Assembly (NCBI RefSeq): GCF_000420485.1
Contig: NZ_ATVA01000015.1
Location: forward strand, 1-64,000
Direction: 5' to 3'
DNA from: Paucidesulfovibrio longus DSM 6739
GTDB lineage: Bacteria > Desulfobacterota > Desulfovibrionia > Desulfovibrionales > Desulfovibrionaceae
Length of the DNA: 64,000 nucleotides
Shown here piece by piece: positions 1 to 64,000 of the stretch; the first letter of the stretch is position 1, and each line of letters starts with the position of its first letter. Below the pieces are notes generated by a model. It had not been told where the DNA came from and searched no databases. It saw only the letters and a list, made by a program, of their open reading frames with translations. The position numbers and the translations under genes are program-made.

Positions 1-350
1 GGCTGTGGTGGACGGTGAAATACGAAGATGTTTACCCCAAGGCGTATTCCGATGGGATCGAGCTATATCATGGCCTGACACGGTATTTTCACTACTACAA
101 TGAGGAACGCAGACATTCGTCGTTGGACAAGAGGACTCCAGCGGATGTATACAGGGGCAGTTTCAATGTTCATTGACTTGGCTCGTATCCGTTGTTCCGC
201 TCCGCCCTCGGCCCTTCGGGCCGCCCCTACGGGGACGGGCTACGCTCCACAACGGATACGGCAAATCGCCTCCTCGGAGGCTCGAACTCGGACGCCGGGC
301 TCCACCTTAAAATGACCGCTCAGTGGTCCAAAGGATGGGGGAAGGCGCAT
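1..350 (+). mobile_element. 3' end of an IS3-family insertion sequence (partial; right end approximate)
   Basis: The window opens inside a transposase gene. It is followed by about 170 bp of GC-rich, hairpin-prone sequence without a gene (177-350). The stretch around 305-345 (ACCTTAAAATGACCGCTCAG, then a G-rich run) resembles the distal end that usually follows IS3-type orfB genes. The left end lies outside the window, so inverted repeats and target duplication cannot be checked and the right boundary is an estimate. The rdgC start follows about 100 bp later, so the IS lies directly upstream of that operon. Confidence 0.6.
3..176 (+). CDS. IS3-family transposase (OrfB, integrase core), C-terminal fragment
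   Basis: The reading frame is open from the window edge to a TGA at 174-176. It encodes the last 57 residues of a DDE (rve) transposase. Typical C-terminal features are visible: WWTVKYEDVYPKAY, then a helix ending GLTRYFHYYNEERRHSSL, then KRTPADVY. In IS3 elements this part carries the helix that holds the last catalytic glutamate region and the conserved (Y/F)NxxRxHxxLxxxTP signature, which matches here. The N-terminus is cut by the window, so it cannot be said whether the copy is intact. Confidence 0.85.
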   Translation: MWWTVKYEDVYPKAYSDGIELYHGLTRYFHYYNEERRHSSLDKRTPADVYRGSFNVH

Positions 351-451
351 TACGATGCTCCGAATCGAAACGCAAGACCACCAGAGCCCTTTACAGGACC
401 ACGTTTTGAATCTACCCATACCGGACCATCCCGAAACAAGGAGGAAACGTT

Positions 452-1066
452 TTGGGCATCCTTTCGGCAAGCACGGGCCTGACCCGTTACCGCATCATGG
501 ACGACGTCACCAACGAGCTGCTGCGCGACGTTCCGGCACGGCTCAAGCAATATCGCTTCGTGGACATAGACGACTCCGCCGAGGAACGCTCCTTCGGCTG
601 GACCAACATCGACGACATGCTCGACGTGGACTGGCGCCAGTCGCCCCCGGAGAAAGCGAGCTACATCGCGTTCACCCTGCGCCTGGAAACCCGCCGCGTC
701 CAGCCCGCCGTCTTCAAGAAGCATTTCCAGATCGCCCTGAAGAAGGATCTGGCCCAGGCCAAGGAACAGGGCAAGACCTTCGTTTCGCGCGCGCGAAAGC
801 AGGAGATCAAGGAGCAGGTCATGCTCCGGCTGCGGGCACGCTCCCTGCCCATTCCCGCCGTCTTCGACGTGGTCTGGAACACCCAGAACCACCACCTCTA
901 TCTGGACACGACCAACGCCAAGGCGCGGGCCTTGTTCGAGGACCACTTCTTCGCCACCTTCGAGCTGCGCCTGGAGCCGCTGACGCCCTTTTTCCTGGCC
1001 ATGGACCAGCTCGGCGAAGACGCGGCCAAAGCGCTCGAAGACCTCGAACCTTCCATCTTTATTTAA
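452..1066 (+). CDS. rdgC: RdgC-family recombination-associated protein, short form
   Basis: A 204-residue protein matching the N-terminal and central part of RdgC. E. coli RdgC (about 300 residues) forms a ring on DNA and restrains RecA-promoted recombination. Conserved stretches are LTRYRI near the start, ERSFGWTNIDDML, YIAFTLRLETRRVQP, and VMLRLRARSLPIPAVFDVVWN. A TTG start is used, supported by AAGGAGG at 438-444 seven bases upstream; no ATG fits. It is about 100 residues shorter than the E. coli protein, and the next gene (10 bp downstream) may supply the missing C-terminal part. It is the first gene of a run of five co-directional genes just after the IS. Confidence 0.85.
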   Translation: MGILSASTGLTRYRIMDDVTNELLRDVPARLKQYRFVDIDDSAEERSFGWTNIDDMLDVDWRQSPPEKASYIAFTLRLETRRVQPAVFKKHFQIALKKDLAQAKEQGKTFVSRARKQEIKEQVMLRLRARSLPIPAVFDVVWNTQNHHLYLDTTNAKARALFEDHFFATFELRLEPLTPFFLAMDQLGEDAAKALEDLEPSIFI

Positions 1067-1075
1067 GGATTCGCC

Positions 1076-1603
1076 ATGGACCTGCAACTCGTTGAACGCG
1101 AGAACCGCATCATCGGCCAGGAATTCCTGACCTGGCTTTGGTTTTATTCGGAAACCACCGGAGGAAACTTCACCACCTCCGGCGGGAAAGGCTTCGGCAT
1201 CACCGTGGAACAGCGCATCTCCGTGCAAGGCGGCGAGGGCGAAAACCTGGCCACGGCCACGGTCAGCAGTCCCCTCGGCGAGCTGACCGAGGCTTTCAGC
1301 GGTCTGCGCATCGGCAAGAAGGTCAACAAGGCCCAATTGCGCCTGGAAAGCGACGGCGAAACCTGGATGGTCACGATCAAGGCCGAGGATTTCTGCCTCA
1401 GCGGACTGAAAACTCCCAAAATCGAAACCAGCCACGGCAAGGACGACGAAGATCCCGACGGTGCGTTCCTGGAAAAGATTTTTCTCATCGAAAATTGCCT
1501 GGAAATGCTCGATGCGGCCTTTGCTCGCTTTTTGTCCATCCGGCTCAGCAAGGACTGGCCCGATGAAATCAAGGGACTTTCCGGCTGGGTCGCAGGAAGA
1601 TAA
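1076..1603 (+). CDS. Conserved protein paired with short RdgC
   Basis: 175 residues, starting ATG at 1076 with AAGG a few bases upstream and 10 bp after the rdgC stop. The N-terminus (DLQLVERENRIIGQEFLTWL, then WFYSETTGG) and the middle (GLRIGKKVNKAQLRLESDGE) look like a compact alpha/beta domain without signal peptide or membrane segment. I do not recognise a named enzyme family. Its position suggests that it works with, or is the detached C-terminal part of, the short RdgC. That is inference from adjacency; the two proteins together (379 residues) exceed E. coli RdgC. Confidence 0.7.
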   Translation: MDLQLVERENRIIGQEFLTWLWFYSETTGGNFTTSGGKGFGITVEQRISVQGGEGENLATATVSSPLGELTEAFSGLRIGKKVNKAQLRLESDGETWMVTIKAEDFCLSGLKTPKIETSHGKDDEDPDGAFLEKIFLIENCLEMLDAAFARFLSIRLSKDWPDEIKGLSGWVAGR

Positions 1604-1605
1604 CC

Positions 1606-2169
1606 ATGAGCGGCTCATTCTGCATCGCCTGCTTCGGCGACAGCCTGACCGAGGGATTCGGCCTGCGCGCCAGCCAGGCCCTGCCCAGCGTGCTCGAAAG
1701 CCTGCTCCGGGATCGCGGGTTTGATGTCCGCTGCCACAACTTCGGCGTTTCCGGAGACACCGCGGGCGATGGCCTCCAGCGGCTCAAAAAGGTGCTCCAG
1801 GCCAAACCCGATCTCTGCATCGTGGCTTTCGGGGCCAACGACTTCTTCCTCGGCCTGGAACCCGGCCAGACCGATGACGACCTTGCGGCCATTCTGGAAG
1901 GACTCGCCGCCTGCAAGATTCCGGCGCTGCTGGCCGGGGTGCGCTGCCTGGCCGAGTTCGGCGAAGAATACAAGCGCGAGTTCGACATGATCTTTCCGCA
2001 CCTGGCGGAACGCTTCGGCGTGGCGCTCCTGCCCGACCTCCTTTCGCTCTACCTGCGCGACCCCATGAAGGTGCTCATCGACCAGATCCATCCCAACGAG
2101 CAAGGCGTGCGCAGTATGGCCGAAGCGCTGGCCCCCCTGGTCGAGGCGGAGTTGGCGAAACGAAGGTGA
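1606..2169 (+). CDS. GDSL/SGNH-fold esterase, TesA-like
   Basis: 187 residues with the SGNH hydrolase blocks in order: block I FGDSLTEG (residues about 10-17, nucleophile Ser), block II around NFGVSGDTAGD (oxyanion Gly), block III GANDFF (Asn), and block V DQIHPNEQG, with the Asp-x-x-His dyad near residue 165. The arrangement matches TesA-type lysophospholipase/thioesterase/arylesterase enzymes. No convincing signal peptide is seen (MSGSFCIACFGDS leads straight into block I), so it is likely cytoplasmic, unlike E. coli TesA. It begins 3 bp after the preceding stop, so translation is probably coupled. The substrate cannot be told from sequence. Confidence 0.85.
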   Translation: MSGSFCIACFGDSLTEGFGLRASQALPSVLESLLRDRGFDVRCHNFGVSGDTAGDGLQRLKKVLQAKPDLCIVAFGANDFFLGLEPGQTDDDLAAILEGLAACKIPALLAGVRCLAEFGEEYKREFDMIFPHLAERFGVALLPDLLSLYLRDPMKVLIDQIHPNEQGVRSMAEALAPLVEAELAKRR

Positions 2170-2263
2170 GGCCGGGGGTGGCGGTTGCGCCGGGCGGATA
2201 TTGACCCAGCATCCAGAAATAGCTACCCAAACGAAACAGTCGTCAGCCCGAGGAGGGGAATCC

Positions 2264-2893
2264 GTGTCCAGAGCGGACCGTTTTTTCATCTTCTTCTGCA
2301 CCAGTCCCCTGCTCAAGGCCGCAAGCTGCTTTCCGCTCCTCGGCGCGGCCTGGCTCACGGGTTCCTGGTTCGGGCTGCTTCTGCTTCTGCTCGTCCCGCT
2401 GGCGGACTGCCATGGTGCGCGACTCATCCGCGGCATCTACCACCCTTCGCTGAAAGAAGACCTCCAGGAAAGCCTGACCGCCGCCTGCCAGAGCGCCTGC
2501 GCCATCCATCCGGGCGAACACCACTACGTCTTCCCGGAGACTTCCGGCACTGTCGGGCATTGGCTGCTGCACGGACTGCCGGACAGCATGAAGCTGACCG
2601 TGCTCGCGCCCAAGCGGGATTACGCGGTCATGGCCAAACGCGAAGGCCGCATCTTTCCCCCGCGCCAATTTCTGCCGCCGGAGTTCGACACCAGCGATCT
2701 CGGCTGCGTGGAAATATACTACCGGGACATCGAGATGGTGGAACTGGAAAACGGAACCATGCGCCTGCACACCCAGGGCGGCAGAGAACACGAATTTCCG
2801 GCCAAGGACGGCCCGGCTTCCGAGGCCGCGCTCTACCTGCGCCAGCGCCTGCGGGACTACAAGACCCGTTCCGGCGACGCCTTTTCCGCATGA
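2264..2893 (+). CDS. Conserved membrane protein of unknown function
   Basis: 209 residues. I chose GTG at 2264 because AGGAGGGG (2251-2258) precedes it at good distance; an in-frame TTG at 2201 has no such site. The N-terminus carries a hydrophobic region (about residues 8-50) that could form two membrane spans. It is followed by a soluble domain of about 150 residues with a cysteine pair in QSACAIH and no motif that I recognise. It lies between the esterase and the YcaO gene on the same strand, so probably shares their transcript. No function is proposed. Confidence 0.6.
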   Translation: MSRADRFFIFFCTSPLLKAASCFPLLGAAWLTGSWFGLLLLLLVPLADCHGARLIRGIYHPSLKEDLQESLTAACQSACAIHPGEHHYVFPETSGTVGHWLLHGLPDSMKLTVLAPKRDYAVMAKREGRIFPPRQFLPPEFDTSDLGCVEIYYRDIEMVELENGTMRLHTQGGREHEFPAKDGPASEAALYLRQRLRDYKTRSGDAFSA

Positions 2894-2933
2894 ACCCCGC
2901 GAACAGCCGCGCGCAAGCCTGTGAGGATTTCAG

Positions 2934-4628
2934 ATGCTTTATGAGTTGAAACTGATGGACACCGTGGCCGGAGTGGGCTGCTTTTCCGCCATGCCCGGAC
3001 CGAACCTGAGCCTGAACCAGGTGCTCGACCACCTGCGCGCCGCGCCCTTCGACGACTTCATGCACCACTTCGCCCTCCAGCAGCTCGGCAAGCTGCGCAC
3101 GCGCAAGGTCGAGCAGTACATCGAAGCGGCCTGCGCGGCTCCGGACAAGGATCCCGCGCTGGCGGCGCTGCTCTATGAAGCCTGCCTGTCCCATTTCCGC
3201 TTCGCGCACCTGCGCGAGCGCATGGACGGCCTGGACCTGGCCATGCTGGCCCGCAACTCGCCCAGCGTGACCATCCGCTCGCACCTGCTCAAGGATCAGA
3301 AACTGCACCGGGAGTGGGCCAAGCGCTTCGCGGCGGAGAGCATGGACCATACGCCCCTGCCGAAACCGGATCAGGCCGGAATGCCCCTGCCCTACTCCGA
3401 AGAGGAACTGCGCCCCGCCCGGAAAAGCGTCGGTGCATCGGAGGTGCGCGCCGCCCTCGTGGACCGGCTTCCACCGGCCAAGGCGCGCAAGCCCGCCTTG
3501 GAAACGGCGCTCGACGCCCTGGAAAAGCTGGACAGGGCCGGAGCGTTCGCCACGCCGGAGATGCAGCACAAGGCCTGCCTGAGCCCCTTTGCCCGGCTCC
3601 GGCACTGGATGTTCAAGCTCAGCGTCCGCAACGGCCGCAACGAATACACCTTCAACGGCATGCAGACGAGCTACGGCAGAGGTTTCGACGCGGATTCCAC
3701 GCGCGCATCCTACTCCATGGAGGTCGCCGAGCGCTTTTCCTCCTACGCATCCATCGGCCGCAAGAGCATCGGCGGCATCAGCGGCCCCGCCGACCTCTTC
3801 CAGGGCACCCTGGACCAGGCCCGCGCCGCAGGGCACGCCCTGGACCTCACGGCCCTGCGCACGGAAGTGCCCTACCAGGGGCAAAGCCTCTGCTGGATGC
3901 CGGGCGAATGCGCCACGCCCCAGGGGCCGACAGCGACCCGCATCCCCGTGCAGCTGGTCTATCTTTTCTGCAACCTCGACGAGCAGAATCTCTTCAGCGC
4001 GCTCGGCTCCACGGGCCTGGCTTCCGGCAACACCGTGAGCGAGGCGCGCGTCGCCGCCCTCTGCGAGGTCGTCGAGAGGGACGCGGACGCGGTCCAGCCC
4101 CTGGACATGCGCGACTGCTTCCGCATCGAGACGGACGACCCCAAGGTTCGCAAGCATCTCGACGCGCTGGCGGAATGCGGCATCCACGTCTGGTTCCAGG
4201 ACATGACGTCGGAATTGGGCGTGCCCTGCTACAAATCCATCGTCCTCGGCATCCGGGGCGACGTGAACCAGGGCATGGGCTGCGGCCTGGACGGCAAACG
4301 GGCGCTGCTTTCGGCGCTGACGGAAACGCCTTACCCCTTCCCCGGCCCGGCCACGAGCCCCGCGCCGGATGGCCTGCCCCTGCGCAGGCTGGAAGACCTG
4401 CCCGACCTTTCCACGGGCAGCGCCGACGGCGACCTGATGGTGCTGGAACAAACGCTGCTGGCCAACGGCTACACCCCGCACTACGCCGACCTGACGCGCA
4501 AAGACCTGGACATCCCGGTCTGCCGGGCCGTTGTGCCGGGCCTGGAAATCGTCAGCGACTTCGACAGGTTCACGCGACTCAGCCCGCGCCTGTTCCGCAA
4601 CTACCTGCGGCTCTTCGACAAGCCCTAG
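2934..4628 (+). CDS. YcaO-domain protein (ATP-dependent cyclodehydratase/thioamidase superfamily)
   Basis: 564 residues. The C-terminal half has the ATP-binding signature of YcaO enzymes: SYSMEVAERFSSY (about residue 260) gives the S-x-x-E-x-x-E-R motif, and SEARVAALCEVVERDA (about 370-384) gives the second Glu-rich motif that coordinates ATP-Mg. The N-terminal 200 residues are helical and specific to this subgroup. YcaO proteins activate backbone amides, forming azolines or thioamides in peptides, or act with RimO in ribosome modification. There is no TfuA, E1-like partner, dehydrogenase or small precursor peptide next to it, so the substrate is unknown. The protein ends LFDKP, without the proline-rich tail of RiPP cyclodehydratases. 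Start: ATG with GAGG upstream. Confidence 0.85.
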   Translation: MLYELKLMDTVAGVGCFSAMPGPNLSLNQVLDHLRAAPFDDFMHHFALQQLGKLRTRKVEQYIEAACAAPDKDPALAALLYEACLSHFRFAHLRERMDGLDLAMLARNSPSVTIRSHLLKDQKLHREWAKRFAAESMDHTPLPKPDQAGMPLPYSEEELRPARKSVGASEVRAALVDRLPPAKARKPALETALDALEKLDRAGAFATPEMQHKACLSPFARLRHWMFKLSVRNGRNEYTFNGMQTSYGRGFDADSTRASYSMEVAERFSSYASIGRKSIGGISGPADLFQGTLDQARAAGHALDLTALRTEVPYQGQSLCWMPGECATPQGPTATRIPVQLVYLFCNLDEQNLFSALGSTGLASGNTVSEARVAALCEVVERDADAVQPLDMRDCFRIETDDPKVRKHLDALAECGIHVWFQDMTSELGVPCYKSIVLGIRGDVNQGMGCGLDGKRALLSALTETPYPFPGPATSPAPDGLPLRRLEDLPDLSTGSADGDLMVLEQTLLANGYTPHYADLTRKDLDIPVCRAVVPGLEIVSDFDRFTRLSPRLFRNYLRLFDKP

Positions 4629-4646
4629 CCCCAAGGGGCAAACGGA

Positions 4647-4675
4647 TTGACGCGGCCCGCACGGGCCGCTACACA
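4647..4675 (+). promoter_or_regulatory. Sigma-70 promoter of the disrupted tRNA-Leu gene
   Basis: TTGACG (4647-4652), a 17-bp spacer and TACACA (4670-4675) place a start site near 4682, about five bases before the tRNA 5' end at 4687, which is the usual geometry for a tRNA promoter. The spacer is itself part of a perfect inverted repeat (GCGGCCCG CA CGGGCCGC). After the insertion this promoter drives transcription through the 5' tRNA half into the mini-element, so it may now serve the inserted tRNA. Confidence 0.6.
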
Positions 4676-4686
4676 GACTCACCCGT

Positions 4687-4725
4687 GCCCGGGTGGCGGA
4701 ACTGGTAGACGCAAGGGACTTAAAA
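4687..4725 (+). pseudogene. 5' half of an interrupted tRNA-Leu(UAA) gene
   Basis: GCCCGGG acceptor strand, D-arm GGCGGAACTGGTAGACGC, anticodon 5' stem AGGGA and loop CTTAAAA ending at 4725. Downstream sequence (CAATTTATG) does not pair to finish the stem. The missing 3' half is found at 5859-5906; joined together the two give an 87-nt class II tRNA with anticodon TAA. The gene is therefore split exactly at the 3' side of the anticodon loop. Confidence 0.9.
4717..4725 (+). repeat. Left 9-bp direct repeat GACTTAAAA (attL core or target duplication)
   Basis: Identical to 5850-5858. It covers the last anticodon-stem base and the entire loop of the host tRNA. The flanking bases differ (preceding G against A; following C against T), so the identity is exactly 9 bp. 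Confidence 0.85.
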
Positions 4726-4771
4726 CAATTTATGTCTACTATCCGCTAGCGCAATATATTCGCAGCACACA

Positions 4772-4802
4772 GGGGGTATCTATCTAAAATGTAGATACTC
4801 CC
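4772..4802 (+). promoter_or_regulatory. 11-bp-stem hairpin at the left end of the mini-element
   Basis: GGGGGTATCTA (4772-4782) pairs with TAGATACTCCC (4792-4802) around a 9-nt loop, with one G-T pair. It lies 47 bp inside the left junction, in the path of transcription from the host tRNA promoter. No U-tract follows (TAATTTG), so it may be a weak terminator, an RNA stabiliser or a recombination site. Confidence 0.5.
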
Positions 4803-4834
4803 TAATTTGACAAATAATTACGACAGCGTAAGCA

Positions 4835-4878
4835 TTGACTTCAGATTCATCAATGTTGCAGAATTGTTGCCGCAACAA
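4835..4878 (+). promoter_or_regulatory. Possible element promoter overlapping a perfect palindrome
   Basis: TTGACT (4835-4840), an 18-bp spacer and CAGAAT (4859-4864) form a moderate promoter. TTGTTGC C GCAACAA (4864-4878), a perfect palindrome with 7-bp arms, covers the expected start site and looks like a repressor operator. The tRNA begins at 4905. The promoter call is tentative; the palindrome is plain. Confidence 0.4.
4853..4870 (+). repeat. Left subterminal motif ATGTTGCAG-AATTGTTGC
   Basis: A near copy lies at 5758-5776 in the same orientation: the first nine bases are identical and the TTGTTGC part is repeated with one base more spacing. Paired subterminal motifs in a short element could be recombinase-binding sites or shared operators. 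Confidence 0.5.
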
Positions 4879-4904
4879 GAAGATTTCTGTCGATATTTGA
4901 TAGG

Positions 4905-4992
4905 GCCGGAGTGGTGGAACGGCAGACACAGGGGGCTTAAAACCCCTAGACCAGTAATGGTCGTGCGGGTTCAAATCCCGCCTCCGGTACCA
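4905..4992 (+). tRNA. tRNA-Leu (anticodon UAA), complete, carried by the mini-element
   Basis: 88 nt. Acceptor GCCGGAG pairs with CTCCGGT (G1-U72), discriminator A, CCA encoded at 4990-4992. Anticodon stem GGGGG/CCCCT encloses CTTAAAA with anticodon TAA at 4938-4940. The long variable arm GACC AGTAAT GGTC marks class II, and the T arm is GCGGG TTCAAAT CCCGC. It decodes the same codon as the tRNA that the element destroyed but differs from it in acceptor, anticodon stem and variable arm, so it is not a simple duplicate of the host gene. It presumably supplies the lost function. The protein start codon follows only 16 nt after the CCA. Confidence 0.95.
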
Positions 4993-5008
4993 AACAAAAA
5001 TAAGAGCT

Positions 5009-5683
5009 ATGTCTAACAACACGTGGGTTGCTGCTCCTGTCTGGAAAGATTGGCGAATATTAATGAGAACACTTTATTGTTCTCGCATTGCCTTCGATGC
5101 TGAAATCAGCAAGTGGAAAGCTCCTTCCGTCGAGTACGACGGCAAAACGCTCATACGTTTTTCTGATGGTCTATCCAATTACGAAACAGAACTAGATGAG
5201 CATATAGCGACCCTTTCTGATGGGGCATTTTTTTATTCCATGATTCTTTTGAGAGCGGTATCTCTACTTGAAAGTCATTCAAAACTCGTTTTGTACATAA
5301 TTAACAATGGTAAATGGGATTTGTTTGAAAGGAATATTTCTGAACACGAGCATGAAGAGATTGATCAACTCAGGCTAGAAAATGGGATTGCAGTGTGGGG
5401 GACACAATTATTAGCTTCTGTCGGGCAATCATGGGATAAGGTCTACAAAAATCAAGCAGGCCTTGAAGAAGTTGTCCACATTAGAAATGCCATCGCGCAT
5501 GGGTACAATACGTTTACTCCTAACCTATACAAAAAAATTACGAACGTAGCCCCAAGCTTCCCATTCAATGAAAATGATCATATTCAAATCACACATGATT
5601 TATTAAGAGAGTATACTGGCAGGATTAAATCACTACTCCGAATATTATGTGACGGAGTTTACCACACTAACAAATCACTTTAG
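5009..5683 (+). CDS. HEPN-domain protein, candidate RNase/toxin of the tRNA-Leu mini-element
   Basis: 224 residues, mostly helical, no signal peptide or membrane segment. The sequence VVHIRNAIAHG holds R159-N-x3-H164, the R-x4-6-H motif typical of HEPN ribonucleases (toxins, anticodon nucleases, Cas-type and abortive-infection effectors). Other blocks include AVSLLESHSKL (about 83-93). HEPN is a structural class with low sequence identity, so the assignment rests on this motif and the helical pattern. ATG at 5009 is preceded by AAGAG; the 16-nt gap to the tRNA CCA means the gene must be transcribed through the tRNA and released by tRNA 3' processing. Codon use is AT-rich, unlike all neighbours. 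An alternative is a non-catalytic HEPN protein with a housekeeping role for the element. Confidence 0.7.
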   Translation: MSNNTWVAAPVWKDWRILMRTLYCSRIAFDAEISKWKAPSVEYDGKTLIRFSDGLSNYETELDEHIATLSDGAFFYSMILLRAVSLLESHSKLVLYIINNGKWDLFERNISEHEHEEIDQLRLENGIAVWGTQLLASVGQSWDKVYKNQAGLEEVVHIRNAIAHGYNTFTPNLYKKITNVAPSFPFNENDHIQITHDLLREYTGRIKSLLRILCDGVYHTNKSL

Positions 5684-5757
5684 AAAACATCTACGCTCTC
5701 AAAGTAGCCTTTTCCAGGCAAGAGACATTCATAGATATTGATATATCACAACTGCAC

Positions 5758-5776
5758 ATGTTGCAGTATTTGTTGC
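5758..5776 (+). repeat. Right subterminal motif ATGTTGCAG-TATTTGTTGC
   Basis: Near copy of 4853-4870, located 74 bp from the right repeat in the gene-free stretch after the HEPN gene. The left copy is 128 bp from its end, so the spacing is not symmetrical. Confidence 0.5.
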
Positions 5777-5849
5777 GGAAACCACAGACATTGCGCAACA
5801 CACAAAATGCAAACCCATTGTAATTAAAGACAATATTTCACCCTCAACA

Positions 5850-5858
5850 GACTTAAAA
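5850..5858 (+). repeat. Right 9-bp direct repeat GACTTAAAA
   Basis: Partner of 4717-4725. Directly after it, TCCCT restores the 3' anticodon stem of the host tRNA. A 9-bp duplication fits either a transposition target duplication or a recombination core within the tRNA loop. Confidence 0.85.
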
Positions 5859-5906
5859 TCCCTCGGTGCTTGCACTGTACGGGTTCAATTCCCGTCCCGG
5901 GTACCA
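5859..5906 (+). pseudogene. 3' half of the interrupted tRNA-Leu(UAA) gene
   Basis: TCCCT completes the anticodon stem. It is followed by a class II variable arm (CGGTG CTTG CACTG), T arm ACGGG TTCAATT CCCGT, acceptor CCCGGGT, discriminator A and encoded CCA at 5904-5906. It pairs base for base with the 5' half at 4687-4725. No promoter is visible directly upstream, so it is probably silent unless the element is excised. Confidence 0.9.
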
Positions 5907-5939
5907 ACCCTTCGAGCCTGTCCGGCTTGCCGGAATAGA

Positions 5940-5985
5940 AAAGCGGCCTTGACCTGCACGCGCGTGCATGGATCAAGGCCGCTTT
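5940..5985. terminator. Hairpin terminator after the split tRNA-Leu
   Basis: AAAGCGGCCTTGA (5940-5952) pairs perfectly with TCAAGGCCGCTTT (5973-5985) around a 20-nt loop that can fold further. It is probably the original tRNA-Leu terminator. The stretch up to 6106 shows nothing else. Confidence 0.65.
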
Positions 5986-6106
5986 CGTGTCCAATGCGCT
6001 TCGCAACGTTATTCCGCGTCCTCATCCCTTGAACAAACCGGAGCCGGGATGTAGGAAATAGGATCAGAGTTCCGCTTTGTCGGCAAAACAACCTGCGAGG
6101 TGCAAA

Positions 6107-6544
6107 ATGGAAAAGGAAAAGGCCGGATTCGTCTGCGTCAAGGACACCCTCGACGGCGCGTACCCTTCCCTGGTGCTGGGCATCAACGCCGCCCGCATGG
6201 GCATGGAAAGCAAGATTTTCTATTCCTTCATGGGCCTGAACCTCGTCATTGAAGGCGGATTCGACCGCGCCAAGTATTTCCCCGAAGGCGCCATGGGCAT
6301 CATTCCCGGCATGGCCAGCCTCGCGACCGGCATGATGAAGCGCAAGATCGAGAAGGCGAACATCCCCAGCCTGGCGGAATTGCAGGAAATGGCCCAGATC
6401 GAAGGGGTGGAGCTCATCGCCTGCAAAATGACCATCGACATGATGGAACTGGACGAAAGCAGGCTCATCCCGGACGTCAAGGTCTGGACCGCGGAGGACT
6501 TCATGCGCTTCGCCAAAGAGTGCAAGGTCTGCCTGTTCACCTGA
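6107..6544 (+). CDS. DsrE/DsrF/DrsH-like (DsrE2-type) protein
   Basis: 145 residues. The start is ATG at 6107 with GAGG seven bases upstream; an in-frame upstream codon at 6077 lacks a site. The fold pattern is that of the DsrE2 group: VCVKDTLDGAYPSLVLGINAARMGMESKIFYSFMG, and a conserved cysteine in VELIACKMTIDMM (about residue 105), the position that carries persulfide in sulfur-relay DsrE-type proteins. A second cysteine pair is at the C-terminus (ECKVCLF). Such proteins handle sulfane sulfur, which fits a sulfur-metabolising host, but the substrate is unknown. It stands alone between the tRNA locus and an OmpA gene. Confidence 0.8.
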   Translation: MEKEKAGFVCVKDTLDGAYPSLVLGINAARMGMESKIFYSFMGLNLVIEGGFDRAKYFPEGAMGIIPGMASLATGMMKRKIEKANIPSLAELQEMAQIEGVELIACKMTIDMMELDESRLIPDVKVWTAEDFMRFAKECKVCLFT

Positions 6545-6663
6545 GCAGGCGCTGTTGCCCACGAACGACGCGAAGGCGAACGGCAGGCGTCCGGGGCACG
6601 CCCCCCTCATTGCCGTTTCCCGTTGACCGGAGTACAAGGCCGGAAACCTCAACGGAGCGTACC

Positions 6664-7188
6664 ATGCCGAGCCCGCGCCCCTTCAGAAGCTGCACCGATC
6701 CCGTATCCCGATTCGCGCTGCTTGTTTTTCTCGCAGCCGCCCTGCTCTTCTCCGCCTGCGCCATGCCCCTGGTCAGCGCAGTGAAAAAACTCGACGGCCA
6801 GGCCGAGCGCATTCGCGCGGAACTCTTCAACAAGGGCTCCGTCAACCTGGATATCCGCTTCGCCAGCGGCAAGGCCGAGATTCTTCCGATCTCCATTCCC
6901 CTGCTCAACGACGCGGCCAAAGCGCTCCAGGACATCGACAAGGACGACTACCTGCTCCAGATCATCGGCCACACGGACACGAGCGGCCCGTCGAGCTACA
7001 ACGAGCAGCTCTCCCTGGAGCGTGCCCGGGCCGTGCTCGCCTATCTCCGCGACCAGAAGGACGTACCCTGGTGGTTCATGGTGCCGGTCGGCAGGGGCGA
7101 GTCCGAACCGCGCGTCAGCCCCGAGACCTCGGCAGCGGACCGCGCCGCCAACCGTCGCGTCGAATTGCGTTTGGTCCGCAAGGACTGA
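6664..7188 (+). CDS. OmpA-family outer-membrane lipoprotein
   Basis: 174 residues. The start is ATG 6664 with GGAG upstream. The N-terminus has a basic region, a hydrophobic core FALLVFLAAALLFSAC and lipobox cysteine 32. The C-terminal OmpA domain (about 55-172) shows VNLDIRFASGKAEI, LLQIIGHTDTSG, the NEQLSLERARAVLAYL peptidoglycan-binding helix, GRGESEP and NRRVELRLVR. It probably anchors the outer membrane to peptidoglycan, like Pal. It is transcribed alone and converges with the response-regulator operon, from which it is separated by a hairpin at 7206-7228. Confidence 0.9.
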   Translation: MPSPRPFRSCTDPVSRFALLVFLAAALLFSACAMPLVSAVKKLDGQAERIRAELFNKGSVNLDIRFASGKAEILPISIPLLNDAAKALQDIDKDDYLLQIIGHTDTSGPSSYNEQLSLERARAVLAYLRDQKDVPWWFMVPVGRGESEPRVSPETSAADRAANRRVELRLVRKD

Positions 7189-7196
7189 CCCCACAT

Positions 7197-7228
7197 AAAA
7201 AAAAAGGGACCGCGCGAAACGCGGCCCC
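7197..7228 (-). terminator. Rho-independent terminator of the tetR-sulP-signalling operon
   Basis: Read on the minus strand, GGGGCCGCG TTTCG CGCGGTCCC (7206-7228, one mismatch) is followed by nine T residues (7205-7197). It closes the seven-gene minus-strand operon that starts at 14554, and may also affect the convergent OmpA gene. Confidence 0.8.
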
Positions 7229-7317
7229 TGATCCTGCGATTCGTGCGCGGCAGACGCACAAAACCCAACAGGAAGGACACCCTCTTGAGCGGAGCGGAAA
7301 ACCCGCTCCGGGAGCTG

Positions 7318-7746
7318 CTACCAGCCCTTCGTATTCATGATTTCCTTGATCTTCTCTTCGGTCATCTTCTCCACGAGCACGATCTTGCGGGCCTGGGCCT
7401 TCTTGATCTTCTCGGTGAGGGCATTGATGTCCGCGGGCTTCTCCATGAAGTCCATGGCGCCGAGCTTCATGGCTTCCACGCCCTTTTCCAGCGTGGCGTG
7501 CCCCGTGAGCAGGATCACCTGCATCTCCGGGTGCTTCTCGCGAATGAACTTGAGCAGTTCAATGCCGTTCATGTCCGGCATCTGGAGATCGAGCACGATG
7601 GCGTCGTAGGAGTCCTCATCCACGGCCTTGAGCGCCGAAGCGGGGTTGTCGGCGGTGGACACGTTCATTCCGCGCATGGACATGCGCTCGGACAGATTTT
7701 CCAGGAACTCGGTTTCGTCGTCGACGAGCAGTACCTTTTCAGACAT
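7318..7746 (-). CDS. Stand-alone response-regulator receiver protein
   Basis: 142 residues, one CheY-like receiver domain: acidic pocket D9-D10, phospho-acceptor D53 in IVLDLQMPDMNG, T80 in ILLTGH, K102 in MEKP. The last 30 residues form a basic helical tail (KIKKAQARKIVLVEKMTEEKIKEI) with no DNA-binding domain. It is the last gene of the operon, after the degenerate kinase. The receiver resembles the two others in the operon, which suggests duplication. As output it would act by protein contact. Assignment to the family is certain; the partner is inferred from position. Confidence 0.9.
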   Translation of the reverse strand: MSEKVLLVDDETEFLENLSERMSMRGMNVSTADNPASALKAVDEDSYDAIVLDLQMPDMNGIELLKFIREKHPEMQVILLTGHATLEKGVEAMKLGAMDFMEKPADINALTEKIKKAQARKIVLVEKMTEEKIKEIMNTKGW

Positions 7747-7778
7747 GGCAAATCTCCTTGATGAAGAAATGATGGTTG

Positions 7779-8456
7779 CTATATATGACCGTTCGCGTCG
7801 GGGAGCGCCCTGGGCAGGCGCACGACCACGATTCCGGCCTCGTCTCCCGGCTCCACGCTTGCGGCGAGGCGTCGGGTCAGGCGTTCAAGGCTATCCGGCA
7901 GCACAGCGGGCAGGCTCGCTCCCGTCAGCGTCACTTGCGCCCCGTCCGCCGGGGCTTCGGAAACCGGAGCGGCGCGCAGCGTGAACGTGGCCCCGCTCTC
8001 CGCGCCTTCCAGCGCCAGCATCAGGACGCCGTGCAAGAGCCTGCCAAGAGAATACGGGTCGGTGCGGATCGTTGCTGAACGGCTCTCGCCCAGTTCGAGC
8101 TGCACGCTCTTGGCTGCCGCTGCGCGGCGGGAGAGCTTGACGATCAGTTCCATTCCCGAGGCAAGATCCACGTCGCGTACGTCCTCGTCCACGCTGTGGG
8201 CAAAGGCGTTCATGTTCTTGACGATCTCGTCGCCGCGACGAATCTGTCCCAGAATGCTCTGCGCCACGCTCTGCAGCCGCTCCGGGTCGAGCGGGCGGCC
8301 CTTGGCCGCCAGCAGGCAAAGATCGTCGAGGAGCCCGGCCCCCTCATGGATCACGGCGAAAACGTTCTTGATCTCGTGGGAAACCGATGCGCTGACGCGG
8401 CCGAAGAACTTCAGTTCCTCGCGGTCCGCGTTGTCGTGTTGCATGTTCGGGGACAC
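7779..8456 (-). CDS. Histidine-kinase-like protein with degenerate ATPase domain (possible histidine phosphotransferase)
   Basis: 225 residues. I chose GTG at 8456 because AAAGGAG lies six bases upstream; an earlier GTG at 8486 overlaps the previous gene but lacks a site. A DHp helix has VSASVSHEIKN (H27). The following domain keeps only traces of a HATPase fold: the N-box position reads LHGVLMLALEGA, without the Asn, and no DxGxG or G-x-G-L-G boxes are visible. This is the layout of ChpT/Spo0B-type phosphotransferases, which pass phosphate between receivers rather than use ATP. It lies between two receiver genes, which fits such a relay role. Confidence 0.75.
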   Translation of the reverse strand: MSPNMQHDNADREELKFFGRVSASVSHEIKNVFAVIHEGAGLLDDLCLLAAKGRPLDPERLQSVAQSILGQIRRGDEIVKNMNAFAHSVDEDVRDVDLASGMELIVKLSRRAAAAKSVQLELGESRSATIRTDPYSLGRLLHGVLMLALEGAESGATFTLRAAPVSEAPADGAQVTLTGASLPAVLPDSLERLTRRLAASVEPGDEAGIVVVRLPRALPDANGHI

Positions 8457-8485
8457 GGTGCGCTCCTTTGCCGCCGCCGGCGGCA

Positions 8486-8836
8486 CTATTCAGCGGCCTC
8501 GCGGATCTTGGACACGAGATCCTCGATCCGGACCGGCTTGATCAGATAGGACTCCGCCTCTGCGGACCCCAGCTTGAAATCCTCTTCGGAGCCGTGCCCC
8601 GAAAGAAAGATAAACTTCATGGCGGCATCCAGCTCGGAAAGACGGCGACGAAGCTCCAGGCCGCCGATGCGGGGCATCTTCATGTCCAGTACGGCCACGT
8701 CGTAATGCTTGGCAACGGCCATCTTCATGGCCTGCTCCCCGGTTTCCGCCCAGTCCGCCTCCATGCCGCGCATGGCAAGGCGCTCGGCCATGGCAGAAAC
8801 CAATTCCGCCTCGTCGTCTACCAGCAATATCCTCAT
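8486..8836 (-). CDS. Stand-alone response-regulator receiver protein
   Basis: 116 residues from ATG at 8836 (MRILLVDDE), preceded by a GGGGG stretch. Receiver features: DD pocket, phospho-acceptor Asp in VAVLDMKMPRIGG, Ser in IFLSGHGSEED, Lys in LIKPVRIEDL. There is no output domain. The start lies 4 bp after the histidine-kinase stop, so the two are likely translated together and form a cognate pair. Confidence 0.9.
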   Translation of the reverse strand: MRILLVDDEAELVSAMAERLAMRGMEADWAETGEQAMKMAVAKHYDVAVLDMKMPRIGGLELRRRLSELDAAMKFIFLSGHGSEEDFKLGSAEAESYLIKPVRIEDLVSKIREAAE

Positions 8837-8840
8837 GATC

Positions 8841-10574
8841 TCAAGCCCCCTTGATCTGCGCACGCAACGGCAGGGTGATGGTGAATGTCGTGCCTTTGCC
8901 CACCTCGCTCTCCACGGACATCTCGCCGCCGAGTTCCTGAACGAGTCCGTAGGTTATGGACAGGCCGAGCCCTGTGCCGCCGCGCTTCTTCTTCGTCGAG
9001 AAGAAGGGTTCGAAAATTCTCTTGCGGTCTGCCTCCGGAATGCCGCAGCCATTGTCGGACACGGCGAATAGCAGGGCGTCCTTGCCCTGGCGCCGCGCGG
9101 CGATGGAGAGTTTCCCGCCGTCGCTCATGGCCTGGAAGGCGTTGTTGACCAGATTCAGGAAAATCTGCTGCAACTTGCCCCGGTCCGACTCGAACTCCGG
9201 CAGATCGTCCGCGATGTCCAGCCCGATGGCGATGCTCCGATATTCGGCTTCCTTGTGCAGAAAGCTGAGCACCTCCTCGGTCAGGTCGCGGAAGCGGATC
9301 TTCTCGATCTGCACGTCGATGTGCCGCGCGAAGCCCAAAAGCCGCTTGGTGATCGCGCCGCAACGCTCAACGGACTTGATGATCGAATCGATGGTGGCGA
9401 TGAGCCGTTCGTCGTGCTGGTATTCCTTCTTGTACGTGAAGAGGTCGCGGACCAGTCCGGCCTTTTCGTTGATGATCGCAAGCGGGTTGTTGATCTCGTG
9501 GGCCACTCCCGCCGCGAGTCGTCCTATGGAGGCCATGCGGTTGGTGTGCTCCATATGGTGCAGGGTCCGGGCGCGCGTCTGGTCCGCGATGTAGATCTTG
9601 CCGACCATGTAGGTGGCCACGCCCACGATGACCAGCATGATCAGGACGATGCTGACCACGAGCATCCAAAGCAGCTCGATGCGTATGGTCTGCCAGGGCT
9701 TCATCAGCTCCGCCGTGGGCTTCACGAGCAGCAGGATGAACGGCGTGTCCGTGATGTAGGCGTAGCCCACGATGAATTCCCGATCCGACTGGTCGCGGGT
9801 GATCAGGACATGCGTGGTGTCGGAATATTCGGGGATTTGCAGCGTGGTGCGCGAAAGCACCGGACCGTTCCAGCGGGAGGGAGTCTGCAGCACGCCGTCG
9901 GCGTCCACCAGAAACGCGTCCCCTCCGCCGGAAAGGTCCAGTCCGCCGAGGATGTTGTTGAACTGCTCCGTGTCCAAGGTGGCCCGGAGCACGTACTGTT
10001 CGCCGTCCACAAGACACCTGATGGCCACGATCAGGTGCGGCACGTCGCGATAGCCCAGGAAAACGCCGCTGGTGAAGGCCCCCTTCTCCAGGGTCCGCCG
10101 GAGCCAAGGCTGATTGCTGTAGTCTCTGCCCTGGAGCTGGTACGGTCCCACGTAGGCCACCTGCTTTCCGTGACCGTCGATGAGCCCCAGGTCCACGAAC
10201 CCGCTGAAGCTGCCCATGAGCGCGTCCAGCACGCGCGCGAGCCGTTGCTGGTCCCGCAGGCCGCCCACATCCTCCTGGAGCACGATGTATTCCAGGGCGT
10301 TTTTGCGCTCATCCAGGAAGTAGCTCACGGCGCGGCGCGTGTTGGAGGTGGTCCTGGCCGCGCGCAGCAGGTTTTCGGACTCCAGGGAGGAGCGGGTCAC
10401 GTTGTAGTCGATGAGCGTCATGACGATGAGCGGCACCAGCGCCACCACCGCGAGCAGGCCGATGGCCAGCCGCCAGATGCGGTGGTAGTTGAACAGGCTC
10501 TTGTATGGCCCGGCGTCGGGATCGGTGTCCCAGAATTCCGGAATGAGCCGGCGCAGCATCGTCAGGATCTTCAC
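8841..10574 (-). CDS. Membrane sensor histidine kinase with large extracytoplasmic sensor
   Basis: 577 residues. GTG start at 10574 with GAGG eight bases upstream. A membrane span at about 25-50 precedes a 260-residue periplasmic domain of dCache type (SGVFLGYRDVPHLIVAIRCL, then FLVDADGVLQTPS), and a second span at about 305-335 (LLWMLVVSIVLIMLVIVGVA). The cytoplasmic kinase has an H-box AGVAHEINNPLAII, N-box LVNNAFQAM, G1 DNGCGIPEADR, F-box FEPFFSTKK and G2 GGTGLGLSITYGL. The H-box type is that of NtrB-like kinases. It follows the fusion protein by 10 bp, and its own receiver partner follows. The ligand is unknown; the SulP gene in the operon makes an anion or sulfur signal possible. Confidence 0.92.
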   Translation of the reverse strand: MKILTMLRRLIPEFWDTDPDAGPYKSLFNYHRIWRLAIGLLAVVALVPLIVMTLIDYNVTRSSLESENLLRAARTTSNTRRAVSYFLDERKNALEYIVLQEDVGGLRDQQRLARVLDALMGSFSGFVDLGLIDGHGKQVAYVGPYQLQGRDYSNQPWLRRTLEKGAFTSGVFLGYRDVPHLIVAIRCLVDGEQYVLRATLDTEQFNNILGGLDLSGGGDAFLVDADGVLQTPSRWNGPVLSRTTLQIPEYSDTTHVLITRDQSDREFIVGYAYITDTPFILLLVKPTAELMKPWQTIRIELLWMLVVSIVLIMLVIVGVATYMVGKIYIADQTRARTLHHMEHTNRMASIGRLAAGVAHEINNPLAIINEKAGLVRDLFTYKKEYQHDERLIATIDSIIKSVERCGAITKRLLGFARHIDVQIEKIRFRDLTEEVLSFLHKEAEYRSIAIGLDIADDLPEFESDRGKLQQIFLNLVNNAFQAMSDGGKLSIAARRQGKDALLFAVSDNGCGIPEADRKRIFEPFFSTKKKRGGTGLGLSITYGLVQELGGEMSVESEVGKGTTFTITLPLRAQIKGA

Positions 10575-10584
10575 GACGGATACC

Positions 10585-11805
10585 TCAGCCTTCGTTGCGG
10601 CGGATTTTGTCGTTGGCGGCCTTGAGCGTCTCGCTGAGCACATCGATGTCCACGGGCTTGTGCAGATAGGCGAACGCCCCCAGGTCCATGCAGACCTTGC
10701 GGTCCTGCTCCGAGCCGTGGCCGGTGAGGATGATGACCTCGATCTGCGGCCTGGTCTCCTTGACGCGGCGCAGCACCTCGATGCCGTCGATGCCGGGCAT
10801 CTTCAGGTCGAGAATCATGACTTCGGGTTCGTCGTCCTTGACCAGATCCAGCGCGGCTTCGCCGTCGTAGACCACTGCGGAGCCCATGTCGCGGAGCATG
10901 AGCCTCTCCGACAAAGTTTGCACGAATTCGCGCTCGTCGTCCACGAGAAGCACCTTGGAGGGCACCTCGAAGTCCACTTTGCGGTAGATGTCGGCCTGGT
11001 GAAAGCCCTTGCCGACACGGGACTCCACATTGCGAACCCCTTCCACGGCGCCGACGATCTCCTTGAGTTCGCGCTCCAGCCGCTCGAGCATGAGCACGTT
11101 CTTGTTGATGGTCAGGACGATCTTTCCGTGGTTGGCGGCGACCTCCACGTTGTGCCCCTCGCTGGCGAGCACGGTTTCCACCTTGGCCGCCAGCAGGAAG
11201 TCCTCCACGGCATCGCGCGAGGAGTGCGTGACCTTCACGGCCTCGTTGGCGGCCTGCTCGACGATGAGGTCGGCGGTTTCCTGGATGCCGGTCTTGGGCA
11301 CGGGCACGACCATGTCGTAGATCGAAGGATCCCAGGGATCCTTGACTCCCTTGAGGGTCTTGACCCAGGCGGCGCGGTCCTCGTCGTCCTTGCGGATCAG
11401 CTTGTGCGCGTGCTTCTCGGCGAAGCCCTCCTCCTTTTCAGCCAGGGCCAGACGGTGCTTGATCTCGGCGATCAGGCAGACGCGCAGCAGGTGGCTGATG
11501 CTGCCGGGAGGCAGCTGGGAAGCGTAGCCGGAAAAGAGCAGCTTGTCGGAATCCAGAAGCTTCTGCGCCATGGCCAGCCGCAGCCAGGCCACGGAACGCT
11601 CCTTTTCATGGCTGAACTTGTTGAAGACCGATGTTCCGGCCTGGAAGGCGCGGGCGATCTTCTCCTCGGCCATGCCCGAAAGCCGGGCGGCGTCGGCCAC
11701 GATTTCCTGATCGGTGACGAGCCTATAGCCGGTGGCGTCCAGTACCCGCTTGACCACAACGCCCGCTTCGCAAAACAGGCCGTTGAATACGGTGATTACG
11801 GACAT
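10585..11805 (-). CDS. Cytidylate-kinase-like / BON-like / receiver fusion protein
   Basis: 406 residues in three parts. Residues 1 to about 200 follow the cytidylate-kinase-like pattern (ITVFNGLFCEAGVVVKRVL, then GYRLVTDQEIVADAARLSG), but the P-loop reads NGLFCEAG instead of G-x-x-x-GK(S/T), so ATP phosphotransfer is doubtful. Residues about 205-270 (VEDFLLAAKVETVLASEGHN, then GVRNVESRVG) resemble a BON fold. Residues about 283-400 are a receiver with VLLVDDERE, MILDLKMPGIDG, ILTGHGSEQ and LHKPVDI. It lies between SulP and the histidine kinase and is presumably phosphorylated by that kinase. The pseudo-kinase part may bind a nucleotide or protein. Confidence 0.8.
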   Translation of the reverse strand: MSVITVFNGLFCEAGVVVKRVLDATGYRLVTDQEIVADAARLSGMAEEKIARAFQAGTSVFNKFSHEKERSVAWLRLAMAQKLLDSDKLLFSGYASQLPPGSISHLLRVCLIAEIKHRLALAEKEEGFAEKHAHKLIRKDDEDRAAWVKTLKGVKDPWDPSIYDMVVPVPKTGIQETADLIVEQAANEAVKVTHSSRDAVEDFLLAAKVETVLASEGHNVEVAANHGKIVLTINKNVLMLERLERELKEIVGAVEGVRNVESRVGKGFHQADIYRKVDFEVPSKVLLVDDEREFVQTLSERLMLRDMGSAVVYDGEAALDLVKDDEPEVMILDLKMPGIDGIEVLRRVKETRPQIEVIILTGHGSEQDRKVCMDLGAFAYLHKPVDIDVLSETLKAANDKIRRNEG

Positions 11806-11829
11806 GTATCTTCTCCCTTTTTGGTCCCG

Positions 11830-13956
11830 CTAGGCGAGACGGCAGAAAGTGGTCAGGGGGCAGGCATCCTCCCGCCCTTCCTTGTGCGCGTGCTCATGGG
11901 TGGCGCAAAGCGCGCTCTCCATGTTGGCGAAGACGTTCTCCTCGCCGATCTTCTCCAGCATGTGCGTGCGACGAAGCACGTCCATGACGGCCTCGTTTAC
12001 GCCGGAAAGGCAGATGCCCAGGCCGTTGCTGCGCACGCGGTCGACGATCAGCGAAAGCGCCTCCTCGCCGGAGGCGTCCATATCATTGATGCCGTTGGCC
12101 ACGATGATGATCTGCTTCAACTCGGGCATGCTCATCATGCGGTCGGTGATCTGGTCTTCCAGGAAGCTCGCGTTGGCGAAGAACAGCGGTCCGTCGAAAC
12201 GGACCACGGCGATGTGCTCGCATTCCTTGAGGCCGTGCACGCTCGCGGCGCGCAGCGACTTGTCCGCCGAACGGGAGAGCGAGACGACGCGGGGACGCAT
12301 GCTCTTGTAGAGAAACACGCCGAGGGAAAGGACCACGCCGACCATGATGCCCTTGTCCAGGTGCGGCGCGAAGGCCAGCGTGCAGACGAAAGTCAGGATG
12401 GAGATGGCGCCGTCGTACCACTGGGCCTTCCAGGCGTGAATGAAGCCGGAGGCGTTGATCAGGCCGATGACGGCCATCATGATGACCGCGGCCAGGACCG
12501 CCTGGGGCAGATGGTAGAGCAGCGGCGTGAAGAAGAGCAGCGCGATGACCACGGTCAGGGAGGTGAACACGCTGGACATGCCGGTGAGCGCCCCCGCCTG
12601 GAGGTTGACCGCCGAACGGGAGAAGGAGCCCGATGCCGGGTAGCTCTTGCCGCACGCGCCGATCATGTTGGCCAGCCCCTGGCCGATCAGCTCCTGGTTC
12701 GGGTCCAGGCGCTGGCCGGTCTTGGCGGCCATGGCCTTGGCGATGGAAATGGCCTCCATGAAGCCCAGGAGCGAGATGATCGCGGCAAAGGGCAGGAGGT
12801 GCAACATGACCTTCATGTCGATCTTGGGGACGGAAATGGTCGGGATGCCCGAAGGAACGGTGCCGACGACGGCGCCGCCGCCCATCATCTTCAAGGCGTT
12901 CGGGTCCAGGGCCTTGTTGCCGACCTTGATCCGCCACGTGCGGCCGTCCGAGGTCATGCCGGCGGGCACTTGATCCTGGGGATAAAACTCCAAACCGCCG
13001 TCGGCCGTCTCCACTCCGGCGAGCAGCAGCCCGCGAAGCTGCGCGCGGCTCATCGCGGCCTGCTCCTTGAGCCGGGCGATGCGCACGCCGAGCACGTCGA
13101 GGTCGTGCCTCTCATCCAAAAGCGCGACCGGATCGCCGGTTTCCTTGGCGGCCTCGAGGCGCTTGGTCAGCTGGGTCCGCTGCGCGGCCAGATCGTCCAT
13201 GCCCTGTATGGCGGCGTTGAAGGAAACCACGGCGTCGTGCGCAAGGGGCAGCTTGACGGATTCCAGCGAGGCACTGGTGTCGTGGTTGAAGCCCAGGCCC
13301 CAGGACAGGCCCGTGGTGATCACGACGGCGACGAGCACGTTGGGAATCCGAGGATTGACGCGTTTGAGTCCGGCCATGATCCCGAACGCGAGCGCGCCCA
13401 TGGCCAGCGTGGGCCAGTGGGTGTACTGCAACGCGCTCTGAACGACCCGGATGATCGTCTCGTAATGGTGCGAGGCGCTGTCCACATAGACCCCGAACAT
13501 CTTGGAGAGCTGCGACGAGGCGATGATGATGGCCGCGGCGTTGGTGAAGCCGTTGACCACCGGGTGGGAAAGGAAGTTGACCACCAGGCCGAGACGCAGG
13601 ACGCCCAGCGAGAACTGGAACGCGCCGACCATGAGCGCCAGAAGGATGGCGTAGGCGATGTACCCTTCGCTGCCCGCCGTGGCCAGCGGCTCCAGGGAGG
13701 CCGCCGTCATCAGCGAGACCACGGCCACGGGGCCTGTGGCCAGCTGCCGGCTGGAGCCGAACAGGGCCGCGATCAGCGGCGGCAGGAAGGAGGCGTACAA
13801 ACCATAGTAGGCGGGCATTCCCGCCAGCTGGGCATACGCCATGGATTGCGGAATGAGCACGAGAGCCACCGTCAGCCCCGCAAGGGCGTCGGCCCGCAGC
13901 TTGGTGGCGTCATACCCCTTGAACCAGCCGATAAATGGGAAAAATTTTGTCAACAT
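11830..13956 (-). CDS. SulP-family anion transporter with STAS domain and a large hydrophilic insertion
   Basis: 708 residues. Membrane segments begin with the SulP signature region (LAGLTVALVLIPQSMAYAQL), continue to about residue 222, resume at about 380 and are followed by a C-terminal STAS domain (about 560-690; DMDASGEEALSLIVDRV). An unusual stretch at about 225-362 is hydrophilic, with a coiled-coil-like part (DDLAAQRTQLTKRLEAA) that canonical SulP proteins lack. A tail of His and Cys residues follows the STAS domain. SulP carriers move sulfate, bicarbonate or other anions; sulfate is plausible here. It starts 7 bp after tetR stops and lies in the signalling operon. Confidence 0.9.
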   Translation of the reverse strand: MLTKFFPFIGWFKGYDATKLRADALAGLTVALVLIPQSMAYAQLAGMPAYYGLYASFLPPLIAALFGSSRQLATGPVAVVSLMTAASLEPLATAGSEGYIAYAILLALMVGAFQFSLGVLRLGLVVNFLSHPVVNGFTNAAAIIIASSQLSKMFGVYVDSASHHYETIIRVVQSALQYTHWPTLAMGALAFGIMAGLKRVNPRIPNVLVAVVITTGLSWGLGFNHDTSASLESVKLPLAHDAVVSFNAAIQGMDDLAAQRTQLTKRLEAAKETGDPVALLDERHDLDVLGVRIARLKEQAAMSRAQLRGLLLAGVETADGGLEFYPQDQVPAGMTSDGRTWRIKVGNKALDPNALKMMGGGAVVGTVPSGIPTISVPKIDMKVMLHLLPFAAIISLLGFMEAISIAKAMAAKTGQRLDPNQELIGQGLANMIGACGKSYPASGSFSRSAVNLQAGALTGMSSVFTSLTVVIALLFFTPLLYHLPQAVLAAVIMMAVIGLINASGFIHAWKAQWYDGAISILTFVCTLAFAPHLDKGIMVGVVLSLGVFLYKSMRPRVVSLSRSADKSLRAASVHGLKECEHIAVVRFDGPLFFANASFLEDQITDRMMSMPELKQIIIVANGINDMDASGEEALSLIVDRVRSNGLGICLSGVNEAVMDVLRRTHMLEKIGEENVFANMESALCATHEHAHKEGREDACPLTTFCRLA

Positions 13957-13963
13957 CCAGCCC

Positions 13964-14554
13964 CTACCTCACGTTAGCCTGCAACATTCTGCGGCACGAC
14001 TGAAGCAACTCGTTGAACAGCGCGCCAGCATCATACAGATTGTAGTTCTTGAACCGCACCAGGCCGTCAACCATCGTATAAATGATCAGCGCGGATTTCC
14101 GGGGATGAACCTCGGTGGAGATGGAGCCGTCCCGGCGCCCCTCGGCCACTCCCCGTTCAAAGAAATCCACAAGACAATTGTAGATCGCTTCCAGATGCTC
14201 CCGGAACTCCAGATTCGTCTCTGCGAACTTGTAGAGATCGTGGCGATGCAGAAGCAAAAAGTGGTCTTCCATCAACCCTGCGAGATAAAGAAAAAAGGAC
14301 ACCGTCTCTTCCACCATGGCCATGCCGGATTCAAAGCCGCGATCCCTGTAGAAGTCCTCGAACTGATTGACGATGGTTTCGCGGGTGCGTTCCAGGATGG
14401 TCAGCAGAAGCCCTTCCTTGCTCTTGAAATGGTAGAAGATGGTTCCTTCCGCCGCTCCGGTGAGCCGGGAAATCTCCTGCACGGACGTTCCCGCGAACCC
14501 CTTGTTCGCGAAGAGCACCGTGGCGATCTTGAGAATGGCTTCCTTTTTCTTCAT
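13964..14554 (-). CDS. TetR/AcrR-family transcriptional regulator
   Basis: 196 residues. The N-terminal helix-turn-helix is clear: ILKIATVLFANKGFAGTSVQEISRLTG and AAEGTIFYHFKSKEGLL. The C-terminal ligand domain is typical in length but gives no ligand. It is the first gene of the operon, with sulP 7 bp downstream. Two palindromes of the form AACTGA-N8-TCAGTT lie just upstream (14575-14594 and inside 14637-14666), the expected spacing for an autorepressed TetR regulator. Target inference: its own operon, and perhaps the divergent EAL gene. Confidence 0.92.
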   Translation of the reverse strand: MKKKEAILKIATVLFANKGFAGTSVQEISRLTGAAEGTIFYHFKSKEGLLLTILERTRETIVNQFEDFYRDRGFESGMAMVEETVSFFLYLAGLMEDHFLLLHRHDLYKFAETNLEFREHLEAIYNCLVDFFERGVAEGRRDGSISTEVHPRKSALIIYTMVDGLVRFKNYNLYDAGALFNELLQSCRRMLQANVR

Positions 14555-14574
14555 GCGCTTCCTGTTTCAACCTG

Positions 14575-14594
14575 AACTGATTGATCACTCAGTT
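14575..14594. promoter_or_regulatory. Probable TetR operator 1, AACTGA-N8-TCAGTT
   Basis: A perfect palindrome with 6-bp arms, 20 bp upstream of the tetR start codon, so it would overlap the tetR leader or promoter. The same arms and spacing recur at 14642-14661. Confidence 0.7.
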
Positions 14595-14636
14595 TTCATT
14601 TTTCTAGTCACAACTCGGCAAAATGTCAAAAAAAGA

Positions 14637-14666
14637 CCGAAAACTGAGTATTCGCTCAGTTTTCGG
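14637..14666. promoter_or_regulatory. Probable TetR operator 2, 12-bp perfect inverted repeat
   Basis: CCGAAAACTGAG (14637-14648) and CTCAGTTTTCGG (14655-14666) are perfect arms around TATTCG. The inner part AACTGA-N8-TCAGTT equals operator 1. It lies 51 bp before the divergent EAL gene, so binding could control both directions. Confidence 0.75.
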
Positions 14667-14716
14667 CAAATCCTGCTGATATTTTTTGTGATTCCATTCA
14701 CAACTTCGGAGAGCCC

Positions 14717-16081
14717 ATGCGCTTATCGAATATTTTTTTTATGGACCCGCCCACTCCGGGCTACTTCCTTCTTCCTCTTGGCGGGCAAACCCGATACATT
14801 CTGGCCATGAACGATCTGCAGCGGCCGCAGGCGGCCGTTCCATCTGATGAACCCACGCATTGCGTGCCGCAAGACATCGAAGACATCCTCTCCAAGGGAG
14901 AGGTGCAGACCTTTTTCCAGCCCCTTGTCTCCGTTTCGGACCGTGGGGTGCTTGGATTCGAGGCCTACGCGCGCGGAGTCGTTTCCGATCGGAACGCGAT
15001 CATCAAGCCTCAGGTGCTCTTCGACGCCTGCCACTCTCTGGACACCCAGCTCAAGATCGACCGCATCTGTCGCCAAAGCGCCCTGGAAAAATTCCAAGGC
15101 ATTTATGCGAAGCACAAGAACATCCTGCTGTTTCTGAACGTCAACGCAACGGCCCTGAAATCCGATCAGACAAAGCTGGGATCTCTGGAATCCGAAGTCC
15201 AAAAACTGGGCTACAACCCGAAACACGTAATCATCGAATTGCAGGCGAACAGCATAACAATCGAAGATCACGGAAAATTCCTGGATCGTTATCGTGACGG
15301 GGGATTCGCGTTCTGCTTGGACGACTTCCATTCCGCGGACCTGGAAAAGCTGCATCTTGTGCGGCCGAGCTTCGTCAAGCTCGGCCGGGAGAGCTTCACC
15401 CGTCTGGCCGAAGTCTCGTATCAGCGGGAACTTCTGACTTCCCTGCGCCGCTTCGCCGGGGACATGGGCTGCCGCGTCGCGGCCAAGGGCGTCGAGACGC
15501 AGGAGGAAGCCTTCTTGCTGCTCGACAACCACATTCAGCTACAACAAGGCTTTTTCTTCACGAAGAAGAAGGAGGATACGGGACAGGACGCCAGCCAGAT
15601 ATTTCAGGAAAAGATCCAGGAACTGCATTCACGATACAAGGAGCGCGTCGGGCAGAGCATTCGGGAGAAGAAGCTGCTTTTCGAAGGATACAACCAGACC
15701 ATGGTCCGGATCTTGGCAAGATTCGAAAAAACCGCGTTGCGGCAATATGCCGAAGCGGCGCAAAACGCCCTCGCGTCCGCGCCCGAAGCGCTGGCGGTGT
15801 TCATCCTCGACGAGCATGGCAGGGAGGTCGGCAGCAGGCTCGTGCGCGTTCCCTCTCAGGACGGCAAAACGGTGCTGCGCGAGGTTCGCGGCGCGCAAGA
15901 CCACTCCATCGAGGATTACTTCCTGCACCTGCAGATGGGATTCGAGCGTTATGTCACCCACCCCTTTATCTCCCCTCTCGACAGAAAACGGCATTGCCTG
16001 ATATCGCGACGCTTCTTCAACGTCGAGGGGCGCTCTCTCGTGCTCTGCGTGGAATTTCCGGCGTCTTCCGCCTCGGACTAA
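14717..16081 (+). CDS. Degenerate EAL-domain protein with YkuI-like C-terminal sensor domain
   Basis: 454 residues. The EAL domain (about 50-290) keeps the fold, but catalytic positions deviate: the EAL triad reads GFEAYAR, the metal-binding Glu region reads IELQANSI, and DDFGxG reads LDDFHSADLEKL. KGVETQEEA is preserved. Cyclic di-GMP hydrolysis is therefore doubtful, and a binding or scaffold role is likelier. The C-terminal part (about 300-450) resembles the PAS-like domain of Bacillus YkuI (FILDEHGREVGSR, then HPFISPLDRKRHCLISRRF). ATG 14717 has GGAG upstream; a later ATG at 14807 has none. It is divergent from tetR and shares the operator region. Confidence 0.8.
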   Translation: MRLSNIFFMDPPTPGYFLLPLGGQTRYILAMNDLQRPQAAVPSDEPTHCVPQDIEDILSKGEVQTFFQPLVSVSDRGVLGFEAYARGVVSDRNAIIKPQVLFDACHSLDTQLKIDRICRQSALEKFQGIYAKHKNILLFLNVNATALKSDQTKLGSLESEVQKLGYNPKHVIIELQANSITIEDHGKFLDRYRDGGFAFCLDDFHSADLEKLHLVRPSFVKLGRESFTRLAEVSYQRELLTSLRRFAGDMGCRVAAKGVETQEEAFLLLDNHIQLQQGFFFTKKKEDTGQDASQIFQEKIQELHSRYKERVGQSIREKKLLFEGYNQTMVRILARFEKTALRQYAEAAQNALASAPEALAVFILDEHGREVGSRLVRVPSQDGKTVLREVRGAQDHSIEDYFLHLQMGFERYVTHPFISPLDRKRHCLISRRFFNVEGRSLVLCVEFPASSASD

Positions 16082-16093
16082 CCCGCATACGGC

Positions 16094-16124
16094 AAAAAAA
16101 AACGGCGACCCTCGCGGATCGCCG
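16094..16124 (-). terminator. Terminator of flaG
   Basis: On the minus strand the hairpin CGGCGA ... TCGCCG (16103-16124) is followed by a run of nine T (16102-16094). It lies 25 bp after the flaG stop and also separates it from the convergent EAL gene. Confidence 0.75.
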
Positions 16125-16149
16125 GATGCCCCCCCAAACCGACCGGAAA

Positions 16150-16584
16150 TCAGATCGGCTTGTCCATCAACGTCCCGGCCAGCGCACCGGCCAGGTCGCC
16201 GTTGAAATCCTTGATATGCGAGGAAAGTCGAAGCATTTCGTCTTCCGGGATCTTCCGGATGATCTTGTCGGTCTTGGGGTCGCGCACCTCGACCTGAACG
16301 CCCTCGGCGTCATCGTTGATCTTGAAGCGCAAGGACACCCCATGCATTTCCAGCTTGCTTTCCGCGGAGTCCAGCATCTGTCGAACCGTATCCCGGTGCA
16401 GCCCCTCGGTTCGCTCGGATTCTTCCTTCCGGCCTGCCGGGACGGACGGAGCATCGTCCGCTGACCTGCGGTTGCGAAGAAGCGATTGCGTCTTCACGTC
16501 CGGGCGCTCGGTCTGCTCCGAGCCGCGCGAAACGCCGCTCCCGGCATAACTCGCCGACGCCTCGATGTTTTGTTGCAGGTCCAT
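16150..16584 (-). CDS. flaG: FlaG-family flagellar protein
   Basis: 144 residues from ATG at 16584, with GGAGG eight bases upstream. The N-terminal half is polar and low in structure (Ser, Glu and Arg rich). The C-terminal 75 residues carry the FlaG domain: LRFKINDDAEGVQVEVRDPK, then TDKIIRKIPEDEMLRL. FlaG proteins are small flagellar accessory factors, often near flagellin, capping-protein and FliS genes, that affect filament length. Here it stands alone between the EAL gene and an exporter gene, with terminators on both sides. No flagellin is nearby. Confidence 0.88.
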   Translation of the reverse strand: MDLQQNIEASASYAGSGVSRGSEQTERPDVKTQSLLRNRRSADDAPSVPAGRKEESERTEGLHRDTVRQMLDSAESKLEMHGVSLRFKINDDAEGVQVEVRDPKTDKIIRKIPEDEMLRLSSHIKDFNGDLAGALAGTLMDKPI

Positions 16585-16682
16585 AGCCGATCCTCCAGGT
16601 TGTCGCCCAATAAATTTTCCCTTTACGTCTGCCTCATCGGCAAGTGCTGAACAAAACTTTAGGTTGCACCGCAAGAATGTGA

Positions 16683-16715
16683 AACCCGACCCGCAGACGA
16701 ACTGCGGATCGGGTT
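16683..16715. terminator. Hairpin after the AI-2E exporter gene
   Basis: AACCCGA-CCCGCAG and CTGCGG-TCGGGTT form a long stem with one mismatch at 16683-16715. On the minus strand it follows the stop at 16743 and has a short T-rich stretch after it. The remaining part of 16585-16742 holds the flaG ribosome-binding site and nothing else recognisable. Confidence 0.55.
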
Positions 16716-16742
16716 CTGCAACAATGGAAGCAAGCAAGGGAA

Positions 16743-17846
16743 TCAGCAGTTGGAATCCTGGTCCTGCAACGCTTCCTGATACTCTTCGCTGTAGATCTGC
16801 AACATCACCATCACGAAAGAGAGAATCAGAGGGCCGTACAGAATGCCCTTGAACCCGAAGACGGAGACCGCGCCGAGGATCGCCAGGAAGATGTAAAAGG
16901 GAGATACCTTTTGGGCTCCCCGCAGCAGCCAGGGGCGAAGAAAGGTGTCGATGTTCACGACCACCCCGATGCACCAGACGAAAAGGAACACGGCCCAGCC
17001 CCATTCGTCGCTGATGCCCAGATAGATGACGGCGGGCCACCAGATCAGGCTGGACCCCACCACGGGAATCAAGGCGGCGAAGGCCATCATGGTCCCCCAG
17101 AACAGGCCGGGAAACCCGACCACTGCGAATCCGATTCCGCCGGCGAGCCCCTGGAGCGCGGCCACGAAAAGACTGCCGAGAAGGACGCTGCGCGAAACGC
17201 GCTGGAGGCTGTCGATGATGATGTCCTCCTGGTAGGGCTTGAGCGGGCAAAGGTACTTGAGCCGCTGGACCATGCCGGGTCCGTCCAGGAGAAAGAAGAA
17301 GACCATGAAGACGAGCAGCAGGAACTGGAGCAGCAAGCCCACTGCGTCGCGCAGCAAGCCCTTGCTGAGGTCCAGAAGATACTGCGCGAACTGTTCGGAA
17401 TATCCGAGCAGCTTGGTCTGGATGTCGAGGTGCTCGATCTTGACGAACGGCAGGTTGAGCTTGAGCCAGTCCATGTACCCGGCCATGGCCCCGTCTCCGA
17501 GCCAACGGTTGAAATCCGTGTTCACGGTCCATTGGTGAATGGCCCGCAGAGAGTTCGCGCCCTGCACCGCCAGGCCAGAAACGAGGAAGAACAAGGGCAC
17601 GATGATCAGAAAGCAGACGCACAGGGTCGTGAGCGCGGCGGCCAGCCCCCGGCTGCCGCCCATCTTGCGCATCAGCCAAAGGAACGGGGGATAGGCGATG
17701 ATCGTGGTCACCGCGGCGAAGATGATCGTATGCAGAAAGGGCGAGATGATCCGGAAGGTCAGAACCAGCGCGAAGAGTAAAAGGACCAGGAGGAAAAAGG
17801 AATAAATCCGGCCGCCGAAAAAAGGTTTCGGATCCTGTTGTTCCAC
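16743..17846 (-). CDS. AI-2E/PerM-family membrane transporter
   Basis: 367 residues with about seven to eight membrane spans, two near the N-terminus (YSFFLLVLLLFALVLTF), then a hydrophilic stretch at about 105-155 and the conserved family core (FVAALQGLAGGIGFAVVGFP, GTMMAFAALIPVVGSSLIWWP). The family (UPF0118) includes putative AI-2 exporters and Na+/H+ or permease-like proteins; the substrate is not predictable. It starts 24 bp after the small membrane protein stops and is likely in one transcript with it. Confidence 0.85.
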   Translation of the reverse strand: MEQQDPKPFFGGRIYSFFLLVLLLFALVLTFRIISPFLHTIIFAAVTTIIAYPPFLWLMRKMGGSRGLAAALTTLCVCFLIIVPLFFLVSGLAVQGANSLRAIHQWTVNTDFNRWLGDGAMAGYMDWLKLNLPFVKIEHLDIQTKLLGYSEQFAQYLLDLSKGLLRDAVGLLLQFLLLVFMVFFFLLDGPGMVQRLKYLCPLKPYQEDIIIDSLQRVSRSVLLGSLFVAALQGLAGGIGFAVVGFPGLFWGTMMAFAALIPVVGSSLIWWPAVIYLGISDEWGWAVFLFVWCIGVVVNIDTFLRPWLLRGAQKVSPFYIFLAILGAVSVFGFKGILYGPLILSFVMVMLQIYSEEYQEALQDQDSNC

Positions 17847-17870
17847 AGCGTCACTCCCGCGCCGCGCGCG

Positions 17871-18080
17871 TCATTCGTCGTCTTTCCTGTCGCCGGGCTT
17901 GCGCTTGCCGTCCATGCGGTCATGAAAGGACAGGCTCGCCAGGCAACCGCAAAGCATGCCCAGGGCCACGGCCTTGGCAAGCGGGATCAGTCCGGTCCAG
18001 CCGACCACGGCTCCCAGGGAACCGCCCAAAAAAATACCCTTGACCATGACTTCCATGGTCTTCCAGCTCTTGTCCGCCAT
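17871..18080 (-). CDS. Small membrane protein upstream of the AI-2E-type transporter
   Basis: 69 residues. ATG 18080 has AAGGAAGG seven bases upstream, which favours it over an in-frame start at 18152. Two hydrophobic segments (GIFLGGSLGAVVGWTGLIPL and AVALGMLCGCLASL) form a glycine-rich hairpin, followed by a charged tail (RKPGDRKDDE). No family is recognised. It may assist the downstream transporter, judging from operon position only. Confidence 0.6.
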   Translation of the reverse strand: MADKSWKTMEVMVKGIFLGGSLGAVVGWTGLIPLAKAVALGMLCGCLASLSFHDRMDGKRKPGDRKDDE

Positions 18081-18242
18081 GCATCCTTCCTTGAAGAGGT
18101 GTTCCGCGAGGGCCGCACGGATTTCCTTGTGGCACAAAACTTCCCGCCCCACAAGCAGGACCGCTCTTCCCTTTCGGAGGAAAAGCGAATAGTTTCTGCG
18201 CTCCGGCGTTCCGCGCCCAACCCCCTACCCGCAGAAACGATC

Positions 18243-19232
18243 ATGTTCCAACGCCTGCTCGAAAAACTTCTCGCCGTGTTCAAGGACGGCACCGCGGCCA
18301 CCCTGACCCTCTTCAAGGTCATGACCCCCATCGTGCTCGCCGTGCGGCTGCTCCAGGAATTCGACCTGATCTCCTTGCTGGCCAAGCCCCTGGGCCCGGC
18401 CATGCGGCTCGTGGGCCTGCCCGCGGAAATGGGCCTGGTCTGGGCCACGGCGCTGCTGAACAACATCTACTCCGCCATGATCGTGTTCCTTTCGCTGCTC
18501 AAGGACACGCCCGTGACCTCGGCGCAGGCCACTGTTCTCGGCGTCATGGTGCTCATCGCCCACGGCCTGCCCGTGGAGCTGTCCATCGCCCGCAAGTCCG
18601 GCCCCAGGATGCTCTTCCAGGCCGTGAGCCGCGTGGGCAGCGCGCTGCTGCTCGGCTGGATGCTCAGCACGGTCTACGGACGCTTCGACCTGCTCCAGGG
18701 TCCGGCCGCCGTGCTTCTCCAGCCGGAAGTCGGCACAGGCCCCGCCCCCTGGGGATCTTGGCTGCTGGACCAGCTCGTCAATTTCGCGTCCATCTACGCG
18801 ATCATCCTCAGCCTGCTGGGGCTCATGCGCCTTCTGGAGGCCGTCGGCGTCATCGGGTTGATGAACCGCATGCTCCGGCCCGTTCTCCGGATCATCGGCA
18901 TCGGCCCCAAGGCTTCGGCCATCACGGTCATCGGACTGACGCTCGGCATATCCTACGGCGGCGGGCTGATCATCCACGGCGCGCGTTCCGGTGAAATCGA
19001 CCGCCGCGACATCTTCTATTCGCTGACGCTCATGGGCATCACCCACAGCCTGATCGAGGACACCCTGCTGCTGGTCATGCTCGGCGGCGATCTTTCCGGG
19101 CTGCTCTGGGCGCGGCTCGCCTTTTCCCTCGTTTTCGTGGCCCTGCTCGTGCAACTGGCGCGGCGACTTCCGGGACGGTTCTGCGACCGTTTCCTCTGGG
19201 GCCCGCCCGAAACCAATGGAGGACAGCAATGA
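18243..19232 (+). CDS. Nucleoside-recognition (Gate) domain membrane protein
   Basis: 329 residues with around eight membrane spans and two repeats of the Gate pattern: the first has TALLNNIYSAMIVFLSLL, the second has GISYGGGLIIHGARSGEIDRRD. Such proteins are related to spore-maturation SpmA/SpmB and YjiH and are of uncertain substrate. ATG 18243 has only a weak upstream site; the long open frame before it is GC-driven. The stop overlaps the RidA start (ATGA), so the two are translationally coupled. Confidence 0.8.
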   Translation: MFQRLLEKLLAVFKDGTAATLTLFKVMTPIVLAVRLLQEFDLISLLAKPLGPAMRLVGLPAEMGLVWATALLNNIYSAMIVFLSLLKDTPVTSAQATVLGVMVLIAHGLPVELSIARKSGPRMLFQAVSRVGSALLLGWMLSTVYGRFDLLQGPAAVLLQPEVGTGPAPWGSWLLDQLVNFASIYAIILSLLGLMRLLEAVGVIGLMNRMLRPVLRIIGIGPKASAITVIGLTLGISYGGGLIIHGARSGEIDRRDIFYSLTLMGITHSLIEDTLLLVMLGGDLSGLLWARLAFSLVFVALLVQLARRLPGRFCDRFLWGPPETNGGQQ

Positions 19233-19621
19233 ACAACGTCGAGACCTTCCATACCGACGCGGCCCCCGCCGCCGTCGGCCCCTATTCCCAGGCCGCAGGA
19301 CTCTGCCAGCTCCTCTTCGTCAGCGGCCAGCTCGGCCTGGAACCCGGCAGCGGAAATTTCGCGGGCGGGCCGGAAGACTTCGCCGCCCAGTCGCGGCAGG
19401 CGCTGAAGAACCTCACCGCCATCCTGGAAGCGGGCGGCTCTGCCCTCGACCGTGTCCTTTCCGTGGACGTCTTCCTCACGGACATGTCCCGCTTCGCCGA
19501 ATTCAACGCCATCTACGAGGAGTTCTTTTCCAGCCACAAACCCGCGCGGGCCGCGATCGAAGTGGCGGGGCTGCCCAAGGGCGGCCTGGTCGAGGTCAAG
19601 TGCATCGCCGCAAGGTCGTAA
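19229..19621 (+). CDS. RidA-family enamine/imine deaminase
   Basis: 130 residues with the complete YjgF/YER057c/UK114 fold: AAVGPYSQAAG at the N-terminus, FVSGQLGLEPGSG, the VLSVDVFLTDMSRFAEFN helix region, and KPARAAIEVAGLPKGGLVEVKCIA at the C-terminus. That last block holds the Arg that binds the carboxylate of 2-aminoacrylate-type intermediates. RidA releases ammonia from reactive enamines made by PLP enzymes. It is coupled to the upstream Gate protein by ATGA overlap. A phenylalanine leader peptide begins 38 bp downstream. Confidence 0.92.
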   Translation: MNNVETFHTDAAPAAVGPYSQAAGLCQLLFVSGQLGLEPGSGNFAGGPEDFAAQSRQALKNLTAILEAGGSALDRVLSVDVFLTDMSRFAEFNAIYEEFFSSHKPARAAIEVAGLPKGGLVEVKCIAARS

Positions 19622-19658
19622 CTTGACAGACTCTGAAATCGAAGAGTAAAGGAAAGCC

Positions 19659-19739
19659 ATGAACACCCGAATCCGCAACGCCTTCTTTTTCAGCTTTTTC
19701 TTTTTTAGGTGCGCCTGCGGCCTCGGGGTGAGTTTGTAA
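19659..19739 (+). CDS. Phenylalanine-rich leader peptide of an attenuator
   Basis: A 26-residue frame from ATG 19659 to TAA 19737-19739, with AAAGGA (19648-19653) as ribosome-binding site. Residues 9-16 read FFFSFFFF, seven Phe in eight codons, in a T-rich tract that stands out from the GC-rich surroundings. A rho-independent hairpin with U-tract follows 23 bp later, and then the ADH synthase gene. This is the design of amino-acid attenuators such as pheA and pheST leaders. Confidence 0.85.
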
Positions 19740-19795
19740 CTTTTCAAAACAGATCGCCTCAAGGGCCGCGGGTGTACCCGCGGCCCTTTTCTTTT
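19714..19795 (+). promoter_or_regulatory. Transcription attenuator (terminator and alternative antiterminator) of the ADH synthase gene
   Basis: The terminator stem GGGCCGCGGGT (19763-19773) with ACCCGCGGCCC (19776-19786) is followed by TTTTCTTTT. A competing helix can form between CCTGCGGCCT (19714-19723, inside the leader frame) and the left arm of the terminator. A ribosome stalled on the Phe codons (19683-19706) would leave this segment largely free and prevent termination. A ribosome that reaches the stop codon would cover it and allow termination. Confidence 0.75.
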
Positions 19796-19843
19796 CCATG
19801 GGCAGCGGGACACCGGCGGGCCGGGGCGGCAAGGAGAATCGCC

Positions 19844-20644
19844 ATGCTGCTGGGAAAAGCCGTCCGAATGGAACGCATCATGAACAGGGACAACGGCAGG
19901 ATCATCGTCGTCCCCCTGGACCACGGCGTCACCGTGGGCCCCATCTACGGACTCGTGGACCTGCGCTCCACGGTCAACCAGGTCGCCGAAGGCGGCGCCA
20001 ACGCCGTGCTCATGCACAAGGGCCTGCCGCGCTGCTCGCACCGGGGCAAGGGCCGCGACATCGGCCTGATCATCCACCTCTCCGGCTCCACGGCCATGTC
20101 GCCGATTCCCAACGCCAAATCCATGGTCGGAACCGTGGAGGACGCCATCAAGCTCGGCGCGGACGCGGTCAGCATCCACGTCAACCTGGGCGACGAAACC
20201 GAAAAGAACATGCTTGCGGATCTGGGAGCGCTCTGCTCGCGGGCCGGCGATTGGGGCATGCCCGTGCTGGCGATGATGTACGCCCGCGGACCCAAGATAA
20301 AGGATGAATACGATCCGGGCGTGGTGGCCCATTGCGCCCGCGTGGGCATGGAACTCGGCGCGGACATCGTCAAGGTCAACTACACGGGCAGCCCGGAAAC
20401 CTTCCGGAACGTCACGGAAGCCTGCTGCGTCCCCGTGGTCATTGCGGGCGGACCCAAAATGGACAACGACCGCGACCTCGTGCAGATGGTCCACGATTCG
20501 GTCCAGGCCGGAGGAGCGGGCCTTTCCGTGGGACGCAACATCTTCCAGCACGCCGACCCCACCAAGCTGGTGCGCTCGTTGAGCAAGGTCGTCCACCACG
20601 ACTGGAACGTGGACCAGGCCATGGAGCTGATGAACGAGCCTTAG
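19844..20644 (+). CDS. aroA': 2-amino-3,7-dideoxy-D-threo-hept-6-ulosonate (ADH) synthase
   Basis: 266 residues. ATG 19844 has AAGGAG seven bases upstream. It is a class I aldolase of the DhnA/LsrF type: [16 protein letters not shown] near the N-terminus, the Schiff-base lysine region [13 protein letters not shown], and phosphate-binding IAGGPK and [10 protein letters not shown]. In archaea and Desulfovibrio-type bacteria this enzyme joins 6-deoxy-5-ketofructose phosphate and aspartate semialdehyde to start the shikimate pathway without DAHP synthase. The partner 3-dehydroquinate synthase II is not in this window; aroK and aroC are at 58-62 kb. Expression should respond to charged tRNA-Phe through the leader. 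Confidence 0.9.
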
Positions 20645-20765
20645 CCTTCCGGCGGCGGAAGCGTGGCGGCGAGGGATCGGCGGCGTCCGAATCCTGGCGG
20701 GGAAAAGGATTCCGAAGCTCCGACACCTTGCGAAACGCGCCTCCTTTCCCGCAAACTTCCCGACG

Positions 20766-20797
20766 CAGCGGCCCGGCAAGAGATTGCCGGGCCGCTG
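20766..20797. terminator. Hairpin after the ADH synthase gene
   Basis: CAGCGGCCCGGCAA and TTGCCGGGCCGCTG are perfect 14-bp arms around GAGA. There is no strong T-tract on either side. The other parts of the 340-bp gap 20645-20984 show no gene; an AT-rich patch at 20890-20915 may hold the cheY promoter. Confidence 0.6.
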
Positions 20798-20984
20798 GAA
20801 GCTGTATCTCTCGGCATTCGTTCCTCAATTCAGGACAATACGCGCTTCTTGCCGTTTTTTTCCGGTTCGCCCATTGCAATCCACAAGGTAATTATCTAAA
20901 TACCAGAGAATATTCGGGCGTTTTTCGTCCGATACGGGCACGAAGATCCGGAATCGCCGAGATCAAGAAGGGAGGACCAACGAT

Positions 20985-21365
20985 ATGGCCGCAGATAAAA
21001 GCATGCGAATTCTGGTGGTTGACGACTTCTCCACCATGCGCAAAATCATCAAGAACATCCTGCGCCAGCTCGGATTCGAAAACGTTGTCGAAGCGGACGA
21101 CGGCACCACCGCCTGGGAAACGCTGAACAAAGACAACATCGATTTTATTGTTTCCGACTGGAACATGCCCAAGATGACGGGCATCGAACTGCTCCGCAAG
21201 GTCCGAGGCAGCGAGGAGTATGCAGACGTACCCTTCCTGATGGTCACGGCCGAAGCGCAGCAGGAAAACATCATCGAAGCGGTGCAAGCCAAGGTTTCCA
21301 ACTACATCGTCAAACCCTTCACTCCGGAAACCCTGGGCGACAAGATCAACAAGATTTTCAATTGA
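20985..21365 (+). CDS. cheY: Chemotaxis response regulator CheY
   Basis: 126 residues, a single receiver domain with close CheY features: D13-D14, F15 and S16 typical of CheY (VVDDFSTMRKIIKNIL), phospho-acceptor D58 in IVSDWNMPKMTG, T88, Y107 and K110 in NYIVKPFTPETL. These match the FliM-binding CheY type rather than the general receivers at 7-12 kb. GGGAGG lies upstream of ATG 20985. It is flanked by terminators and therefore monocistronic; no other che genes are nearby. Confidence 0.93.
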   Translation: MAADKSMRILVVDDFSTMRKIIKNILRQLGFENVVEADDGTTAWETLNKDNIDFIVSDWNMPKMTGIELLRKVRGSEEYADVPFLMVTAEAQQENIIEAVQAKVSNYIVKPFTPETLGDKINKIFN

Positions 21366-21371
21366 CCGCCC

Positions 21372-21406
21372 GAAGGGAGCACGGCCCGCCGTGCTCCCTT
21401 CTTCTT
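21372..21406 (+). terminator. Terminator of cheY
   Basis: GAAGGGAGCACGG and CCGTGCTCCCTTC form a 13-bp stem (21372-21401) followed by TTCTTT. The following gap to 21577 also holds GTGCA-N6-TGCAC (21436-21451), a small palindrome of unknown role before the ZraP-like operon. Confidence 0.8.
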
Positions 21407-21577
21407 TGCACTTCCCCCCTCGCCTTTTCACACTTGTGCAGCAAAGTGCACTTTTTTCGCTTGCCTTGTGCAGACGATATTTTCAACCAGCTTCAAATAC
21501 ACGCTTTTTCAAAACGGCACGGTCCCTGCTTGCTATCGAACTGTAGCGATTTACGCTGCACAACGGAGCAACAAAGC

Positions 21578-22021
21578 ATGACCAGACCGCACCCCCTTCT
21601 CCTGACCGCCGCCCTTTTGGCCGTGCTGTGCGCGGCGGCGGCCGCCCATGCGCAGGACGGAGACGCTCCCGCATCCTGGACCGCCCTCTTCGGAGTCCAC
21701 AGTGCGACCTGCTCGGGGGGCGACCTGCCCGAAGAGCAGCGGCGGCAGTTCATGGCTCTGCTTGTGCAGCACCAGCAGCGCCTGGGAGAACTCGGTCGGC
21801 AGCTTTATTCCCGTCAGCTCGAATACGACGCCCTTTCGGACACGGGCGAGGAAGAAAAGCCCGGACAATTGAAGGAGCTGCAAAAGGAGATGCAGCAACT
21901 TCGAAAGGTCATGGTCGACGAGGACAACACCTTTGCCCAGGCAGCCAGGAAGCGTTTCGGACTCAACATTTCAGGCGGCCTGCACTGCGCGGCCTCCTCG
22001 GATATTTCCGCCAACAAGTAA
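21578..22021 (+). CDS. Periplasmic ZraP/Spy-like helical protein
   Basis: 147 residues from ATG 21578 with GGAG upstream. A signal peptide (hydrophobic LLLTAALLAVLCAAAAAHA, cleavage near residue 25) is followed by a helical domain: EEQRRQFMALLVQHQQRLGE, LYSRQLEYDAL, LKELQKEMQQLRKVM. The pattern matches the CpxP/Spy/ZraP group of periplasmic chaperones and metal-stress proteins. Two cysteines (about positions 47 and 138) could form a disulfide. It is the first gene of an operon with a SHOCT protein (10 bp) and an HD-GYP protein. Confidence 0.7.
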   Translation: MTRPHPLLLTAALLAVLCAAAAAHAQDGDAPASWTALFGVHSATCSGGDLPEEQRRQFMALLVQHQQRLGELGRQLYSRQLEYDALSDTGEEEKPGQLKELQKEMQQLRKVMVDEDNTFAQAARKRFGLNISGGLHCAASSDISANK

Positions 22022-22031
22022 GGAGAGGATC

Positions 22032-22340
22032 ATGTCATTGAGCGCAACTTTTTCCAATTTCGCCTGCGGCCCCTGGAGTCAGGGCGGTTTCGGGCATGGA
22101 GGTTTCGGGCACGGAGGCTTCGGCATGGGCTCGGGCGCATGGTTCGGAGGCTTCCACTTCCCCTTCGGCCTGCTGACCCTGGCCCTGCTCGGCTTCGCCG
22201 CCTTCTGGCTGATTTCCCGCAACCGCACCCCTGTCCGCCAGGAAAGCGCCTCCCCGCTCGAAATCCTCAAGCGTCGCTACGCTTCCGGGGAAATCGACCG
22301 GGAGGAATTCCTGCGCCAGAGCGCCGACATCAACGCCTGA
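22032..22340 (+). CDS. SHOCT-domain membrane protein
   Basis: 102 residues with AAGGAGAGG upstream. A glycine/phenylalanine-rich start (GGFGHGGFGHGGFGMGSG) precedes one membrane span (FPFGLLTLALLGFAAFWLIS). The C-terminus has the SHOCT motif: SPLEILKRRYASGEIDREEF. SHOCT tails are short oligomerisation or interaction motifs at the ends of membrane proteins. The His and Gly repeat may bind metal, which would fit the ZraP-like neighbour, but this is conjecture. Confidence 0.8.
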   Translation: MSLSATFSNFACGPWSQGGFGHGGFGHGGFGMGSGAWFGGFHFPFGLLTLALLGFAAFWLISRNRTPVRQESASPLEILKRRYASGEIDREEFLRQSADINA

Positions 22341-22342
22341 TC

Positions 22343-23632
22343 ATGTCACGGATTCAATTTCGCGCCGCCGCGCCCCTGCTGCTTCTGGGGTCGGCGGCGC
22401 TGCTCATCGGCGTCCTGGTCAGCGGCATCCTCTCCTTCGGGCACAGGGTCACGACATACTACACGCCCAGCATCCTGACGTTTCAGGATCTCCTGCGCAG
22501 CATCGACCACCTTAGCGACTCCCTGCGGCGCGGCCACGGATATCTGGAACCGGACCACCCGGCCCTGCTGCATTTCCGCGACGCCCTGGAGCAAGCCGAG
22601 TCCATGCACGCCGGGGAGGAAACCCACGCAGTGGTCCCGCAGGACGCCCAGGACTTCCTGCCGCTGGCGCGAACCCTCTACGAGCGGCTTGATTCGGGAA
22701 ACGGCCTCACCGACCCGGAACTCCTCGCCCGCCTGCGCGACCGGACGGACCGCCACCTGATCCGGCACGAGTCGGAACTGGACAGAGCCATGCTCAAAAT
22801 CGGCGTTTTGTCCGTATCCACGGGCGCACTCTGTCTTTTCCTGATCGGCCTCGGCATCTGGGGGAGCCTGCGGGAACGCCGCCACTCCCGCCTGCGCCAG
22901 CAACAGGCCGAATCCACTTCGGCGCTCCTGGCGCTGGTCCGGTCCCTGGATGCCCGCGATCCTTACACCCGCGGCCATTCAGACCGCGTCACGGAATACG
23001 CCCTCGAACTCGGACGCAGGCTTGGACTTTCCCATTCCCAGCTGGACACGCTCAAGCTGGCCTCCCGGCTGCACGACATCGGCAAGATCGGCCTGCCCGA
23101 CGCCGTGCTGCTCAAGGAAGGCGGCCTGAACGACGAGGAATATGAAATCATGCGCAGGCACCCGGCCATCGGCGCCGGCATGCTCGCGCCGTTTCCCCGG
23201 CTCGCGGACGTGGCCCACATCGTCCTGCACCACCACGAACGCTGGGACGGCAAAGGATACCCCTCCCGCCAGTCCGGGGATGAGATTCCCCAGCTCGCGC
23301 AGATCATCTCCATTGCCGACGCCTACGACGCCATGACGTCCTCGCGGCCCTACCGCAATGCGCTGGGACGGGAAGAAGCCATGGCCGAAATCTTTCGTTG
23401 TGCGGGGAGTCAATGGTCCGAGCCGTTGGCGCGGATGTTTCTGGAGCTGCTCGAAGAGGGGCTCGGCGGGCGGAAACCAGATATTGCGGACGCCTGCATC
23501 GCGGACGATCACGCCGAAGCCGAGGGCCAGACAGAAAGCGCAACGCAAACGGCCCGAAGCGCTTGTCCGCTCCGGGCCGTCCGACGCCTGTCCGTTTCGC
23601 TCAGCTCTTTCGATCCACGAAACGCGACATAG
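22343..23632 (+). CDS. Membrane HD-GYP domain protein (putative cyclic di-GMP phosphodiesterase)
   Basis: 429 residues. Two membrane spans (about 9-33 and 152-175) enclose a periplasmic sensor of about 115 residues. The HD-GYP domain spans about 190-370, with ALVRSLDARDPYTRGHSDRV, HDIGKIGLPD (about 244), RRHPAIG, HHHERWDGKGYP (about 296-307) and DAYDAMTSSRPYR. All metal and GYP residues are present, so activity is likely. The C-terminal 60 residues look disordered and overlap tail-to-tail with the next minus-strand gene by 32 bp; a terminator for that gene lies inside this tail. It starts 2 bp after the SHOCT gene stop. Confidence 0.9.
   Translation: MSRIQFRAAAPLLLLGSAALLIGVLVSGILSFGHRVTTYYTPSILTFQDLLRSIDHLSDSLRRGHGYLEPDHPALLHFRDALEQAESMHAGEETHAVVPQDAQDFLPLARTLYERLDSGNGLTDPELLARLRDRTDRHLIRHESELDRAMLKIGVLSVSTGALCLFLIGLGIWGSLRERRHSRLRQQQAESTSALLALVRSLDARDPYTRGHSDRVTEYALELGRRLGLSHSQLDTLKLASRLHDIGKIGLPDAVLLKEGGLNDEEYEIMRRHPAIGAGMLAPFPRLADVAHIVLHHHERWDGKGYPSRQSGDEIPQLAQIISIADAYDAMTSSRPYRNALGREEAMAEIFRCAGSQWSEPLARMFLELLEEGLGGRKPDIADACIADDHAEAEGQTESATQTARSACPLRAVRRLSVSLSSFDPRNAT
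23549..23580 (-). terminator. Terminator-like hairpin inside the HD-GYP coding end
   Basis: ACGGCCCG (23549-23556) pairs with CGGGCCGT (23573-23580). On the minus strand it comes 20 bp after the stop of the gene at 23601-23957 and leads into TTTGCG. It probably ends that operon while also encoding part of the convergent HD-GYP protein. Confidence 0.55.
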
Positions 23633-23957
23633 CCGCGCCGACCTTTTGTGGGCGGTGCGCCCCGTAAGCCGCGTACACCTTGCGCTTGCCGTGGACCTCG
23701 CGCAATTCGTCCCGAATCTTCTCGCGCTGCCTGCGGGCTTCGCCCACGACGCCCTCGTGCAGCTGGCGAAGCCGCTCCAGCGCCTTGCTCATCTCAGCCG
23801 CCACAGAGGGATCGCGCAGAATCCAGCTCTCGCGGACCAGCCGGGCACGGTCGCGCGCGAGTTCCAGCGCGCCCTCCTCGTCGCCGTCCTTGAGCAGGCG
23901 CAGTTCCTCGCGCGCGGCCTCCATGGCCTGTTCGAGCAAGTCCAGGGCCGTGCTCAC
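23601..23957 (-). CDS. Small helical protein, FliT/FlgN-like in appearance
   Basis: 118 residues from GTG 23957, which overlaps the stop of the upstream gene (GTGA). The protein is almost entirely helical and charged: ALDLLEQAMEAAREELRLLK, RARLVRESWIL, ALERLRQLHEGVV and a basic end (KRKVYAAYGAHRPQK). The length and pattern resemble FliT- or FlgN-type flagellar export chaperones; there is no definite signature. The upstream partner is also of unknown function. Confidence 0.5.
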   Translation of the reverse strand: MSTALDLLEQAMEAAREELRLLKDGDEEGALELARDRARLVRESWILRDPSVAAEMSKALERLRQLHEGVVGEARRQREKIRDELREVHGKRKVYAAYGAHRPQKVGAAMSRFVDRKS

Positions 23958-24565
23958 GCGGTGGCTCCGGCCCCGACCTCGATGTCGAAACGGATCGTGC
24001 CGATGACCGCCTCCCACTTGGACACGGCGGGCAGGAATTCGTATTCGAGCAGATCGGCCAGCAGCACCCAGTCCTCGTTGGCGAGCACTTCGGTCATCTC
24101 GGTGAACAACGCGGAAAGATCCTTGCTGGCATCCACGAACTCCGGATTGCTGCGCAGGCCGAACTCCTCGCGCAGGGTGGAGATCATGCCCAGGAAGCTG
24201 CGCACCACGTCGAGCAGATCCTGATAGGTCTCCAGGGCCTCGGCGTCGTCGGCCTGCCGGAAAAGCTCGGCCACTTCGCGGCCGCCTTTGCCCATGAGGG
24301 TGACGACCTTGTAAAGCTCCTGGGTGATGTCCACTGCCATTTCCACCACGGGCACGCTCAGGATCTCGACCTTTTCGATCTCCTGGGACTCGATGTCCTC
24401 GGCCTGGTGGGGATAGATTTCGGAAAACGGCTGACCGTTGAGCAGCACGTCCGTGACGATGCGGTCCTGCAAAGCGTCGTTTTCCAGTACGTTTTCGAGA
24501 ATCTGCTCCAGGTTCTCGAAATCCTTCAGGGCCAGTTCGCTCTGGCGGCCGTCGATAACGATCAT
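23954..24565 (-). CDS. Conserved acidic helical protein of unknown function
   Basis: 203 residues, rich in Glu and Asp, with no signal peptide or membrane span. It begins MIVIDGRQSELALKDF and continues with long helices (NLEQILENVLENDALQDR). Some blocks (ETYQDLLDVVRSFLGMISTL, EVLANEDWVLLADLLEYEFL) look like a repeated helical scaffold. It is coupled to the small downstream gene by GTGA overlap and follows the glycosyltransferase gene after 84 bp. A flagellum-related role is conceivable from the FliT-like partner but not shown. Confidence 0.65.
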   Translation of the reverse strand: MIVIDGRQSELALKDFENLEQILENVLENDALQDRIVTDVLLNGQPFSEIYPHQAEDIESQEIEKVEILSVPVVEMAVDITQELYKVVTLMGKGGREVAELFRQADDAEALETYQDLLDVVRSFLGMISTLREEFGLRSNPEFVDASKDLSALFTEMTEVLANEDWVLLADLLEYEFLPAVSKWEAVIGTIRFDIEVGAGATA

Positions 24566-24649
24566 GGGGTTCTCCTTTCCCTTGGCGGTTGAGCTGAATT
24601 TTTTTCCGTCAGTATCTCACGCCGCCAGACATTCAATAACCGTGCCGGG

Positions 24650-26230
24650 TCATTGCAGGGCTCGGAGCAAAGCCTCCATGAGCGAGCGGTAGCGACCGGC
24701 CAGGGCCACGATGCTGTCCAGCCTGTCCCCTTGCGCCTGCGACTCGAATCCCCAGAGCAAGCCCACGACTTCCAGGTCCGGATCGGCCTCGAGCACGCCC
24801 CGAAGCCGCTGCCAGGTGGCCAGAAACTTGTTCTTCATGGCCTGCATGGGGTGGGCCGCGAGCACCTCCGCCTGACGTTCCAGCAGAAAAAGAAGTTCCC
24901 GTGCTTCCCCCAGAATGCCGCGCAGCCGCTCGGCGCGTTCCGGGCTGAGTCCGTGCGCCTCTTCCACGCCCTCCAGCGGCTCACCGTCAAAGAGTCGACG
25001 GTAATACCGCCGTTGCAGAGCGATCCAGCGCGTCCTGTCGCAGGAGGCGTGCCCGGAAAGAGATACAAAATCCATCAACCCGTCTGCTCCGCGCACGCTC
25101 CGCCAGGCCCGCGTCCCGGCGTTGTCCCGAGCCTCGCCCGTCGCCGTCCCAGCGACAAAGCCATGCACGGCCTCGGCGCGCACGGCCCACCGGCAACGGT
25201 GATCGTTCGGGCAGGCCGCGCCAAAAGCGCAGGGATGACAATCGAGATCCGGCTCGAAGCAGAGGCTGCCCTCGCGGTACGGTCCGGTGTCGAAGGGCTG
25301 GGCCGTGGCCAGGAAAACAGCGGCCACGGGCGTTCCCAAACCCGCCGCCAGATGCATGGTCCCGGTATCGTTGGTCAGCAGCAGGTCGAGCCGGGTGAGC
25401 ACGGCCCCCAGCAGCGGAAGCGACGTGCGGCCCATGAGGTTGACGGCCGGGCCGTCGTATTCGGCCAGAAAACGTTGGCCCAGCGCCGCCTCCGCTTCCG
25501 TGCCCAGCAGCACGGGCACCAGGCCCTCTTGCAGGGCGAAAAGCCGCGCCGCCTCCACGAAACGCGACACGGGCCAGCGCCGACGCTCCTCGCTGGCGCC
25601 GAGCTGCACGCCGAGCCAGCCGGAAAGTTCCGCGCCGTCGGGCAGGGCCTCCGAGAGCAGCGCCTCGGCCTCGGCCAGCAGCCCGGATTCCTCGTCCTCC
25701 GTGTCCGATCCCGGCAGGCGCAGGTCCGGGGAGGCGTCCTCGTGCCGCAGGCCCGCGGCCCGGCGAAAAAGATCCACCACGTTGAAGGGGCTTGCGCCCC
25801 GATTGCCGGAAGCCAGCTGGAGAAACGCGCTCCAGGAGGACGTGTCCGCATTGAAGCCGTGCTCGTCCACGCCGAAGCCGCGCACGCTGCCGGGACCGAG
25901 GTCCAAGGCCAGGGAGCGGGCCAGCAGCCGCGCAGGCAGCGACGGGGTCAGGTTGACGATCAGATCCGGCCCGAAGACGTCCGCGACCTCGCGGCGGATG
26001 TCCGCGAAGCCGTGGACCGCCTCGCGCCAGTCGCGGTCCAGGGCGGCCAGCAGACGGGAACCGGGGAAGGCCGCGACCCATTCCACGCCCCGGAGCAAGG
26101 CCGCCGCCGAAGAAAAATTGTCCAGACAGAGCAGCCCCACCCTGCAACCGGCGGCGGCGAATCCGGAAATCACGGGCTGGGTCTGGATCAGATCCCCGAA
26201 GCGGGTCAGGTTCAATATCAATATCTTCAT
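24650..26230 (-). CDS. Glycosyltransferase family 9 (heptosyltransferase-like) protein
   Basis: 526 residues. The start [20 protein letters not shown] is the N-terminal signature of GT9 enzymes, and the C-terminal donor-binding region shows [20 protein letters not shown] cysteine-rich insert ([20 protein letters not shown]) lies at about 330-350, where some GT9 proteins also have Cys motifs. An additional 150-residue helical C-terminal region exceeds the normal 350-residue length. The acceptor may be LPS core or a protein. ATG 26230 with GGAG upstream. Confidence 0.85.
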
Positions 26231-26551
26231 GGCTCCGGTTCATACCCCGAACCGAAAGTCCGCGCCAGCCCGGATTCCTGCGCGGCTCCGCTTTGCCGCG
26301 TCCGGCCAGTGGTGTATAGGAGGATATTGATCGGCCTGCGCCCTCCATCAACGGGCGGCTGTGCCCATGAACGGCAAACAGGTTTCGCCGAGCGGGCATC
26401 TTCCGGACGCGAAATGCGCCCGGCGGGGCAGGAACGCCGTTCACCGAAAATGAGGTGCGCCTTTTCGCGGGATGTTGCTAAAAGCGGCCATGGACGGTCC
26501 ACAACCCGCAAGGGACATTGTTTCAAACTCGTACGAGGAGGAGACGTCGCA
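26231..26551. other. Gene-free upstream region of acs (321 bp)
   Basis: This region separates the divergent glycosyltransferase and acs genes and must hold both promoters. I see no convincing -35/-10 pair, no strong inverted repeat and no small frame. The only clear signal is GAGGAGGAG (26535-26543), the ribosome-binding site of acs. Confidence 0.5.
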
Positions 26552-28534
<1,983 letters not shown>

Positions 28535-28561
28535 ACGGACCGCTGCGTACGAAGGGGACAA

Positions 28562-28581
28562 GGCCCCGCAACCGCGGGGCC
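28562..28581 (+). terminator. Hairpin between acs and the symporter genes
   Basis: GGCCCCGC AACC GCGGGGCC, a perfect 8-bp stem 28 bp after the acs stop. With no T-tract it may be a partial terminator or an mRNA-stabilising structure that sets different levels for acs and the symporter. Confidence 0.45.
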
Positions 28582-28609
28582 ATCATCACAACCCACAAGG
28601 GGGGATATT

Positions 28610-28861
28610 ATGCAAGACAAAATGCGGCAGTACTGGAAGACGAACCTGAGGTACATGGTCGTTCTTCTCGCAATCTGGGCACTTGTCTCCTACGTATGCT
28701 CAATCCTGCTCGTCGAGCAGCTCAACGCATTTCATCTCGGAGGCTTCCCGCTGGGCTTCTGGTTCGCCCAGCAAGGTTCCATCTACGTATTCGTGGCGGA
28801 AATCTTCATCTACTACTTCTTGATGCAGCGCCTCGACCGCCGATTCGACGTTCACGAATAA
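28610..28861 (+). CDS. DUF4212 small subunit of a sodium:solute symporter
   Basis: 83 residues with two membrane spans and the DUF4212 pattern: YWKTNLRYMVVLLAIWALVS, then FHLGGFPLGFWFAQQGSIYV and YYFLMQRLDRRF. Proteins of this family are always encoded just upstream of a VC_2705-type sodium:solute symporter, as here (42 bp), and are taken as its small subunit. GGGG sits upstream of ATG 28610. Confidence 0.93.
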   Translation: MQDKMRQYWKTNLRYMVVLLAIWALVSYVCSILLVEQLNAFHLGGFPLGFWFAQQGSIYVFVAEIFIYYFLMQRLDRRFDVHE

Positions 28862-28903
28862 GCGTGTAGGCACACACACGTCTCAAGCAAAAAGGAGCCT
28901 CCG

Positions 28904-30712
28904 ATGAGCATACTTACCTGGACCTACATCATGGTCGGCGTGACCTTCGGGATCTATCTGACCATCGCCTGGCTCTCGCGGGTGAAAGACGCGAAGGGCT
29001 TTTACGTCGCGGGCGGCGGCGTCCCCGCCATCGCCAACGGACTGGCCACGGCCGCGGACTGGATGAGCGCCGCGTCGTTCATCTCCATGGCCGGAATGAT
29101 TTCCTTCATGGGCTACAACGGCAGCGTCTATCTCATGGGCTGGACCGGCGGCTACGTGCTGCTCGCCCTGCTGCTCGCGCCCTATCTGCGCAAATTCGGC
29201 AAATTCACCGTGCCGGACTTCGTGGGCGACCGCTACTACTCCAACACGGCCCGCGTGGTCGCGCTCGTCTGCGCCATCTTCGTCTCCCTGACCTACGTGG
29301 CAGGCCAGATGCGCGGCGTGGGCGTGGTCTTCTCCCGCTTCCTGGAAGTGGACGTGAACACCGGCGTGCTCATCGGCATGGCCATCGTGTTCTTCTACGC
29401 GGCCCTGGGCGGCATGAAGGGCATCACCTGGACCCAGGTGGCGCAGTACTGCGTGCTCATCCTGGCCTTCCTCATCCCGGCGATTGCCATTTCCATGAAG
29501 GTCACGGGCTCGCCCATCCCGCAGATCGGCTTCGGCGGCAGCATCGCCGCAGGCCCGGACTCCGGCCAGCTCCTGCTCCAGAAGCTCGACGAGATCGGCG
29601 TGGCCCTCGGATTCGGCGGATACACCTCGCCCTTCGCAGGCCTGTCCATGCTCAACGTCTTCTGCATCACCATGGCGCTGATGGTCGGCACCGCGGGTCT
29701 GCCCCACGTGATCATCCGCTTCTACACCGTGCCCAGCGTCCGCGCCGCCCGTCTTTCCGCGGGCTACGCCCTGCTGTTCATCGCCATCCTCTACACCACG
29801 GCCCCGGCCGTCGCCAGCTTCGCGCGCTACAACATGATCCAGACCCTGGCGGAGGTGGACTACAAGGCCGACTCGCCCTCTCCGCTGCCGACTTGGTTCC
29901 AGAACTGGTCGCCCACGGGCCTCGTGGCCTGGGTGGACAAGAACGATGACGGCAAGGTCCAGTTCTACGGCCCCGGCAAGGGCGGCGGCGCAGCCATCGA
30001 AGGCAAGCCCGAATTGGTCGCCGACAAGACCAACAAGTACGGCATGGCCCAAATATCCAACACGCTCACGGACAACGCCAACGAGCTTTACGTGGACCGC
30101 GACATCATCGTGCTGGCCAACCCCGAAATCGCCATGCTCCCGGCCTGGGTCATCGCCCTGGTGGCGGCGGGCGGACTCGCCGCGGCCCTGTCCACGGCTT
30201 CCGGACTGCTTCTGGTCATCGCCTCGGCCATCTCCCACGACCTCTACTTCCGGATCATCAACCGCCAGGCCTCGGAAAAGCAGCGCCTGCTGGTGGGCCG
30301 GATCATGATCGGCGTGGCCGTCTGCATCGCGGGCTACTTCGGCATCAACCCGCCGGGCTTCGTGGCCCAGGTGGTGGCCCTGGCCTTCGGACTCGGCGCG
30401 GCCTCCTTCTTCCCGATCATCGTGCTCGGCATCTTCTGGAAGCGGACCACGCGGGAAGGCGCCATCGCGGGCATGATCGCGGGCATCGGCTTCACCATGC
30501 TCTACATCATCCAGTGTACCCCGGCCTTCATGGGCATGAAGCCCTGGCTTCTGGACATCCAGTCCACGGGCATCGGCACGGTGGGCATGCTCATCAACTT
30601 CGCCGTGACGGTGGGCGTTTCGCTGGTCACCCCGGCGCCGCCCCAGGAAATCCAGGACATGGTCGAAAGCGTGCGCATCCCCCGCGGGGCGGGAGCGGCC
30701 ACGGATCACTAG
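28904..30712 (+). CDS. Sodium:solute symporter (acetate/organic-acid type), large subunit
   Basis: 602 residues with the SSS family core: FYVAGGGVPAIANGLATAADWMSAASFISMAG, VADRYY-type FVGDRYYSNTARV, GGMKGITWTQVAQY, and about 13 membrane spans. Two hydrophilic inserts stand out: one after IPQIGFGG (about 205-245) and a longer one at about 320-400 (NKYGMAQISNTLTDNANELY), probably extracytoplasmic loops. It resembles ActP and its VC_2705 relatives that work with DUF4212. Given acs upstream, acetate is the likely substrate. AAGGAG precedes ATG 28904; a strong terminator follows. Confidence 0.92.
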   Translation: MSILTWTYIMVGVTFGIYLTIAWLSRVKDAKGFYVAGGGVPAIANGLATAADWMSAASFISMAGMISFMGYNGSVYLMGWTGGYVLLALLLAPYLRKFGKFTVPDFVGDRYYSNTARVVALVCAIFVSLTYVAGQMRGVGVVFSRFLEVDVNTGVLIGMAIVFFYAALGGMKGITWTQVAQYCVLILAFLIPAIAISMKVTGSPIPQIGFGGSIAAGPDSGQLLLQKLDEIGVALGFGGYTSPFAGLSMLNVFCITMALMVGTAGLPHVIIRFYTVPSVRAARLSAGYALLFIAILYTTAPAVASFARYNMIQTLAEVDYKADSPSPLPTWFQNWSPTGLVAWVDKNDDGKVQFYGPGKGGGAAIEGKPELVADKTNKYGMAQISNTLTDNANELYVDRDIIVLANPEIAMLPAWVIALVAAGGLAAALSTASGLLLVIASAISHDLYFRIINRQASEKQRLLVGRIMIGVAVCIAGYFGINPPGFVAQVVALAFGLGAASFFPIIVLGIFWKRTTREGAIAGMIAGIGFTMLYIIQCTPAFMGMKPWLLDIQSTGIGTVGMLINFAVTVGVSLVTPAPPQEIQDMVESVRIPRGAGAATDH

Positions 30713-30722
30713 AACTCACCCA

Positions 30723-30752
30723 GGGAAGCCCGCAAGGGCTTCCCTTTTTTTT
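30723..30752 (+). terminator. Rho-independent terminator after the symporter
   Basis: GGGAAGCCC GCAA GGGCTTCCC (30723-30744) followed by eight T. It ends the acs-symporter unit, so the CBS/nucleotidyltransferase gene needs its own promoter or read-through. Confidence 0.92.
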
Positions 30753-30816
30753 CCAGCCCGGGCTATCCGGGAATATGGGTCGAAGCCCGGACCGAACAAA
30801 CGACCAGGGGAAGAAC

Positions 30817-32736
30817 ATGGCCACTCTGCCTGGGGAAAACCCTTCCGTCGTCATCGACTTTCTGCAACGCACCCTGCCCTTCAGCCAGCTGAAACGAAGC
30901 GACCTTGCCGCGCTGGCCCGGCACTGCACGGTGGACTTCCACCCCTCCGGCAAGAAGCTGCTCATCCAGGGCGTCACCCGCGTCCGCGAGCTGCTCGTGG
31001 TCCAGAAAGGCGGGGTCAAGCTGACCCTGCGCGACGCGGAAGGCCAGGAAACCCTGCTCGACTATCGCGGCGAAGGCGGCTGCGTCGGCGAACTGGCCCT
31101 GATCCAGGACCGCCCGGCCCAGGTGGACGCCTCCACCGTGGAAGACACTTTTTTCCTCGTCATCGACGGCGCGGCCTTTCTCGCCCTGCTCAAGACCCAG
31201 CCCCTGGTGGCGGAATTCTTCCTGCGTGAATTTTCCGAGAACTACCTGCCCCGCGTTTTCGCGGAAATGCGCGGCCGCCATGCGTCCCTGACCTGCGACA
31301 GCGGCCTCTACCTGTTCAGCGCCCGCGTGGGCGAAATGATCGGCCGGGGACTCGTAAGCACGGATTACGGCGAATCCATCCAGATGGCCGCCTGGAAAAT
31401 GTCCAAGCACAGCGTGGGCTCGCTGCTCGTGCGCGAACCTTCGGGCGAGGTCGCGGGCATCGTCACGGACAAGGATCTGCGCAAGGCCGTGGCCCTGGGC
31501 ATGGACTACTCCGCCCCCATAGAGACGATCATGTCCACGCCCGTGGCCACCGTGGACGAGGGCGAGGTCTGCTTCGACGCCCTGCTGAAGATGATGACCC
31601 GGCAGATTCACCACCTCGCCGTGACGCGACAGGGCGTTGTCGCCGGGGTGGTCACGTCCCACGACATCATGGTCCTGCAAGGCAAGTCGCCCATGGCGCT
31701 CTTCCGCGACATCCAGGCCCAGGAACATCCCGAAGGCCTGCACCCCCTGAGCGCCAAGGTGCCCCAGGTGCTGCGCACCCTCGTGGAGGAAGGCGCCCGC
31801 GCCGGGCACATCACCAGGATGATCACGGTCATCAACGACCTGATCCTTGAAAAGCTGCTCAAGCTGCTGCTCAAGGAAATGGGGCCGCCGCCCGCGCCCT
31901 TCTGCTGGCTGCTCATGGGCAGCGAGGGCAGGCGGGAGCAAACCATCGCCACGGATCAAGACAATGCCCTGATCTACAAGGATCTCGGCGACGACATCCT
32001 GATGCGCGCAGCGAACATCTACTTCACTGCCTTTTGCGAACGCGCCATCAACCATCTGGTGCTCTGCGGCTATCCACCCTGCCAGGGCGGCATCATGGCT
32101 TCGAACCCGAAATGGCGGCAACCCTACGCTGTCTGGCGCGACCATTTCGAACGCTGGATCATGGTTCCCGAGCCCAAGGAGGTGCTCAACGCCACGATCT
32201 TCTTCGACTTCCGCCCCGCATTCGGCAACGAGGAATTCGCCGAGGAACTGCGCCGCCACATCGCCCGCCACGCCCCGCGCCAGGAGGTCTTCCTGCGCCA
32301 CCTGGCGGCGGACTGCCTGAACACGCGCCCGCCCCTCTCCTTCTTCCGCAACTTCGTGGTGGAAAAAAGCGGCGAGCACAAAAACCGGCTCGACATCAAG
32401 CGGCGCGGCCTGGTGCCCTTCGTGGACTTTGCGCGCGTCCTGGCGCTCAAGCACGGCATCAAGGAAACCAACACGCTGGGTCGGCTGCGCCAGCTTCAGG
32501 AAGGCGGCCACATTCCGGACGAACTGCACAAGGACGCCGCCGAAGCCTTTGAATTTCTGCTACAGCTCCGGCTCGTGCACCAGCTCGGCCAGGTCGAGGA
32601 AGGCCGCCAGCCCGACAACCACATTGCGCCTTCCGAGCTTTCGGAGCTGGAACGACAGACCCTCAAGGAGTCCTTCGGCGTCATCGGCAGGCTGCAATCC
32701 TTTCTGCGCGACATGTTTCGGCTGAACATCGTCTAG
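30817..32736 (+). CDS. cNMP-binding / CBS / DUF294 nucleotidyltransferase-like protein
   Basis: 639 residues with four parts: cyclic-nucleotide-binding fold at about 20-140 (GEGGCVGELALIQDRPAQVD), a CBS pair at about 165-290 (VGSLLVREPSGEVAGIVTDK, then MMTRQIHHLAVTRQGVVAG), a GlnD-like nucleotidyltransferase at about 330-450 with GSEGRREQTIATDQDNALIY (G-S, D-x-D pattern), and a DUF294 C-terminal helical domain. In other bacteria this architecture sits beside acetate symporters and a DnaQ-like exonuclease, as here, and is thought to sense adenylates and modify a partner. It is 10 bp from the exonuclease gene. Confidence 0.9.
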   Translation: MATLPGENPSVVIDFLQRTLPFSQLKRSDLAALARHCTVDFHPSGKKLLIQGVTRVRELLVVQKGGVKLTLRDAEGQETLLDYRGEGGCVGELALIQDRPAQVDASTVEDTFFLVIDGAAFLALLKTQPLVAEFFLREFSENYLPRVFAEMRGRHASLTCDSGLYLFSARVGEMIGRGLVSTDYGESIQMAAWKMSKHSVGSLLVREPSGEVAGIVTDKDLRKAVALGMDYSAPIETIMSTPVATVDEGEVCFDALLKMMTRQIHHLAVTRQGVVAGVVTSHDIMVLQGKSPMALFRDIQAQEHPEGLHPLSAKVPQVLRTLVEEGARAGHITRMITVINDLILEKLLKLLLKEMGPPPAPFCWLLMGSEGRREQTIATDQDNALIYKDLGDDILMRAANIYFTAFCERAINHLVLCGYPPCQGGIMASNPKWRQPYAVWRDHFERWIMVPEPKEVLNATIFFDFRPAFGNEEFAEELRRHIARHAPRQEVFLRHLAADCLNTRPPLSFFRNFVVEKSGEHKNRLDIKRRGLVPFVDFARVLALKHGIKETNTLGRLRQLQEGGHIPDELHKDAAEAFEFLLQLRLVHQLGQVEEGRQPDNHIAPSELSELERQTLKESFGVIGRLQSFLRDMFRLNIV

Positions 32737-32745
32737 GAGCGGCGC

Positions 32746-33537
32746 ATGCCTGGGAAACCGCCTCGAAAATCACTCTCCGCAAGGCTGACGGCACTGCCCC
32801 GGACGGCGCTCATGGCTCTTTTCGGGCCTCTTCTCGGCCCCTTCCTGGATCTGAGCGACAAGGCCAGCCTGGAATCGCTGGAGGAAAGCCGACGCATCTT
32901 CCGCCGACTGGACCAGGACCGGCTCCTGGAGGAATACGAATTCGTCGTGGTGGACACGGAATTGACCGGCCTCTCGCTGCGCAACGATGAAATCGTGTCC
33001 ATCGGCGCCGTGGTCATCCGCGAAATGCGCATCCAGCCTGAAGAAACATATTTCACGCTCATCCGGCCGGACATGGACCTTCCCAAACTGTCCACCCTGA
33101 TCCACCAGATCACGCCGGGGGAAGTGGCCGACGCCCCCACGCTGGAAGAGGCCCTGCCCGAATTCGTGGAGTTCTGCAAAGGCAGGCTCATCGTGGGCCA
33201 TCACGTGGGCCTGGACATCAGTTTTCTCAACCGCGCCCTGCGCAGGATCTACGGCGCGGGACTGAACTCGCCCTGCCTCGACACCATGCGGCTGGCGCAG
33301 GCATACGAGGAAGCGCTCTGGGAAGGCTTCTACGACCAGTTCAACATGAAGGTATCCTACCATCTGCCGGACCTGGCCGAAGCCTTCGGCCTGCCTGCGT
33401 TCAAGGCGCATCATGCCCTTTCGGACGCATTTCAGACCGCCTATCTCTTCCTTTTTCTGGCCCGCAAGCTTACAAAGGGCAATATCCGCACGCTCAAAGA
33501 CCTGCACGCCGCGGCCAAGCCGCGCCGCTTTCTCTAA
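32746..33537 (+). CDS. DEDDh-type 3'-5' exonuclease (DnaQ-like)
   Basis: 263 residues. Exo I: VVDTELTGL (residues about 67-75, D and E); Exo II: HHVGLDISFLNRAL (D); Exo III: HHALSDAFQTAYLF (H and D). All catalytic residues are present. The N-terminal 60 residues are basic and hydrophobic (TALPRTALMALFGPLLGPFL) and could attach to membrane or to the partner. Its constant company with the CBS/DUF294 protein suggests a role in nucleotide signalling or RNA turnover rather than replication. Confidence 0.9.
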   Translation: MPGKPPRKSLSARLTALPRTALMALFGPLLGPFLDLSDKASLESLEESRRIFRRLDQDRLLEEYEFVVVDTELTGLSLRNDEIVSIGAVVIREMRIQPEETYFTLIRPDMDLPKLSTLIHQITPGEVADAPTLEEALPEFVEFCKGRLIVGHHVGLDISFLNRALRRIYGAGLNSPCLDTMRLAQAYEEALWEGFYDQFNMKVSYHLPDLAEAFGLPAFKAHHALSDAFQTAYLFLFLARKLTKGNIRTLKDLHAAAKPRRFL

Positions 33538-33550
33538 CAAGGGGACCGCC

Positions 33551-33943
33551 ATGAAAATCTACTTCGTCCTGCTCTGCGTTCTTTTTGCCTCCAGCAGCTT
33601 CCTGCGGCTCTGGAACATCTGGCTCGGCGCGCCCGCCGTGCTCGTGGTCTCCCACCTTGCGGACGTGATTCTCTTCGCCCTTTGCCTGCGCGTCTGCTAC
33701 GGCGCGGCCTGGAACCGCCGCTTCTTCGAGCCGCCCCAGGTGCGCATGATCTACTGGGGCACCATGCTCCTGGGGCTGGTTTCCGTTCTTCTGCGCGGCC
33801 TGGGTCCGCAGGCCGGCCTGCCCTTCGAGGCGGCGGCCCTGCCCGATCTGCTGCTCTGGTTCCTTTCCTACGCCCTCTTTGCCGCGCCCGCCGTGCTGCT
33901 CGACTACAGCCTGCGCAAGGGCGGAAACGACTGCCGAGGATAG
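33551..33943 (+). CDS. Four-span membrane protein of the acetate cluster
   Basis: 130 residues with about four membrane spans (IYFVLLCVLFASSSFL, LVVSHLADVILFALCL, MIYWGTMLLGLVSVLL, LLWFLSYALFAAPAVLL). No known family is recognised. AAGGGG lies upstream of ATG 33551, 13 bp after the exonuclease stop, so it belongs to this operon. Confidence 0.7.
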   Translation: MKIYFVLLCVLFASSSFLRLWNIWLGAPAVLVVSHLADVILFALCLRVCYGAAWNRRFFEPPQVRMIYWGTMLLGLVSVLLRGLGPQAGLPFEAAALPDLLLWFLSYALFAAPAVLLDYSLRKGGNDCRG

Positions 33944-34042
33944 GGAACGCCGCCGAGCCGGGCGCCTGCGCAGTCGGACGGTTGACAGGAGGGAGACGAG
34001 CCCCTATCTCTAACCTCCTTACGAAAAACAAGGAGACCTTTC

Positions 34043-34393
34043 ATGGCCTACGACATTCGACTCGCAAAATTGGTGACCGGCGACCTGGTCGTCGGCAAAT
34101 GGGACGCGGACGGAGACAAGATCACCGATCCCGCCCTCTTGCAGACCGTCCCCACCCAGCAGGGCGTCCAGATGATGCTTCTGCCTTTCGGCTATCCTTT
34201 CGAGAACGACATGACCGGCGAAGTTTCCACCAAGCACGTCATGTACGAATACAAGACCTTCCCGGAAGAGCTGAAGACCCGCTACCTCGAAGCCAGCAGC
34301 AACCTGACCCTTTCCACGCCCGGCGACCTGCGCAACCTCGAAAAACTGGTCACACCCGGCAGCGGCGACATTTCCAGCCTGCTCAAAAAATAA
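34043..34393 (+). CDS. Small conserved soluble protein of unknown function
   Basis: 116 residues with AAGGAG upstream. It begins MAYDIRLAKLVTGDLVVGKW; residues 5-70 look like beta strands (VGKWDADGDKI, VQMMLLPFGYPFE), an Sm-like or small barrel layout, followed by a Leu- and Ser-rich tail. No catalytic motif. I think it is common in Desulfovibrio-type genomes but cannot assign a role. It is likely monocistronic, ended by the hairpin that follows. Confidence 0.7.
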   Translation: MAYDIRLAKLVTGDLVVGKWDADGDKITDPALLQTVPTQQGVQMMLLPFGYPFENDMTGEVSTKHVMYEYKTFPEELKTRYLEASSNLTLSTPGDLRNLEKLVTPGSGDISSLLKK

Positions 34394-34414
34394 GGGAACC
34401 CTCCCGAAATCCAT

Positions 34415-34466
34415 GGGGACGGCAGGCCGGAGCCGAATCGGAACGGCCCGCACGTCCCCTTTTTTA
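34415..34466 (+). terminator. Terminator directly before the radical SAM gene
   Basis: GGGGACG (34415-34421) and CGTCCCC (34453-34459) frame an inner GGCCG-type helix and are followed by TTTTTT. The next start codon comes only a few bases later (34472), so the leader of the radical SAM mRNA must begin inside or upstream of this structure. Confidence 0.75.
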
Positions 34467-34471
34467 TTATT

Positions 34472-37054
34472 ATGAAAGAACTGCTGCCCCTGCTTCCCAA
34501 GCCCAGCCGCTACCTCGGCTCCGAATGGGGAACGATCCGCAAGACGCCCGACCAGACGCGCGTGCGGGCCGCCCTCGCCTTTCCCGACCTCTATGAGGTG
34601 GGCATGTCCTACATGGGGCAGCGCATCCTGTACGAAGCGGTGAACCGCTGCGAGGGACTCGCGGCCGAACGGGTCTATTCGCCCTGCCGCGAGGCGGCCG
34701 CCGTCCTGCGGGAGCATGCCGCGCCCCTGGCCACCATGGAGAGCGACATCCCCCTCGGCGAACTGGACGCGGTGGCTTTCAGCCTGACGCACGAGCTGTG
34801 CTACACCAACGTCCTCTTCATGCTCGACCTCGCGGGCATTCCGCTGCGGGCCGCGGAGCGCGACGAATCGCATCCGTTGATCGTGGCCGGAGGCGGCGCC
34901 TGCTTCAACGCCGAGCCCCTGGCCGACTTCATGGACGTCATGGTCATCGGCGACGGCGAGGAAGCCCTGCCCGACCTGCTGCTGCGGCTGGCCGACGCCA
35001 AGGACAACAGCCTGTCGAAAATGGACTTTCTGCTCTCGCTGCGGGGGTTGCCCGGCGTGTACGTGCCGTCCTTTTTCGAGGGACGCGGCGCGGGCGCGCC
35101 CAGGCCGCTCCACGAGAACTACGTCCGCGTGGGCAAGGCCATCGTGGACGATCTCGACCGCACTCCCTTTCCCACGCGCACGCCCGTGCCCTTCGGCGCG
35201 GTGCACGACCGCCTGACCCTGGAAATCGCGCGGGGCTGCACGCGCGGCTGCCGCTTCTGCCAGGCGGGCATGCTCTACCGCCCGGTGCGCGAGCGCGGGC
35301 TGGATACGCTGGGCGGACTGCTGACCAAAGGCCTTGCGGAAACAGGCTGGGAAGAGACGTCGTTCCTGTCCCTCTCCACGGGCGACTATTCGGCCCTGGA
35401 CGCACTCTTCACCGAATCCTTCGACCGCTGCGCCGCCGAGCAGGTGGCCATCTCCCTGCCTTCGCTCCGCGTCGGCTCACTCTCCCCCGCGATCATGGCC
35501 CGCATGGCCAGCATCCGGCGCACGGGAGCGACCATCGCGCCCGAGGCGGGCAGCCAGCGCCTGCGCGACGTGATCAACAAGGGCGTGGACGAGGAAGGCC
35601 TGCTGGAACACGTGCGGCGGCTGTTCGAGAACGGCTGGCAGTCGGTGAAGCTCTATTTCATGATCGGCCTGCCCACCGAGACCAAGGAAGACCTGGACGC
35701 CATCCTGGACCTCTGCCGCAAGGTGCGCGGCGCGGCCGGACCGGGCATCAAGCGCCTTCAGGTCACGGCGGCGGTATCGCCCTTCGTGCCCAAGCCGCAC
35801 ACCCCGTTCCAGTGGGACCGCCAACTGACGCTGGAGGAAATGCGCGAGCGCATCGGCTACCTGCGCAGCCTGTTCCGTTATGAGAAGCGCATCACGCTCA
35901 AGCACCACGTCGCGGAGATGAGCTATCTGGAAGGCGTGTTCTCGCGCGGCGACCGCCGTCTCGGCCCCGTTTTGGAAACCGCCTACCGCAAGGGCGCGCT
36001 CTTCTCCAGCTGGAAGGACGAGCTGAACCTGCAAGACTACCTGGACGCCCTGGCCGAGCACGGCCTGAACCCGGACGACTTTCTGGCCGCGCGCGATCCG
36101 CAGGGCGAACTGCCCTGGGAACACCTCGACTCCGGCGTGAGCCGCCGTTTCCTGCTCGCGGAAAGGGAGCGGGCGCTCTCCGGCAAGATTACCCCGGACT
36201 GCCGCTACCATGCCTGCCGCAACTGCGGCGTCTGCAACCACGAGGGCCGCGCAACGGGGCTCGCCGCCGAAGCCCACAAGGAAATCCATCCCCGGCTGGT
36301 GTTCAGCGAACGCGACCAGGAACCGGGCGATTCGTCCCCGTCCGAGCCGTTCACGCCGCCGGAGGTGGAAGAGGATCTGTCGGCCAAGGGAACGCACGTG
36401 CGGCTCTGGCTGCACAAGACCGGACCGGCCTCGTTCCTGAGCCAGCTGGAACTCCAGGCCATCTTCGAGCGCGCCTTCCGCCGCGCGGGCATTCCGCTGA
36501 GCTTTTCCGCGGGCTTCCATCCCATGCCGCGCCTGTCATTTGGCCGGGCGCTCTCCGTGGGCGTCGAGAGCCGCGCCGAATGGGTCAACGTCTACATCCG
36601 CAAGCCCCTTTCGCCCGAGGAGATCTTCAAGCGCCTCGTGGGCCAGCTTCCGGGCGGCATGTGCGTCACCCGCGTCGAGCCGCTGGACATGGGCCGCAAG
36701 CAGGAGCAGCCCGGCTTCGAGGTCTGGAGCGTCGTCTTCATCGGCGACGACGCCCAGGAGCGGCAAAGCCGCTGGCTGGCGCTCATGGACGCGGACGAGG
36801 TCGTTGTGGAGCGCAAGAACCGCAAAGGCGTGAAGCGCACGGACGTGCGGCCCCTGATGCTCTGGATGGTCGAAGAGCCGGATGTCGCCGAAGGCGAATC
36901 CGGAGTGCGCATCGGCTTCGACTGGTCCGATGGCTACGCGAACCCGCTGACCATCCTCAAGGACATCGAACCTGAAAAAGATCTTATCGTCGCTCCGGGA
37001 AGCACCCGGCTGATGAAGCTCGAACAGAGCTTCACCGCGCCGCCGCGCCCCTGA
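34472..37054 (+). CDS. TIGR03960-type radical SAM protein fused to DUF2344
   Basis: 860 residues. The N-terminal B12-binding-like region starts with PKPSRYLGSEWGTIRK and ALAFPDLYEVGMS. The radical SAM core has CTRGCRFCQAG (C-x3-C-x2-C near residue 256) and PEAGSQRLRDVINKGV. A cysteine cluster at about 578-590 (CRYHACRNCGVCNH) may hold another iron-sulfur site. From about 640 the DUF2344 domain starts (FLSQLELQAIFERAFRRAG, then FHPMPRLSFG). This fusion is commonly found near ribonuclease G and ribosomal protein genes, but its reaction is not settled. No ribosome-binding site precedes ATG 34472, yet the family N-terminus requires it. Confidence 0.85.
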   Translation: MKELLPLLPKPSRYLGSEWGTIRKTPDQTRVRAALAFPDLYEVGMSYMGQRILYEAVNRCEGLAAERVYSPCREAAAVLREHAAPLATMESDIPLGELDAVAFSLTHELCYTNVLFMLDLAGIPLRAAERDESHPLIVAGGGACFNAEPLADFMDVMVIGDGEEALPDLLLRLADAKDNSLSKMDFLLSLRGLPGVYVPSFFEGRGAGAPRPLHENYVRVGKAIVDDLDRTPFPTRTPVPFGAVHDRLTLEIARGCTRGCRFCQAGMLYRPVRERGLDTLGGLLTKGLAETGWEETSFLSLSTGDYSALDALFTESFDRCAAEQVAISLPSLRVGSLSPAIMARMASIRRTGATIAPEAGSQRLRDVINKGVDEEGLLEHVRRLFENGWQSVKLYFMIGLPTETKEDLDAILDLCRKVRGAAGPGIKRLQVTAAVSPFVPKPHTPFQWDRQLTLEEMRERIGYLRSLFRYEKRITLKHHVAEMSYLEGVFSRGDRRLGPVLETAYRKGALFSSWKDELNLQDYLDALAEHGLNPDDFLAARDPQGELPWEHLDSGVSRRFLLAERERALSGKITPDCRYHACRNCGVCNHEGRATGLAAEAHKEIHPRLVFSERDQEPGDSSPSEPFTPPEVEEDLSAKGTHVRLWLHKTGPASFLSQLELQAIFERAFRRAGIPLSFSAGFHPMPRLSFGRALSVGVESRAEWVNVYIRKPLSPEEIFKRLVGQLPGGMCVTRVEPLDMGRKQEQPGFEVWSVVFIGDDAQERQSRWLALMDADEVVVERKNRKGVKRTDVRPLMLWMVEEPDVAEGESGVRIGFDWSDGYANPLTILKDIEPEKDLIVAPGSTRLMKLEQSFTAPPRP

Positions 37055-37075
37055 CGCGCATGCCCCGGCAAACGA

Positions 37076-37109
37076 AAAGCCCCCTCGCGGATATCCGGGA
37101 GGGGGCTTT
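37076..37109. terminator. Bidirectional terminator between convergent genes
   Basis: AAAGCCCCCTC (37076-37086) and GAGGGGGCTTT (37099-37109) with T-rich flanks on both sides, between the radical SAM gene (plus) and the lipoprotein gene (minus). Confidence 0.85.
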
Positions 37110-37143
37110 CTTCATTGCGGAAACGGAATGGACGCGGGACGGC

Positions 37144-37557
37144 TCAGTCCTCCACCGTGACCTTGACGCGCTTGTAGGTTTCCAGCGGCCCGCCGCCTTT
37201 GGCCTGAATGCGCACCACGATGGTGCTCTCGCCAGCTGCAAGAGGCATGAACACATAGCGGGCGCGAAAGCCGTCCTCCAGGACGGAATCCAGCCGGAAC
37301 ATGGCCGGATCGAACGCGGTTCCGGCGAACTCGTAGCCCGAAAGGCCGGGATCGCGCATGTCCAGCACCAGCGGCTCGCCCAGGCCGACCGTTTCGGCAA
37401 AGGCCTGCTCGCCGTCGGCCTCGACCTTGACCGGCCCTGGATCGCCGCCCGCCCAGGTCGGGACCATTCCGCACCCCGCCGCCGCCAGGAGCGCCAGAAG
37501 CGCGGCAAGGCCAAGCACGGCCCGCGCGGCGGAGCGCTTCGCAGCTTGCGCCGCCAC
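37144..37557 (-). CDS. Lipoprotein with chagasin-like beta domain
   Basis: 137 residues from GTG 37557, overlapping the upstream stop (TAGTG). A signal peptide with basic start and LGLAALLALLAAAGC ends in a lipobox cysteine. The mature part (about 100 residues) is beta rich with spacing reminiscent of I42 (chagasin) protease inhibitors: GEPLVLDMRDPGLSGYEF, then FMPLAAGESTIVVRIQ. The similarity is loose. It follows the CoA-disulfide reductase gene in one operon; what links them is unclear. Confidence 0.55.
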   Translation of the reverse strand: MAAQAAKRSAARAVLGLAALLALLAAAGCGMVPTWAGGDPGPVKVEADGEQAFAETVGLGEPLVLDMRDPGLSGYEFAGTAFDPAMFRLDSVLEDGFRARYVFMPLAAGESTIVVRIQAKGGGPLETYKRVKVTVED

Positions 37558-39266
37558 TAGAGCTCCAGGCCCCACTTCTTCAGCCCGGCCATGCCGCCCT
37601 GAAGATTGAGCACGTCCGCGAAGCCCTGGTCCATGAGCGTGATCTGCGCCTCGTAGGAGCGCGCTCCGGTGTTGCAGACGAGCACGATGCGCTTGTCGCG
37701 GGGCAGCTCGGCAATGCGCTCGGCCAGCTTGCCCTGCGGAATGTTGTGCCATTTCTCCAGGCGTTCCACGTATTGTCCGGCGTCCGCGGCCTCGCGGCAA
37801 TCCAGGAAGTAGCATTCGCCCTGGTCGGATTCCCAGCATTCGGCGAACTCGTCCGGCAGGATGCCCACGTTGCGGCCTTCGAGCACGTTGTCGGCCACGT
37901 TGCCCAGGGAGTTGAGCACGTCCATGGCCGAGGCGAAAGGCGGGGAATAGGCCAGCTCCATGGTGGAAAGGTCGTCCACTGTGGGCTTGCGGGGCAGGAG
38001 CGCGGCCACGGCGTTGACGCGGCCGACCATGGCGTCGCCCGAACCGGCGAAGCCCTGGATGCCGAGCACGCGGCGGGTTCCTTTTTCCACCACCAGCTCC
38101 AGGGTCATCAGCTCCTTGGTGGGATAGAAATGCGCCCGGTCGAGCTGAATCTGGAAGACGCTGACCGCGTCGAGTCCGGCCCGCCTGGCCGCGGCCAGGG
38201 ACATGCCCGTGCCCGCCACGGAGGTCTCGAAAAGCTTGACCACGAAGGAGCCCACCGCACCGGGAAAGGTCTTGCCGCGCCCGGCCAGGTTGTCGCCGAT
38301 GATCCGGCCCTGGCGGTTGGACATGGACCCCAGGGGCAGGAAGAACGGCTGGCCCGAAACGAGGTGCTTGACCACGACGCAGTCGCCGCCCGCAAAGATG
38401 TCCGGGTCCGAGGTGCGCATCTGCTCGTCCACGAGGATGCCGCCGCGCTCGCTGCACGCCAGGCCGCAGTCGCGCGCGAGCTTGTCGCTCGGCACGACGC
38501 CCGCCGCCAGGATCACGAGATCGGCCTCCAGCTCTCCCGCCGAGGTAACGACCTTGGCGACGCGCTCGCCGCCCTCGGCGGGCTCAATGCGCTGCACGGT
38601 TTGTCCGAGCTGGAATTCGACGCCCTGCTCCTCCATGTGCCGCCGGGCCATGCGCGCGATGGTCGGGCTGACGAGTCCGGGCAGGATCTGGTCGGTGATC
38701 TCCACCACCGTGGTTTCCACGCCCCACATGTCCGTGAGCGCCTCGGCCATCTCCAGGCCGATGAAGCCAGCGCCCACGATCACGGCCTTGGAAACCTCGC
38801 CCCTGGTCACGGCCGCGCGGATCTTCTCCGCATCGTTGAGATCCGCGACCACGTGCACGCCTTCCAGCTCGGCTCCGGGCAGGGGCAGGCGGCGGGGCGA
38901 ACTGCCCGTGGCGATGACCAGCTTGTCGTAGGAAAGGGTTTCCTGCTCGCCGCTGTCCAGCCGCTCCACGAGCACCTGTTTCTTCTCGCGGTCAATGGAC
39001 AGGGCACGGGTCCGGGGCTGCATGTCCACCCCTTTGACCTCTTTGAAGAACTTCTCGTCGCGGGTCATGTGGAAGCTGGTGTTGCACAGTTCCTTCACAT
39101 CCGAGACGTCGCCGGAAACGTAGTAGGGAATGCCGCAGCCGCCATAGGAAAAGCAGCTGTTCTGGTCGATCATGGTCACGGTGGAGCCCGGCTCGAGCCG
39201 CTTGAAGCGGCAGGCCGCCTTGGGACCAAGGGCCACCGCGCCGATGATGAGCACGTGTTGAGACAT
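37557..39266 (-). CDS. CoA-disulfide reductase-type flavoprotein with C-terminal rhodanese domain
   Basis: 569 residues from ATG 39266, with GAGGT upstream. N-terminal FAD fold (HVLIIGAVALGPKAACRFKR), redox cysteine in FSYGGCGIPYYVSGD, the NAD-binding GAGFIGLEMAEAL, and FAD-binding FAGGDCVVVKH. A C-terminal rhodanese domain (about 470-569) has the loop VCNTGARS with active Cys. Such fusions reduce CoA or polysulfide disulfides and pass sulfane sulfur, consistent with sulfur metabolism. The first glycine motif (GAVALGP) departs from GxGxxG but occurs in this subgroup as far as I recall. Confidence 0.9.
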   Translation of the reverse strand: MSQHVLIIGAVALGPKAACRFKRLEPGSTVTMIDQNSCFSYGGCGIPYYVSGDVSDVKELCNTSFHMTRDEKFFKEVKGVDMQPRTRALSIDREKKQVLVERLDSGEQETLSYDKLVIATGSSPRRLPLPGAELEGVHVVADLNDAEKIRAAVTRGEVSKAVIVGAGFIGLEMAEALTDMWGVETTVVEITDQILPGLVSPTIARMARRHMEEQGVEFQLGQTVQRIEPAEGGERVAKVVTSAGELEADLVILAAGVVPSDKLARDCGLACSERGGILVDEQMRTSDPDIFAGGDCVVVKHLVSGQPFFLPLGSMSNRQGRIIGDNLAGRGKTFPGAVGSFVVKLFETSVAGTGMSLAAARRAGLDAVSVFQIQLDRAHFYPTKELMTLELVVEKGTRRVLGIQGFAGSGDAMVGRVNAVAALLPRKPTVDDLSTMELAYSPPFASAMDVLNSLGNVADNVLEGRNVGILPDEFAECWESDQGECYFLDCREAADAGQYVERLEKWHNIPQGKLAERIAELPRDKRIVLVCNTGARSYEAQITLMDQGFADVLNLQGGMAGLKKWGLEL

Positions 39267-39364
39267 GATTGCGCACCTCGCGTTAGAACTTGAAATCGAC
39301 GGGGGTATAGCCGGGCGCGCGGTTCTGCGCAACCCGGCTCGCCCTTCCGATGCGAAGGAGCGGC

Positions 39365-40558
39365 CTATTGGCCGAGAAATTCCCGCAGGGCCGAACCGAG
39401 GCGGGACACTCCTTCTTCGATCATTTCTTCGGAAGCGTTGGAGAAGTTCAACCGCAGCGTATTCTCGCCGCGTCCCTCCTCAACGTAGAACGGCTTGCCG
39501 GGGACAAAGGCCACCTTGCGCTCCACGGCCTTGTCGATGAGCTTCATGGAGGAATAGCCTTCGGGCAGCGTGACCCAAAGGAACATGCCGCCTTCGGGAT
39601 CGGAGATGGTCACGCCCTCGGGGAAATGCCGCTGGATGGCGTCCACCATGACCCGGCTCTGCTTGCCGTACCGCTCGCGGATCATGGCGATGTGCGCGTC
39701 CATGTCGTAATGCTTGAGCAGCTCGATCATGATCCGCTGGGTCAGGGACGGGGTGTGCAGGTCCGAAGCCTGCTTGACGCGGATGAGCGCGTCGCGCACG
39801 CCGCCGCTCGCCACGATCCAGCCGATGCGGAACCCCGGAGTCGCGATCTTGGAGAAGGAGCCCATGAGGATGGAGCGCCCCTTGGTGAAGGTATAGACCG
39901 AGGGCAGGTGTTCGCCCTTGAAGCGCAGCTCGCCGTAGGGGTCGTCCTCCACGAAAAGCAGGTCGCGCCGAAGGCAAAGCTCGGCCACGGCCTGCCGCTT
40001 TTCCAGGGAATAGGACATGCCCGACGGGTTCTGAAAGTTGGGCACGGCGTAGAAAAGCTTGGCCGGGCCTTGATCGAGCAGGCTTTCCAGCGCGGCGAGA
40101 TCCGGACCGTCCGTGTGCAGCGGAATGGTCCTGAAGGTCGGCTCGAAAACGGAAAAGGACTGGATTGCGCCGAGATAGGCGGGACGTTCCAGCACCACGG
40201 CATCGCCCTTGTCCAGAAAGACCTTGGCCACGAGATCGACGCACTGCTGCGAACCCGTGGTGATCAGGATGTCGTCCGGTTCCAGCCGGAGTCCCATGCG
40301 CGTGAAATAGCGCTCGGCGATCCAGGCGCGCAGCTCCGGGTCGCCTTCCGTGGTCGAATACTGGAGCGCGTTCACGGGCTTGTCCGCGAGAGCGCGGCGG
40401 GCGGCCTCGGAAATAGCCTCGTAGGGGAAACATTCGGGATTGGGGAGGCCGCCGGCGAACGAGATGATCGAGGGGTCGGCCGTGACCTTGAGGATTTCGC
40501 GGATGAAGGAGCGGTGCACGCTGGACATGCGCCGCGCGAATTTGTCTTCCATATTCAT
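39365..40558 (-). CDS. PLP-dependent aminotransferase, class I/II (LysN/2-aminoadipate type)
   Basis: 397 residues. Fold type I features: ISFAGGLPNPECFP, LQYSTTEGDPELRAWI, ITTGSQQCVDLVAKVFLDKG, NPSG-containing VPNFQNPSGMSYS, DDPYGEL, and the PLP lysine in GSFSKIATPGFRIGW. The match is to the MocR-less aminotransferases that act on 2-aminoadipate, aromatic or branched-chain substrates. The substrate is open. It is transcribed alone: 98 bp separate it from the reductase gene downstream. Confidence 0.9.
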   Translation of the reverse strand: MNMEDKFARRMSSVHRSFIREILKVTADPSIISFAGGLPNPECFPYEAISEAARRALADKPVNALQYSTTEGDPELRAWIAERYFTRMGLRLEPDDILITTGSQQCVDLVAKVFLDKGDAVVLERPAYLGAIQSFSVFEPTFRTIPLHTDGPDLAALESLLDQGPAKLFYAVPNFQNPSGMSYSLEKRQAVAELCLRRDLLFVEDDPYGELRFKGEHLPSVYTFTKGRSILMGSFSKIATPGFRIGWIVASGGVRDALIRVKQASDLHTPSLTQRIMIELLKHYDMDAHIAMIRERYGKQSRVMVDAIQRHFPEGVTISDPEGGMFLWVTLPEGYSSMKLIDKAVERKVAFVPGKPFYVEEGRGENTLRLNFSNASEEMIEEGVSRLGSALREFLGQ

Positions 40559-40721
40559 CTCCTTGGATCGCGAACGCTACCCCGTCACGATGGCGAAGGC
40601 AAGAGGCTCCCGTCCGAGGGAGCGGACAAATTCTGATGAATATGATCAAGGATCATGGGCCGTTCAGCCGTGCGACAGACGGACACGCACGGCGAGGGAA
40701 CGCTCGTGAAGCAGCAACGCA

Positions 40722-40747
40722 GAAGGCCGGACACATGCCCGGCCTTC
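40722..40747 (-). terminator. Hairpin after the 40778-41122 gene
   Basis: GAAGGCCGG (40722-40730) and CCGGCCTTC (40739-40747) around ACACATGC. On the minus strand it lies about 30 bp after the stop, with TCTGCGTTGC following; no long T-tract. Confidence 0.65.
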
Positions 40748-40777
40748 TTGGGGGGTGAGGGAGGTATGCGGAAAGTG

Positions 40778-41122
40778 CTAGTTGTTGAACTGGTCGCGCA
40801 GCCAGGTACGAACCTTGTCGCTGGGGGGATATACGCCCTTCAATCCGCCAACGTGATCCCTGAAGTCTTGGGCAAGCGCCTCGGGCAGCTCCCTGGCCCA
40901 AAGCTCTCTGGCCTCTTCGGAATTGCGGCGGATGAGTATGGCCTTCGGCTTCTCGTCCCAGTTGTATACGACGAAATAATTGGAATAATCATCCTTGGAC
41001 CGCACCGGCTGAAAGCGCGCTCTCCAAGAATTGTTGCCCCATTCCAAATAGAGTGTGACAGCGTCTTCGGGAGTCATGTCCCAGTCGATTTCCAGATTTC
41101 GATAGTCTCTCAGGCTTCCCAT
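40778..41122 (-). CDS. Small conserved protein of unknown function
   Basis: 114 residues, soluble, rich in Trp and charged residues (WDMTPEDAVTLYLEWGNNSW, YFVVYNWDEKPKAILIRRNS). GGAGG precedes the ATG. A good promoter lies upstream (41155-41182) and a hairpin follows the stop, so it is a single-gene unit. I believe similar genes occur in other Desulfovibrio-type genomes. No function known to me. Confidence 0.75.
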   Translation of the reverse strand: MGSLRDYRNLEIDWDMTPEDAVTLYLEWGNNSWRARFQPVRSKDDYSNYFVVYNWDEKPKAILIRRNSEEARELWARELPEALAQDFRDHVGGLKGVYPPSDKVRTWLRDQFNN

Positions 41123-41154
41123 GTGTTCCTCCTGTTCAGCATCACTTTATATGA

Positions 41155-41182
41155 ATAGTAACTAATACTATCTTATTGTCAA
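41155..41182 (-). promoter_or_regulatory. Sigma-70 promoter of the 40778-41122 gene
   Basis: On the minus strand TTGACA (41182-41177), a 16-bp spacer and TACTAT (41160-41155), in a locally AT-rich stretch about 30 bp before the start codon. Confidence 0.7.
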
Positions 41183-41420
41183 GCAGGATTTTTGCGAAAC
41201 GCATCACCTCGGCACCCTAACCGGGCTACCTGGTTCAGCGGCCACCATTCCGCACGTCGGGACGCGCCTGCTTTCATGTCGAACGCCAGCGGTGCAAATC
41301 GAGCCGAACCATGCGAAGTTCCGCCGGGCCGGCGGTCCGCGCCGGCTGCTGCCTGTCGCGGCAATGCAGAGCTGGAATGCGGCCTGAAAGCCGGGCATCG
41401 GCCGGGAACGCATTGAGCAT

Positions 41421-41530
41421 TGCAGCACACGGCAACACACGACAGCACATGGCGGCAAGTGGCGGCACATGGCGGCACATGGCGGCAAATGGCAATAACT
41501 GGCCGCAAATGCAGGCAAAAGGCGGCAAAT
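41421..41530 (+). repeat. 10-bp tandem repeat, consensus GGCGGCACAT, about 11 units
   Basis: Units keep strict 10-bp phase: three or four nearly perfect copies (GGCGGCAAGT, GGCGGCACAT twice, GGCGGCAAAT) with more diverged copies on both sides. The period is close to one turn of DNA. The surrounding 41183-41858 region contains no gene that I can support; a Cys/His-rich frame on the minus strand is only a product of the repeat. Confidence 0.75.
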
Positions 41531-41636
41531 TTCACATCGCGACGCGGCTGGCCTGGAGATTCTCGCTAACAGGAAAGGAAGCCAACCACTTTTTGGCCAA
41601 CAATGATCAACACTGAACAACAACGAAATAGACAAT

Positions 41637-41664
41637 GCTCCACCCCGCCCGGGCGGGGTGGAGC
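41637..41664. other. Long perfect palindrome
   Basis: GCTCCACCCCGCCC and its complement GGGCGGGGTGGAGC join without spacer at 41637-41664. It may act as a terminator core or protein-binding site; no T-tract follows. The rest to 41858 shows nothing recognisable. Confidence 0.55.
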
Positions 41665-41858
41665 AACACGGGAGCTGTCAGTGGAGCGAGAGTGTCCGGG
41701 CAGGCAGACGCGGTCGCGGCGTGCGGCTGAGTACGGCGGCGGATCGCTGGTGGTGTTCGGCTCGGTCGATGTGCGAGCGTGAAGAAGCGGCGGTGCGGGA
41801 ACGGGGAACAGGAGCGCCGGATCAGAGAGAGGCGAATGGGAGCGAAATCTGGATCGGT

Positions 41859-42029
41859 CTATTCCTTTTCAGGAGACCAGTTCGGATCCCGGTACTTGCC
41901 GGGATTGTAAATCCGCCAGTCCTGGCCGTCGTCGTATTTTTCGTCGGCGCCGGGAAAGGGGACGTACACGCGACCTTCGTGATTCTTGTCGGTGGCGTTG
42001 TCGCGGATGTTGTTGAAGACTTTTTCCAT
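41859..42029 (-). CDS. 56-residue acidic small protein downstream of the fumarase genes
   Basis: ATG at 42029 with AGAGG upstream (about 8 bp), stop TAG at 41859-41861. The protein is soluble, rich in Asp, Lys, Asn and Tyr: MEKVFNNIRDNATDKNHE, RVYVPFPGADEKYDDGQDW, IYNPGKYRDPNW. Codon use matches the neighbours. It lies 88 bp after the fumarase beta stop on the same strand and may share that transcript. No family is known to me; the aromatic, Pro and Gly pattern suggests a real gene. Confidence 0.6.
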   Translation of the reverse strand: MEKVFNNIRDNATDKNHEGRVYVPFPGADEKYDDGQDWRIYNPGKYRDPNWSPEKE

Positions 42030-42117
42030 GGTCACTACCTCTTAAAGAAGTATTTCGGCAGGTTGCCCATTGCGGAAGGGGCCAGCGGCATCAACCGCCG
42101 GCCCCTGAATGCCCCAT

Positions 42118-42669
42118 TTAATCCGCTGGGTCAAGCTTCGGTTTCGCGTATAATTCGCCCCCGTGGGAATCGTTGACCACAAGTAACGGGAAATCCTTGA
42201 CCTTCATGGCCCGCACCGCTTCGGGTCCAAGTTCCTCGAAGGCGATGACCTTGGACTGCTCTATGCACTGGGAGAGCAGCGCGCCCGCGCCGCCCGTGGC
42301 CCCGAAGTACACGGCCGTGTGGTCCTTGAGCGCCTGCTTGACCGCGTCGTTGCGCTTGCCCTTGCCGATGGAGGCCTTGAGGCCCAGGCTGTGCAGGCGC
42401 GGCGCGTAGGTGTCCATGCGGTAGCTCGTGGTCGGACCGGCAGAGCCGATGGGACGGCCCGGAGGCGCGGGGGAAGGCCCCACATAGTAGACCACGGCGC
42501 CCTGGAGGGGAAAAGGCGTGTCTTCGCCCTTGTCCAGCAGGTCGATGATGCGCTTGTGCGCGGCGTCGCGGGCGGAGTAGATCACGCCGGAAAGCTTGAC
42601 CACGTCCCCGGCCTTGAGCTGGGCCACGTCCTCGTCGGTGAGCGGGGTTTGCAGCTTGTATTCCTTCAT
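42118..42669 (-). CDS. Fumarate hydratase class I, beta subunit (C-terminal domain)
   Basis: 183 residues matching the C-terminal swivelling domain of iron-sulfur hydro-lyases: LKAGDVVKLSGVIYSARDAA, VVYYVGPSPAPPGRPIGSAG, PTTSYRMDTYAPRL, and KDFPLLVVNDSHGG. Together with the alpha subunit it forms an oxygen-sensitive [4Fe-4S] fumarase that interconverts malate and fumarate. Stop and start overlap with the alpha gene (TGATG), so synthesis is coupled. It is the last enzyme gene of the frd-fum operon. Confidence 0.93.
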   Translation of the reverse strand: MKEYKLQTPLTDEDVAQLKAGDVVKLSGVIYSARDAAHKRIIDLLDKGEDTPFPLQGAVVYYVGPSPAPPGRPIGSAGPTTSYRMDTYAPRLHSLGLKASIGKGKRNDAVKQALKDHTAVYFGATGGAGALLSQCIEQSKVIAFEELGPEAVRAMKVKDFPLLVVNDSHGGELYAKPKLDPAD

Positions 42670-43505
42670 CAGAGCACGACCTCCTCATGGCGCGCCGAGT
42701 GGCACTGCACGTTCACGGCCACGGGCAGGCTGGCGATGTGGCAGGGCTCCAGGGCGATCTTCACGGCCAGGCAGGTGGTCTTGCCGCCCATGCCCATGGG
42801 CCCCACGCCGAGCTTGTTCACGGCTTCCAGCAGCTCCTGCTCCAGCTTGGCGACTTCCGGATCGGGATGCACGTCGTCCAGCTCGCGGAACAGGGCGCGC
42901 TTGGCGATCTTGGCCGAATGGTCGAAGGAGCCGCCCACCCCGATGCCCAGGATCGTCGGCGGGCAGGGGTTGGGACCGGCCTCGGCCACCCGCTGGATCA
43001 CGAATTTCTTGATGCCCTCCCAGCCCTGGGCCGGGGAGAGCATGGTCACGCGGGACATGTTTTCGCTGCCGCCGCCCTTGGCCATGTAGATGATCCGCAG
43101 CTTGTCGCCGGGCACCACGTCGATGTGGATCACGGCGGGCGTATTGTCGCCGACGTTCTTGCGGGTCAACGGATGGCAGGTGGACTTGCGCAGGTAGCCT
43201 TCCTCGTAGCCCTTGCGGACGCCCGCGTTGATGGCTTCCTTGAGGTTGCCCTCCACGAAGACCTCCTCGCCCATCTCCACGAAAAACACGGCCAGCCCGG
43301 TGTCCTGACACAGGGGCAGCTTGGTGTTCATGGCCAGGTCGGCGTTTTCCAGAAGCTGCCGGAAGATTTCCTTGGCGGCCGGAGCGTCCTCCTCGGCGTA
43401 GGCCGCCTCGAAGGCGCGGCGCACGTCGTCCGGGAGCTTGGTGTTGGCGGAAACGCACATCGCGGCCACGGCCTCGACGATGTCCGCCGTCTTGATCTTG
43501 CGCAT
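42669..43505 (-). CDS. Fumarate hydratase class I, alpha subunit (iron-sulfur domain)
   Basis: 278 residues. Conserved positions: LPLCQDTGLAVFFVEMG with one cluster Cys, the loop GSENMSRVTMLSPAQGW, GPNPCPPTILGIGVGGSFDH with a second Cys, and GPMGMGGKTTCLAVKI with the third. It binds the catalytic [4Fe-4S] cluster. It begins 15 bp after frdB, so fumarate reductase and fumarase form one unit: malate to fumarate to succinate, or the reverse. Confidence 0.93.
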   Translation of the reverse strand: MRKIKTADIVEAVAAMCVSANTKLPDDVRRAFEAAYAEEDAPAAKEIFRQLLENADLAMNTKLPLCQDTGLAVFFVEMGEEVFVEGNLKEAINAGVRKGYEEGYLRKSTCHPLTRKNVGDNTPAVIHIDVVPGDKLRIIYMAKGGGSENMSRVTMLSPAQGWEGIKKFVIQRVAEAGPNPCPPTILGIGVGGSFDHSAKIAKRALFRELDDVHPDPEVAKLEQELLEAVNKLGVGPMGMGGKTTCLAVKIALEPCHIASLPVAVNVQCHSARHEEVVL

Positions 43506-43520
43506 GTTTTCTCCTCCGCC

Positions 43521-44273
43521 CTACTTTTTGCAGCTCTTGCAGCTGAACAGGCTCTTGATGGCGGTGATGCCCATCTTGCGCCGCAAAAACGCCAGCTGGT
43601 CCTGCAGGGGCAGATGCTTGGGGCAGACATCCTCGCAGGCCAGCAGGCCCATGCAGCCGAAGATGCCGTTGTCGTTGCCCACGATCTCGTAATATTCCTT
43701 GTCCGTGCGCTCGTCGCGCGGGTCGATGACGAAACGGGCCACGCGGTTCAGGGCCACCGCGCCCAGGAAGTCGTCGCGCATGCGGGCCGTGCCGCAGGCG
43801 GAAACGCAGCAGCCGCACTCCACGCAGCGATCCAGCTCGTAGATGGCTTCGGCCACGTCGTTTTCCATGCGCTCTTCTTCCGCGGCCGGGTCGAACTGCT
43901 TGCTGGTATGCACCCAGGACTCGACCTTGTTGTACATCTCGCGGAACCAGGAGCCCGTGTCCACGGAGAGGTCGCCCACCAGCCGGAAGACGGGAAGCGG
44001 CAGAAGCGTGATCTCGCTCGGCAGATCCTTGGTCTTGGTGTGGCAGGCCAGGCCGGGGCGGCCGTTGATGACCATGCCGCAGGAACCGCAAATGCCCGCC
44101 CGGCAGCAGAAATCGAACTGGAGCGAGCTGTCCTTTTCCTCACGGATGCGGTTCAGGGCGATGAACAGGGTCATGGAGTCGGTCTCCTCCAGGACGAACT
44201 CGTCCATGTGCGGGACCGATTCCGGGTTCTGGGGGTTGTACCGGAAGATGTTGAACTTCAGGAGTCTGGCCAT
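43521..44273 (-). CDS. frdB: Fumarate reductase/succinate dehydrogenase iron-sulfur subunit
   Basis: 250 residues with three clusters: [2Fe-2S] in CRAGICGSCGMVINGRPGLAC, [4Fe-4S] in CVECGCCVSACGTARM, and [3Fe-4S] plus [4Fe-4S] ligands in GCMGLLACEDVCPKHLPLQ. An insert (KVESWVHTSKQFDPAAEEER) follows the ferredoxin domain, as in Wolinella FrdB. The ATG follows the frdA stop directly. It passes electrons between the flavin in FrdA and the haems in FrdC. Confidence 0.95.
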   Translation of the reverse strand: MARLLKFNIFRYNPQNPESVPHMDEFVLEETDSMTLFIALNRIREEKDSSLQFDFCCRAGICGSCGMVINGRPGLACHTKTKDLPSEITLLPLPVFRLVGDLSVDTGSWFREMYNKVESWVHTSKQFDPAAEEERMENDVAEAIYELDRCVECGCCVSACGTARMRDDFLGAVALNRVARFVIDPRDERTDKEYYEIVGNDNGIFGCMGLLACEDVCPKHLPLQDQLAFLRRKMGITAIKSLFSCKSCKK

Positions 44274-46163
44274 TTACTTGTCCCCCTTCTCAGCGCTCTT
44301 CTTTCCGGACGCGCCTTCGGCGGGCTTTTCCGCCTCCTGGCCCTCCATGGGAATGATGTCCATCTTGCCGTAGCCGCGGTATCCCGGCGGCAGGTCCAGG
44401 ACAGAGCTTGCCGGTTCGTACTCCAGCGTGGGCAGGTCGTCGCCCGGATTCTTCCAATAGGCCAGGGTGCGCTTGAGCCAGTCGCGGTCGTTGCGCGCCG
44501 TGTAGTCCTCGCGGTTGTGCGAGCCGCGCGATTCGGTGCGCTGGAGCGCGCCGTAGGCGACCATGAGCGCCATCTTGACCTGTCCCTCGATCTTCAGGGC
44601 CGCGGCCAGCTCCGGGTTGGCTCCCAGCCCGTCCGATGCCAGACCGACCTTGCGCGCCCGGCCCAGCACTTCCTGAAGCTCGGCAACGCAGGTCTTGAGG
44701 TCGGCGTCGTTGCGGAAGATGTTCGCGCCCCGGTTCAGGGAATCCTGCATGGCGGCGCGCACGGCGTAGACGTTTTCCTTGCCCTTGGCCCCGCCGGTAA
44801 GATCGCTGATGCGCTGGCGCTGGGCGGCCACGGCCGCGTCGATGACCGAGGAGTTGAAGGAAACCTCCGCTCCCTTGACGTATTCAACGATCTTGCGGCC
44901 CACGATGCCGCCGGCCACGACGGTTTCGGCCAGGGAGTTGCCACCCAGGCGGTTGAAGCCGTGCATGTCCCAGCAGGCGGCCTCGCCCGCGGAGAAGAGT
45001 CCCTTGAGCCCGTAGGCCGCGCCGTCCTTGTTGGTGCGCACGCCGCCCATGGAATAGTGCTGGGTGGGCCGCACCGGGATGAGCTGGTGGATGGGGTCCA
45101 CGCCCAGGAAGCTCGTGCAGATCTCGTAGACCTCGCGGAGCTTGCCCGTGATGTGCTTCTCGCCCAGGTGACGGATGTCGAGCCAGAGATGGTCGCCGTA
45201 GGGGCTCTTCACGCCCTTGCCCTCGCGGATGTGATGGGTCATCCAGCGGGAGACCACGTCGCGCGAGGCCAGTTCGGCCTTTTCCGGCTCGTAGATGTGC
45301 ATGAACCGCTCTTCGTTCACGTCGAGCAGTGTTCCGCCGTCGCCGCGGCAGCCCTCGGTCACGAGGATGTCCGTGGGCACGATGCCCGTGGGGTGGAACT
45401 GCACGGCCTCCATGTTGCCCATGGGCACTGCGCCGGTATTGATGGCGGCGATGTGGCCGCCGCCGTCGCAGACCACGGCATTGGTGGTGTTCGGGTAGAT
45501 GCGCCCGAAGCCGCCCGTGGCGATCATGGTCGCCTTGGAGAGGTAGACGCGCAGCTCGCCGGTCTTGAGGCAGCGGACCACGGCGCCGTAGCACACGCCC
45601 GCGTCGTGGATCAGGGCGATGGCCTCGGTCTTGTCGTGGACCTCCACGCCGAGCTGGGCGCAGCGGTTGTCCACCGTGAAGAGCACGGAGTGGCCCGTGC
45701 CGTCCGAGACGTAGCAGGTGCGCCACTTGGCCGTGCCGCCGAAGGCGCGGGCCGTGATCAGGCCCCGGTTCTCGTCCTTCTCGACCTTCTCGAACTCCTT
45801 GCCGCCCTTGAAGTATTTGCTTTTGCCCGGAACGACGCGGTTCCAGGGCACGCCCCAGTGGGCCAGCCTGCGCATCTCGATGGGCGCGCTGTCCGCGAAG
45901 AGGCGGGCCACTTCCTGGTCGCAGCCCCAGTCGGAACCCTTGACCGTATCCTCGAAATGCACGTCCGGGCTGTCGCCCTCGCCCATGGCCGAATTGCCGA
46001 GGGCCGCCTGCATGCCGCCCTGGGCCGCGGAGGAATGGGACCGCCGGGCCGGAACCAGGCTGAGGCAGATGGCCGAGAGGCCGGCCTGACCCGCTTCGAT
46101 GGCTGCCCGCTCGCCCGCGAGGCCCGCGCCGATCACAAGAACGTCTGTGTAGATGGTCTGCAT
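44274..46163 (-). CDS. frdA: Fumarate reductase/succinate dehydrogenase flavoprotein subunit
   Basis: 629 residues. FAD fold VLVIGAGLAGERAAIEAGQA, covalent flavin histidine H43 in RRSHSSAAQGGMQAAL (same number as in Wolinella FrdA), fumarate-site motifs HFEDTVKGSDWGCDQ, FHPTGIVPTDILVTEGCRGD, and HYSMGGVRTNKDG. GGGAGG precedes ATG 46163. The order C-A-B and the sequence fit the quinol:fumarate reductase of epsilon- and deltaproteobacteria, which can also run as succinate dehydrogenase. Confidence 0.95.
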   Translation of the reverse strand: MQTIYTDVLVIGAGLAGERAAIEAGQAGLSAICLSLVPARRSHSSAAQGGMQAALGNSAMGEGDSPDVHFEDTVKGSDWGCDQEVARLFADSAPIEMRRLAHWGVPWNRVVPGKSKYFKGGKEFEKVEKDENRGLITARAFGGTAKWRTCYVSDGTGHSVLFTVDNRCAQLGVEVHDKTEAIALIHDAGVCYGAVVRCLKTGELRVYLSKATMIATGGFGRIYPNTTNAVVCDGGGHIAAINTGAVPMGNMEAVQFHPTGIVPTDILVTEGCRGDGGTLLDVNEERFMHIYEPEKAELASRDVVSRWMTHHIREGKGVKSPYGDHLWLDIRHLGEKHITGKLREVYEICTSFLGVDPIHQLIPVRPTQHYSMGGVRTNKDGAAYGLKGLFSAGEAACWDMHGFNRLGGNSLAETVVAGGIVGRKIVEYVKGAEVSFNSSVIDAAVAAQRQRISDLTGGAKGKENVYAVRAAMQDSLNRGANIFRNDADLKTCVAELQEVLGRARKVGLASDGLGANPELAAALKIEGQVKMALMVAYGALQRTESRGSHNREDYTARNDRDWLKRTLAYWKNPGDDLPTLEYEPASSVLDLPPGYRGYGKMDIIPMEGQEAEKPAEGASGKKSAEKGDK

Positions 46164-46173
46164 GGCGTCCTCC

Positions 46174-46830
46174 CTAGACCTGCGCGTTGATGAACCAGAA
46201 CCGGATCAGGGTCGCCAGTCCGATGCATATGAAAAGCAGGGTGAGGATGTTCTCGCCCTTGTGGAAGCCTTTGCGCCCGTCGGACTTGATGAAGCCCCAC
46301 TTGACCGCGATGCGGTAGAGGCCCACGCCCACGTGCAGCTCCACCATGGGCAGGAGCAGCAGGTAGAACCCCGTCCAGAAGCCGCCCTGGATGCGCCCGG
46401 CGGATTTCGCCGCGGTGATGGGCAGGTCCGTGAGCACGACCCACATGTGGATGGAGCCCATGATCAGGATGATCATGGCCGAGACCGCCTGGACGATCCA
46501 GAGCCAGGTATCCGTGTGCCGGATCAGTTTCGCGTGGGAAAAGATGGTCTTCATGCCCTCGAAGCGGAACGGGAGCTTGCGCGCCGCGAGCAGGAAGTGG
46601 AAGAGAAAGAGCAGGAAGATCATCGGTCCGCCGACCTGCGCCATTCCCGTGCTTTCGAAGAACTCGGCGATGGCGTTCATCACGCCCGGTCCGATCAGGA
46701 CACTCGCCACCAACGTCATGTGGGCCCACATGAAAAGGATCAGGCCCGCGCCGGACAGCATCTGGCAACAGTCCAGAATGCCGTCCCACTTCGACGGCCT
46801 GCCAGCGAGGATGCTGGTTTCAACGGTCAT
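46174..46830 (-). CDS. frdC: Fumarate reductase dihaem cytochrome b subunit
   Basis: 218 residues, five membrane spans. I chose ATG 46830 (GGAGGG upstream). Four axial His positions are visible: H37 (MWAHM), H78 (FLFHFLLAARK), H128 (GSIHMW) and H166 (VELHVGVGLYR), equivalent to H44, H93, H143 and H182 of Wolinella FrdC. E164, two residues before the last His, matches the Glu of the proton E-pathway. So it is a two-haem, type B quinone-reactive subunit. First gene of the operon. Confidence 0.93.
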   Translation of the reverse strand: MTVETSILAGRPSKWDGILDCCQMLSGAGLILFMWAHMTLVASVLIGPGVMNAIAEFFESTGMAQVGGPMIFLLFLFHFLLAARKLPFRFEGMKTIFSHAKLIRHTDTWLWIVQAVSAMIILIMGSIHMWVVLTDLPITAAKSAGRIQGGFWTGFYLLLLPMVELHVGVGLYRIAVKWGFIKSDGRKGFHKGENILTLLFICIGLATLIRFWFINAQV

Positions 46831-46950
46831 CGTACCCTCCAGGAATGAAGTGGACAGATCATGGGATAGCCTCCAAGCGGAAACGTTTACTTGTCCCCTT
46901 GTGAAGAATTTGTCAATATGCAGCGCCGTCAAAGCTTTATGACACGCGCC

Positions 46951-46979
46951 TTGACACCGGCTTGGACGCGTGCCTAAAC
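46951..46979 (+). promoter_or_regulatory. Possible promoter of the M16 peptidase gene
   Basis: TTGACA (46951-46956), a 17-bp spacer and CTAAAC (46974-46979). The -35 is perfect and the -10 weak. The same 206-bp gap also serves frdC in the other direction. Confidence 0.35.
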
Positions 46980-47036
46980 CCCCTCGACAATGCCGAAACA
47001 GACCTTATGTATGGGAGAAAAAGGAGTGCGAAACTC

Positions 47037-49712
47037 ATGTTCCGTAAATTTCTGCTCATCGGGGCGCTGCTCATGACGGCGTCGTGCTCTGGGAAAACCC
47101 CCGCCTCCCCCGCCCCCGGCGTCGAAGGCTTCGATTTTGCTCAGGCCGTGTCCCAGGCCGAGGCCCCCCTCGTGACCCGGCTCGAGAACGGCATGACCGT
47201 TCTCGTCAAGGAAGACGACCGCTTCCCCCTCGTCAACGTGCGGCTCTACGTGCACGCGGGCTCCGCCTATGAGGATCCGTCCCAGGCGGGCATCAGCCAC
47301 CTGCTGGAGCACATGGTCTTCAAGGGCTCGGCCAACCGCGCTCCGGGCGAGACGGCGCGCCGCATCGAATCCGTGGGCGGCAGCCTGAACGCCGGGACCA
47401 GCTGGGACTACACCACCTATTACGTCGAGGTTCCGGACACGGAATGGAAGCTCGGCCTGGACACCGTGCGCGACCTGGCCTTCCTGGCCAACATCGACCC
47501 CAAGGAACTGGAACCGGAAAAGGAAGTGGTGCTCTCCGAGCTGGAGCGCGGCGAGGACGCCCCCGGCTCCAAGCTCTTCAAGACCCTTCAGGGCATGGTC
47601 TGGCCGGGAACGAGCTACGAGTGGCCCATCATCGGCTTCCGCGACACCGTTTCCAAGCTGCACGCCCAGGACATCAAGAACTACATCGCCCGTCTCTACC
47701 AGCCGCAATCCATGCTCCTGACCATCACGGGCAAGGTGGACGCGGCCAAGGTCATGGACGAGGTCCGCGCCACCTACGGCCAGTTCAAGAACACCCACGA
47801 CGTGAAGCCCGTGACCCCGGAACCGCTGCCCACCCCCAAGGGGGCGCAGATCACGGTCATTCCCGGCAAGTGGAACAAGGTCTACCTCGGCATCGCCTTC
47901 CCCATTCCGGACATGGGCTCGGCCAAGTCCACCGGACTGGAAGTGCTCGGCCAGCTTCTGGGAGGCGACGACACCTCCCTGCTCTACCGCACCTTCAAGT
48001 ACGACAAGCGGCTCGTGGACGACATCTCGGCCTACGCCATGACCCTGGACCGGGTCGGCATGTTCTACGTTTCGGCCACGCTGGACGTGGAGAACGTGGA
48101 CAAGTTCTGGGCGGAGCTTCTGAACTTCTTCTCCGGCCTGGACGCCTCGGCCATTTCGGACCGCGAACTGGAGCGGGCCAAGCTGAATCTCGCCGATTCC
48201 CTGTTCCTGACCAAGGAAACCCTCTCCGGGCTGGCCTCCAAGCTCGGCATGTTCCAGTTCTTCTACGGCGGACAGAACGCGGAGCAGAACTATCTGTATG
48301 AACTCTCCCATGTGGACCGCGCCGAACTCGGCGACCTGATGGCCGAATTCCTGCGGCCCGACAGGCTCTCCGGCGTGCTGCTCACCCCGGAAGGCTCGGA
48401 GATCAGCGCCGCCGCCCTGAAGACGGGCGTGGAGATGCGCTGGCCCGGCCCGGAAAAGGGCAAGATCGCCCAGGCCGCGCCCGAAGAGGGCCAGGTGCGC
48501 GAAATCGCATTGCCGGGCGGCAGCAGCCTCGTGCTCCTGCCGGACCATACCCTGCCCTACACGGCTCTCTCCGTGTACTGGCCGGGCGGCGACGGCTCCC
48601 TGACCCCGGACGAACAGGGCCTGTCCATGCTCACGGCCATGGCCCTGACGCGGGGCACCCCGAAGATGACCGCCACCCAGATCGAGGACTATCTCTCGGA
48701 CAGGGCGGCCAGCGCGGCGGCCACCGCGGGCCGCGACACCTTCGCCTTCAACGCCAAGTATCCCTCCTGGTTCGCGGGCGACCTGCTGCCTCTCTTCGAG
48801 GACATGCTCACCTCGCCCACCTGGCCGCTGAAGGAGATCGACAGGGCCAAGCAGGACCAGATCGCAACCATCAAGCTCCGCGAGGACAAGCCCCTGGGGC
48901 TGGCCTTCCGGCACATCTTCCCCTTCCTCTACCAGGACGGTCCCTACGGCTATCTCCACGCGGGCGAAGCCGAGGCGGTCAGGCACTTCAGCCCGGACGC
49001 GGTCAAGGAATACTGGGAGCGCCAGTCGCAAAAGCCCTTTGTGCTCGCCGTCTGCGGCACCTTCGACCCCAAGGCCATCGAGGCGTTCGCCTCGCGGCTG
49101 GCCACGGAAATGACCAGGCCCGGCCAGGAGTATACCTACGCCAAGCCGCGCTGGGGCGTTGAGAAGCAGGCCGCCCTGCACCTGCCCGACCGCAACCAGG
49201 CCCACCTGCTGACCATCTTCCCCACGCCGGGCACCGAAGACCTGGAAGCCAGCGCGGGGCTGACCCTGCTGCGCGCGGCGCTCTCGGGCCAGAGCGGGCT
49301 GCTCTTCCGCGACCTGCGCGACAAGCAGGGCCTCGGCTACACGGTCACGGCCATGCTCTGGCAGGCGCCCAAGACCGGGTTCCTGGCCTTCTACATCGGC
49401 ACGGAGCCGGAAAAGGTCGCGCAGGCGGAAAACGGATTCGAGAAGACCGTGAAGATGCTCCGGGAAGCGCCCCTGCCCGAAGACGAGCTGGAACGCGCCA
49501 AGAACGTCATCAACGGCGAATACTACCAGGATCACCAGACCTTGCTCTCGCGCAGCAGGCAGGCCGCCAACCTGCTCGTGCAGGGCCTGGACCGCGACAT
49601 GGAGAAGCAGCTCATCGACAAGGCCAAGACCCTCGGCCCCAAGGACCTTCAGGAACTGGCCCGCAAATACCTGATCTGGGACCAGGCCTACAGCATGACG
49701 GTCAACCCCTGA
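47037..49712 (+). CDS. M16-family zinc metallopeptidase, lipoprotein
   Basis: 891 residues from ATG 47037 (AAGGAG upstream). A lipoprotein signal (FRKFLLIGALLMTASC) places it in the envelope. The first M16 domain has the inverted zinc motif H88-L-L-E-H92 in SHLLEHMVFKGS and the downstream Glu in EKEVVLSELERGE, so it is catalytically complete. The second half (from about 490) is the paired inactive domain, with the R/Y region RDLRDKQGLGYTVTAML. Full two-domain length as in pitrilysin-like or PqqL-like proteases. It is divergent from frdC and ends in a strong terminator. Confidence 0.92.
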   Translation: MFRKFLLIGALLMTASCSGKTPASPAPGVEGFDFAQAVSQAEAPLVTRLENGMTVLVKEDDRFPLVNVRLYVHAGSAYEDPSQAGISHLLEHMVFKGSANRAPGETARRIESVGGSLNAGTSWDYTTYYVEVPDTEWKLGLDTVRDLAFLANIDPKELEPEKEVVLSELERGEDAPGSKLFKTLQGMVWPGTSYEWPIIGFRDTVSKLHAQDIKNYIARLYQPQSMLLTITGKVDAAKVMDEVRATYGQFKNTHDVKPVTPEPLPTPKGAQITVIPGKWNKVYLGIAFPIPDMGSAKSTGLEVLGQLLGGDDTSLLYRTFKYDKRLVDDISAYAMTLDRVGMFYVSATLDVENVDKFWAELLNFFSGLDASAISDRELERAKLNLADSLFLTKETLSGLASKLGMFQFFYGGQNAEQNYLYELSHVDRAELGDLMAEFLRPDRLSGVLLTPEGSEISAAALKTGVEMRWPGPEKGKIAQAAPEEGQVREIALPGGSSLVLLPDHTLPYTALSVYWPGGDGSLTPDEQGLSMLTAMALTRGTPKMTATQIEDYLSDRAASAAATAGRDTFAFNAKYPSWFAGDLLPLFEDMLTSPTWPLKEIDRAKQDQIATIKLREDKPLGLAFRHIFPFLYQDGPYGYLHAGEAEAVRHFSPDAVKEYWERQSQKPFVLAVCGTFDPKAIEAFASRLATEMTRPGQEYTYAKPRWGVEKQAALHLPDRNQAHLLTIFPTPGTEDLEASAGLTLLRAALSGQSGLLFRDLRDKQGLGYTVTAMLWQAPKTGFLAFYIGTEPEKVAQAENGFEKTVKMLREAPLPEDELERAKNVINGEYYQDHQTLLSRSRQAANLLVQGLDRDMEKQLIDKAKTLGPKDLQELARKYLIWDQAYSMTVNP

Positions 49713-49737
49713 CCATCGCGCGACGCGAAACAGACCA

Positions 49738-49768
49738 AGGCGGGAGGCACGGCTTCCCGCCTTTTTTT
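49738..49768 (+). terminator. Terminator of the M16 peptidase gene
   Basis: AGGCGGGA-GGC ... GC-TTCCCGCCT hairpin (49738-49762) followed by a run of T. Confidence 0.9.
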
Positions 49769-49893
49769 GCGCGTCCGGTCCAACGGCCGGAACGGAAAAC
49801 TCGCGCCCCGGAGGGGGAGATGCGCCGAGGGCTTGCGCCGCCGGGGTTTCTTGCGGTACAAGTTCCGATCATCTGAAACGGCAGGAGAAAACG

Positions 49894-50229
49894 ATGCCCC
49901 TCATATTCGGCGCGCCCAAAAAGGGAACCCGCTCCCAGGACGACAGGCAGGACCAGCGCATCGCCGTGGCGCGCGAACAGTATCTGGCCGGAAGAGTCAA
50001 GATCGTGACCACCGACGAAATGCCCAATCGTCAGGTTCAGGGCACCTTCGGGCTGCTCGTCTGCCGTTCCTTCACCTTCGACAACGCCTTTTACGGCCTC
50101 GTGGCCCAGGCCATGGACGTGAATGCCGACGCGGTGCTGGCCTACCGCGAATCCGTAAGCTTCCACCCCGAAGGGGACCGCTACTACTCCTGCTACGGCA
50201 CGGCCGTTCGGCTCAAGCCCGACAAGTGA
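49894..50229 (+). CDS. Small YbjQ-like protein
   Basis: 111 residues, soluble. The C-terminal part VTTDEMPNRQVQGTFGLLVC ... ADAVLAYRESVSFHPEGDRYY ... YGTAVRL follows the outline of the YbjQ/DUF74 family (a small pentameric fold of unknown role). The N-terminal 35 residues are polar and extra. It converges with the histidine kinase gene, 6 bp apart. Confidence 0.5.
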   Translation: MPLIFGAPKKGTRSQDDRQDQRIAVAREQYLAGRVKIVTTDEMPNRQVQGTFGLLVCRSFTFDNAFYGLVAQAMDVNADAVLAYRESVSFHPEGDRYYSCYGTAVRLKPDK

Positions 50230-50235
50230 TCAGGA

Positions 50236-51699
50236 TCAGGACAACCGAATCGTCACCGCCGTTCCTGTCCGCTCGTCCGTTCGCATGGCGATGTCGCCGC
50301 CGAGGGTCCGGGCGATGAGCCGGGCGGAATAGGTACCGATCCCCGTGCCGTAGCGCTTGCCCGCGGTCACGAATTTCTCGAAGAAACGATCGCGGATCTG
50401 CTCCGGCACCGCCCCCTGATTCAGGATGCGGATCAGGGTTCCCGTCTCCGATTGTTCCAGCTCCACACGTACGATGCCCCCTGCCGGGGACGCCTCCACG
50501 GCGTTGGTCACGAGGTTGCCCAGCATCGAATAGCAAAGCGCCTCGTCCGCGCAAACCACGGCCTTGTCGCCTTTTTCCAGGGGCCGGCCGTTCAGGGACA
50601 CGTCCATTCCCAGTTGGCGCGCGGAGGCGAGCGGTTCGCGCTCGTTCAGGGTCCGCAGCACCAGCGGCACGAGATCCACGTCCCCGGTCTCCAGGACGTA
50701 GGTTCCCCGCTCCATCTTGTAGAGGTCCAGCGAACGGTTGACCATGTTCAGGATGCGGAATCCCGCGTCCTGGATCATCCCCATCAGCTCGCGCTCCTTT
50801 TCCGGAACCTCCTTGCTCTCGCGCAGCATTCCGGAAAGGCCGATGATCCCTCCCAGCGGGGATTTGATGTCATGCTTGGCGATGCGGTCCATCTCCTCGC
50901 GCACCTCCTCCAGCCGATTTCTGGCGGTGACGTCGCGCATGGAAACCAGGAAAGCCGTCTCCCCCTCCCACTCTATTTCCGTGGCGCGCAGCTCCATGTT
51001 CACACGGTCGTCTCCGAGCATGCAGACCTCGCCGGATTCGCTCACGCATTCCCGGATCATGGGCAACCATCGCTCTCCCAATTCGGGACAACCGTCGAAC
51101 AGCGACAAGGCCGCCTGGTTGGCGAAGCGAACGCAGCCGCTTCGCAGCACCACGAACAACGCCTCTGGAACCGCGTTGATGATCGAACGAATCCGCCGCT
51201 CCTGGGCCTCGATCTGAAAATTCTTGAGCGTCAGTTCCCGGCGGGCGTTCACGAGTTCATTGTTCAGGCTCATGAAATCGGCATAGCGGGCGTCGTCGCT
51301 GCTTCGAAGCTGGGCGCACTCTTTCTGCGAGGCGCGCAGACGCTCGGACTGCTCGTTGAGCATCCGCAGCAGCTCGTCATACAGCTGGAACAATTGGTGC
51401 GGCGACCTGGAAACAATGCAAAAGACCCGCTCCTCCGAAAAGAAGCCGAAAAAACTCATGGCCTCCGGCCCCTTTTCCAGAAGCACGTTCAATTCCCAGG
51501 ATAGCGCGGCCCCGTGCGTGGTCACGGCCTTGAGAAACGCGCGATACTTCTCCCGCGAGGCGACGTCGAGCAAGTCTTCGAACCGACTCGGAAGCGCGGC
51601 CCGGTCAAACAGCCCAAGATCGTCGGCGAGCACGTCTTTCACACGGCCTTCCCCATCGCAGCAAAAGACCACGCCGCCTTGCGTCTCTCCTCGGAACAT
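50236..51699 (-). CDS. PAS-domain sensor histidine kinase (soluble)
   Basis: 487 residues, no membrane span. The N-terminal 110 residues form a PAS-like domain, followed by a coiled coil (DELLRMLNEQSERLRASQKE), a second PAS domain (about 175-265, IINAVPEALFVVLRSGCVRF), DHp with H-box RIAKHDIKSPLGGIIGL, and HATPase with N-box LGNLVTNAVEASP; the G boxes are altered but present in GTGIGTYSARLIARTLGG. It overlaps the stop of the cobalamin-binding gene by one base, so the two are expressed together. No receiver gene is adjacent on this strand. Confidence 0.9.
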   Translation of the reverse strand: MFRGETQGGVVFCCDGEGRVKDVLADDLGLFDRAALPSRFEDLLDVASREKYRAFLKAVTTHGAALSWELNVLLEKGPEAMSFFGFFSEERVFCIVSRSPHQLFQLYDELLRMLNEQSERLRASQKECAQLRSSDDARYADFMSLNNELVNARRELTLKNFQIEAQERRIRSIINAVPEALFVVLRSGCVRFANQAALSLFDGCPELGERWLPMIRECVSESGEVCMLGDDRVNMELRATEIEWEGETAFLVSMRDVTARNRLEEVREEMDRIAKHDIKSPLGGIIGLSGMLRESKEVPEKERELMGMIQDAGFRILNMVNRSLDLYKMERGTYVLETGDVDLVPLVLRTLNEREPLASARQLGMDVSLNGRPLEKGDKAVVCADEALCYSMLGNLVTNAVEASPAGGIVRVELEQSETGTLIRILNQGAVPEQIRDRFFEKFVTAGKRYGTGIGTYSARLIARTLGGDIAMRTDERTGTAVTIRLS

Positions 51700-52394
51700 C
51701 AGGCGCCCCCTCCCACGAGCCTCGCCCCCACCCGGACCGCATGGAGAGCGTTCCGGGCCGTGGCGTCCCCGCCGACGTCGGCCAGCAGTCCCGGACTGAG
51801 CTGAAAGGGCAGGCCGCCGACCAGAATCCGCACCCGTCCGTTCAGGTCCGAAGCCTTCACGGCGGCCACCAGCCGGCGCACGAGGTGGACGTTGTAGGTC
51901 ATGGTCACGGATATTCCCAGCAGCTCGGCCCGGCTCTCCCGGAGCGACGCGATCACGGCGTCGTCAGGCGTGTTCGCTCCGAGAAAGAAGGTATTCCACC
52001 CTTCCATCTCGAAAAAATCGCAGACCACCCGCATGCCCAGTTCGTGGAGTTCCCCTCCGACGCAGCACCCGACCATGGTCCGACCGATTTTCGGGCTGGC
52101 GGCGATGTACGGGAAGAGCTGGGAGATGATCAGCTGGGTGGCGGCGGTGCAGTAGTGCTCCGCGGCGACGGAAATCTCGTCGGCCTGCCAGAGCCTGCCG
52201 ATTTCGTATTGCACGGGCTGGAACACGCCGAGGTAGATGTCCCGAATGTCCGTGCCCCTCGCCACGGCGTCGAGAATCAACTCCGACGCGGCGCGGCGCT
52301 CTCCGTCCAGCAGCAGATGAAAATATTTGTGCGCCAGCTCCCGAACGGACAGATCGTCATGCTGATCCAGAATGGAATTCGTTTCACGCCTCAT
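51699..52394 (-). CDS. Cobalamin-binding-domain protein (sensor type)
   Basis: 231 residues. I chose ATG 52394 with AAGGA at eight bases; it overlaps the preceding gene. The N-terminal helical cap (about 20-95: KYFHLLLDGERRAASELILD, then VFQPVQYEIGRLWQ) and Rossmann domain (about 100-220) follow the B12-binding module of methionine synthase. The lower-ligand motif reads E-L-H-E-L-G instead of D-x-H-x-x-G, and later motifs include GISVTMTYN and LVGGLPF. No methyltransferase partner is present; the histidine kinase follows directly, so a sensory role for B12 is likely. Confidence 0.85.
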   Translation of the reverse strand: MRRETNSILDQHDDLSVRELAHKYFHLLLDGERRAASELILDAVARGTDIRDIYLGVFQPVQYEIGRLWQADEISVAAEHYCTAATQLIISQLFPYIAASPKIGRTMVGCCVGGELHELGMRVVCDFFEMEGWNTFFLGANTPDDAVIASLRESRAELLGISVTMTYNVHLVRRLVAAVKASDLNGRVRILVGGLPFQLSPGLLADVGGDATARNALHAVRVGARLVGGGA

Positions 52395-52869
52395 GCGCTT
52401 CATCCTTCGGCAAGAACGCGCCCGCCCCGAAATCGAACCGCTCCCGCGCCAACGCGAAGCGGTCCACGTTTCGCAGCAACGCCTCGTAGAACGGCGCGAT
52501 TTCGGCAAAGGATGTCAGCGTCAGACGGCGGCGGAGGATGTCGAGGCATTCCGGGAGCATGGCCTTCCAATACTCCGCGCGCACGCCCCGGCCCATGTAG
52601 GTGGCGAACACCCAGGTCACGGTCTCGACGAAGCTTCGCACGTCGTATAGCTGGAACACGGAATCCATATAACGGAAATGATTCGCAAGATTGTCCTGCA
52701 TCATTGCTGAAAGATGTTCGGGATAATAGGCGGATCGCGCGCCTCGCTCGGCCATGACCGCTTCCAGCTCGGCCTGCACGCTCCCCCGCGCCGCGGCGTA
52801 TTCCAGCGCCGCCTCCGCTCCAGGCTGGCGCAGCACTCCGAATTCCTTCAACAACATCTCGTCCGGCAT
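52384..52869 (-). CDS. Helical protein of unknown function, first gene of the B12-sensor operon
   Basis: 161 residues with a strong AAGGAGGAG before ATG 52869. All-helical: SAYYPEHLSAMMQDNLANHF, RYMDSVFQLYDVRSFVETVT, MGRGVRAEYWKAMLPECLDI. It has many Tyr, Phe and Trp residues and no membrane segment. I cannot name the family; the pattern would suit a partner or regulator of the B12-binding protein, with which it overlaps. Confidence 0.7.
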   Translation of the reverse strand: MPDEMLLKEFGVLRQPGAEAALEYAAARGSVQAELEAVMAERGARSAYYPEHLSAMMQDNLANHFRYMDSVFQLYDVRSFVETVTWVFATYMGRGVRAEYWKAMLPECLDILRRRLTLTSFAEIAPFYEALLRNVDRFALARERFDFGAGAFLPKDEAHEA

Positions 52870-53011
52870 GTCGCTCCTCCTTCAATGCCGAGATTATACT
52901 ACCTATTATCAATTATCGCAGCAAGACTCTCGAACAAAGGTACAATTGACAACCCGGCCAGCTCTACATACTTTCCCTTCCCCATCGATCACCCTTTCCG
53001 GGACAGCAACT

Positions 53012-53797
53012 ATGCCGGACGCAAAACACATCCGCACCGTCATCGTGGACGACGAACCGCCCGCTCTGGGCCAGCTGGAATATCTGCTTTCCAGGTTCGA
53101 GGACGTCGAGCTTGCCGCAGCCGTGGATTCCGGACCGGACGCGCCCGAAATCATCCTGCGCGAACAACCCGACCTCGTATTCCTGGACATCGAGATGCCC
53201 GGCAAGAACGGCTTCCAGGTGCTCAAGGAAGTCATGAGCATGGCGAAACCGCCGCTGGTGGTCTTTGCCACGGCCTTTGACGAGCACGCCATTCGCGCTT
53301 TCGAGGAAAACACCGTGGATTACGTGCTCAAGCCCATTTCCGTGCAGCGCCTGGAGAAAACCCTGGAAAGGGTCCGCGCGCTGCTCGAACGCCCCCGCCA
53401 GGACGCCCCGGACAGGAGCCTGGAGGCGCTGCTTGCCAAAATGGGCCTGGGGCCGGGCATGGTCCGCATCCAGGCCGAAGACGCGGGCAGGAACATCCTG
53501 CTGACCCCGGACGAAGTTCTCTATTTCAGCTGCCAGGACCGCCGCGTTGTCGCGCACACTCCGGACAACGCCTACAGCTGCCCCAGCGAGGCCACCCTTG
53601 AGAAGATCGAGGAACGCCTAGCCGGAGCAGGCTTCTTTCGGGCAAACCGCTCAGAGCTGATCAACCTCGACTACGTGCGCGGCTATTCCCCCTGGCTCAA
53701 CGGCAAGTACGTGATCACCATGCGGCATCGCGAAGCCGTGGAAATCGTGCTCAGCAAGAGCCGGGTCAAGGATTTCAAAACCCTCCTCGGCATCTGA
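53012..53797 (+). CDS. LytTR-family response regulator
   Basis: 261 residues. Receiver domain: VIVDDEPPALGQLEYLL, phospho-acceptor D59 in LVFLDIEMPGKNG, VFATAFDEHAIRAFEEN, DYVLKPIS. LytTR DNA-binding domain (about 150-260): ILLTPDEVLYFSCQDRRVVA, FFRANRSELINLDYVRGYSP, YVITMRHREAVEIVLSKSRV. The pair with the LytS-type kinase 31 bp downstream and a CstA gene behind matches systems that sense pyruvate or related nutrients and switch on uptake (BtsSR, YpdAB, LytST). Confidence 0.92.
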   Translation: MPDAKHIRTVIVDDEPPALGQLEYLLSRFEDVELAAAVDSGPDAPEIILREQPDLVFLDIEMPGKNGFQVLKEVMSMAKPPLVVFATAFDEHAIRAFEENTVDYVLKPISVQRLEKTLERVRALLERPRQDAPDRSLEALLAKMGLGPGMVRIQAEDAGRNILLTPDEVLYFSCQDRRVVAHTPDNAYSCPSEATLEKIEERLAGAGFFRANRSELINLDYVRGYSPWLNGKYVITMRHREAVEIVLSKSRVKDFKTLLGI

Positions 53798-53828
53798 CCG
53801 CCCTCGCCCCCCCAACAAGGCAAGCACC

Positions 53829-55577
53829 GTGAAAGCCCTCGAAATCGTCATCATCCTTGCGGAACGCTTCGGCCTGCTGGCCGGGGCCGTGTTTCTCCTG
53901 CTCACCTTCGCGCCGGTACGCAAATTCGGCTTCGCCCGGCGGCAGAACAAGAACAAGACCCTGATCCTCATCCTCTTTTTCGGGGCCTTCGGCATCGTCG
54001 GCACCTACACGGGCAACTCCGTGTTCCAGTCCGTGGCCAACCTGAGGGCCATGGCCGTAATCACGGGCGGCCTTTTCGGCGGGCCGGTCGTGGGCATCGG
54101 CGCGGGACTCATCGCGGGCCTGCACCGGGTGCTTTTCGACCTGCACGGCTTCAGCGCCGTTCCCTGCGGTCTGGCGACCTTCCTCGAAGGCGCGACAGCG
54201 GGCTACATCTCCTACCGCATCGGCCAGCGGGCCATGACCTGGCAGATCGCCGCGCCCCTGGCCATCGTGGGCGAATCCTGCCACATGCTTCTCGTCCTGG
54301 CACTGTCCCGCCCCTTCAGCGAGGCGCTGCGGCTCGTGGAGGTCATCGCTCCGCCCATGATCATCATCAACGCCCTGGGCGCGGCCCTTTTCGTGGAACT
54401 GATCAACGTCTTCTTCCAGGACCGGGAAAAACGGGAATCCCTGCACGCGCAACAGATTCTGGACATCGCGAACATGACCGTGAGCCACCTGCGTTCCGGC
54501 CTCAATCTCGAATCGGCCCGGCAGACCGCCCTGATCCTGCATACCCACGTGCGCCTCGCGGCCGTGGCCATCACGGACACGCGCAACGTGCTCGCCCACG
54601 TGGGCGAGGGGGACGACCACCACCTGCCCGCCTCGCCCATCAAGACCGAAGCCACGCGCGAGGTGCTGCGCACCGGCGGACCCCGCTTCATCACGGACCG
54701 AGGCGGCATCGGCTGCGACGTGGCCGACTGCCCGCACACCAGCGCCATCATCGTGCCCCTGACCAAGGCCGGGCTGATCGTGGGCACGCTCAAATTCTAC
54801 GGCAGCGAGACGACCCCCCTGAACAACACGCTCTACGAGCTGGGCAAGGGCCTGGGCAACCTATTTTCCACCCAGCTGGAGCTGGAGGATCTGCGCATCA
54901 AGGAACACATGCTCGCCCATGCCGAAATCCGCAGGCTCCAGGCCCAGATCAACCCGCACTTCCTCTTCAACTCCCTGAACACCATCAGCGCCTTCTGCCG
55001 CACCAACGCGGAAAAGGCCCAGGAGCTGATGACCGATCTTTCCTTATACATGCGCAAAAACCTGGACTCTAGCCGGGGATTCATTCCCCTTTCGGACGAA
55101 TTGGCCCAGGTCCGCTCCTACCTGACCATCGAGAAGGCCCGTTTCGGCGAGCGCATCAACGTGGAATGGTGCATCGACGAGACGCTGACCAGCTGGCCCA
55201 TCCCGCCGCTGATCATCCAGCCTCTGGTGGAGAACTGCATCCGTCACGGCTTCACCAACAAGGTTCGCGGCGCCCTGGTGATCATCCGGGCGGAGAAACG
55301 GGACGGCCTGCTGCACGTGGCCGTGGAGGACAACGGCGGCGGCATGGACGAGGCCAAGGTCCGCTCGCTGCTCAAGAAGTCCGAGCTGGAATCCTGCCGC
55401 GAGGGCATCGGCGTTCGCAACTGCGCGCAGCGCCTGGAGCAGATCTACGGACCGGAATACTCTCTGAGCATCAGCAGCACGCCGGGCCAGGGCACGCTCG
55501 TGAGCTTCGCCATCCCTCCCCGCCCCATGCGCGCCGCCATGGACCCAGCGCAGGACCGCTCCGCACCGACGGCCTGA
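53829..55577 (+). CDS. LytS-type sensor histidine kinase
   Basis: 582 residues, GTG start with AAGG upstream. The N-terminal 5TM-5TMR_LYT receptor (about 1-190) shows NSVFQSVANLRAMAVITGGL and GPVVGIGAGLIAGLHR. A GAF-like domain (about 215-345) follows, then the His_kinase domain with H377 in AQINPHFLFNSLNTISAFCR and a HATPase domain with VENCIRHGFTNKVRG and GIGVRNCAQRLEQIYG. It partners the LytTR regulator and probably responds to an extracellular metabolite. Confidence 0.93.
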   Translation: MKALEIVIILAERFGLLAGAVFLLLTFAPVRKFGFARRQNKNKTLILILFFGAFGIVGTYTGNSVFQSVANLRAMAVITGGLFGGPVVGIGAGLIAGLHRVLFDLHGFSAVPCGLATFLEGATAGYISYRIGQRAMTWQIAAPLAIVGESCHMLLVLALSRPFSEALRLVEVIAPPMIIINALGAALFVELINVFFQDREKRESLHAQQILDIANMTVSHLRSGLNLESARQTALILHTHVRLAAVAITDTRNVLAHVGEGDDHHLPASPIKTEATREVLRTGGPRFITDRGGIGCDVADCPHTSAIIVPLTKAGLIVGTLKFYGSETTPLNNTLYELGKGLGNLFSTQLELEDLRIKEHMLAHAEIRRLQAQINPHFLFNSLNTISAFCRTNAEKAQELMTDLSLYMRKNLDSSRGFIPLSDELAQVRSYLTIEKARFGERINVEWCIDETLTSWPIPPLIIQPLVENCIRHGFTNKVRGALVIIRAEKRDGLLHVAVEDNGGGMDEAKVRSLLKKSELESCREGIGVRNCAQRLEQIYGPEYSLSISSTPGQGTLVSFAIPPRPMRAAMDPAQDRSAPTA

Positions 55578-55739
55578 AGCGCTTCGGCCTTCCGGGGCCG
55601 GAACGATTCGTCGGACGTCGAAGGCATTTCAGGCAAGGAAACGGTCATCTGAAGCGGACCGCATTGCAGCGGTCAAGACCAGGATCTAGACCTCCCGAAA
55701 AGAACCATGGGTTCTCCATCAATCTTTCGGAGGTTAGAC

Positions 55740-57161
55740 ATGCTCTTCTTTCTCTTTTGCGTCGGCCTGCTCATCGCGGGCTACTTCACCTACGGCGTCT
55801 TCGTCGAAAAGGTCTTCGGCATCGAGCCGAACCGGACCACCCCGGCGTATGCCCTGGAAGACGGCATCGACTACACGCCCATGCCGAAATGGAAGCTGAT
55901 CTTCATCCAGGTGCTGGACATCGCCGGCATCGGCCCCATCTTCGGTCCCATCCTGGGCGCGCTCTACGGCCCCGTCGCCCTGATCTGGATCGTCATCGGC
56001 TGCATCTTCGCAGGCGCGGTCCACGACTACTTCTCCGGCATGCTCTCCGTGCGCAACAAGGGCGCGAGCATCCCCGAGGTGGTCGGCGAATACATGGGCA
56101 TGTCCGCCCGCCAGGTCATGCGGATCTTCTCCTTCGTGCTGCTGATGCTCGTGGGCGTGGTCTTCGTGCTCAGCCCGGCCAAGCTGCTCAACGGCATCAC
56201 CGGCATCGACACCCCGATCCTGGTGGCGGTCATCTTCGCCTACTACTTCCTGGCCACGATCCTGCCCATCGACAAGATCATCGGCCGCATCTACCCGCTG
56301 CTCGGCCTGCTGCTGCTGAGCATGACCACGGCCCTGGCCGTGGCGCTGTTCGTCAGCCCCCACGCCATCCTGCCGACCCTGGACTTCGCCACCAACTTCC
56401 ACCCGGCGGACAAGCCCATCTGGCCCCTGCTGTTCATCACCATCTCCTGCTCTGCCCTTTCCGGCTTCCATTCCACCCAGTCGCCGCTCATGGCCCGCTG
56501 CGTCAAGAACGAACGGGAAGGCCGCTCCGTGTTCTACGGCTCCATGATCATCGAGGGCATCATCGGCCTGATCTGGTGCACCCTGGGCCTGTCCTTCTAC
56601 GACAACCCCCAGGCCCTCCAGGCCGTGATCAGCGCCGGATCCCCGGCAGCCGTGGTCGCGGAGGTGTCCAACTCGCTGCTCGGCGCGGTCGGCGGCACCC
56701 TGGCCATCATCGCGGTCATCGTCCTGCCCATCACCAGCGGCGACACCGCGTTCCGCTCCACCCGGCTGATCGTGGCCGAGACCTTCAAGATGGAACAGAG
56801 CAAGGCTTCCAAGCGTCTTTTGATCGCCGTGCCCCTGTTCGTCCTGGGCTACATCATCTCCACCCAGAACTTCTCGACCATCTGGCGCTACTTCGGCTTC
56901 GCCAACCAGAGCCTGGCCGCCCTGGTCCTGTGGACCTCCGCGGTGTATCTGGCCCAGCGCGGCAAGCTGCACTGGATCGCCACGGTTCCCGCGACCTTCA
57001 TGACCGCGGTCTGCGTGGCCTTCATCGCCAGCGCCCAGATCGGCTTCAACCTGGACTTCACCACTTCCACGGTCATCGGCGTGGTCTTTGCCGCGGCGTC
57101 CTTCATCCTCTTCATGGTCAAGTACGCCCACGGCGGAAAGCTCGCGTCCGACAACGCCTGA
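55740..57161 (+). CDS. cstA: CstA-family carbon-starvation/pyruvate transporter, short form
   Basis: 473 residues; ATG 55740 with GGAGG at good spacing. About 12-13 membrane spans. Family blocks: PNRTTPAYALEDGIDYTPMPKW, GPIFGPILGALYGP, HDYFSGMLSVRNKGASIPEV, FHSTQSPLMARC, ITSGDTAFRSTRLIVAE. E. coli CstA has about 700 residues; this shorter version is the common form outside enterics. CstA and BtsT proteins import pyruvate or peptides. The LytS/LytTR pair upstream is the likely regulator. Confidence 0.92.
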   Translation: MLFFLFCVGLLIAGYFTYGVFVEKVFGIEPNRTTPAYALEDGIDYTPMPKWKLIFIQVLDIAGIGPIFGPILGALYGPVALIWIVIGCIFAGAVHDYFSGMLSVRNKGASIPEVVGEYMGMSARQVMRIFSFVLLMLVGVVFVLSPAKLLNGITGIDTPILVAVIFAYYFLATILPIDKIIGRIYPLLGLLLLSMTTALAVALFVSPHAILPTLDFATNFHPADKPIWPLLFITISCSALSGFHSTQSPLMARCVKNEREGRSVFYGSMIIEGIIGLIWCTLGLSFYDNPQALQAVISAGSPAAVVAEVSNSLLGAVGGTLAIIAVIVLPITSGDTAFRSTRLIVAETFKMEQSKASKRLLIAVPLFVLGYIISTQNFSTIWRYFGFANQSLAALVLWTSAVYLAQRGKLHWIATVPATFMTAVCVAFIASAQIGFNLDFTTSTVIGVVFAAASFILFMVKYAHGGKLASDNA

Positions 57162-57190
57162 CGCTGCTCCGCACCGAATTCCGAAAACGA

Positions 57191-57217
57191 AAAGGGCCGG
57201 CATGATGCCGGCCCTTT
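57191..57217. terminator. Bidirectional terminator between cstA and the SDR gene
   Basis: AAAGGGCCGGCAT and ATGCCGGCCCTTT form a 13-bp perfect stem with T-rich flanks on both strands. Confidence 0.88.
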
Positions 57218-57253
57218 CTCTTTTCCGTTTCCGGACAGCAGGCAGGAGCAAGA

Positions 57254-58135
57254 TCAGGAGGCTTCGCGCCCGAGCGTTGCGGCGCGTTCGCGATAATGCG
57301 CGGCCAGCGTCCAGCTGCCGAAGGTCGGCGCGACCATGTCCCGGCTGAAGACCGTGAGGAAGAACTCCAGAGGTCCGTACACGGAGAGCGGCGTCAGGCG
57401 GCGCAGCAGCCAGAGCAGCGGAGGAACGAGCCAAAGGGGCAGGAAGGAAATGCGCACGGGCTTGCCCAGTGCGGCGAACGCGGCCCCGGCCATCTCGTCG
57501 TGGCGCAGAACCTCCGGCCCGCCCACGGTCCGTTCGGGTTCGGCGTCCCGCAGCTGGCGCACGCAGGCCTCGGCCAGATCCGAACCATGCACCGGGTTGG
57601 CCCGGAAGCTCCCGTCGCCGAAGAGCCAGACCCGCCCGCACCCGGCCAGCCGCAGCAGGTCGTCCATGTCCGAGAAAAACCCCGTCGGTCGGACCACGCA
57701 GCCCTGAATCGGGGCGGCGCGCAGCTCCTCCACGAAGCGCTCCTTGGCGGCTGTGATGGCCAGATGCCGCAGGCGGTCGCCGTGCAGCACCGAAACATAG
57801 AGGAAACGCTTTGCTCCGGCCCGCAACGCCTCGTCCAGCAGGTTGCGGTTGCCCCGGTAATCCACGTCCATGTAGGTCAGGCCGTCCTTCTGCCGGGTGA
57901 TGCCCACGCTGCTGAAGATCCAGTCCACGCCGTCGCAGACCCCTTGCAGGGTTTCAGGCCGGGTGACCTCGGCCACGACCCGCTCGTCCGAAACCTCCCG
58001 CAGCAGATCGGCCTGCTCCGGGGTGCGGACGAGCACCCGAACGCGGTAGCCCTGCCGGTGCAGCTCCCGGACGACGTGCCCGCCGAGATAGCCGCTCGCC
58101 CCAGCCACCAGCACCATTTCAGCACGCCCGGCCAT
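57254..58135 (-). CDS. NAD(P)-binding SDR-family protein (atypical, NmrA/complex-I-assembly type)
   Basis: 293 residues. Rossmann start VLVAGASGYLGGHVVRELHR (GASGYLG), then VRVLVRTPEQ, a TRPETLQGVCDGVDWIFSSVG substrate entry region, and KRFLYVSVLHGDRL. The catalytic Tyr-x-x-x-Lys is not evident, which is typical of atypical SDRs that act as sensors or assembly factors. A hydrophobic region near 230-260 (FLPLWLVPPLLWLLRR) may touch membrane. Last gene of the aroK-trk-aroC operon, 9 bp after aroC. Confidence 0.85.
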   Translation of the reverse strand: MAGRAEMVLVAGASGYLGGHVVRELHRQGYRVRVLVRTPEQADLLREVSDERVVAEVTRPETLQGVCDGVDWIFSSVGITRQKDGLTYMDVDYRGNRNLLDEALRAGAKRFLYVSVLHGDRLRHLAITAAKERFVEELRAAPIQGCVVRPTGFFSDMDDLLRLAGCGRVWLFGDGSFRANPVHGSDLAEACVRQLRDAEPERTVGGPEVLRHDEMAGAAFAALGKPVRISFLPLWLVPPLLWLLRRLTPLSVYGPLEFFLTVFSRDMVAPTFGSWTLAAHYRERAATLGREAS

Positions 58136-58144
58136 GACCGGGCC

Positions 58145-59215
58145 TTACCGCTCGCGCCCGAGCCGCCGATCCAGCAGCAGCAGGTCGGCCAGGACCAGGG
58201 CGGCCATGGCCTTGAGCACGGGGACGATGCGGGGAATGGCCGCGATGTCGTGCCGCCCGCCGATCTGAATCGTGGTCTCGCTTCCGTCGGTGGTCACGGT
58301 CCGCTGCTGCAGCGCGATGGAGGGAATGGGTTTGACCGCCGCCCGGACGACCACGTCCTGGCCGGAAGAAATACCGCCGAGCACGCCGCCCGCGTTGTTG
58401 GAAAGAAATCCGTCCGGGGTCATGGGGTCGTTGTTCTCGGAACCGAGCATGCGCGCCGCGGCGAAGCCCGCGCCGATCTCCACGCCCTTGACCGCGCCCA
58501 CGCTCATGAGCGCCCCGGCCAGCCGCGCGTCGAGCTTGCCGAACACGGGTTCGCCCAGGCCCGGCGGCAATCCCACGGCCCGCACCTCGACCACGCCGCC
58601 CAGGGTGTCGCCCCGCTTCTTGACCTCCAGCACCCGCTCCTCCCAACGCTCGGCGTCGCGGGGGCCGGCGGCGAAGAACGGACGCTCCTGGGCTTCGATC
58701 CAGTCGCGGGGATCGTCGAGCCGGGCCGGAATGCCTCCGAGTTCCACGGTGTAGGCATGCACGGCGATGCCCTCGGCCAGGAGGAGCTGCTGGGCAACGG
58801 CGCCGCCCGCAACGCGCGACACGGTTTCCCGGCCGGAAGAGCGGCCGCCGCCGCGATAGTCGCGCAGGCCGAACTTGGCCTGGAATCCGAAATCCGCATG
58901 CCCAGGCCGGAACACGTCCTTGATCTTGGAATAGTCCCGCGAACGCTGGTCCTCGTTGGCGATGTGGAAGCCGATGGGCGTTCCCGTGGTCACGCCCTCG
59001 AACACGCCCGAAAGCAGCCGCACGGAGTCGGACTCCTTGCGCGCCGTGGAGGCCGGGCCTTGGCCGGGCTTGCGCCGGTCCAGTTCGGCCTGGATCGCGG
59101 CCTCGTCCAGGGGGATGCCCGCCGGGCAGCCGTCGATGACCCCGCCCAGGCCGGGACCGTGGGATTCGCCGTAGGTGGTCAGCCGGAAGATCTCGCCGAA
59201 AGTATTGCCGCTCAT
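58145..59215 (-). CDS. aroC: Chorismate synthase
   Basis: 356 residues, full length. Signature near the start GESHGPGLGGVIDGCPAG, FMN-binding RGGGRSSGRETVSRVAGGA, and SNNAGGVLGGISSGQD. It converts EPSP to chorismate with reduced FMN. The start lies 3 bp after the trkA stop, so an aromatic-pathway enzyme is coupled to the potassium-uptake genes. Confidence 0.97.
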   Translation of the reverse strand: MSGNTFGEIFRLTTYGESHGPGLGGVIDGCPAGIPLDEAAIQAELDRRKPGQGPASTARKESDSVRLLSGVFEGVTTGTPIGFHIANEDQRSRDYSKIKDVFRPGHADFGFQAKFGLRDYRGGGRSSGRETVSRVAGGAVAQQLLLAEGIAVHAYTVELGGIPARLDDPRDWIEAQERPFFAAGPRDAERWEERVLEVKKRGDTLGGVVEVRAVGLPPGLGEPVFGKLDARLAGALMSVGAVKGVEIGAGFAAARMLGSENNDPMTPDGFLSNNAGGVLGGISSGQDVVVRAAVKPIPSIALQQRTVTTDGSETTIQIGGRHDIAAIPRIVPVLKAMAALVLADLLLLDRRLGRER

Positions 59216-59218
59216 CGC

Positions 59219-59875
59219 TTACCCCGTCACCTTGATGACGTCCTCGGCATCGCCGAGAACCACGAGTACGTCGCCCTTGTTCAAGGGTTCGTCGGCGCTG
59301 GGCACGAAGCTGAACCGCCGTTCCCCGACACGCTTCCAGGCCACGACCTGGGCGCGGCGGCTGGCCGGCAGCTGAAGCTCGCGCAGCGTCTTGCCGCTCC
59401 ACTTCTCCACCACGACCTCGCGCACGAGCACGCCCTCGCCCAGGGCGAGGTAGTCGAGCAGGCCGGGCACGGCCAGTCTGTGGGCCAATTGGCGGGCCAC
59501 GAACTGCTCCGGAAAGACGACGAAGTCCACGCCGAGACGCTTGAGCACCTTCTCGTGCTCGGGGCTCACGGCCTTGACCCAGATGTTGTCCACGCCGAGA
59601 TCCTGAAGGTTCAGGGCCACCAGGATGCTGGCCTCCATGGAACGGCCGATGGACACGACCACGTAGTCGAAATCCTTGAAGCCCAGTTGTTCCAGGGCCT
59701 TCTTGTCCGTTCCGTCGGCCTGGAAGACCTGGGTCAGCTTTTCCTGGGCATGGCGCACCCGGCCGCCGTCCATGTCCACGCCGACCACGTCGTGCCCCAG
59801 CTCCGCCAGGGCCTCGCCCAGCGAGAACCCGAACTTGCCGAGCCCCACGATGCCGACTTCGATTCGCTTGCTCAT
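59219..59875 (-). CDS. trkA: Potassium-uptake regulatory subunit TrkA/KtrA
   Basis: 218 residues with one RCK_N domain (VGIVGLGKFGFSLGEALAEL; NAD(H)/nucleotide fold G-L-G-x-x-G, VVGVDMD) and one RCK_C domain (about 135-218). The single-RCK layout is that of KtrA rather than the double TrkA of E. coli. It gates the TrkH-type channel encoded 12 bp upstream in the operon. Confidence 0.93.
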   Translation of the reverse strand: MSKRIEVGIVGLGKFGFSLGEALAELGHDVVGVDMDGGRVRHAQEKLTQVFQADGTDKKALEQLGFKDFDYVVVSIGRSMEASILVALNLQDLGVDNIWVKAVSPEHEKVLKRLGVDFVVFPEQFVARQLAHRLAVPGLLDYLALGEGVLVREVVVEKWSGKTLRELQLPASRRAQVVAWKRVGERRFSFVPSADEPLNKGDVLVVLGDAEDVIKVTG

Positions 59876-59887
59876 GGCGTCTCCCCC

Positions 59888-61255
59888 CTACCCCAGGGGC
59901 AGGTCTTTCTCAGGAATTTGATAGCGGGGCAGCTCCTGCCAGCTCGCCAGGGCCGACAGCAGCCAGATCGGGCCGAGACGGCCGACCATCATCAGGAGAA
60001 TGCCCACGGTCCGCCCCACCGGCGAGAGCGTGCCGGTCATGCCCGTCGTCAGGCCAACGGTGCCGAATGCGGACATGGCCTCGAACATGGTTTCCAGAAA
60101 TATGCCGCGGGCCTGGTCGTGGGGGGCGTCTCCGCCCTCCGTGATGTTCAGGGCCAGGGTCGCCGCGCAGACCAGCACTCCGGCCAGGACAACCAGGGTG
60201 AAGGCCCGGCTCATGGCCTGGCGGTCCAGGGCGAAGCGTCCCACGCGGACCTGCTCGCCGCCCCGGAACTGCGTGACGATGAACCCCCACATCACGCGGG
60301 CCGTGGTCGTCTTCACGCCTCCCGCGCAGGAACCGGGCGAGCCGCCCACGAACATCAAGCCGATCATGAACAGCAGGGAGACGTTGGTCATGCCCCCGAT
60401 GTCCACGGTATTGAACCCGGCGGTGCGGCAGGAAACGGACTGGAAAAGCGCAGAAAGCAGAGCCTCGCTCCAGGAGCCGACCTGATAGCCGCCCATTTCC
60501 TCAGCTGCGAAGATGGCCACGGTGCCCGCCGCCACCAGGAAAAGACTGGTGGAAAGCACGATGCCCGTGTGCCAGGAAAGACGCGGCTTGGCCGTGATCC
60601 GGCCGCGCAGCGCGATGCGCTTGCGGATGTAGATCGAGCAGTCGTGCAGGACGTAGAATCCGAGGCCGCCCAGGGTGATCAAAATGATGAAGGCCAAGTT
60701 CACGCCCCAGTTGGTGCGCCACTGCATCAAGCTGTCCTGGTACAGTCCGAACCCCGCGTTGCAGAAGGCGGAAACGGAATGGAACAGCGCGGACCAGGGG
60801 CCGAAGCCCACGGGATCGAGAGCATAAAGCGTCAGCGCCCCCACGGATTCCACGAACAGCGTGCCGATGACCACGCGCACCAGGAACTGCGAAAGCTTGA
60901 AGGAGGGATCGTGCAGCAGGGTCTTGCTCACGGCCAGACGGTCCGTGAGGGAGACGCGGCGGCCCAGCAGAAAGAAGACCAGGCTGGAATAGGTCATCAC
61001 GCCCAGTCCGCCGAGCTGGATGAGCACGAGAATCACGCCCTGGCCGAAGGTCGTGAAGTACGAGCCCGTATCCACCACCACGAGCCCCGTGACGCAGACC
61101 GCCGAGGTGGCCGTGAAGAGCGCGTCGAGACGGCTCAAGGGGGCAACGCCGGGCATTCGGGCCGTATCCAGGTGCAGGAGAAAACCGCCCACCAGAATGG
61201 CCACGATGAAAAACCATACGGGCAGCCAAAAGGGCGTGAGCAATTTGGAGCGCAT
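59888..61255 (-). CDS. trkH: Potassium-uptake membrane subunit TrkH/KtrB
   Basis: 455 residues with four M1-P-M2 repeats; selectivity-filter-like loops are visible in TSAVCVTGLVVVDTGSYFT, SAFCNAGFGLYQDS, SCRTAGFNTVDIGG and SAFGTVGLTTGMTG. Length and loops match KtrB. Together with the following RCK protein it forms a Na+- or nucleotide-regulated K+ channel/transporter. Confidence 0.94.
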   Translation of the reverse strand: MRSKLLTPFWLPVWFFIVAILVGGFLLHLDTARMPGVAPLSRLDALFTATSAVCVTGLVVVDTGSYFTTFGQGVILVLIQLGGLGVMTYSSLVFFLLGRRVSLTDRLAVSKTLLHDPSFKLSQFLVRVVIGTLFVESVGALTLYALDPVGFGPWSALFHSVSAFCNAGFGLYQDSLMQWRTNWGVNLAFIILITLGGLGFYVLHDCSIYIRKRIALRGRITAKPRLSWHTGIVLSTSLFLVAAGTVAIFAAEEMGGYQVGSWSEALLSALFQSVSCRTAGFNTVDIGGMTNVSLLFMIGLMFVGGSPGSCAGGVKTTTARVMWGFIVTQFRGGEQVRVGRFALDRQAMSRAFTLVVLAGVLVCAATLALNITEGGDAPHDQARGIFLETMFEAMSAFGTVGLTTGMTGTLSPVGRTVGILLMMVGRLGPIWLLSALASWQELPRYQIPEKDLPLG

Positions 61256-61299
61256 AACGGCTTGTACTCTCCGTTCCGTGAAAGCTCAACCCGAAGGGG

Positions 61300-61815
61300 T
61301 CAGCTTCCGGAACGAGCCGCGGCCAGGGCGAGGTCCAGCAGGGTGTCCGGATCCGAGTCCGCGTTCAGAACGGCAGACGCGCACTCGCGGTAGAGCTTTT
61401 CGCGCGCGGCCAGCACCTCGGACACCTCTTCCAGGAGCCCTTTTCCCGTCAGGGATGGGCGCTGCGCCTCTTTGGGATCGGCGGCAAGACGCGCGGCCAG
61501 CACTTCGGCGGGGGCGTGCAGATAGACGCACAGGCCGGAGCGAAGCATCCCGCGATTTCGCGGACGCAGGACAATGCCCCCGCCGCAGGCGACCACCAGG
61601 GGCGGCATTGCCCCGGCGCGCTCCAGCGCCTCGGTTTCGCGGTCGCGAAAGGCGTCCCAGCCCTCGGCCGCGACATACTCGGCGATGGGCATGCCCACCG
61701 ACTCGACCACGAGCTCGTCCGTGTCCGTGAATCCGCAGCCCAGCCGGGCGGCCAACAGACGCCCCAGAGTGGTCTTCCCGCTGGCTCTGCCGCCGATGAG
61801 ATAGACGTGGCGCAT
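61300..61815 (-). CDS. aroK: Shikimate kinase
   Basis: 171 residues from ATG 61815 (GAGG upstream). Walker A GGRASGKTTLG, shikimate-binding DTD in FTDTDELV, the E-x-x-x-F-R part AAEGWDAFRDRETEAL, and the GGG loop VACGGGIVLRPRN; lid region EAQRPSL. It phosphorylates shikimate, two steps before chorismate. It starts the minus-strand operon that also holds aroC. Confidence 0.93.
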   Translation of the reverse strand: MRHVYLIGGRASGKTTLGRLLAARLGCGFTDTDELVVESVGMPIAEYVAAEGWDAFRDRETEALERAGAMPPLVVACGGGIVLRPRNRGMLRSGLCVYLHAPAEVLAARLAADPKEAQRPSLTGKGLLEEVSEVLAAREKLYRECASAVLNADSDPDTLLDLALAAARSGS

Positions 61816-61923
61816 CACGCCGCCTCCCGGTTTTCCCGCCCGGCAGCGGGGCTTTGCTTCCGCACGGGAATCATGTAGAACCGCCCTGCTTTCGCACAAC
61901 GCATCAGTACGAGGATTTCAGAC

Positions 61924-62931
61924 ATGAAGACCGCAATATTCGGTTTCGCGGGCGCAGGCAAGACCGACCTCTTCGCCGCCCTGGCGGGCAAGGCCGCCCT
62001 TTCCGGCAACCGGGCCATGGTCAAGGTGCCGGAGCCCCGGCTCGACCCGCTCATCGAGCTTTTCAACGCCCGCAAGGTGACATACAGCGAGATCGAGTAC
62101 CTGGACATTCCCGGCGGCGGGGGCAAGGGAACCGGCCTGGGCGAGCGCGTGCTCAGCGAAATCCGCTCCTACGACTGCCTGCTGGCGGTGCTCGACGCCT
62201 TTTCCGGCCTGAACGATCCCAAGGCCCAGTGGCAGGCCATCGAGGCGGACATGATCGTTTCGGACATGGCCGTCATCGAGAAGAAGCTGGAGCGCATGGT
62301 TCTGGACAAGAAGAAGAACGCGCCCGGCTACGACCCCAAACAGGAAGCCCTGCTCAAGAAGGCCCTGGAAACCCTGGAAAACGAAACGCCCTTGCGCGGC
62401 ATCGAGGAATTCGACGTTCCGGAGCTGCGCGGCTTCGCCTTTCTTTCCGGCAAACCGATCCTGTACGTCTGGAACGGCAGCGAGTCCAACTACACCGATC
62501 TCTCCCTGCCCGAGGACCAGCCCGGCCAGAAGCATCTCGCCGTGGCCGCCAAGCTGGAGCGCGAATTGGCGGAGATCGAAGACCCCGAAGAGCGGCAGAT
62601 GTTCCTGGACGACCTGGGAATCACGGAAACCGCCCTGGACAAGATCATCGCCAAGACCTACGAGCTGCTCGGACTGATCTCGTTCCTCACGGCCGGGGAA
62701 AAGGAAGTCCGCTCCTGGCCCGTCCGCAAGGGAGCCAAGGCTCCGGAGGCCGCTGGCGTGATCCACTCCGACTTCGAGAAGGGCTTCATCCGGGCCGAGG
62801 TCATCGCATACGCCGATTTCCTGGAGCACGGCACCTTCAAGGCCTGCAAGGACAAGGGACTGGCCCGCCTCGAAGGCAAGGAATACGTGGTCAAGGACGG
62901 CGACATCGTGGAGTTCCGCTTCAACGTCTAG
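61924..62931 (+). CDS. YchF-like (OLA1/DUF933) P-loop NTPase
   Basis: 335 residues. The G1 loop reads GFAGAGKTDL in place of the usual G-x-P-N-V-G-K-S of YchF. G3-like YLDIPGG with GKGTGLGERVLSEIR follows, then a helical insertion (about 110-150), G4-like YVWNGSE and a C-terminal TGS/DUF933 domain (LISFLTAGEKEVRSWPVRKG, SDFEKGFIRAEVIAY, YVVKDGDIVEFRFNV). It is shorter than E. coli YchF (363). YchF binds ATP and ribosomes. This one seems a divergent paralogue. Divergent from aroK. Confidence 0.88.
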   Translation: MKTAIFGFAGAGKTDLFAALAGKAALSGNRAMVKVPEPRLDPLIELFNARKVTYSEIEYLDIPGGGGKGTGLGERVLSEIRSYDCLLAVLDAFSGLNDPKAQWQAIEADMIVSDMAVIEKKLERMVLDKKKNAPGYDPKQEALLKKALETLENETPLRGIEEFDVPELRGFAFLSGKPILYVWNGSESNYTDLSLPEDQPGQKHLAVAAKLERELAEIEDPEERQMFLDDLGITETALDKIIAKTYELLGLISFLTAGEKEVRSWPVRKGAKAPEAAGVIHSDFEKGFIRAEVIAYADFLEHGTFKACKDKGLARLEGKEYVVKDGDIVEFRFNV

Positions 62932-62953
62932 CCGTCTCCTGCGCCGGATTCGC

Positions 62954-62992
62954 AAAAGCCCCGGAACAACCGTGTTCCGGGGCTTTTACTTT
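62954..62992. terminator. Terminator after the YchF-like gene
   Basis: AAAAGCCCCGGAAC and GTTCCGGGGCTTTT form a 14-bp perfect stem (62954-62987) followed by ACTTTTT; usable from both strands. Confidence 0.88.
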
Positions 62993-63101
62993 TTCCGCGC
63001 CTTGAGCCCGATGTTCCGTCCAGGCACCTGCGCCGCCGCGCCGGCCGGGCCTGGGCACCGCGCCTTTGCACGCGCATCCGGGACTGCCGCCCTCTTCCGC
63101 C

Positions 63102-63902
63102 TCAGGCCAGCCCGCGCGCCCGGTAGCGGGCCGTCACGGCCAGCTCCACCAGGACAAAAAGGCCCAGTGGGACCAGCAGGAACAGCAGGGTCAGGACCGA
63201 GGCCACGCTGCGGTCCGAGGAGGTCAGCAGCGGGAAGAGATAGCCCGTGAACGAGGGCACCCGGCCGCCGCCGATGAGAAAAACGAGAAAATACTCGGAA
63301 AAGGCCACCAGGAAGACCACGGTTCCTCCGGCCACGGCGCCGGGCACTAGCAGCGGGAAATCCACCCGCCAAAAACGCGTCCAGACCCCGGCTCCGAGAT
63401 TGCGCGCGCAGAGATCGTATTCCTCCCCGAAGCTCTGGTATCCCGCGACGAGCGCCCGAAGCATGTACGGGTAGCTGAAGGTCGTCAGGGCCAAAACCAC
63501 GCCGGGCAGGGTGTCGGCCAGTCCGATCTTGAGAAAGGCGAAATGCACTCCCATGGAAAAGGTCATGGCCGGAGCCAGGGCCGGAGCCAGGAGCAGCCCT
63601 TCCACCAGAGGCTTGCAGGCGAAGCGGCGGCGGGCGAGATGGTGGGCCGGGGCAAGGCAGAGCGCGAAGCTCAGCAGCACCGTAAGCAGCGAATAGACCA
63701 TGGAGGAACCGAGATGCCGCGCAATCGGCCAGGCCTGGGAAACGACGTATTGCATGGCGCGGGGGTCCGTTTCCCGTGGGAAAAGGCTCGGATAGCTCCA
63801 GCCGGGAGCGAGGACGTATCCTGCCAGCACCAGCAAAGGGAAGAGCGCGACCAGCGTCAGCCCCGCGAAGTACAGCACGGCACGCGCGGATTCCCTCCTC
63901 AC
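63102..63902 (-). CDS. ABC transporter permease (PotC/ThiP-like)
   Basis: 266 residues with six membrane spans and the permease EAA-type loop EEYDLCARNLGAGVWTRFWRVDFPLLVPGAVAG. GTG 63902 overlaps the stop of the preceding permease (GTGA). It resembles the second permease of polyamine, iron or thiamine type importers; the substrate-binding protein and ATPase are outside the window. Confidence 0.85.
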   Translation of the reverse strand: MRRESARAVLYFAGLTLVALFPLLVLAGYVLAPGWSYPSLFPRETDPRAMQYVVSQAWPIARHLGSSMVYSLLTVLLSFALCLAPAHHLARRRFACKPLVEGLLLAPALAPAMTFSMGVHFAFLKIGLADTLPGVVLALTTFSYPYMLRALVAGYQSFGEEYDLCARNLGAGVWTRFWRVDFPLLVPGAVAGGTVVFLVAFSEYFLVFLIGGGRVPSFTGYLFPLLTSSDRSVASVLTLLFLLVPLGLFVLVELAVTARYRARGLA

Positions 63903-64000
63903 AGCTTGCGCTCCCCGGCCTGGAGGCGCGCGGCCACGCGCACGTAGACGGCTATGAATGCCACGGAAAACAGGAACATGCAGACCAGTATGGCCATGGC
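63899..64000 (-). CDS. ABC transporter permease, C-terminal fragment
   Basis: Open on the minus strand from the window edge to TGA at 63901-63899. The last 33 residues contain a membrane span (AILVCMFLFSVAFIAVYV) and a charged tail (RVAARLQAGERKL), as at the end of a permease. It overlaps the next permease start, so the two are coupled partners. Confidence 0.7.
   Translation of the reverse strand, partial: AMAILVCMFLFSVAFIAVYVRVAARLQAGERKL

Follow-up and report, generated by a model that had tools for sequence, protein, structure and literature searches.

Photoglobin, a globin without heme that is linked to light-sensing B12-binding domains, is reportedly the subject of Schneider et al. 2022 (CSBJ 20:261). 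The pairing of a globin with a B12 domain is already in print, as photoglobin and as photocobilin, in the excerpts available of three papers (PMC10151467, PMC10979010, PMC11796333). The photocobilins SasPcob and AbDPcob, as covered by the available text of PMC10979010 (PDB 8j2w, 8j2x, 8j2y), resemble the locus described here in the kind of B12 domain and in having a globin partner. Within the same portions of the literature, B12 photobiology of the photocobilin kind has been studied with fused proteins of a few bacteria.

Our subject is a set of three genes in the window, by which we mean the whole stretch of 64,000 nucleotides that was analysed; its host is a relative of the sulfate reducer Desulfovibrio. 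We consider it probable that these genes specify a photoreceptor of the photocobilin type, split into separate proteins and provided with a kinase of its own. The gene layout, the globin fold of a structural model, the homology of gene 2 with photocobilins, the conservation of motifs and the linkage of the genes were computed and are presented below together with the other readings that the locus allows.

Gene organization

Three overlapping genes had been proposed from the sequence alone, and all three lie on the minus strand between 50236 and 52869:

52384..52869, minus strand: gene 1, a 161-aa globin-fold protein, photoglobin-like (AlphaFold2 model, structure matches and residue mapping)
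51699..52394, minus strand: gene 2, a 231-aa cobalamin-binding sensor with cap and Rossmann domains (Pfam PF02607 and PF02310; best PDB matches photocobilins 8j2x/8j2w)
50236..51699, minus strand: gene 3, a 487-aa soluble histidine kinase (Pfam; alignment with kinase and GGDEF partners)

A Shine-Dalgarno-like GGAGGAG is located 5' of the gene 1 ATG. Genes 1 and 2 overlap by 11 bases and genes 2 and 3 are joined at TGATG. The length of gene 2 is counted from the preferred ATG at 52394; its frame is open farther upstream, with a second ATG at 52403. The three-gene set was found again in two genomes of the same genus (G001, G002) and two of the same family (G016, G022), a recurrence which places it beyond chance.

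The cobalamin-binding protein

The B12-binding module recognized earlier in gene 2 was confirmed, since both Pfam B12 domains score over their cut-offs (B12-binding_2, 57.9 bits; B12-binding, 72.7 bits). The best PDB sequence matches are the photocobilins 8j2x/8j2w (E 1.2e-21), and lower matches include the MerR-type 8jbs (E 3.2e-17) and the methyltransferase corrinoid protein 7xcn (E 9.7e-09). At the level of structure, the B12 half of a natural globin-B12 fusion from the same family (L036) is closest to photocobilins (Z 26.4, rmsd 1.6 over 208); a monomethylamine corrinoid protein follows (Z 22.9).

Four motifs, GxxW, EH, GxxH and GxxxP, are given as those of light-responsive cobalamin domains in the sections available of PMC11796333, and gene 2 carries all four (residues counted from ATG 52394):

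52188..52199, minus strand: GxxW motif, GRLW, residues 66-69; Trp69 corresponds to SasPcob Trp61
52155..52160, minus strand: EH motif, Glu79-His80, corresponding to SasPcob Glu71-His72
52035..52055, minus strand: GELHELG, a G followed by E-x-H-x-x-G (ELHELG, residues 115-120), with the GxxH motif and the predicted lower axial His117, corresponding to SasPcob His108
51966..51980, minus strand: GxxxP motif, GANTP, residues 139-143 (motif alignment)

The Gly and Trp of GxxW, the EH pair, the axial His and GxxxP are jointly kept in 73 of 76 proteins, that of the window included, in a set which leaves out partner proteins with fewer than 150 residues matched. The E-x-H-x-x-G sequence, singled out by the sequence-only reading as a departure from D-x-H-x-x-G, turns out to be normal in this group: Glu occupies the first position in 75/76 aligned partner proteins and likewise in SasPcob (GEWH). 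The same reading had left the signal as a corrinoid ligand state, light or a methyl group. Light is favoured among these because the four light-domain motifs are present and photocobilins are the closest solved sequence relatives.

Gene 2 could instead carry methyl groups on its corrinoid for a methyltransferase encoded at another locus, with the kinase adjoining it by chance. The distant NCBIfam matches of gene 2 to MtgC, MtbC and pyl_corrinoid point this way, but their scores are far below the cut-offs (55.7 against 370, 51.5 against 350 and 43.3 against 215.3 bits, respectively), and its Trp and Glu-His motifs belong to photoreceptors according to the available part of PMC11796333. The neighbouring genes, considered below, also bear on this explanation.

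The globin partner

The sequence-only reading had described gene 1 as a helical protein without known family. This is literally right for searches with the single sequence: gene 1 alone gave no match against Pfam, one meaningless match against NCBIfam (E 0.017, 13 bits against 1379) and one weak match against PDB sequences (E 0.17). It does not stand where structure and relatives are considered. Predicted alone, the 161-residue protein takes up a globin fold in the AlphaFold2 model (pLDDT 88.8), of a kind resembling bilin proteins and photocobilins, and one relative (L052) matches the family PF00502 Phycobilisome with 29.7 bits, above the Pfam cut-off of 22.2. Structure matches of the model include smURFP (Z 13.2), allophycocyanins (Z up to 12.5) and photocobilin 8j2x (Z 10.7), with heme-based globin-coupled sensors equalling smURFP in quality of fit (Z up to 13.1). 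The modelled fold of gene 1 is then that of a globin, with likenesses to the bilin binders smURFP and allophycocyanin, to globin-coupled sensors and to the globin portion of photocobilin 8j2x. A Foldseek search with the model returned no match at E <= 0.001, with the heme-binding neuroglobins ranked first (E 0.05). At the sequence level a globin profile (A1) gave a weak link to the PDB photocobilins (E 1.4); a larger profile (A5, 102 rows) detected PDB entries no better, losing the photocobilin and retrieving the allophycocyanin 8ddy_B at E 1.2.

Two residues of gene 1 align with chromophore contacts of SasPcob:

52690-52692, minus strand: Asn60, aligned with Asp270
52612-52614, minus strand: Trp86, aligned with Trp296

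Asn is found at the Asp270-equivalent position in 100/102 members of the globin family. Trp occupies the Trp86 position in 25/25 rows that were found without a motif filter; in the 80 named loci the conservation of Trp86, Val84, Val87 and Tyr91 is not evidence, because the peptide pattern by which these loci were found contained them.

The globin-coupled sensor matches and the ranking of neuroglobins would suit a heme globin sensing oxygen or NO and paired with a B12 protein. Against this, gene 1 has no His in residues 77-98, where the proximal histidine of helix F is expected, any His within residues 77-92 is present in only 12/102 family members, and L052 falls in the Phycobilisome family and not in a heme-globin family. 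We regard a heme globin as highly improbable, and it was rejected for gene 1 because the helix-F histidine is missing.

The kinase

The following features were recognized in gene 3:

residues about 1-170, minus strand: PAS-like N-terminal part with a coiled coil (aligned with the kinase and GGDEF partners)
residues 168-213, minus strand: PAS domain (Pfam, over cut-off)
50872-50874, minus strand: His276 of the HisKA domain (Pfam)

Gene 3 also includes HATPase_c, with N-x-G as its G1 box, and shows no transmembrane-like stretch (highest 19-residue mean hydropathy, 1.43). Its earlier description as a soluble two-PAS histidine kinase holds for solubility, HisKA, HATPase_c and the second PAS domain, whereas the N-terminal PAS domain is recognized only through relatives: no Pfam match at E <= 0.01 was obtained there in the window's own protein, and PAS_8 is matched by 17/44 segments of the alignment of this region. 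The region is common to kinases and GGDEF proteins, the 44 segments comprising 30 from kinases, 8 from GGDEF proteins and 6 without assigned type.

Linkage and neighbouring genes

Among 89 globin loci (92 minus the duplicates L059, L101 and L121), a B12 protein is encoded within 3 kb and on the same strand in 79, a linkage of the photoglobin kind, and a kinase or GGDEF protein is near in 77. In other relatives the globin is fused to the B12 protein; 13 fusions were aligned, leaving out L053 for its weak score, and in these the globin comes first. The apparent fusion in L130 comes from a partial match, possibly an artefact, and L052 and L039 lie on very long branches of the tree. Hosts of the globin clade include sulfate reducers, Bacteroidales, spirochaetes, planctomycetes and others. 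A B12 partner scoring above 200 bits occurs in 10/11 globin genomes and 2/11 genomes without a globin match (p 0.002), in a comparison of genomes hand-picked from those already seen and not random, with the 200-bit line set after the scores were seen and with globin-less status defined by a single-protein search which missed G042 and G054, later found by profile; the profile search also gave no globin match for G004, G006, G026 and G030.

The neighbour set consisted of 300 ORFs, long ones trimmed to 300 residues, from which visual inspection removed 17 that were probably antisense. Among the neighbour families listed is CheR_N, a domain of chemotaxis methyltransferases, with 2 members. Neither a corrinoid methyltransferase nor a cobalamin-metabolism family is present among the 25 commonest of 128 and the 25 commonest of 146 neighbour families (283 ORFs). 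The sequence-only reading had likewise remarked on the lack of a corrinoid methyltransferase at the locus and, among the families listed, its homologues are not consistently encoded beside methyltransferases. These neighbour families, together with the kinases or GGDEF proteins linked to the B12 protein, argue against the methyl carrier, to which we accord very little probability; corrinoid methyltransfer was rejected for gene 2 on the NCBIfam scores and the neighbour families listed.

In G016 the three-gene set forms one same-strand run with CheD, a heme oxygenase and a bacteriophytochrome, and in G271 the divergently oriented neighbour encodes a heme oxygenase. The G016 heme oxygenase carries little weight for the globin, because the adjoining phytochrome may be what it serves. 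A further globin was suspected in the domain joined to heme oxygenase in L148, L161, L165 and L166, and the idea was dropped (profile-comparison probability, 0.5 percent).

Cofactor supply

No heme oxygenase was found in the window's genome, which differs in this from the photocobilins, and no phytochrome PHY domain. Heme oxygenase is present in 3/28 and phytochrome in 1/28 globin-bearing genomes, these being all with a globin match except G048 and G241, whose matches are weak and the first of which has a heme oxygenase. In 59 relatives the genomes with the globin are not significantly richer in heme oxygenase than those without (2/11 against 4/48, p 0.31), nor are they when profile matches are added (2/13 against 4/46, p 0.60; or 3/14 against 3/45, p 0.14). 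A candidate bilin source is an anaerobic radical-SAM heme-opening enzyme of the HutW/ChuW type. The corresponding model passes its curated cut-off of 400 bits in 1/28 genomes (G002, of the same genus, 516.6 bits); the best match in the window's genome reaches 188 bits. Matches below the cut-off mean little, because all 14 control genomes give them and 1/14 passes. The usual bile pigment may be missing from the window's sensor. For the other cofactor, CobS was found in the window's genome; the adenosyltransferases CobA (PF02572) and PduO/EutT type (PF01923) were not, and the supply of adenosylcobalamin is unproven for that reason.

These absences, of heme oxygenase, phytochrome and the usual adenosyltransferases from the window's genome, speak against the split photoreceptor and would fit a set that senses corrinoid chemistry and not light. 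Gene 2 would report the form of cobalamin (adenosyl, methyl or hydroxo), its availability or the loss of the cofactor, the globin would stabilise one state, and the kinase would tune metabolism to cobalamin supply or redox. Many hosts are named as sulfate reducers or Bacteroidales, groups which to our knowledge are not expected to live by light. This explanation must nevertheless accommodate the adenosyl-holding residues of light-responsive domains, kept in nearly all of the aligned proteins, the bacteriophytochrome beside the set in one relative (G016) and the lack of any cobalamin-metabolism family among the neighbour families listed. We judge it unlikely.

Proposed mechanism

For the split photoreceptor we infer the cofactors, the light response, the formation and geometry of the complex, phosphotransfer and the direction of kinase control. 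Gene 2 would bind adenosylcobalamin base-off via His117, with Trp69 and Glu79-His80 surrounding the adenosyl group. Gene 1, as a non-heme globin, would dock on the B12 protein like the globin half of a photocobilin, presenting Trp86 toward the corrin. Green light would break the Co-C bond of adenosylcobalamin, the pocket around the adenosyl group and the quaternary contacts would change, and the PAS-like and coiled-coil N-terminus of gene 3 would sense this change. Autophosphorylation of His276 would be altered, and with it the transfer of phosphate to a response regulator whose gene lies elsewhere.

A more specific proposal, which we advance tentatively and with more doubt than conviction, is that of an 'Asn-type' photoglobin clade with a separate B12 photosensor, in which most tested hosts lack heme oxygenase. 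The globin would bind a tetrapyrrole made without oxygen, or act as a pigment-less lever that passes the cobalamin photoreaction on, by way of the PAS-like adaptor which kinases and GGDEF proteins have in common, to either type of output interchangeably.

Comparison with known systems

The light-dependent regulators CarH and CtMerR have the cap Trp, the Glu-His pair and the axial His in common with gene 2. The Gln that follows the cap Trp in gene 2, as it does in SasPcob, stands where CarH has His132. CarH carries a MerR-type DNA-binding domain, whereas none was found in gene 2 by Pfam, and gene 2 scores 39.7 bits against the CarH model (cut-off 400).

BBAG-2 globins adjoin B12-binding proteins, a globin and a B12 protein being encoded together as in the window; in the portion available of PMC10151467 they are tied to heme oxygenase and to an RGMC motif, unlike the window's group with its few heme oxygenases. 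The photoglobin motif CXQD (same source, same portion) compares with MMQD in gene 1, and at the position of its Cys, Met is found in 91/102 family members and Cys in 0/102.

The set resembles the photocobilins, already described, but as a split variant. The equivalent of Trp296, which contacts the corrin and ring D of the bilin, is kept as Trp86, while Asp270 of SasPcob, a key biliverdin contact, is replaced by Asn60; AbPcob, a studied photocobilin, has His at this position and binds biliverdin weakly, according to the text available of PMC10979010. Photocobilins join the B12 and globin parts in one polypeptide, which the window divides between two genes, although they are fused in relatives such as L036. 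In SasPcob the globin follows the B12 domain, in contrast to the globin-first order of the window's fused relatives. GGDEF outputs of the photocobilin kind also occur in relatives, whereas the output in the window is a separate PAS histidine kinase. In the window each of the two sensor modules is a protein of its own, as is the kinase, and heme oxygenase and phytochrome are scarce in the lineages concerned. Should our reading hold, B12 would give light perception to many sulfate reducers and Bacteroidales, and the globin and B12 modules, joined in photocobilins, could be mixed and tested as separate polypeptides, making globin-cobalamin crosstalk directly testable.

Gene organization

The minus strand at 50236-52869 holds three overlapping genes, and the sequence-only reading was right to describe them so: the coordinates, an 11-base overlap and a TGATG junction bear it out.

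The three-gene set and its surroundings
52384-52869, minus strand: gene 1, globin-fold protein of 161 aa; GGAGGAG, resembling a ribosome site, precedes the ATG
51699-52394, minus strand: gene 2, B12-binding protein of 231 aa; 11-base overlap with gene 1
50236-51699, minus strand: gene 3, PAS histidine kinase of 487 aa; junction with gene 2 is TGATG
53012-53797, divergent, upstream of the set: LytTR response regulator
53829-55577, divergent, upstream of the set: LytS-type kinase
49894-50229, convergent, downstream of the set: small gene with a YbjQ-like model match below cut-off
46962-49712, near the set: M16 peptidase gene

The set recurs in both further members of the genus whose genomes were examined, G001 and G002. 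One promoter-like site lies upstream of gene 1 (52933-52905) but carries no evidential weight, since 0.6 such sites are expected by chance.

The B12-binding protein

The product of gene 2 matches both Pfam B12 domains above cut-off, and among solved structures it is closest in sequence to photocobilins 8j2x and 8j2w (E 1.2e-21). PMC11796333 describes light-responsive cobalamin domains by the elements GxxW, EH, GxxH and GxxxP, a set found in 1561 of 128 000 cobalamin-domain sequences after clustering. All four also occur in gene 2 (numbered from the ATG at 52394): GRLW at 66-69, Glu79-His80, G-E-L-H with the predicted axial His117, and GANTP at 139-143. The G and W of GxxW, EH, the axial His and GxxxP are jointly kept in 73 of 76 aligned proteins (window included); the first G of GxxH is kept in just 13, Asn being commoner there. 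The E-x-H-x-x-G motif had been taken for a departure from D-x-H-x-x-G. It is instead the rule of this group, since the Glu is kept in 75 of the 76. The residue following the cap Trp is Gln, as in the studied photocobilin SasPcob, and Glu in 69 of the aligned proteins. The light state of SasPcob is water-ligated, not bis-His, according to PMC10979010.

CobS is present in the window's genome. Pfam models of the adenosyltransferases PF02572 (CobA) and PF01923 (PduO-type) found neither there, a point against adenosylcobalamin as the cofactor unless an unrecognised enzyme or uptake provides the supply. G001 and G002 likewise yielded neither. Among 28 globin-bearing genomes PF02572 occurs in 22 (21 over cut-off) and PF01923 in 2.

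The globin partner

The sequence-only reading considered the helical partner to be without known family. This holds for library searches with the gene 1 protein alone (Pfam, NCBIfam and PDB gave no naming match) but not once a model and relatives are considered, which identify a globin with kin. An AlphaFold2 model built from an alignment of twelve relatives has a mean pLDDT of 88.8. Foldseek returned nothing at E <= 0.001 with this model; neuroglobins came top (E 0.05), with phycobilisome proteins from E 0.07 and 8j2x at rank 50. VIA-align gave Z 13.2 to the biliverdin-binding smURFP, up to 13.1 to globin-coupled sensors, up to 12.5 to allophycocyanins and 10.7 to 8j2x, whose 16 percent identity was the highest among the 50 matches listed. 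A fold in common is no proof of function, and Z near 13 calls for caution in a helical protein; three further lines of evidence help. Firstly, the family profile reaches L052 of genome G271 (E 5e-6), a natural globin-B12 fusion that itself matches PF00502 Phycobilisome (29.7 bits; cut-off 22.2). Secondly, the profile match of the family to 8j2x is weak (E 1.4) but in register, placing Trp296 of SasPcob, a corrin/bilin contact, at Trp86 (numbering offset five); the biliverdin contact Asp270 falls, in a weakly scoring stretch, at Asp49 of L052, whose column is Asn60 in the window's family. Trp86 is found in 25 of 25 family rows and Asn60 in 23, these rows having been found without a motif filter. 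Thirdly, gene 1 adjoins a B12 photosensor, the genome position of photoglobin, which helps the globin reading.

Linkage among relatives

The window's globin found a match in 11 of 59 relatives, and the profile in 16 of 149 genomes of the class and 13 of 297 of the phylum; the profile was also run against public genome contigs (80 of 89 loci kept). The survey of neighbours covered 89 distinct globin loci, 77 from named records and 12 from other genomes. A B12 protein lies on the same strand within 3 kb in 79 of the 89, and in 77 of the 89 there is a kinase or GGDEF protein no more than 3.5 kb away. The ten loci without a B12 protein are L016, L018, L021, L061, L062, L086, L095, L097, L106 and L109; in L062, L106 and L109 a contig end is close by upstream. 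Genomes G043 and G047 have solitary globins with the matching B12 protein elsewhere, and G134 has a globin and no B12 partner over the 200-bit line. The orphan globins at L016:6848-7336 and L018:6673-7143 adjoin an M16 peptidase gene, their genomes carrying the B12 partner elsewhere.

Gene orders include globin-B12-kinase, B12-kinase-globin and B12-globin-kinase. Globin-B12 fusions also exist (13 aligned); the model of one, L036 (pLDDT 89.5, pTM 0.87), has a B12 half best matched by photocobilins (Z 26.4, 25.9 and 25.7; next entry 22.9). In L036 the globin comes first and the B12 domain second, opposite to the order in SasPcob.

Bilin supply

Neither a PF01126 heme oxygenase nor a phytochrome PHY domain was found in the window's genome. 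Heme oxygenase occurs in three of the 28 globin-bearing genomes. G271 carries it next to, and divergent from, the globin-B12 fusion with Asp at the Asp270 position; in G052 it lies on a different contig from the globin. In G016, of the same family as the window's organism, one same-strand run (L147:4289-11053, minus strand) comprises globin, B12 protein, PAS kinase, response regulator, CheD, heme oxygenase and bacteriophytochrome-GGDEF. Judged by its gene content this is a light-sensing cluster, and the client of its heme oxygenase may be the neighbouring phytochrome. Among the 59 relatives, enrichment of heme oxygenase with globin is not significant (2/11 against 4/48, p 0.31; with alternative globin counts, 2/13 against 4/46, p 0.60, and 3/14 against 3/45, p 0.14). 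On these counts most of the Asn-type globins examined are not accompanied by heme oxygenase. The photocobilin AbDPcob, with His at the Asp270 position, binds biliverdin weakly yet keeps its light response, another globin role being suggested (PMC10979010); by analogy, gene 1 could be a similar case, its globin having a role other than strong biliverdin binding.

A HutW-type radical SAM gene of the same-genus genome G002 (C223:10513-11763, locus L142; 516.6 bits, above the curated cut-off) is a possible oxygen-free source of opened heme. G007, which has no match to the window's globin, carries a heme oxygenase fused to an unrecognised domain, in divergent orientation to a B12 protein of photocobilin type and its kinase. 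Fusions of heme oxygenase to a conserved domain of ~225 residues occur at L148:580-1848, L161:4811-6334 (minus strand), L165:4432-5739 and L166:5940-7283, that at L161 lying divergently to a B12 photosensor with its kinase. Neither a PDB profile search nor a comparison with the globins recognised this domain, and Pfam, run on the L148 fusion, matched heme oxygenase alone.

The histidine kinase and its output

Gene 3 encodes, by sequence, a soluble histidine kinase with His276. The G1 box of kinases is usually D-x-G; here it is Asn-Gln-Gly (50419-50421), an Asn common to the four closest kinases. The first 170 residues align with relatives' kinases and GGDEF proteins in 44 segments (30 kinase, 8 GGDEF, 6 undetermined). 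PAS_8 is matched by 17 of the 44 (E <= 0.01), though not by the segment of gene 3 itself. We infer that these ~170 residues would form a signal-receiving adaptor. Downstream of the set the window holds no response regulator in the same orientation; the kinase of G016 is followed by one.

Comparison with known systems

We favour a split photocobilin-type photoreceptor, in which a B12 protein and a separate globin would signal to their own kinase. The sequence-only reading was right in its observation and partly right in its interpretation, light being the best of its three proposed signals (corrinoid ligand state, light or a methyl group). The founding photoglobin paper reportedly described that photoglobin and B12 domains are linked by gene neighbourhood, and the pairing of a globin with a B12 photosensor is, given the earlier photoglobin and photocobilin literature, already known in principle. 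The literature searched yielded nothing on a B12-binding photoreceptor with a histidine kinase in sulfate-reducing bacteria; related topics brought up a review on optogenetic tools and another on tetrapyrrole biosynthesis. Within this literature the window adds a split arrangement of three genes that includes a kinase, a globin pocket of the Asn type, a shared adaptor and the fact that heme oxygenase is seldom found. Photocobilins carry B12 and globin domains in one polypeptide, whereas here they are separate proteins, and SasPcob has Asp270 where the window's globin has Asn60; because it differs in these two tested features, the system is classed as photocobilin-like and not as a photocobilin.
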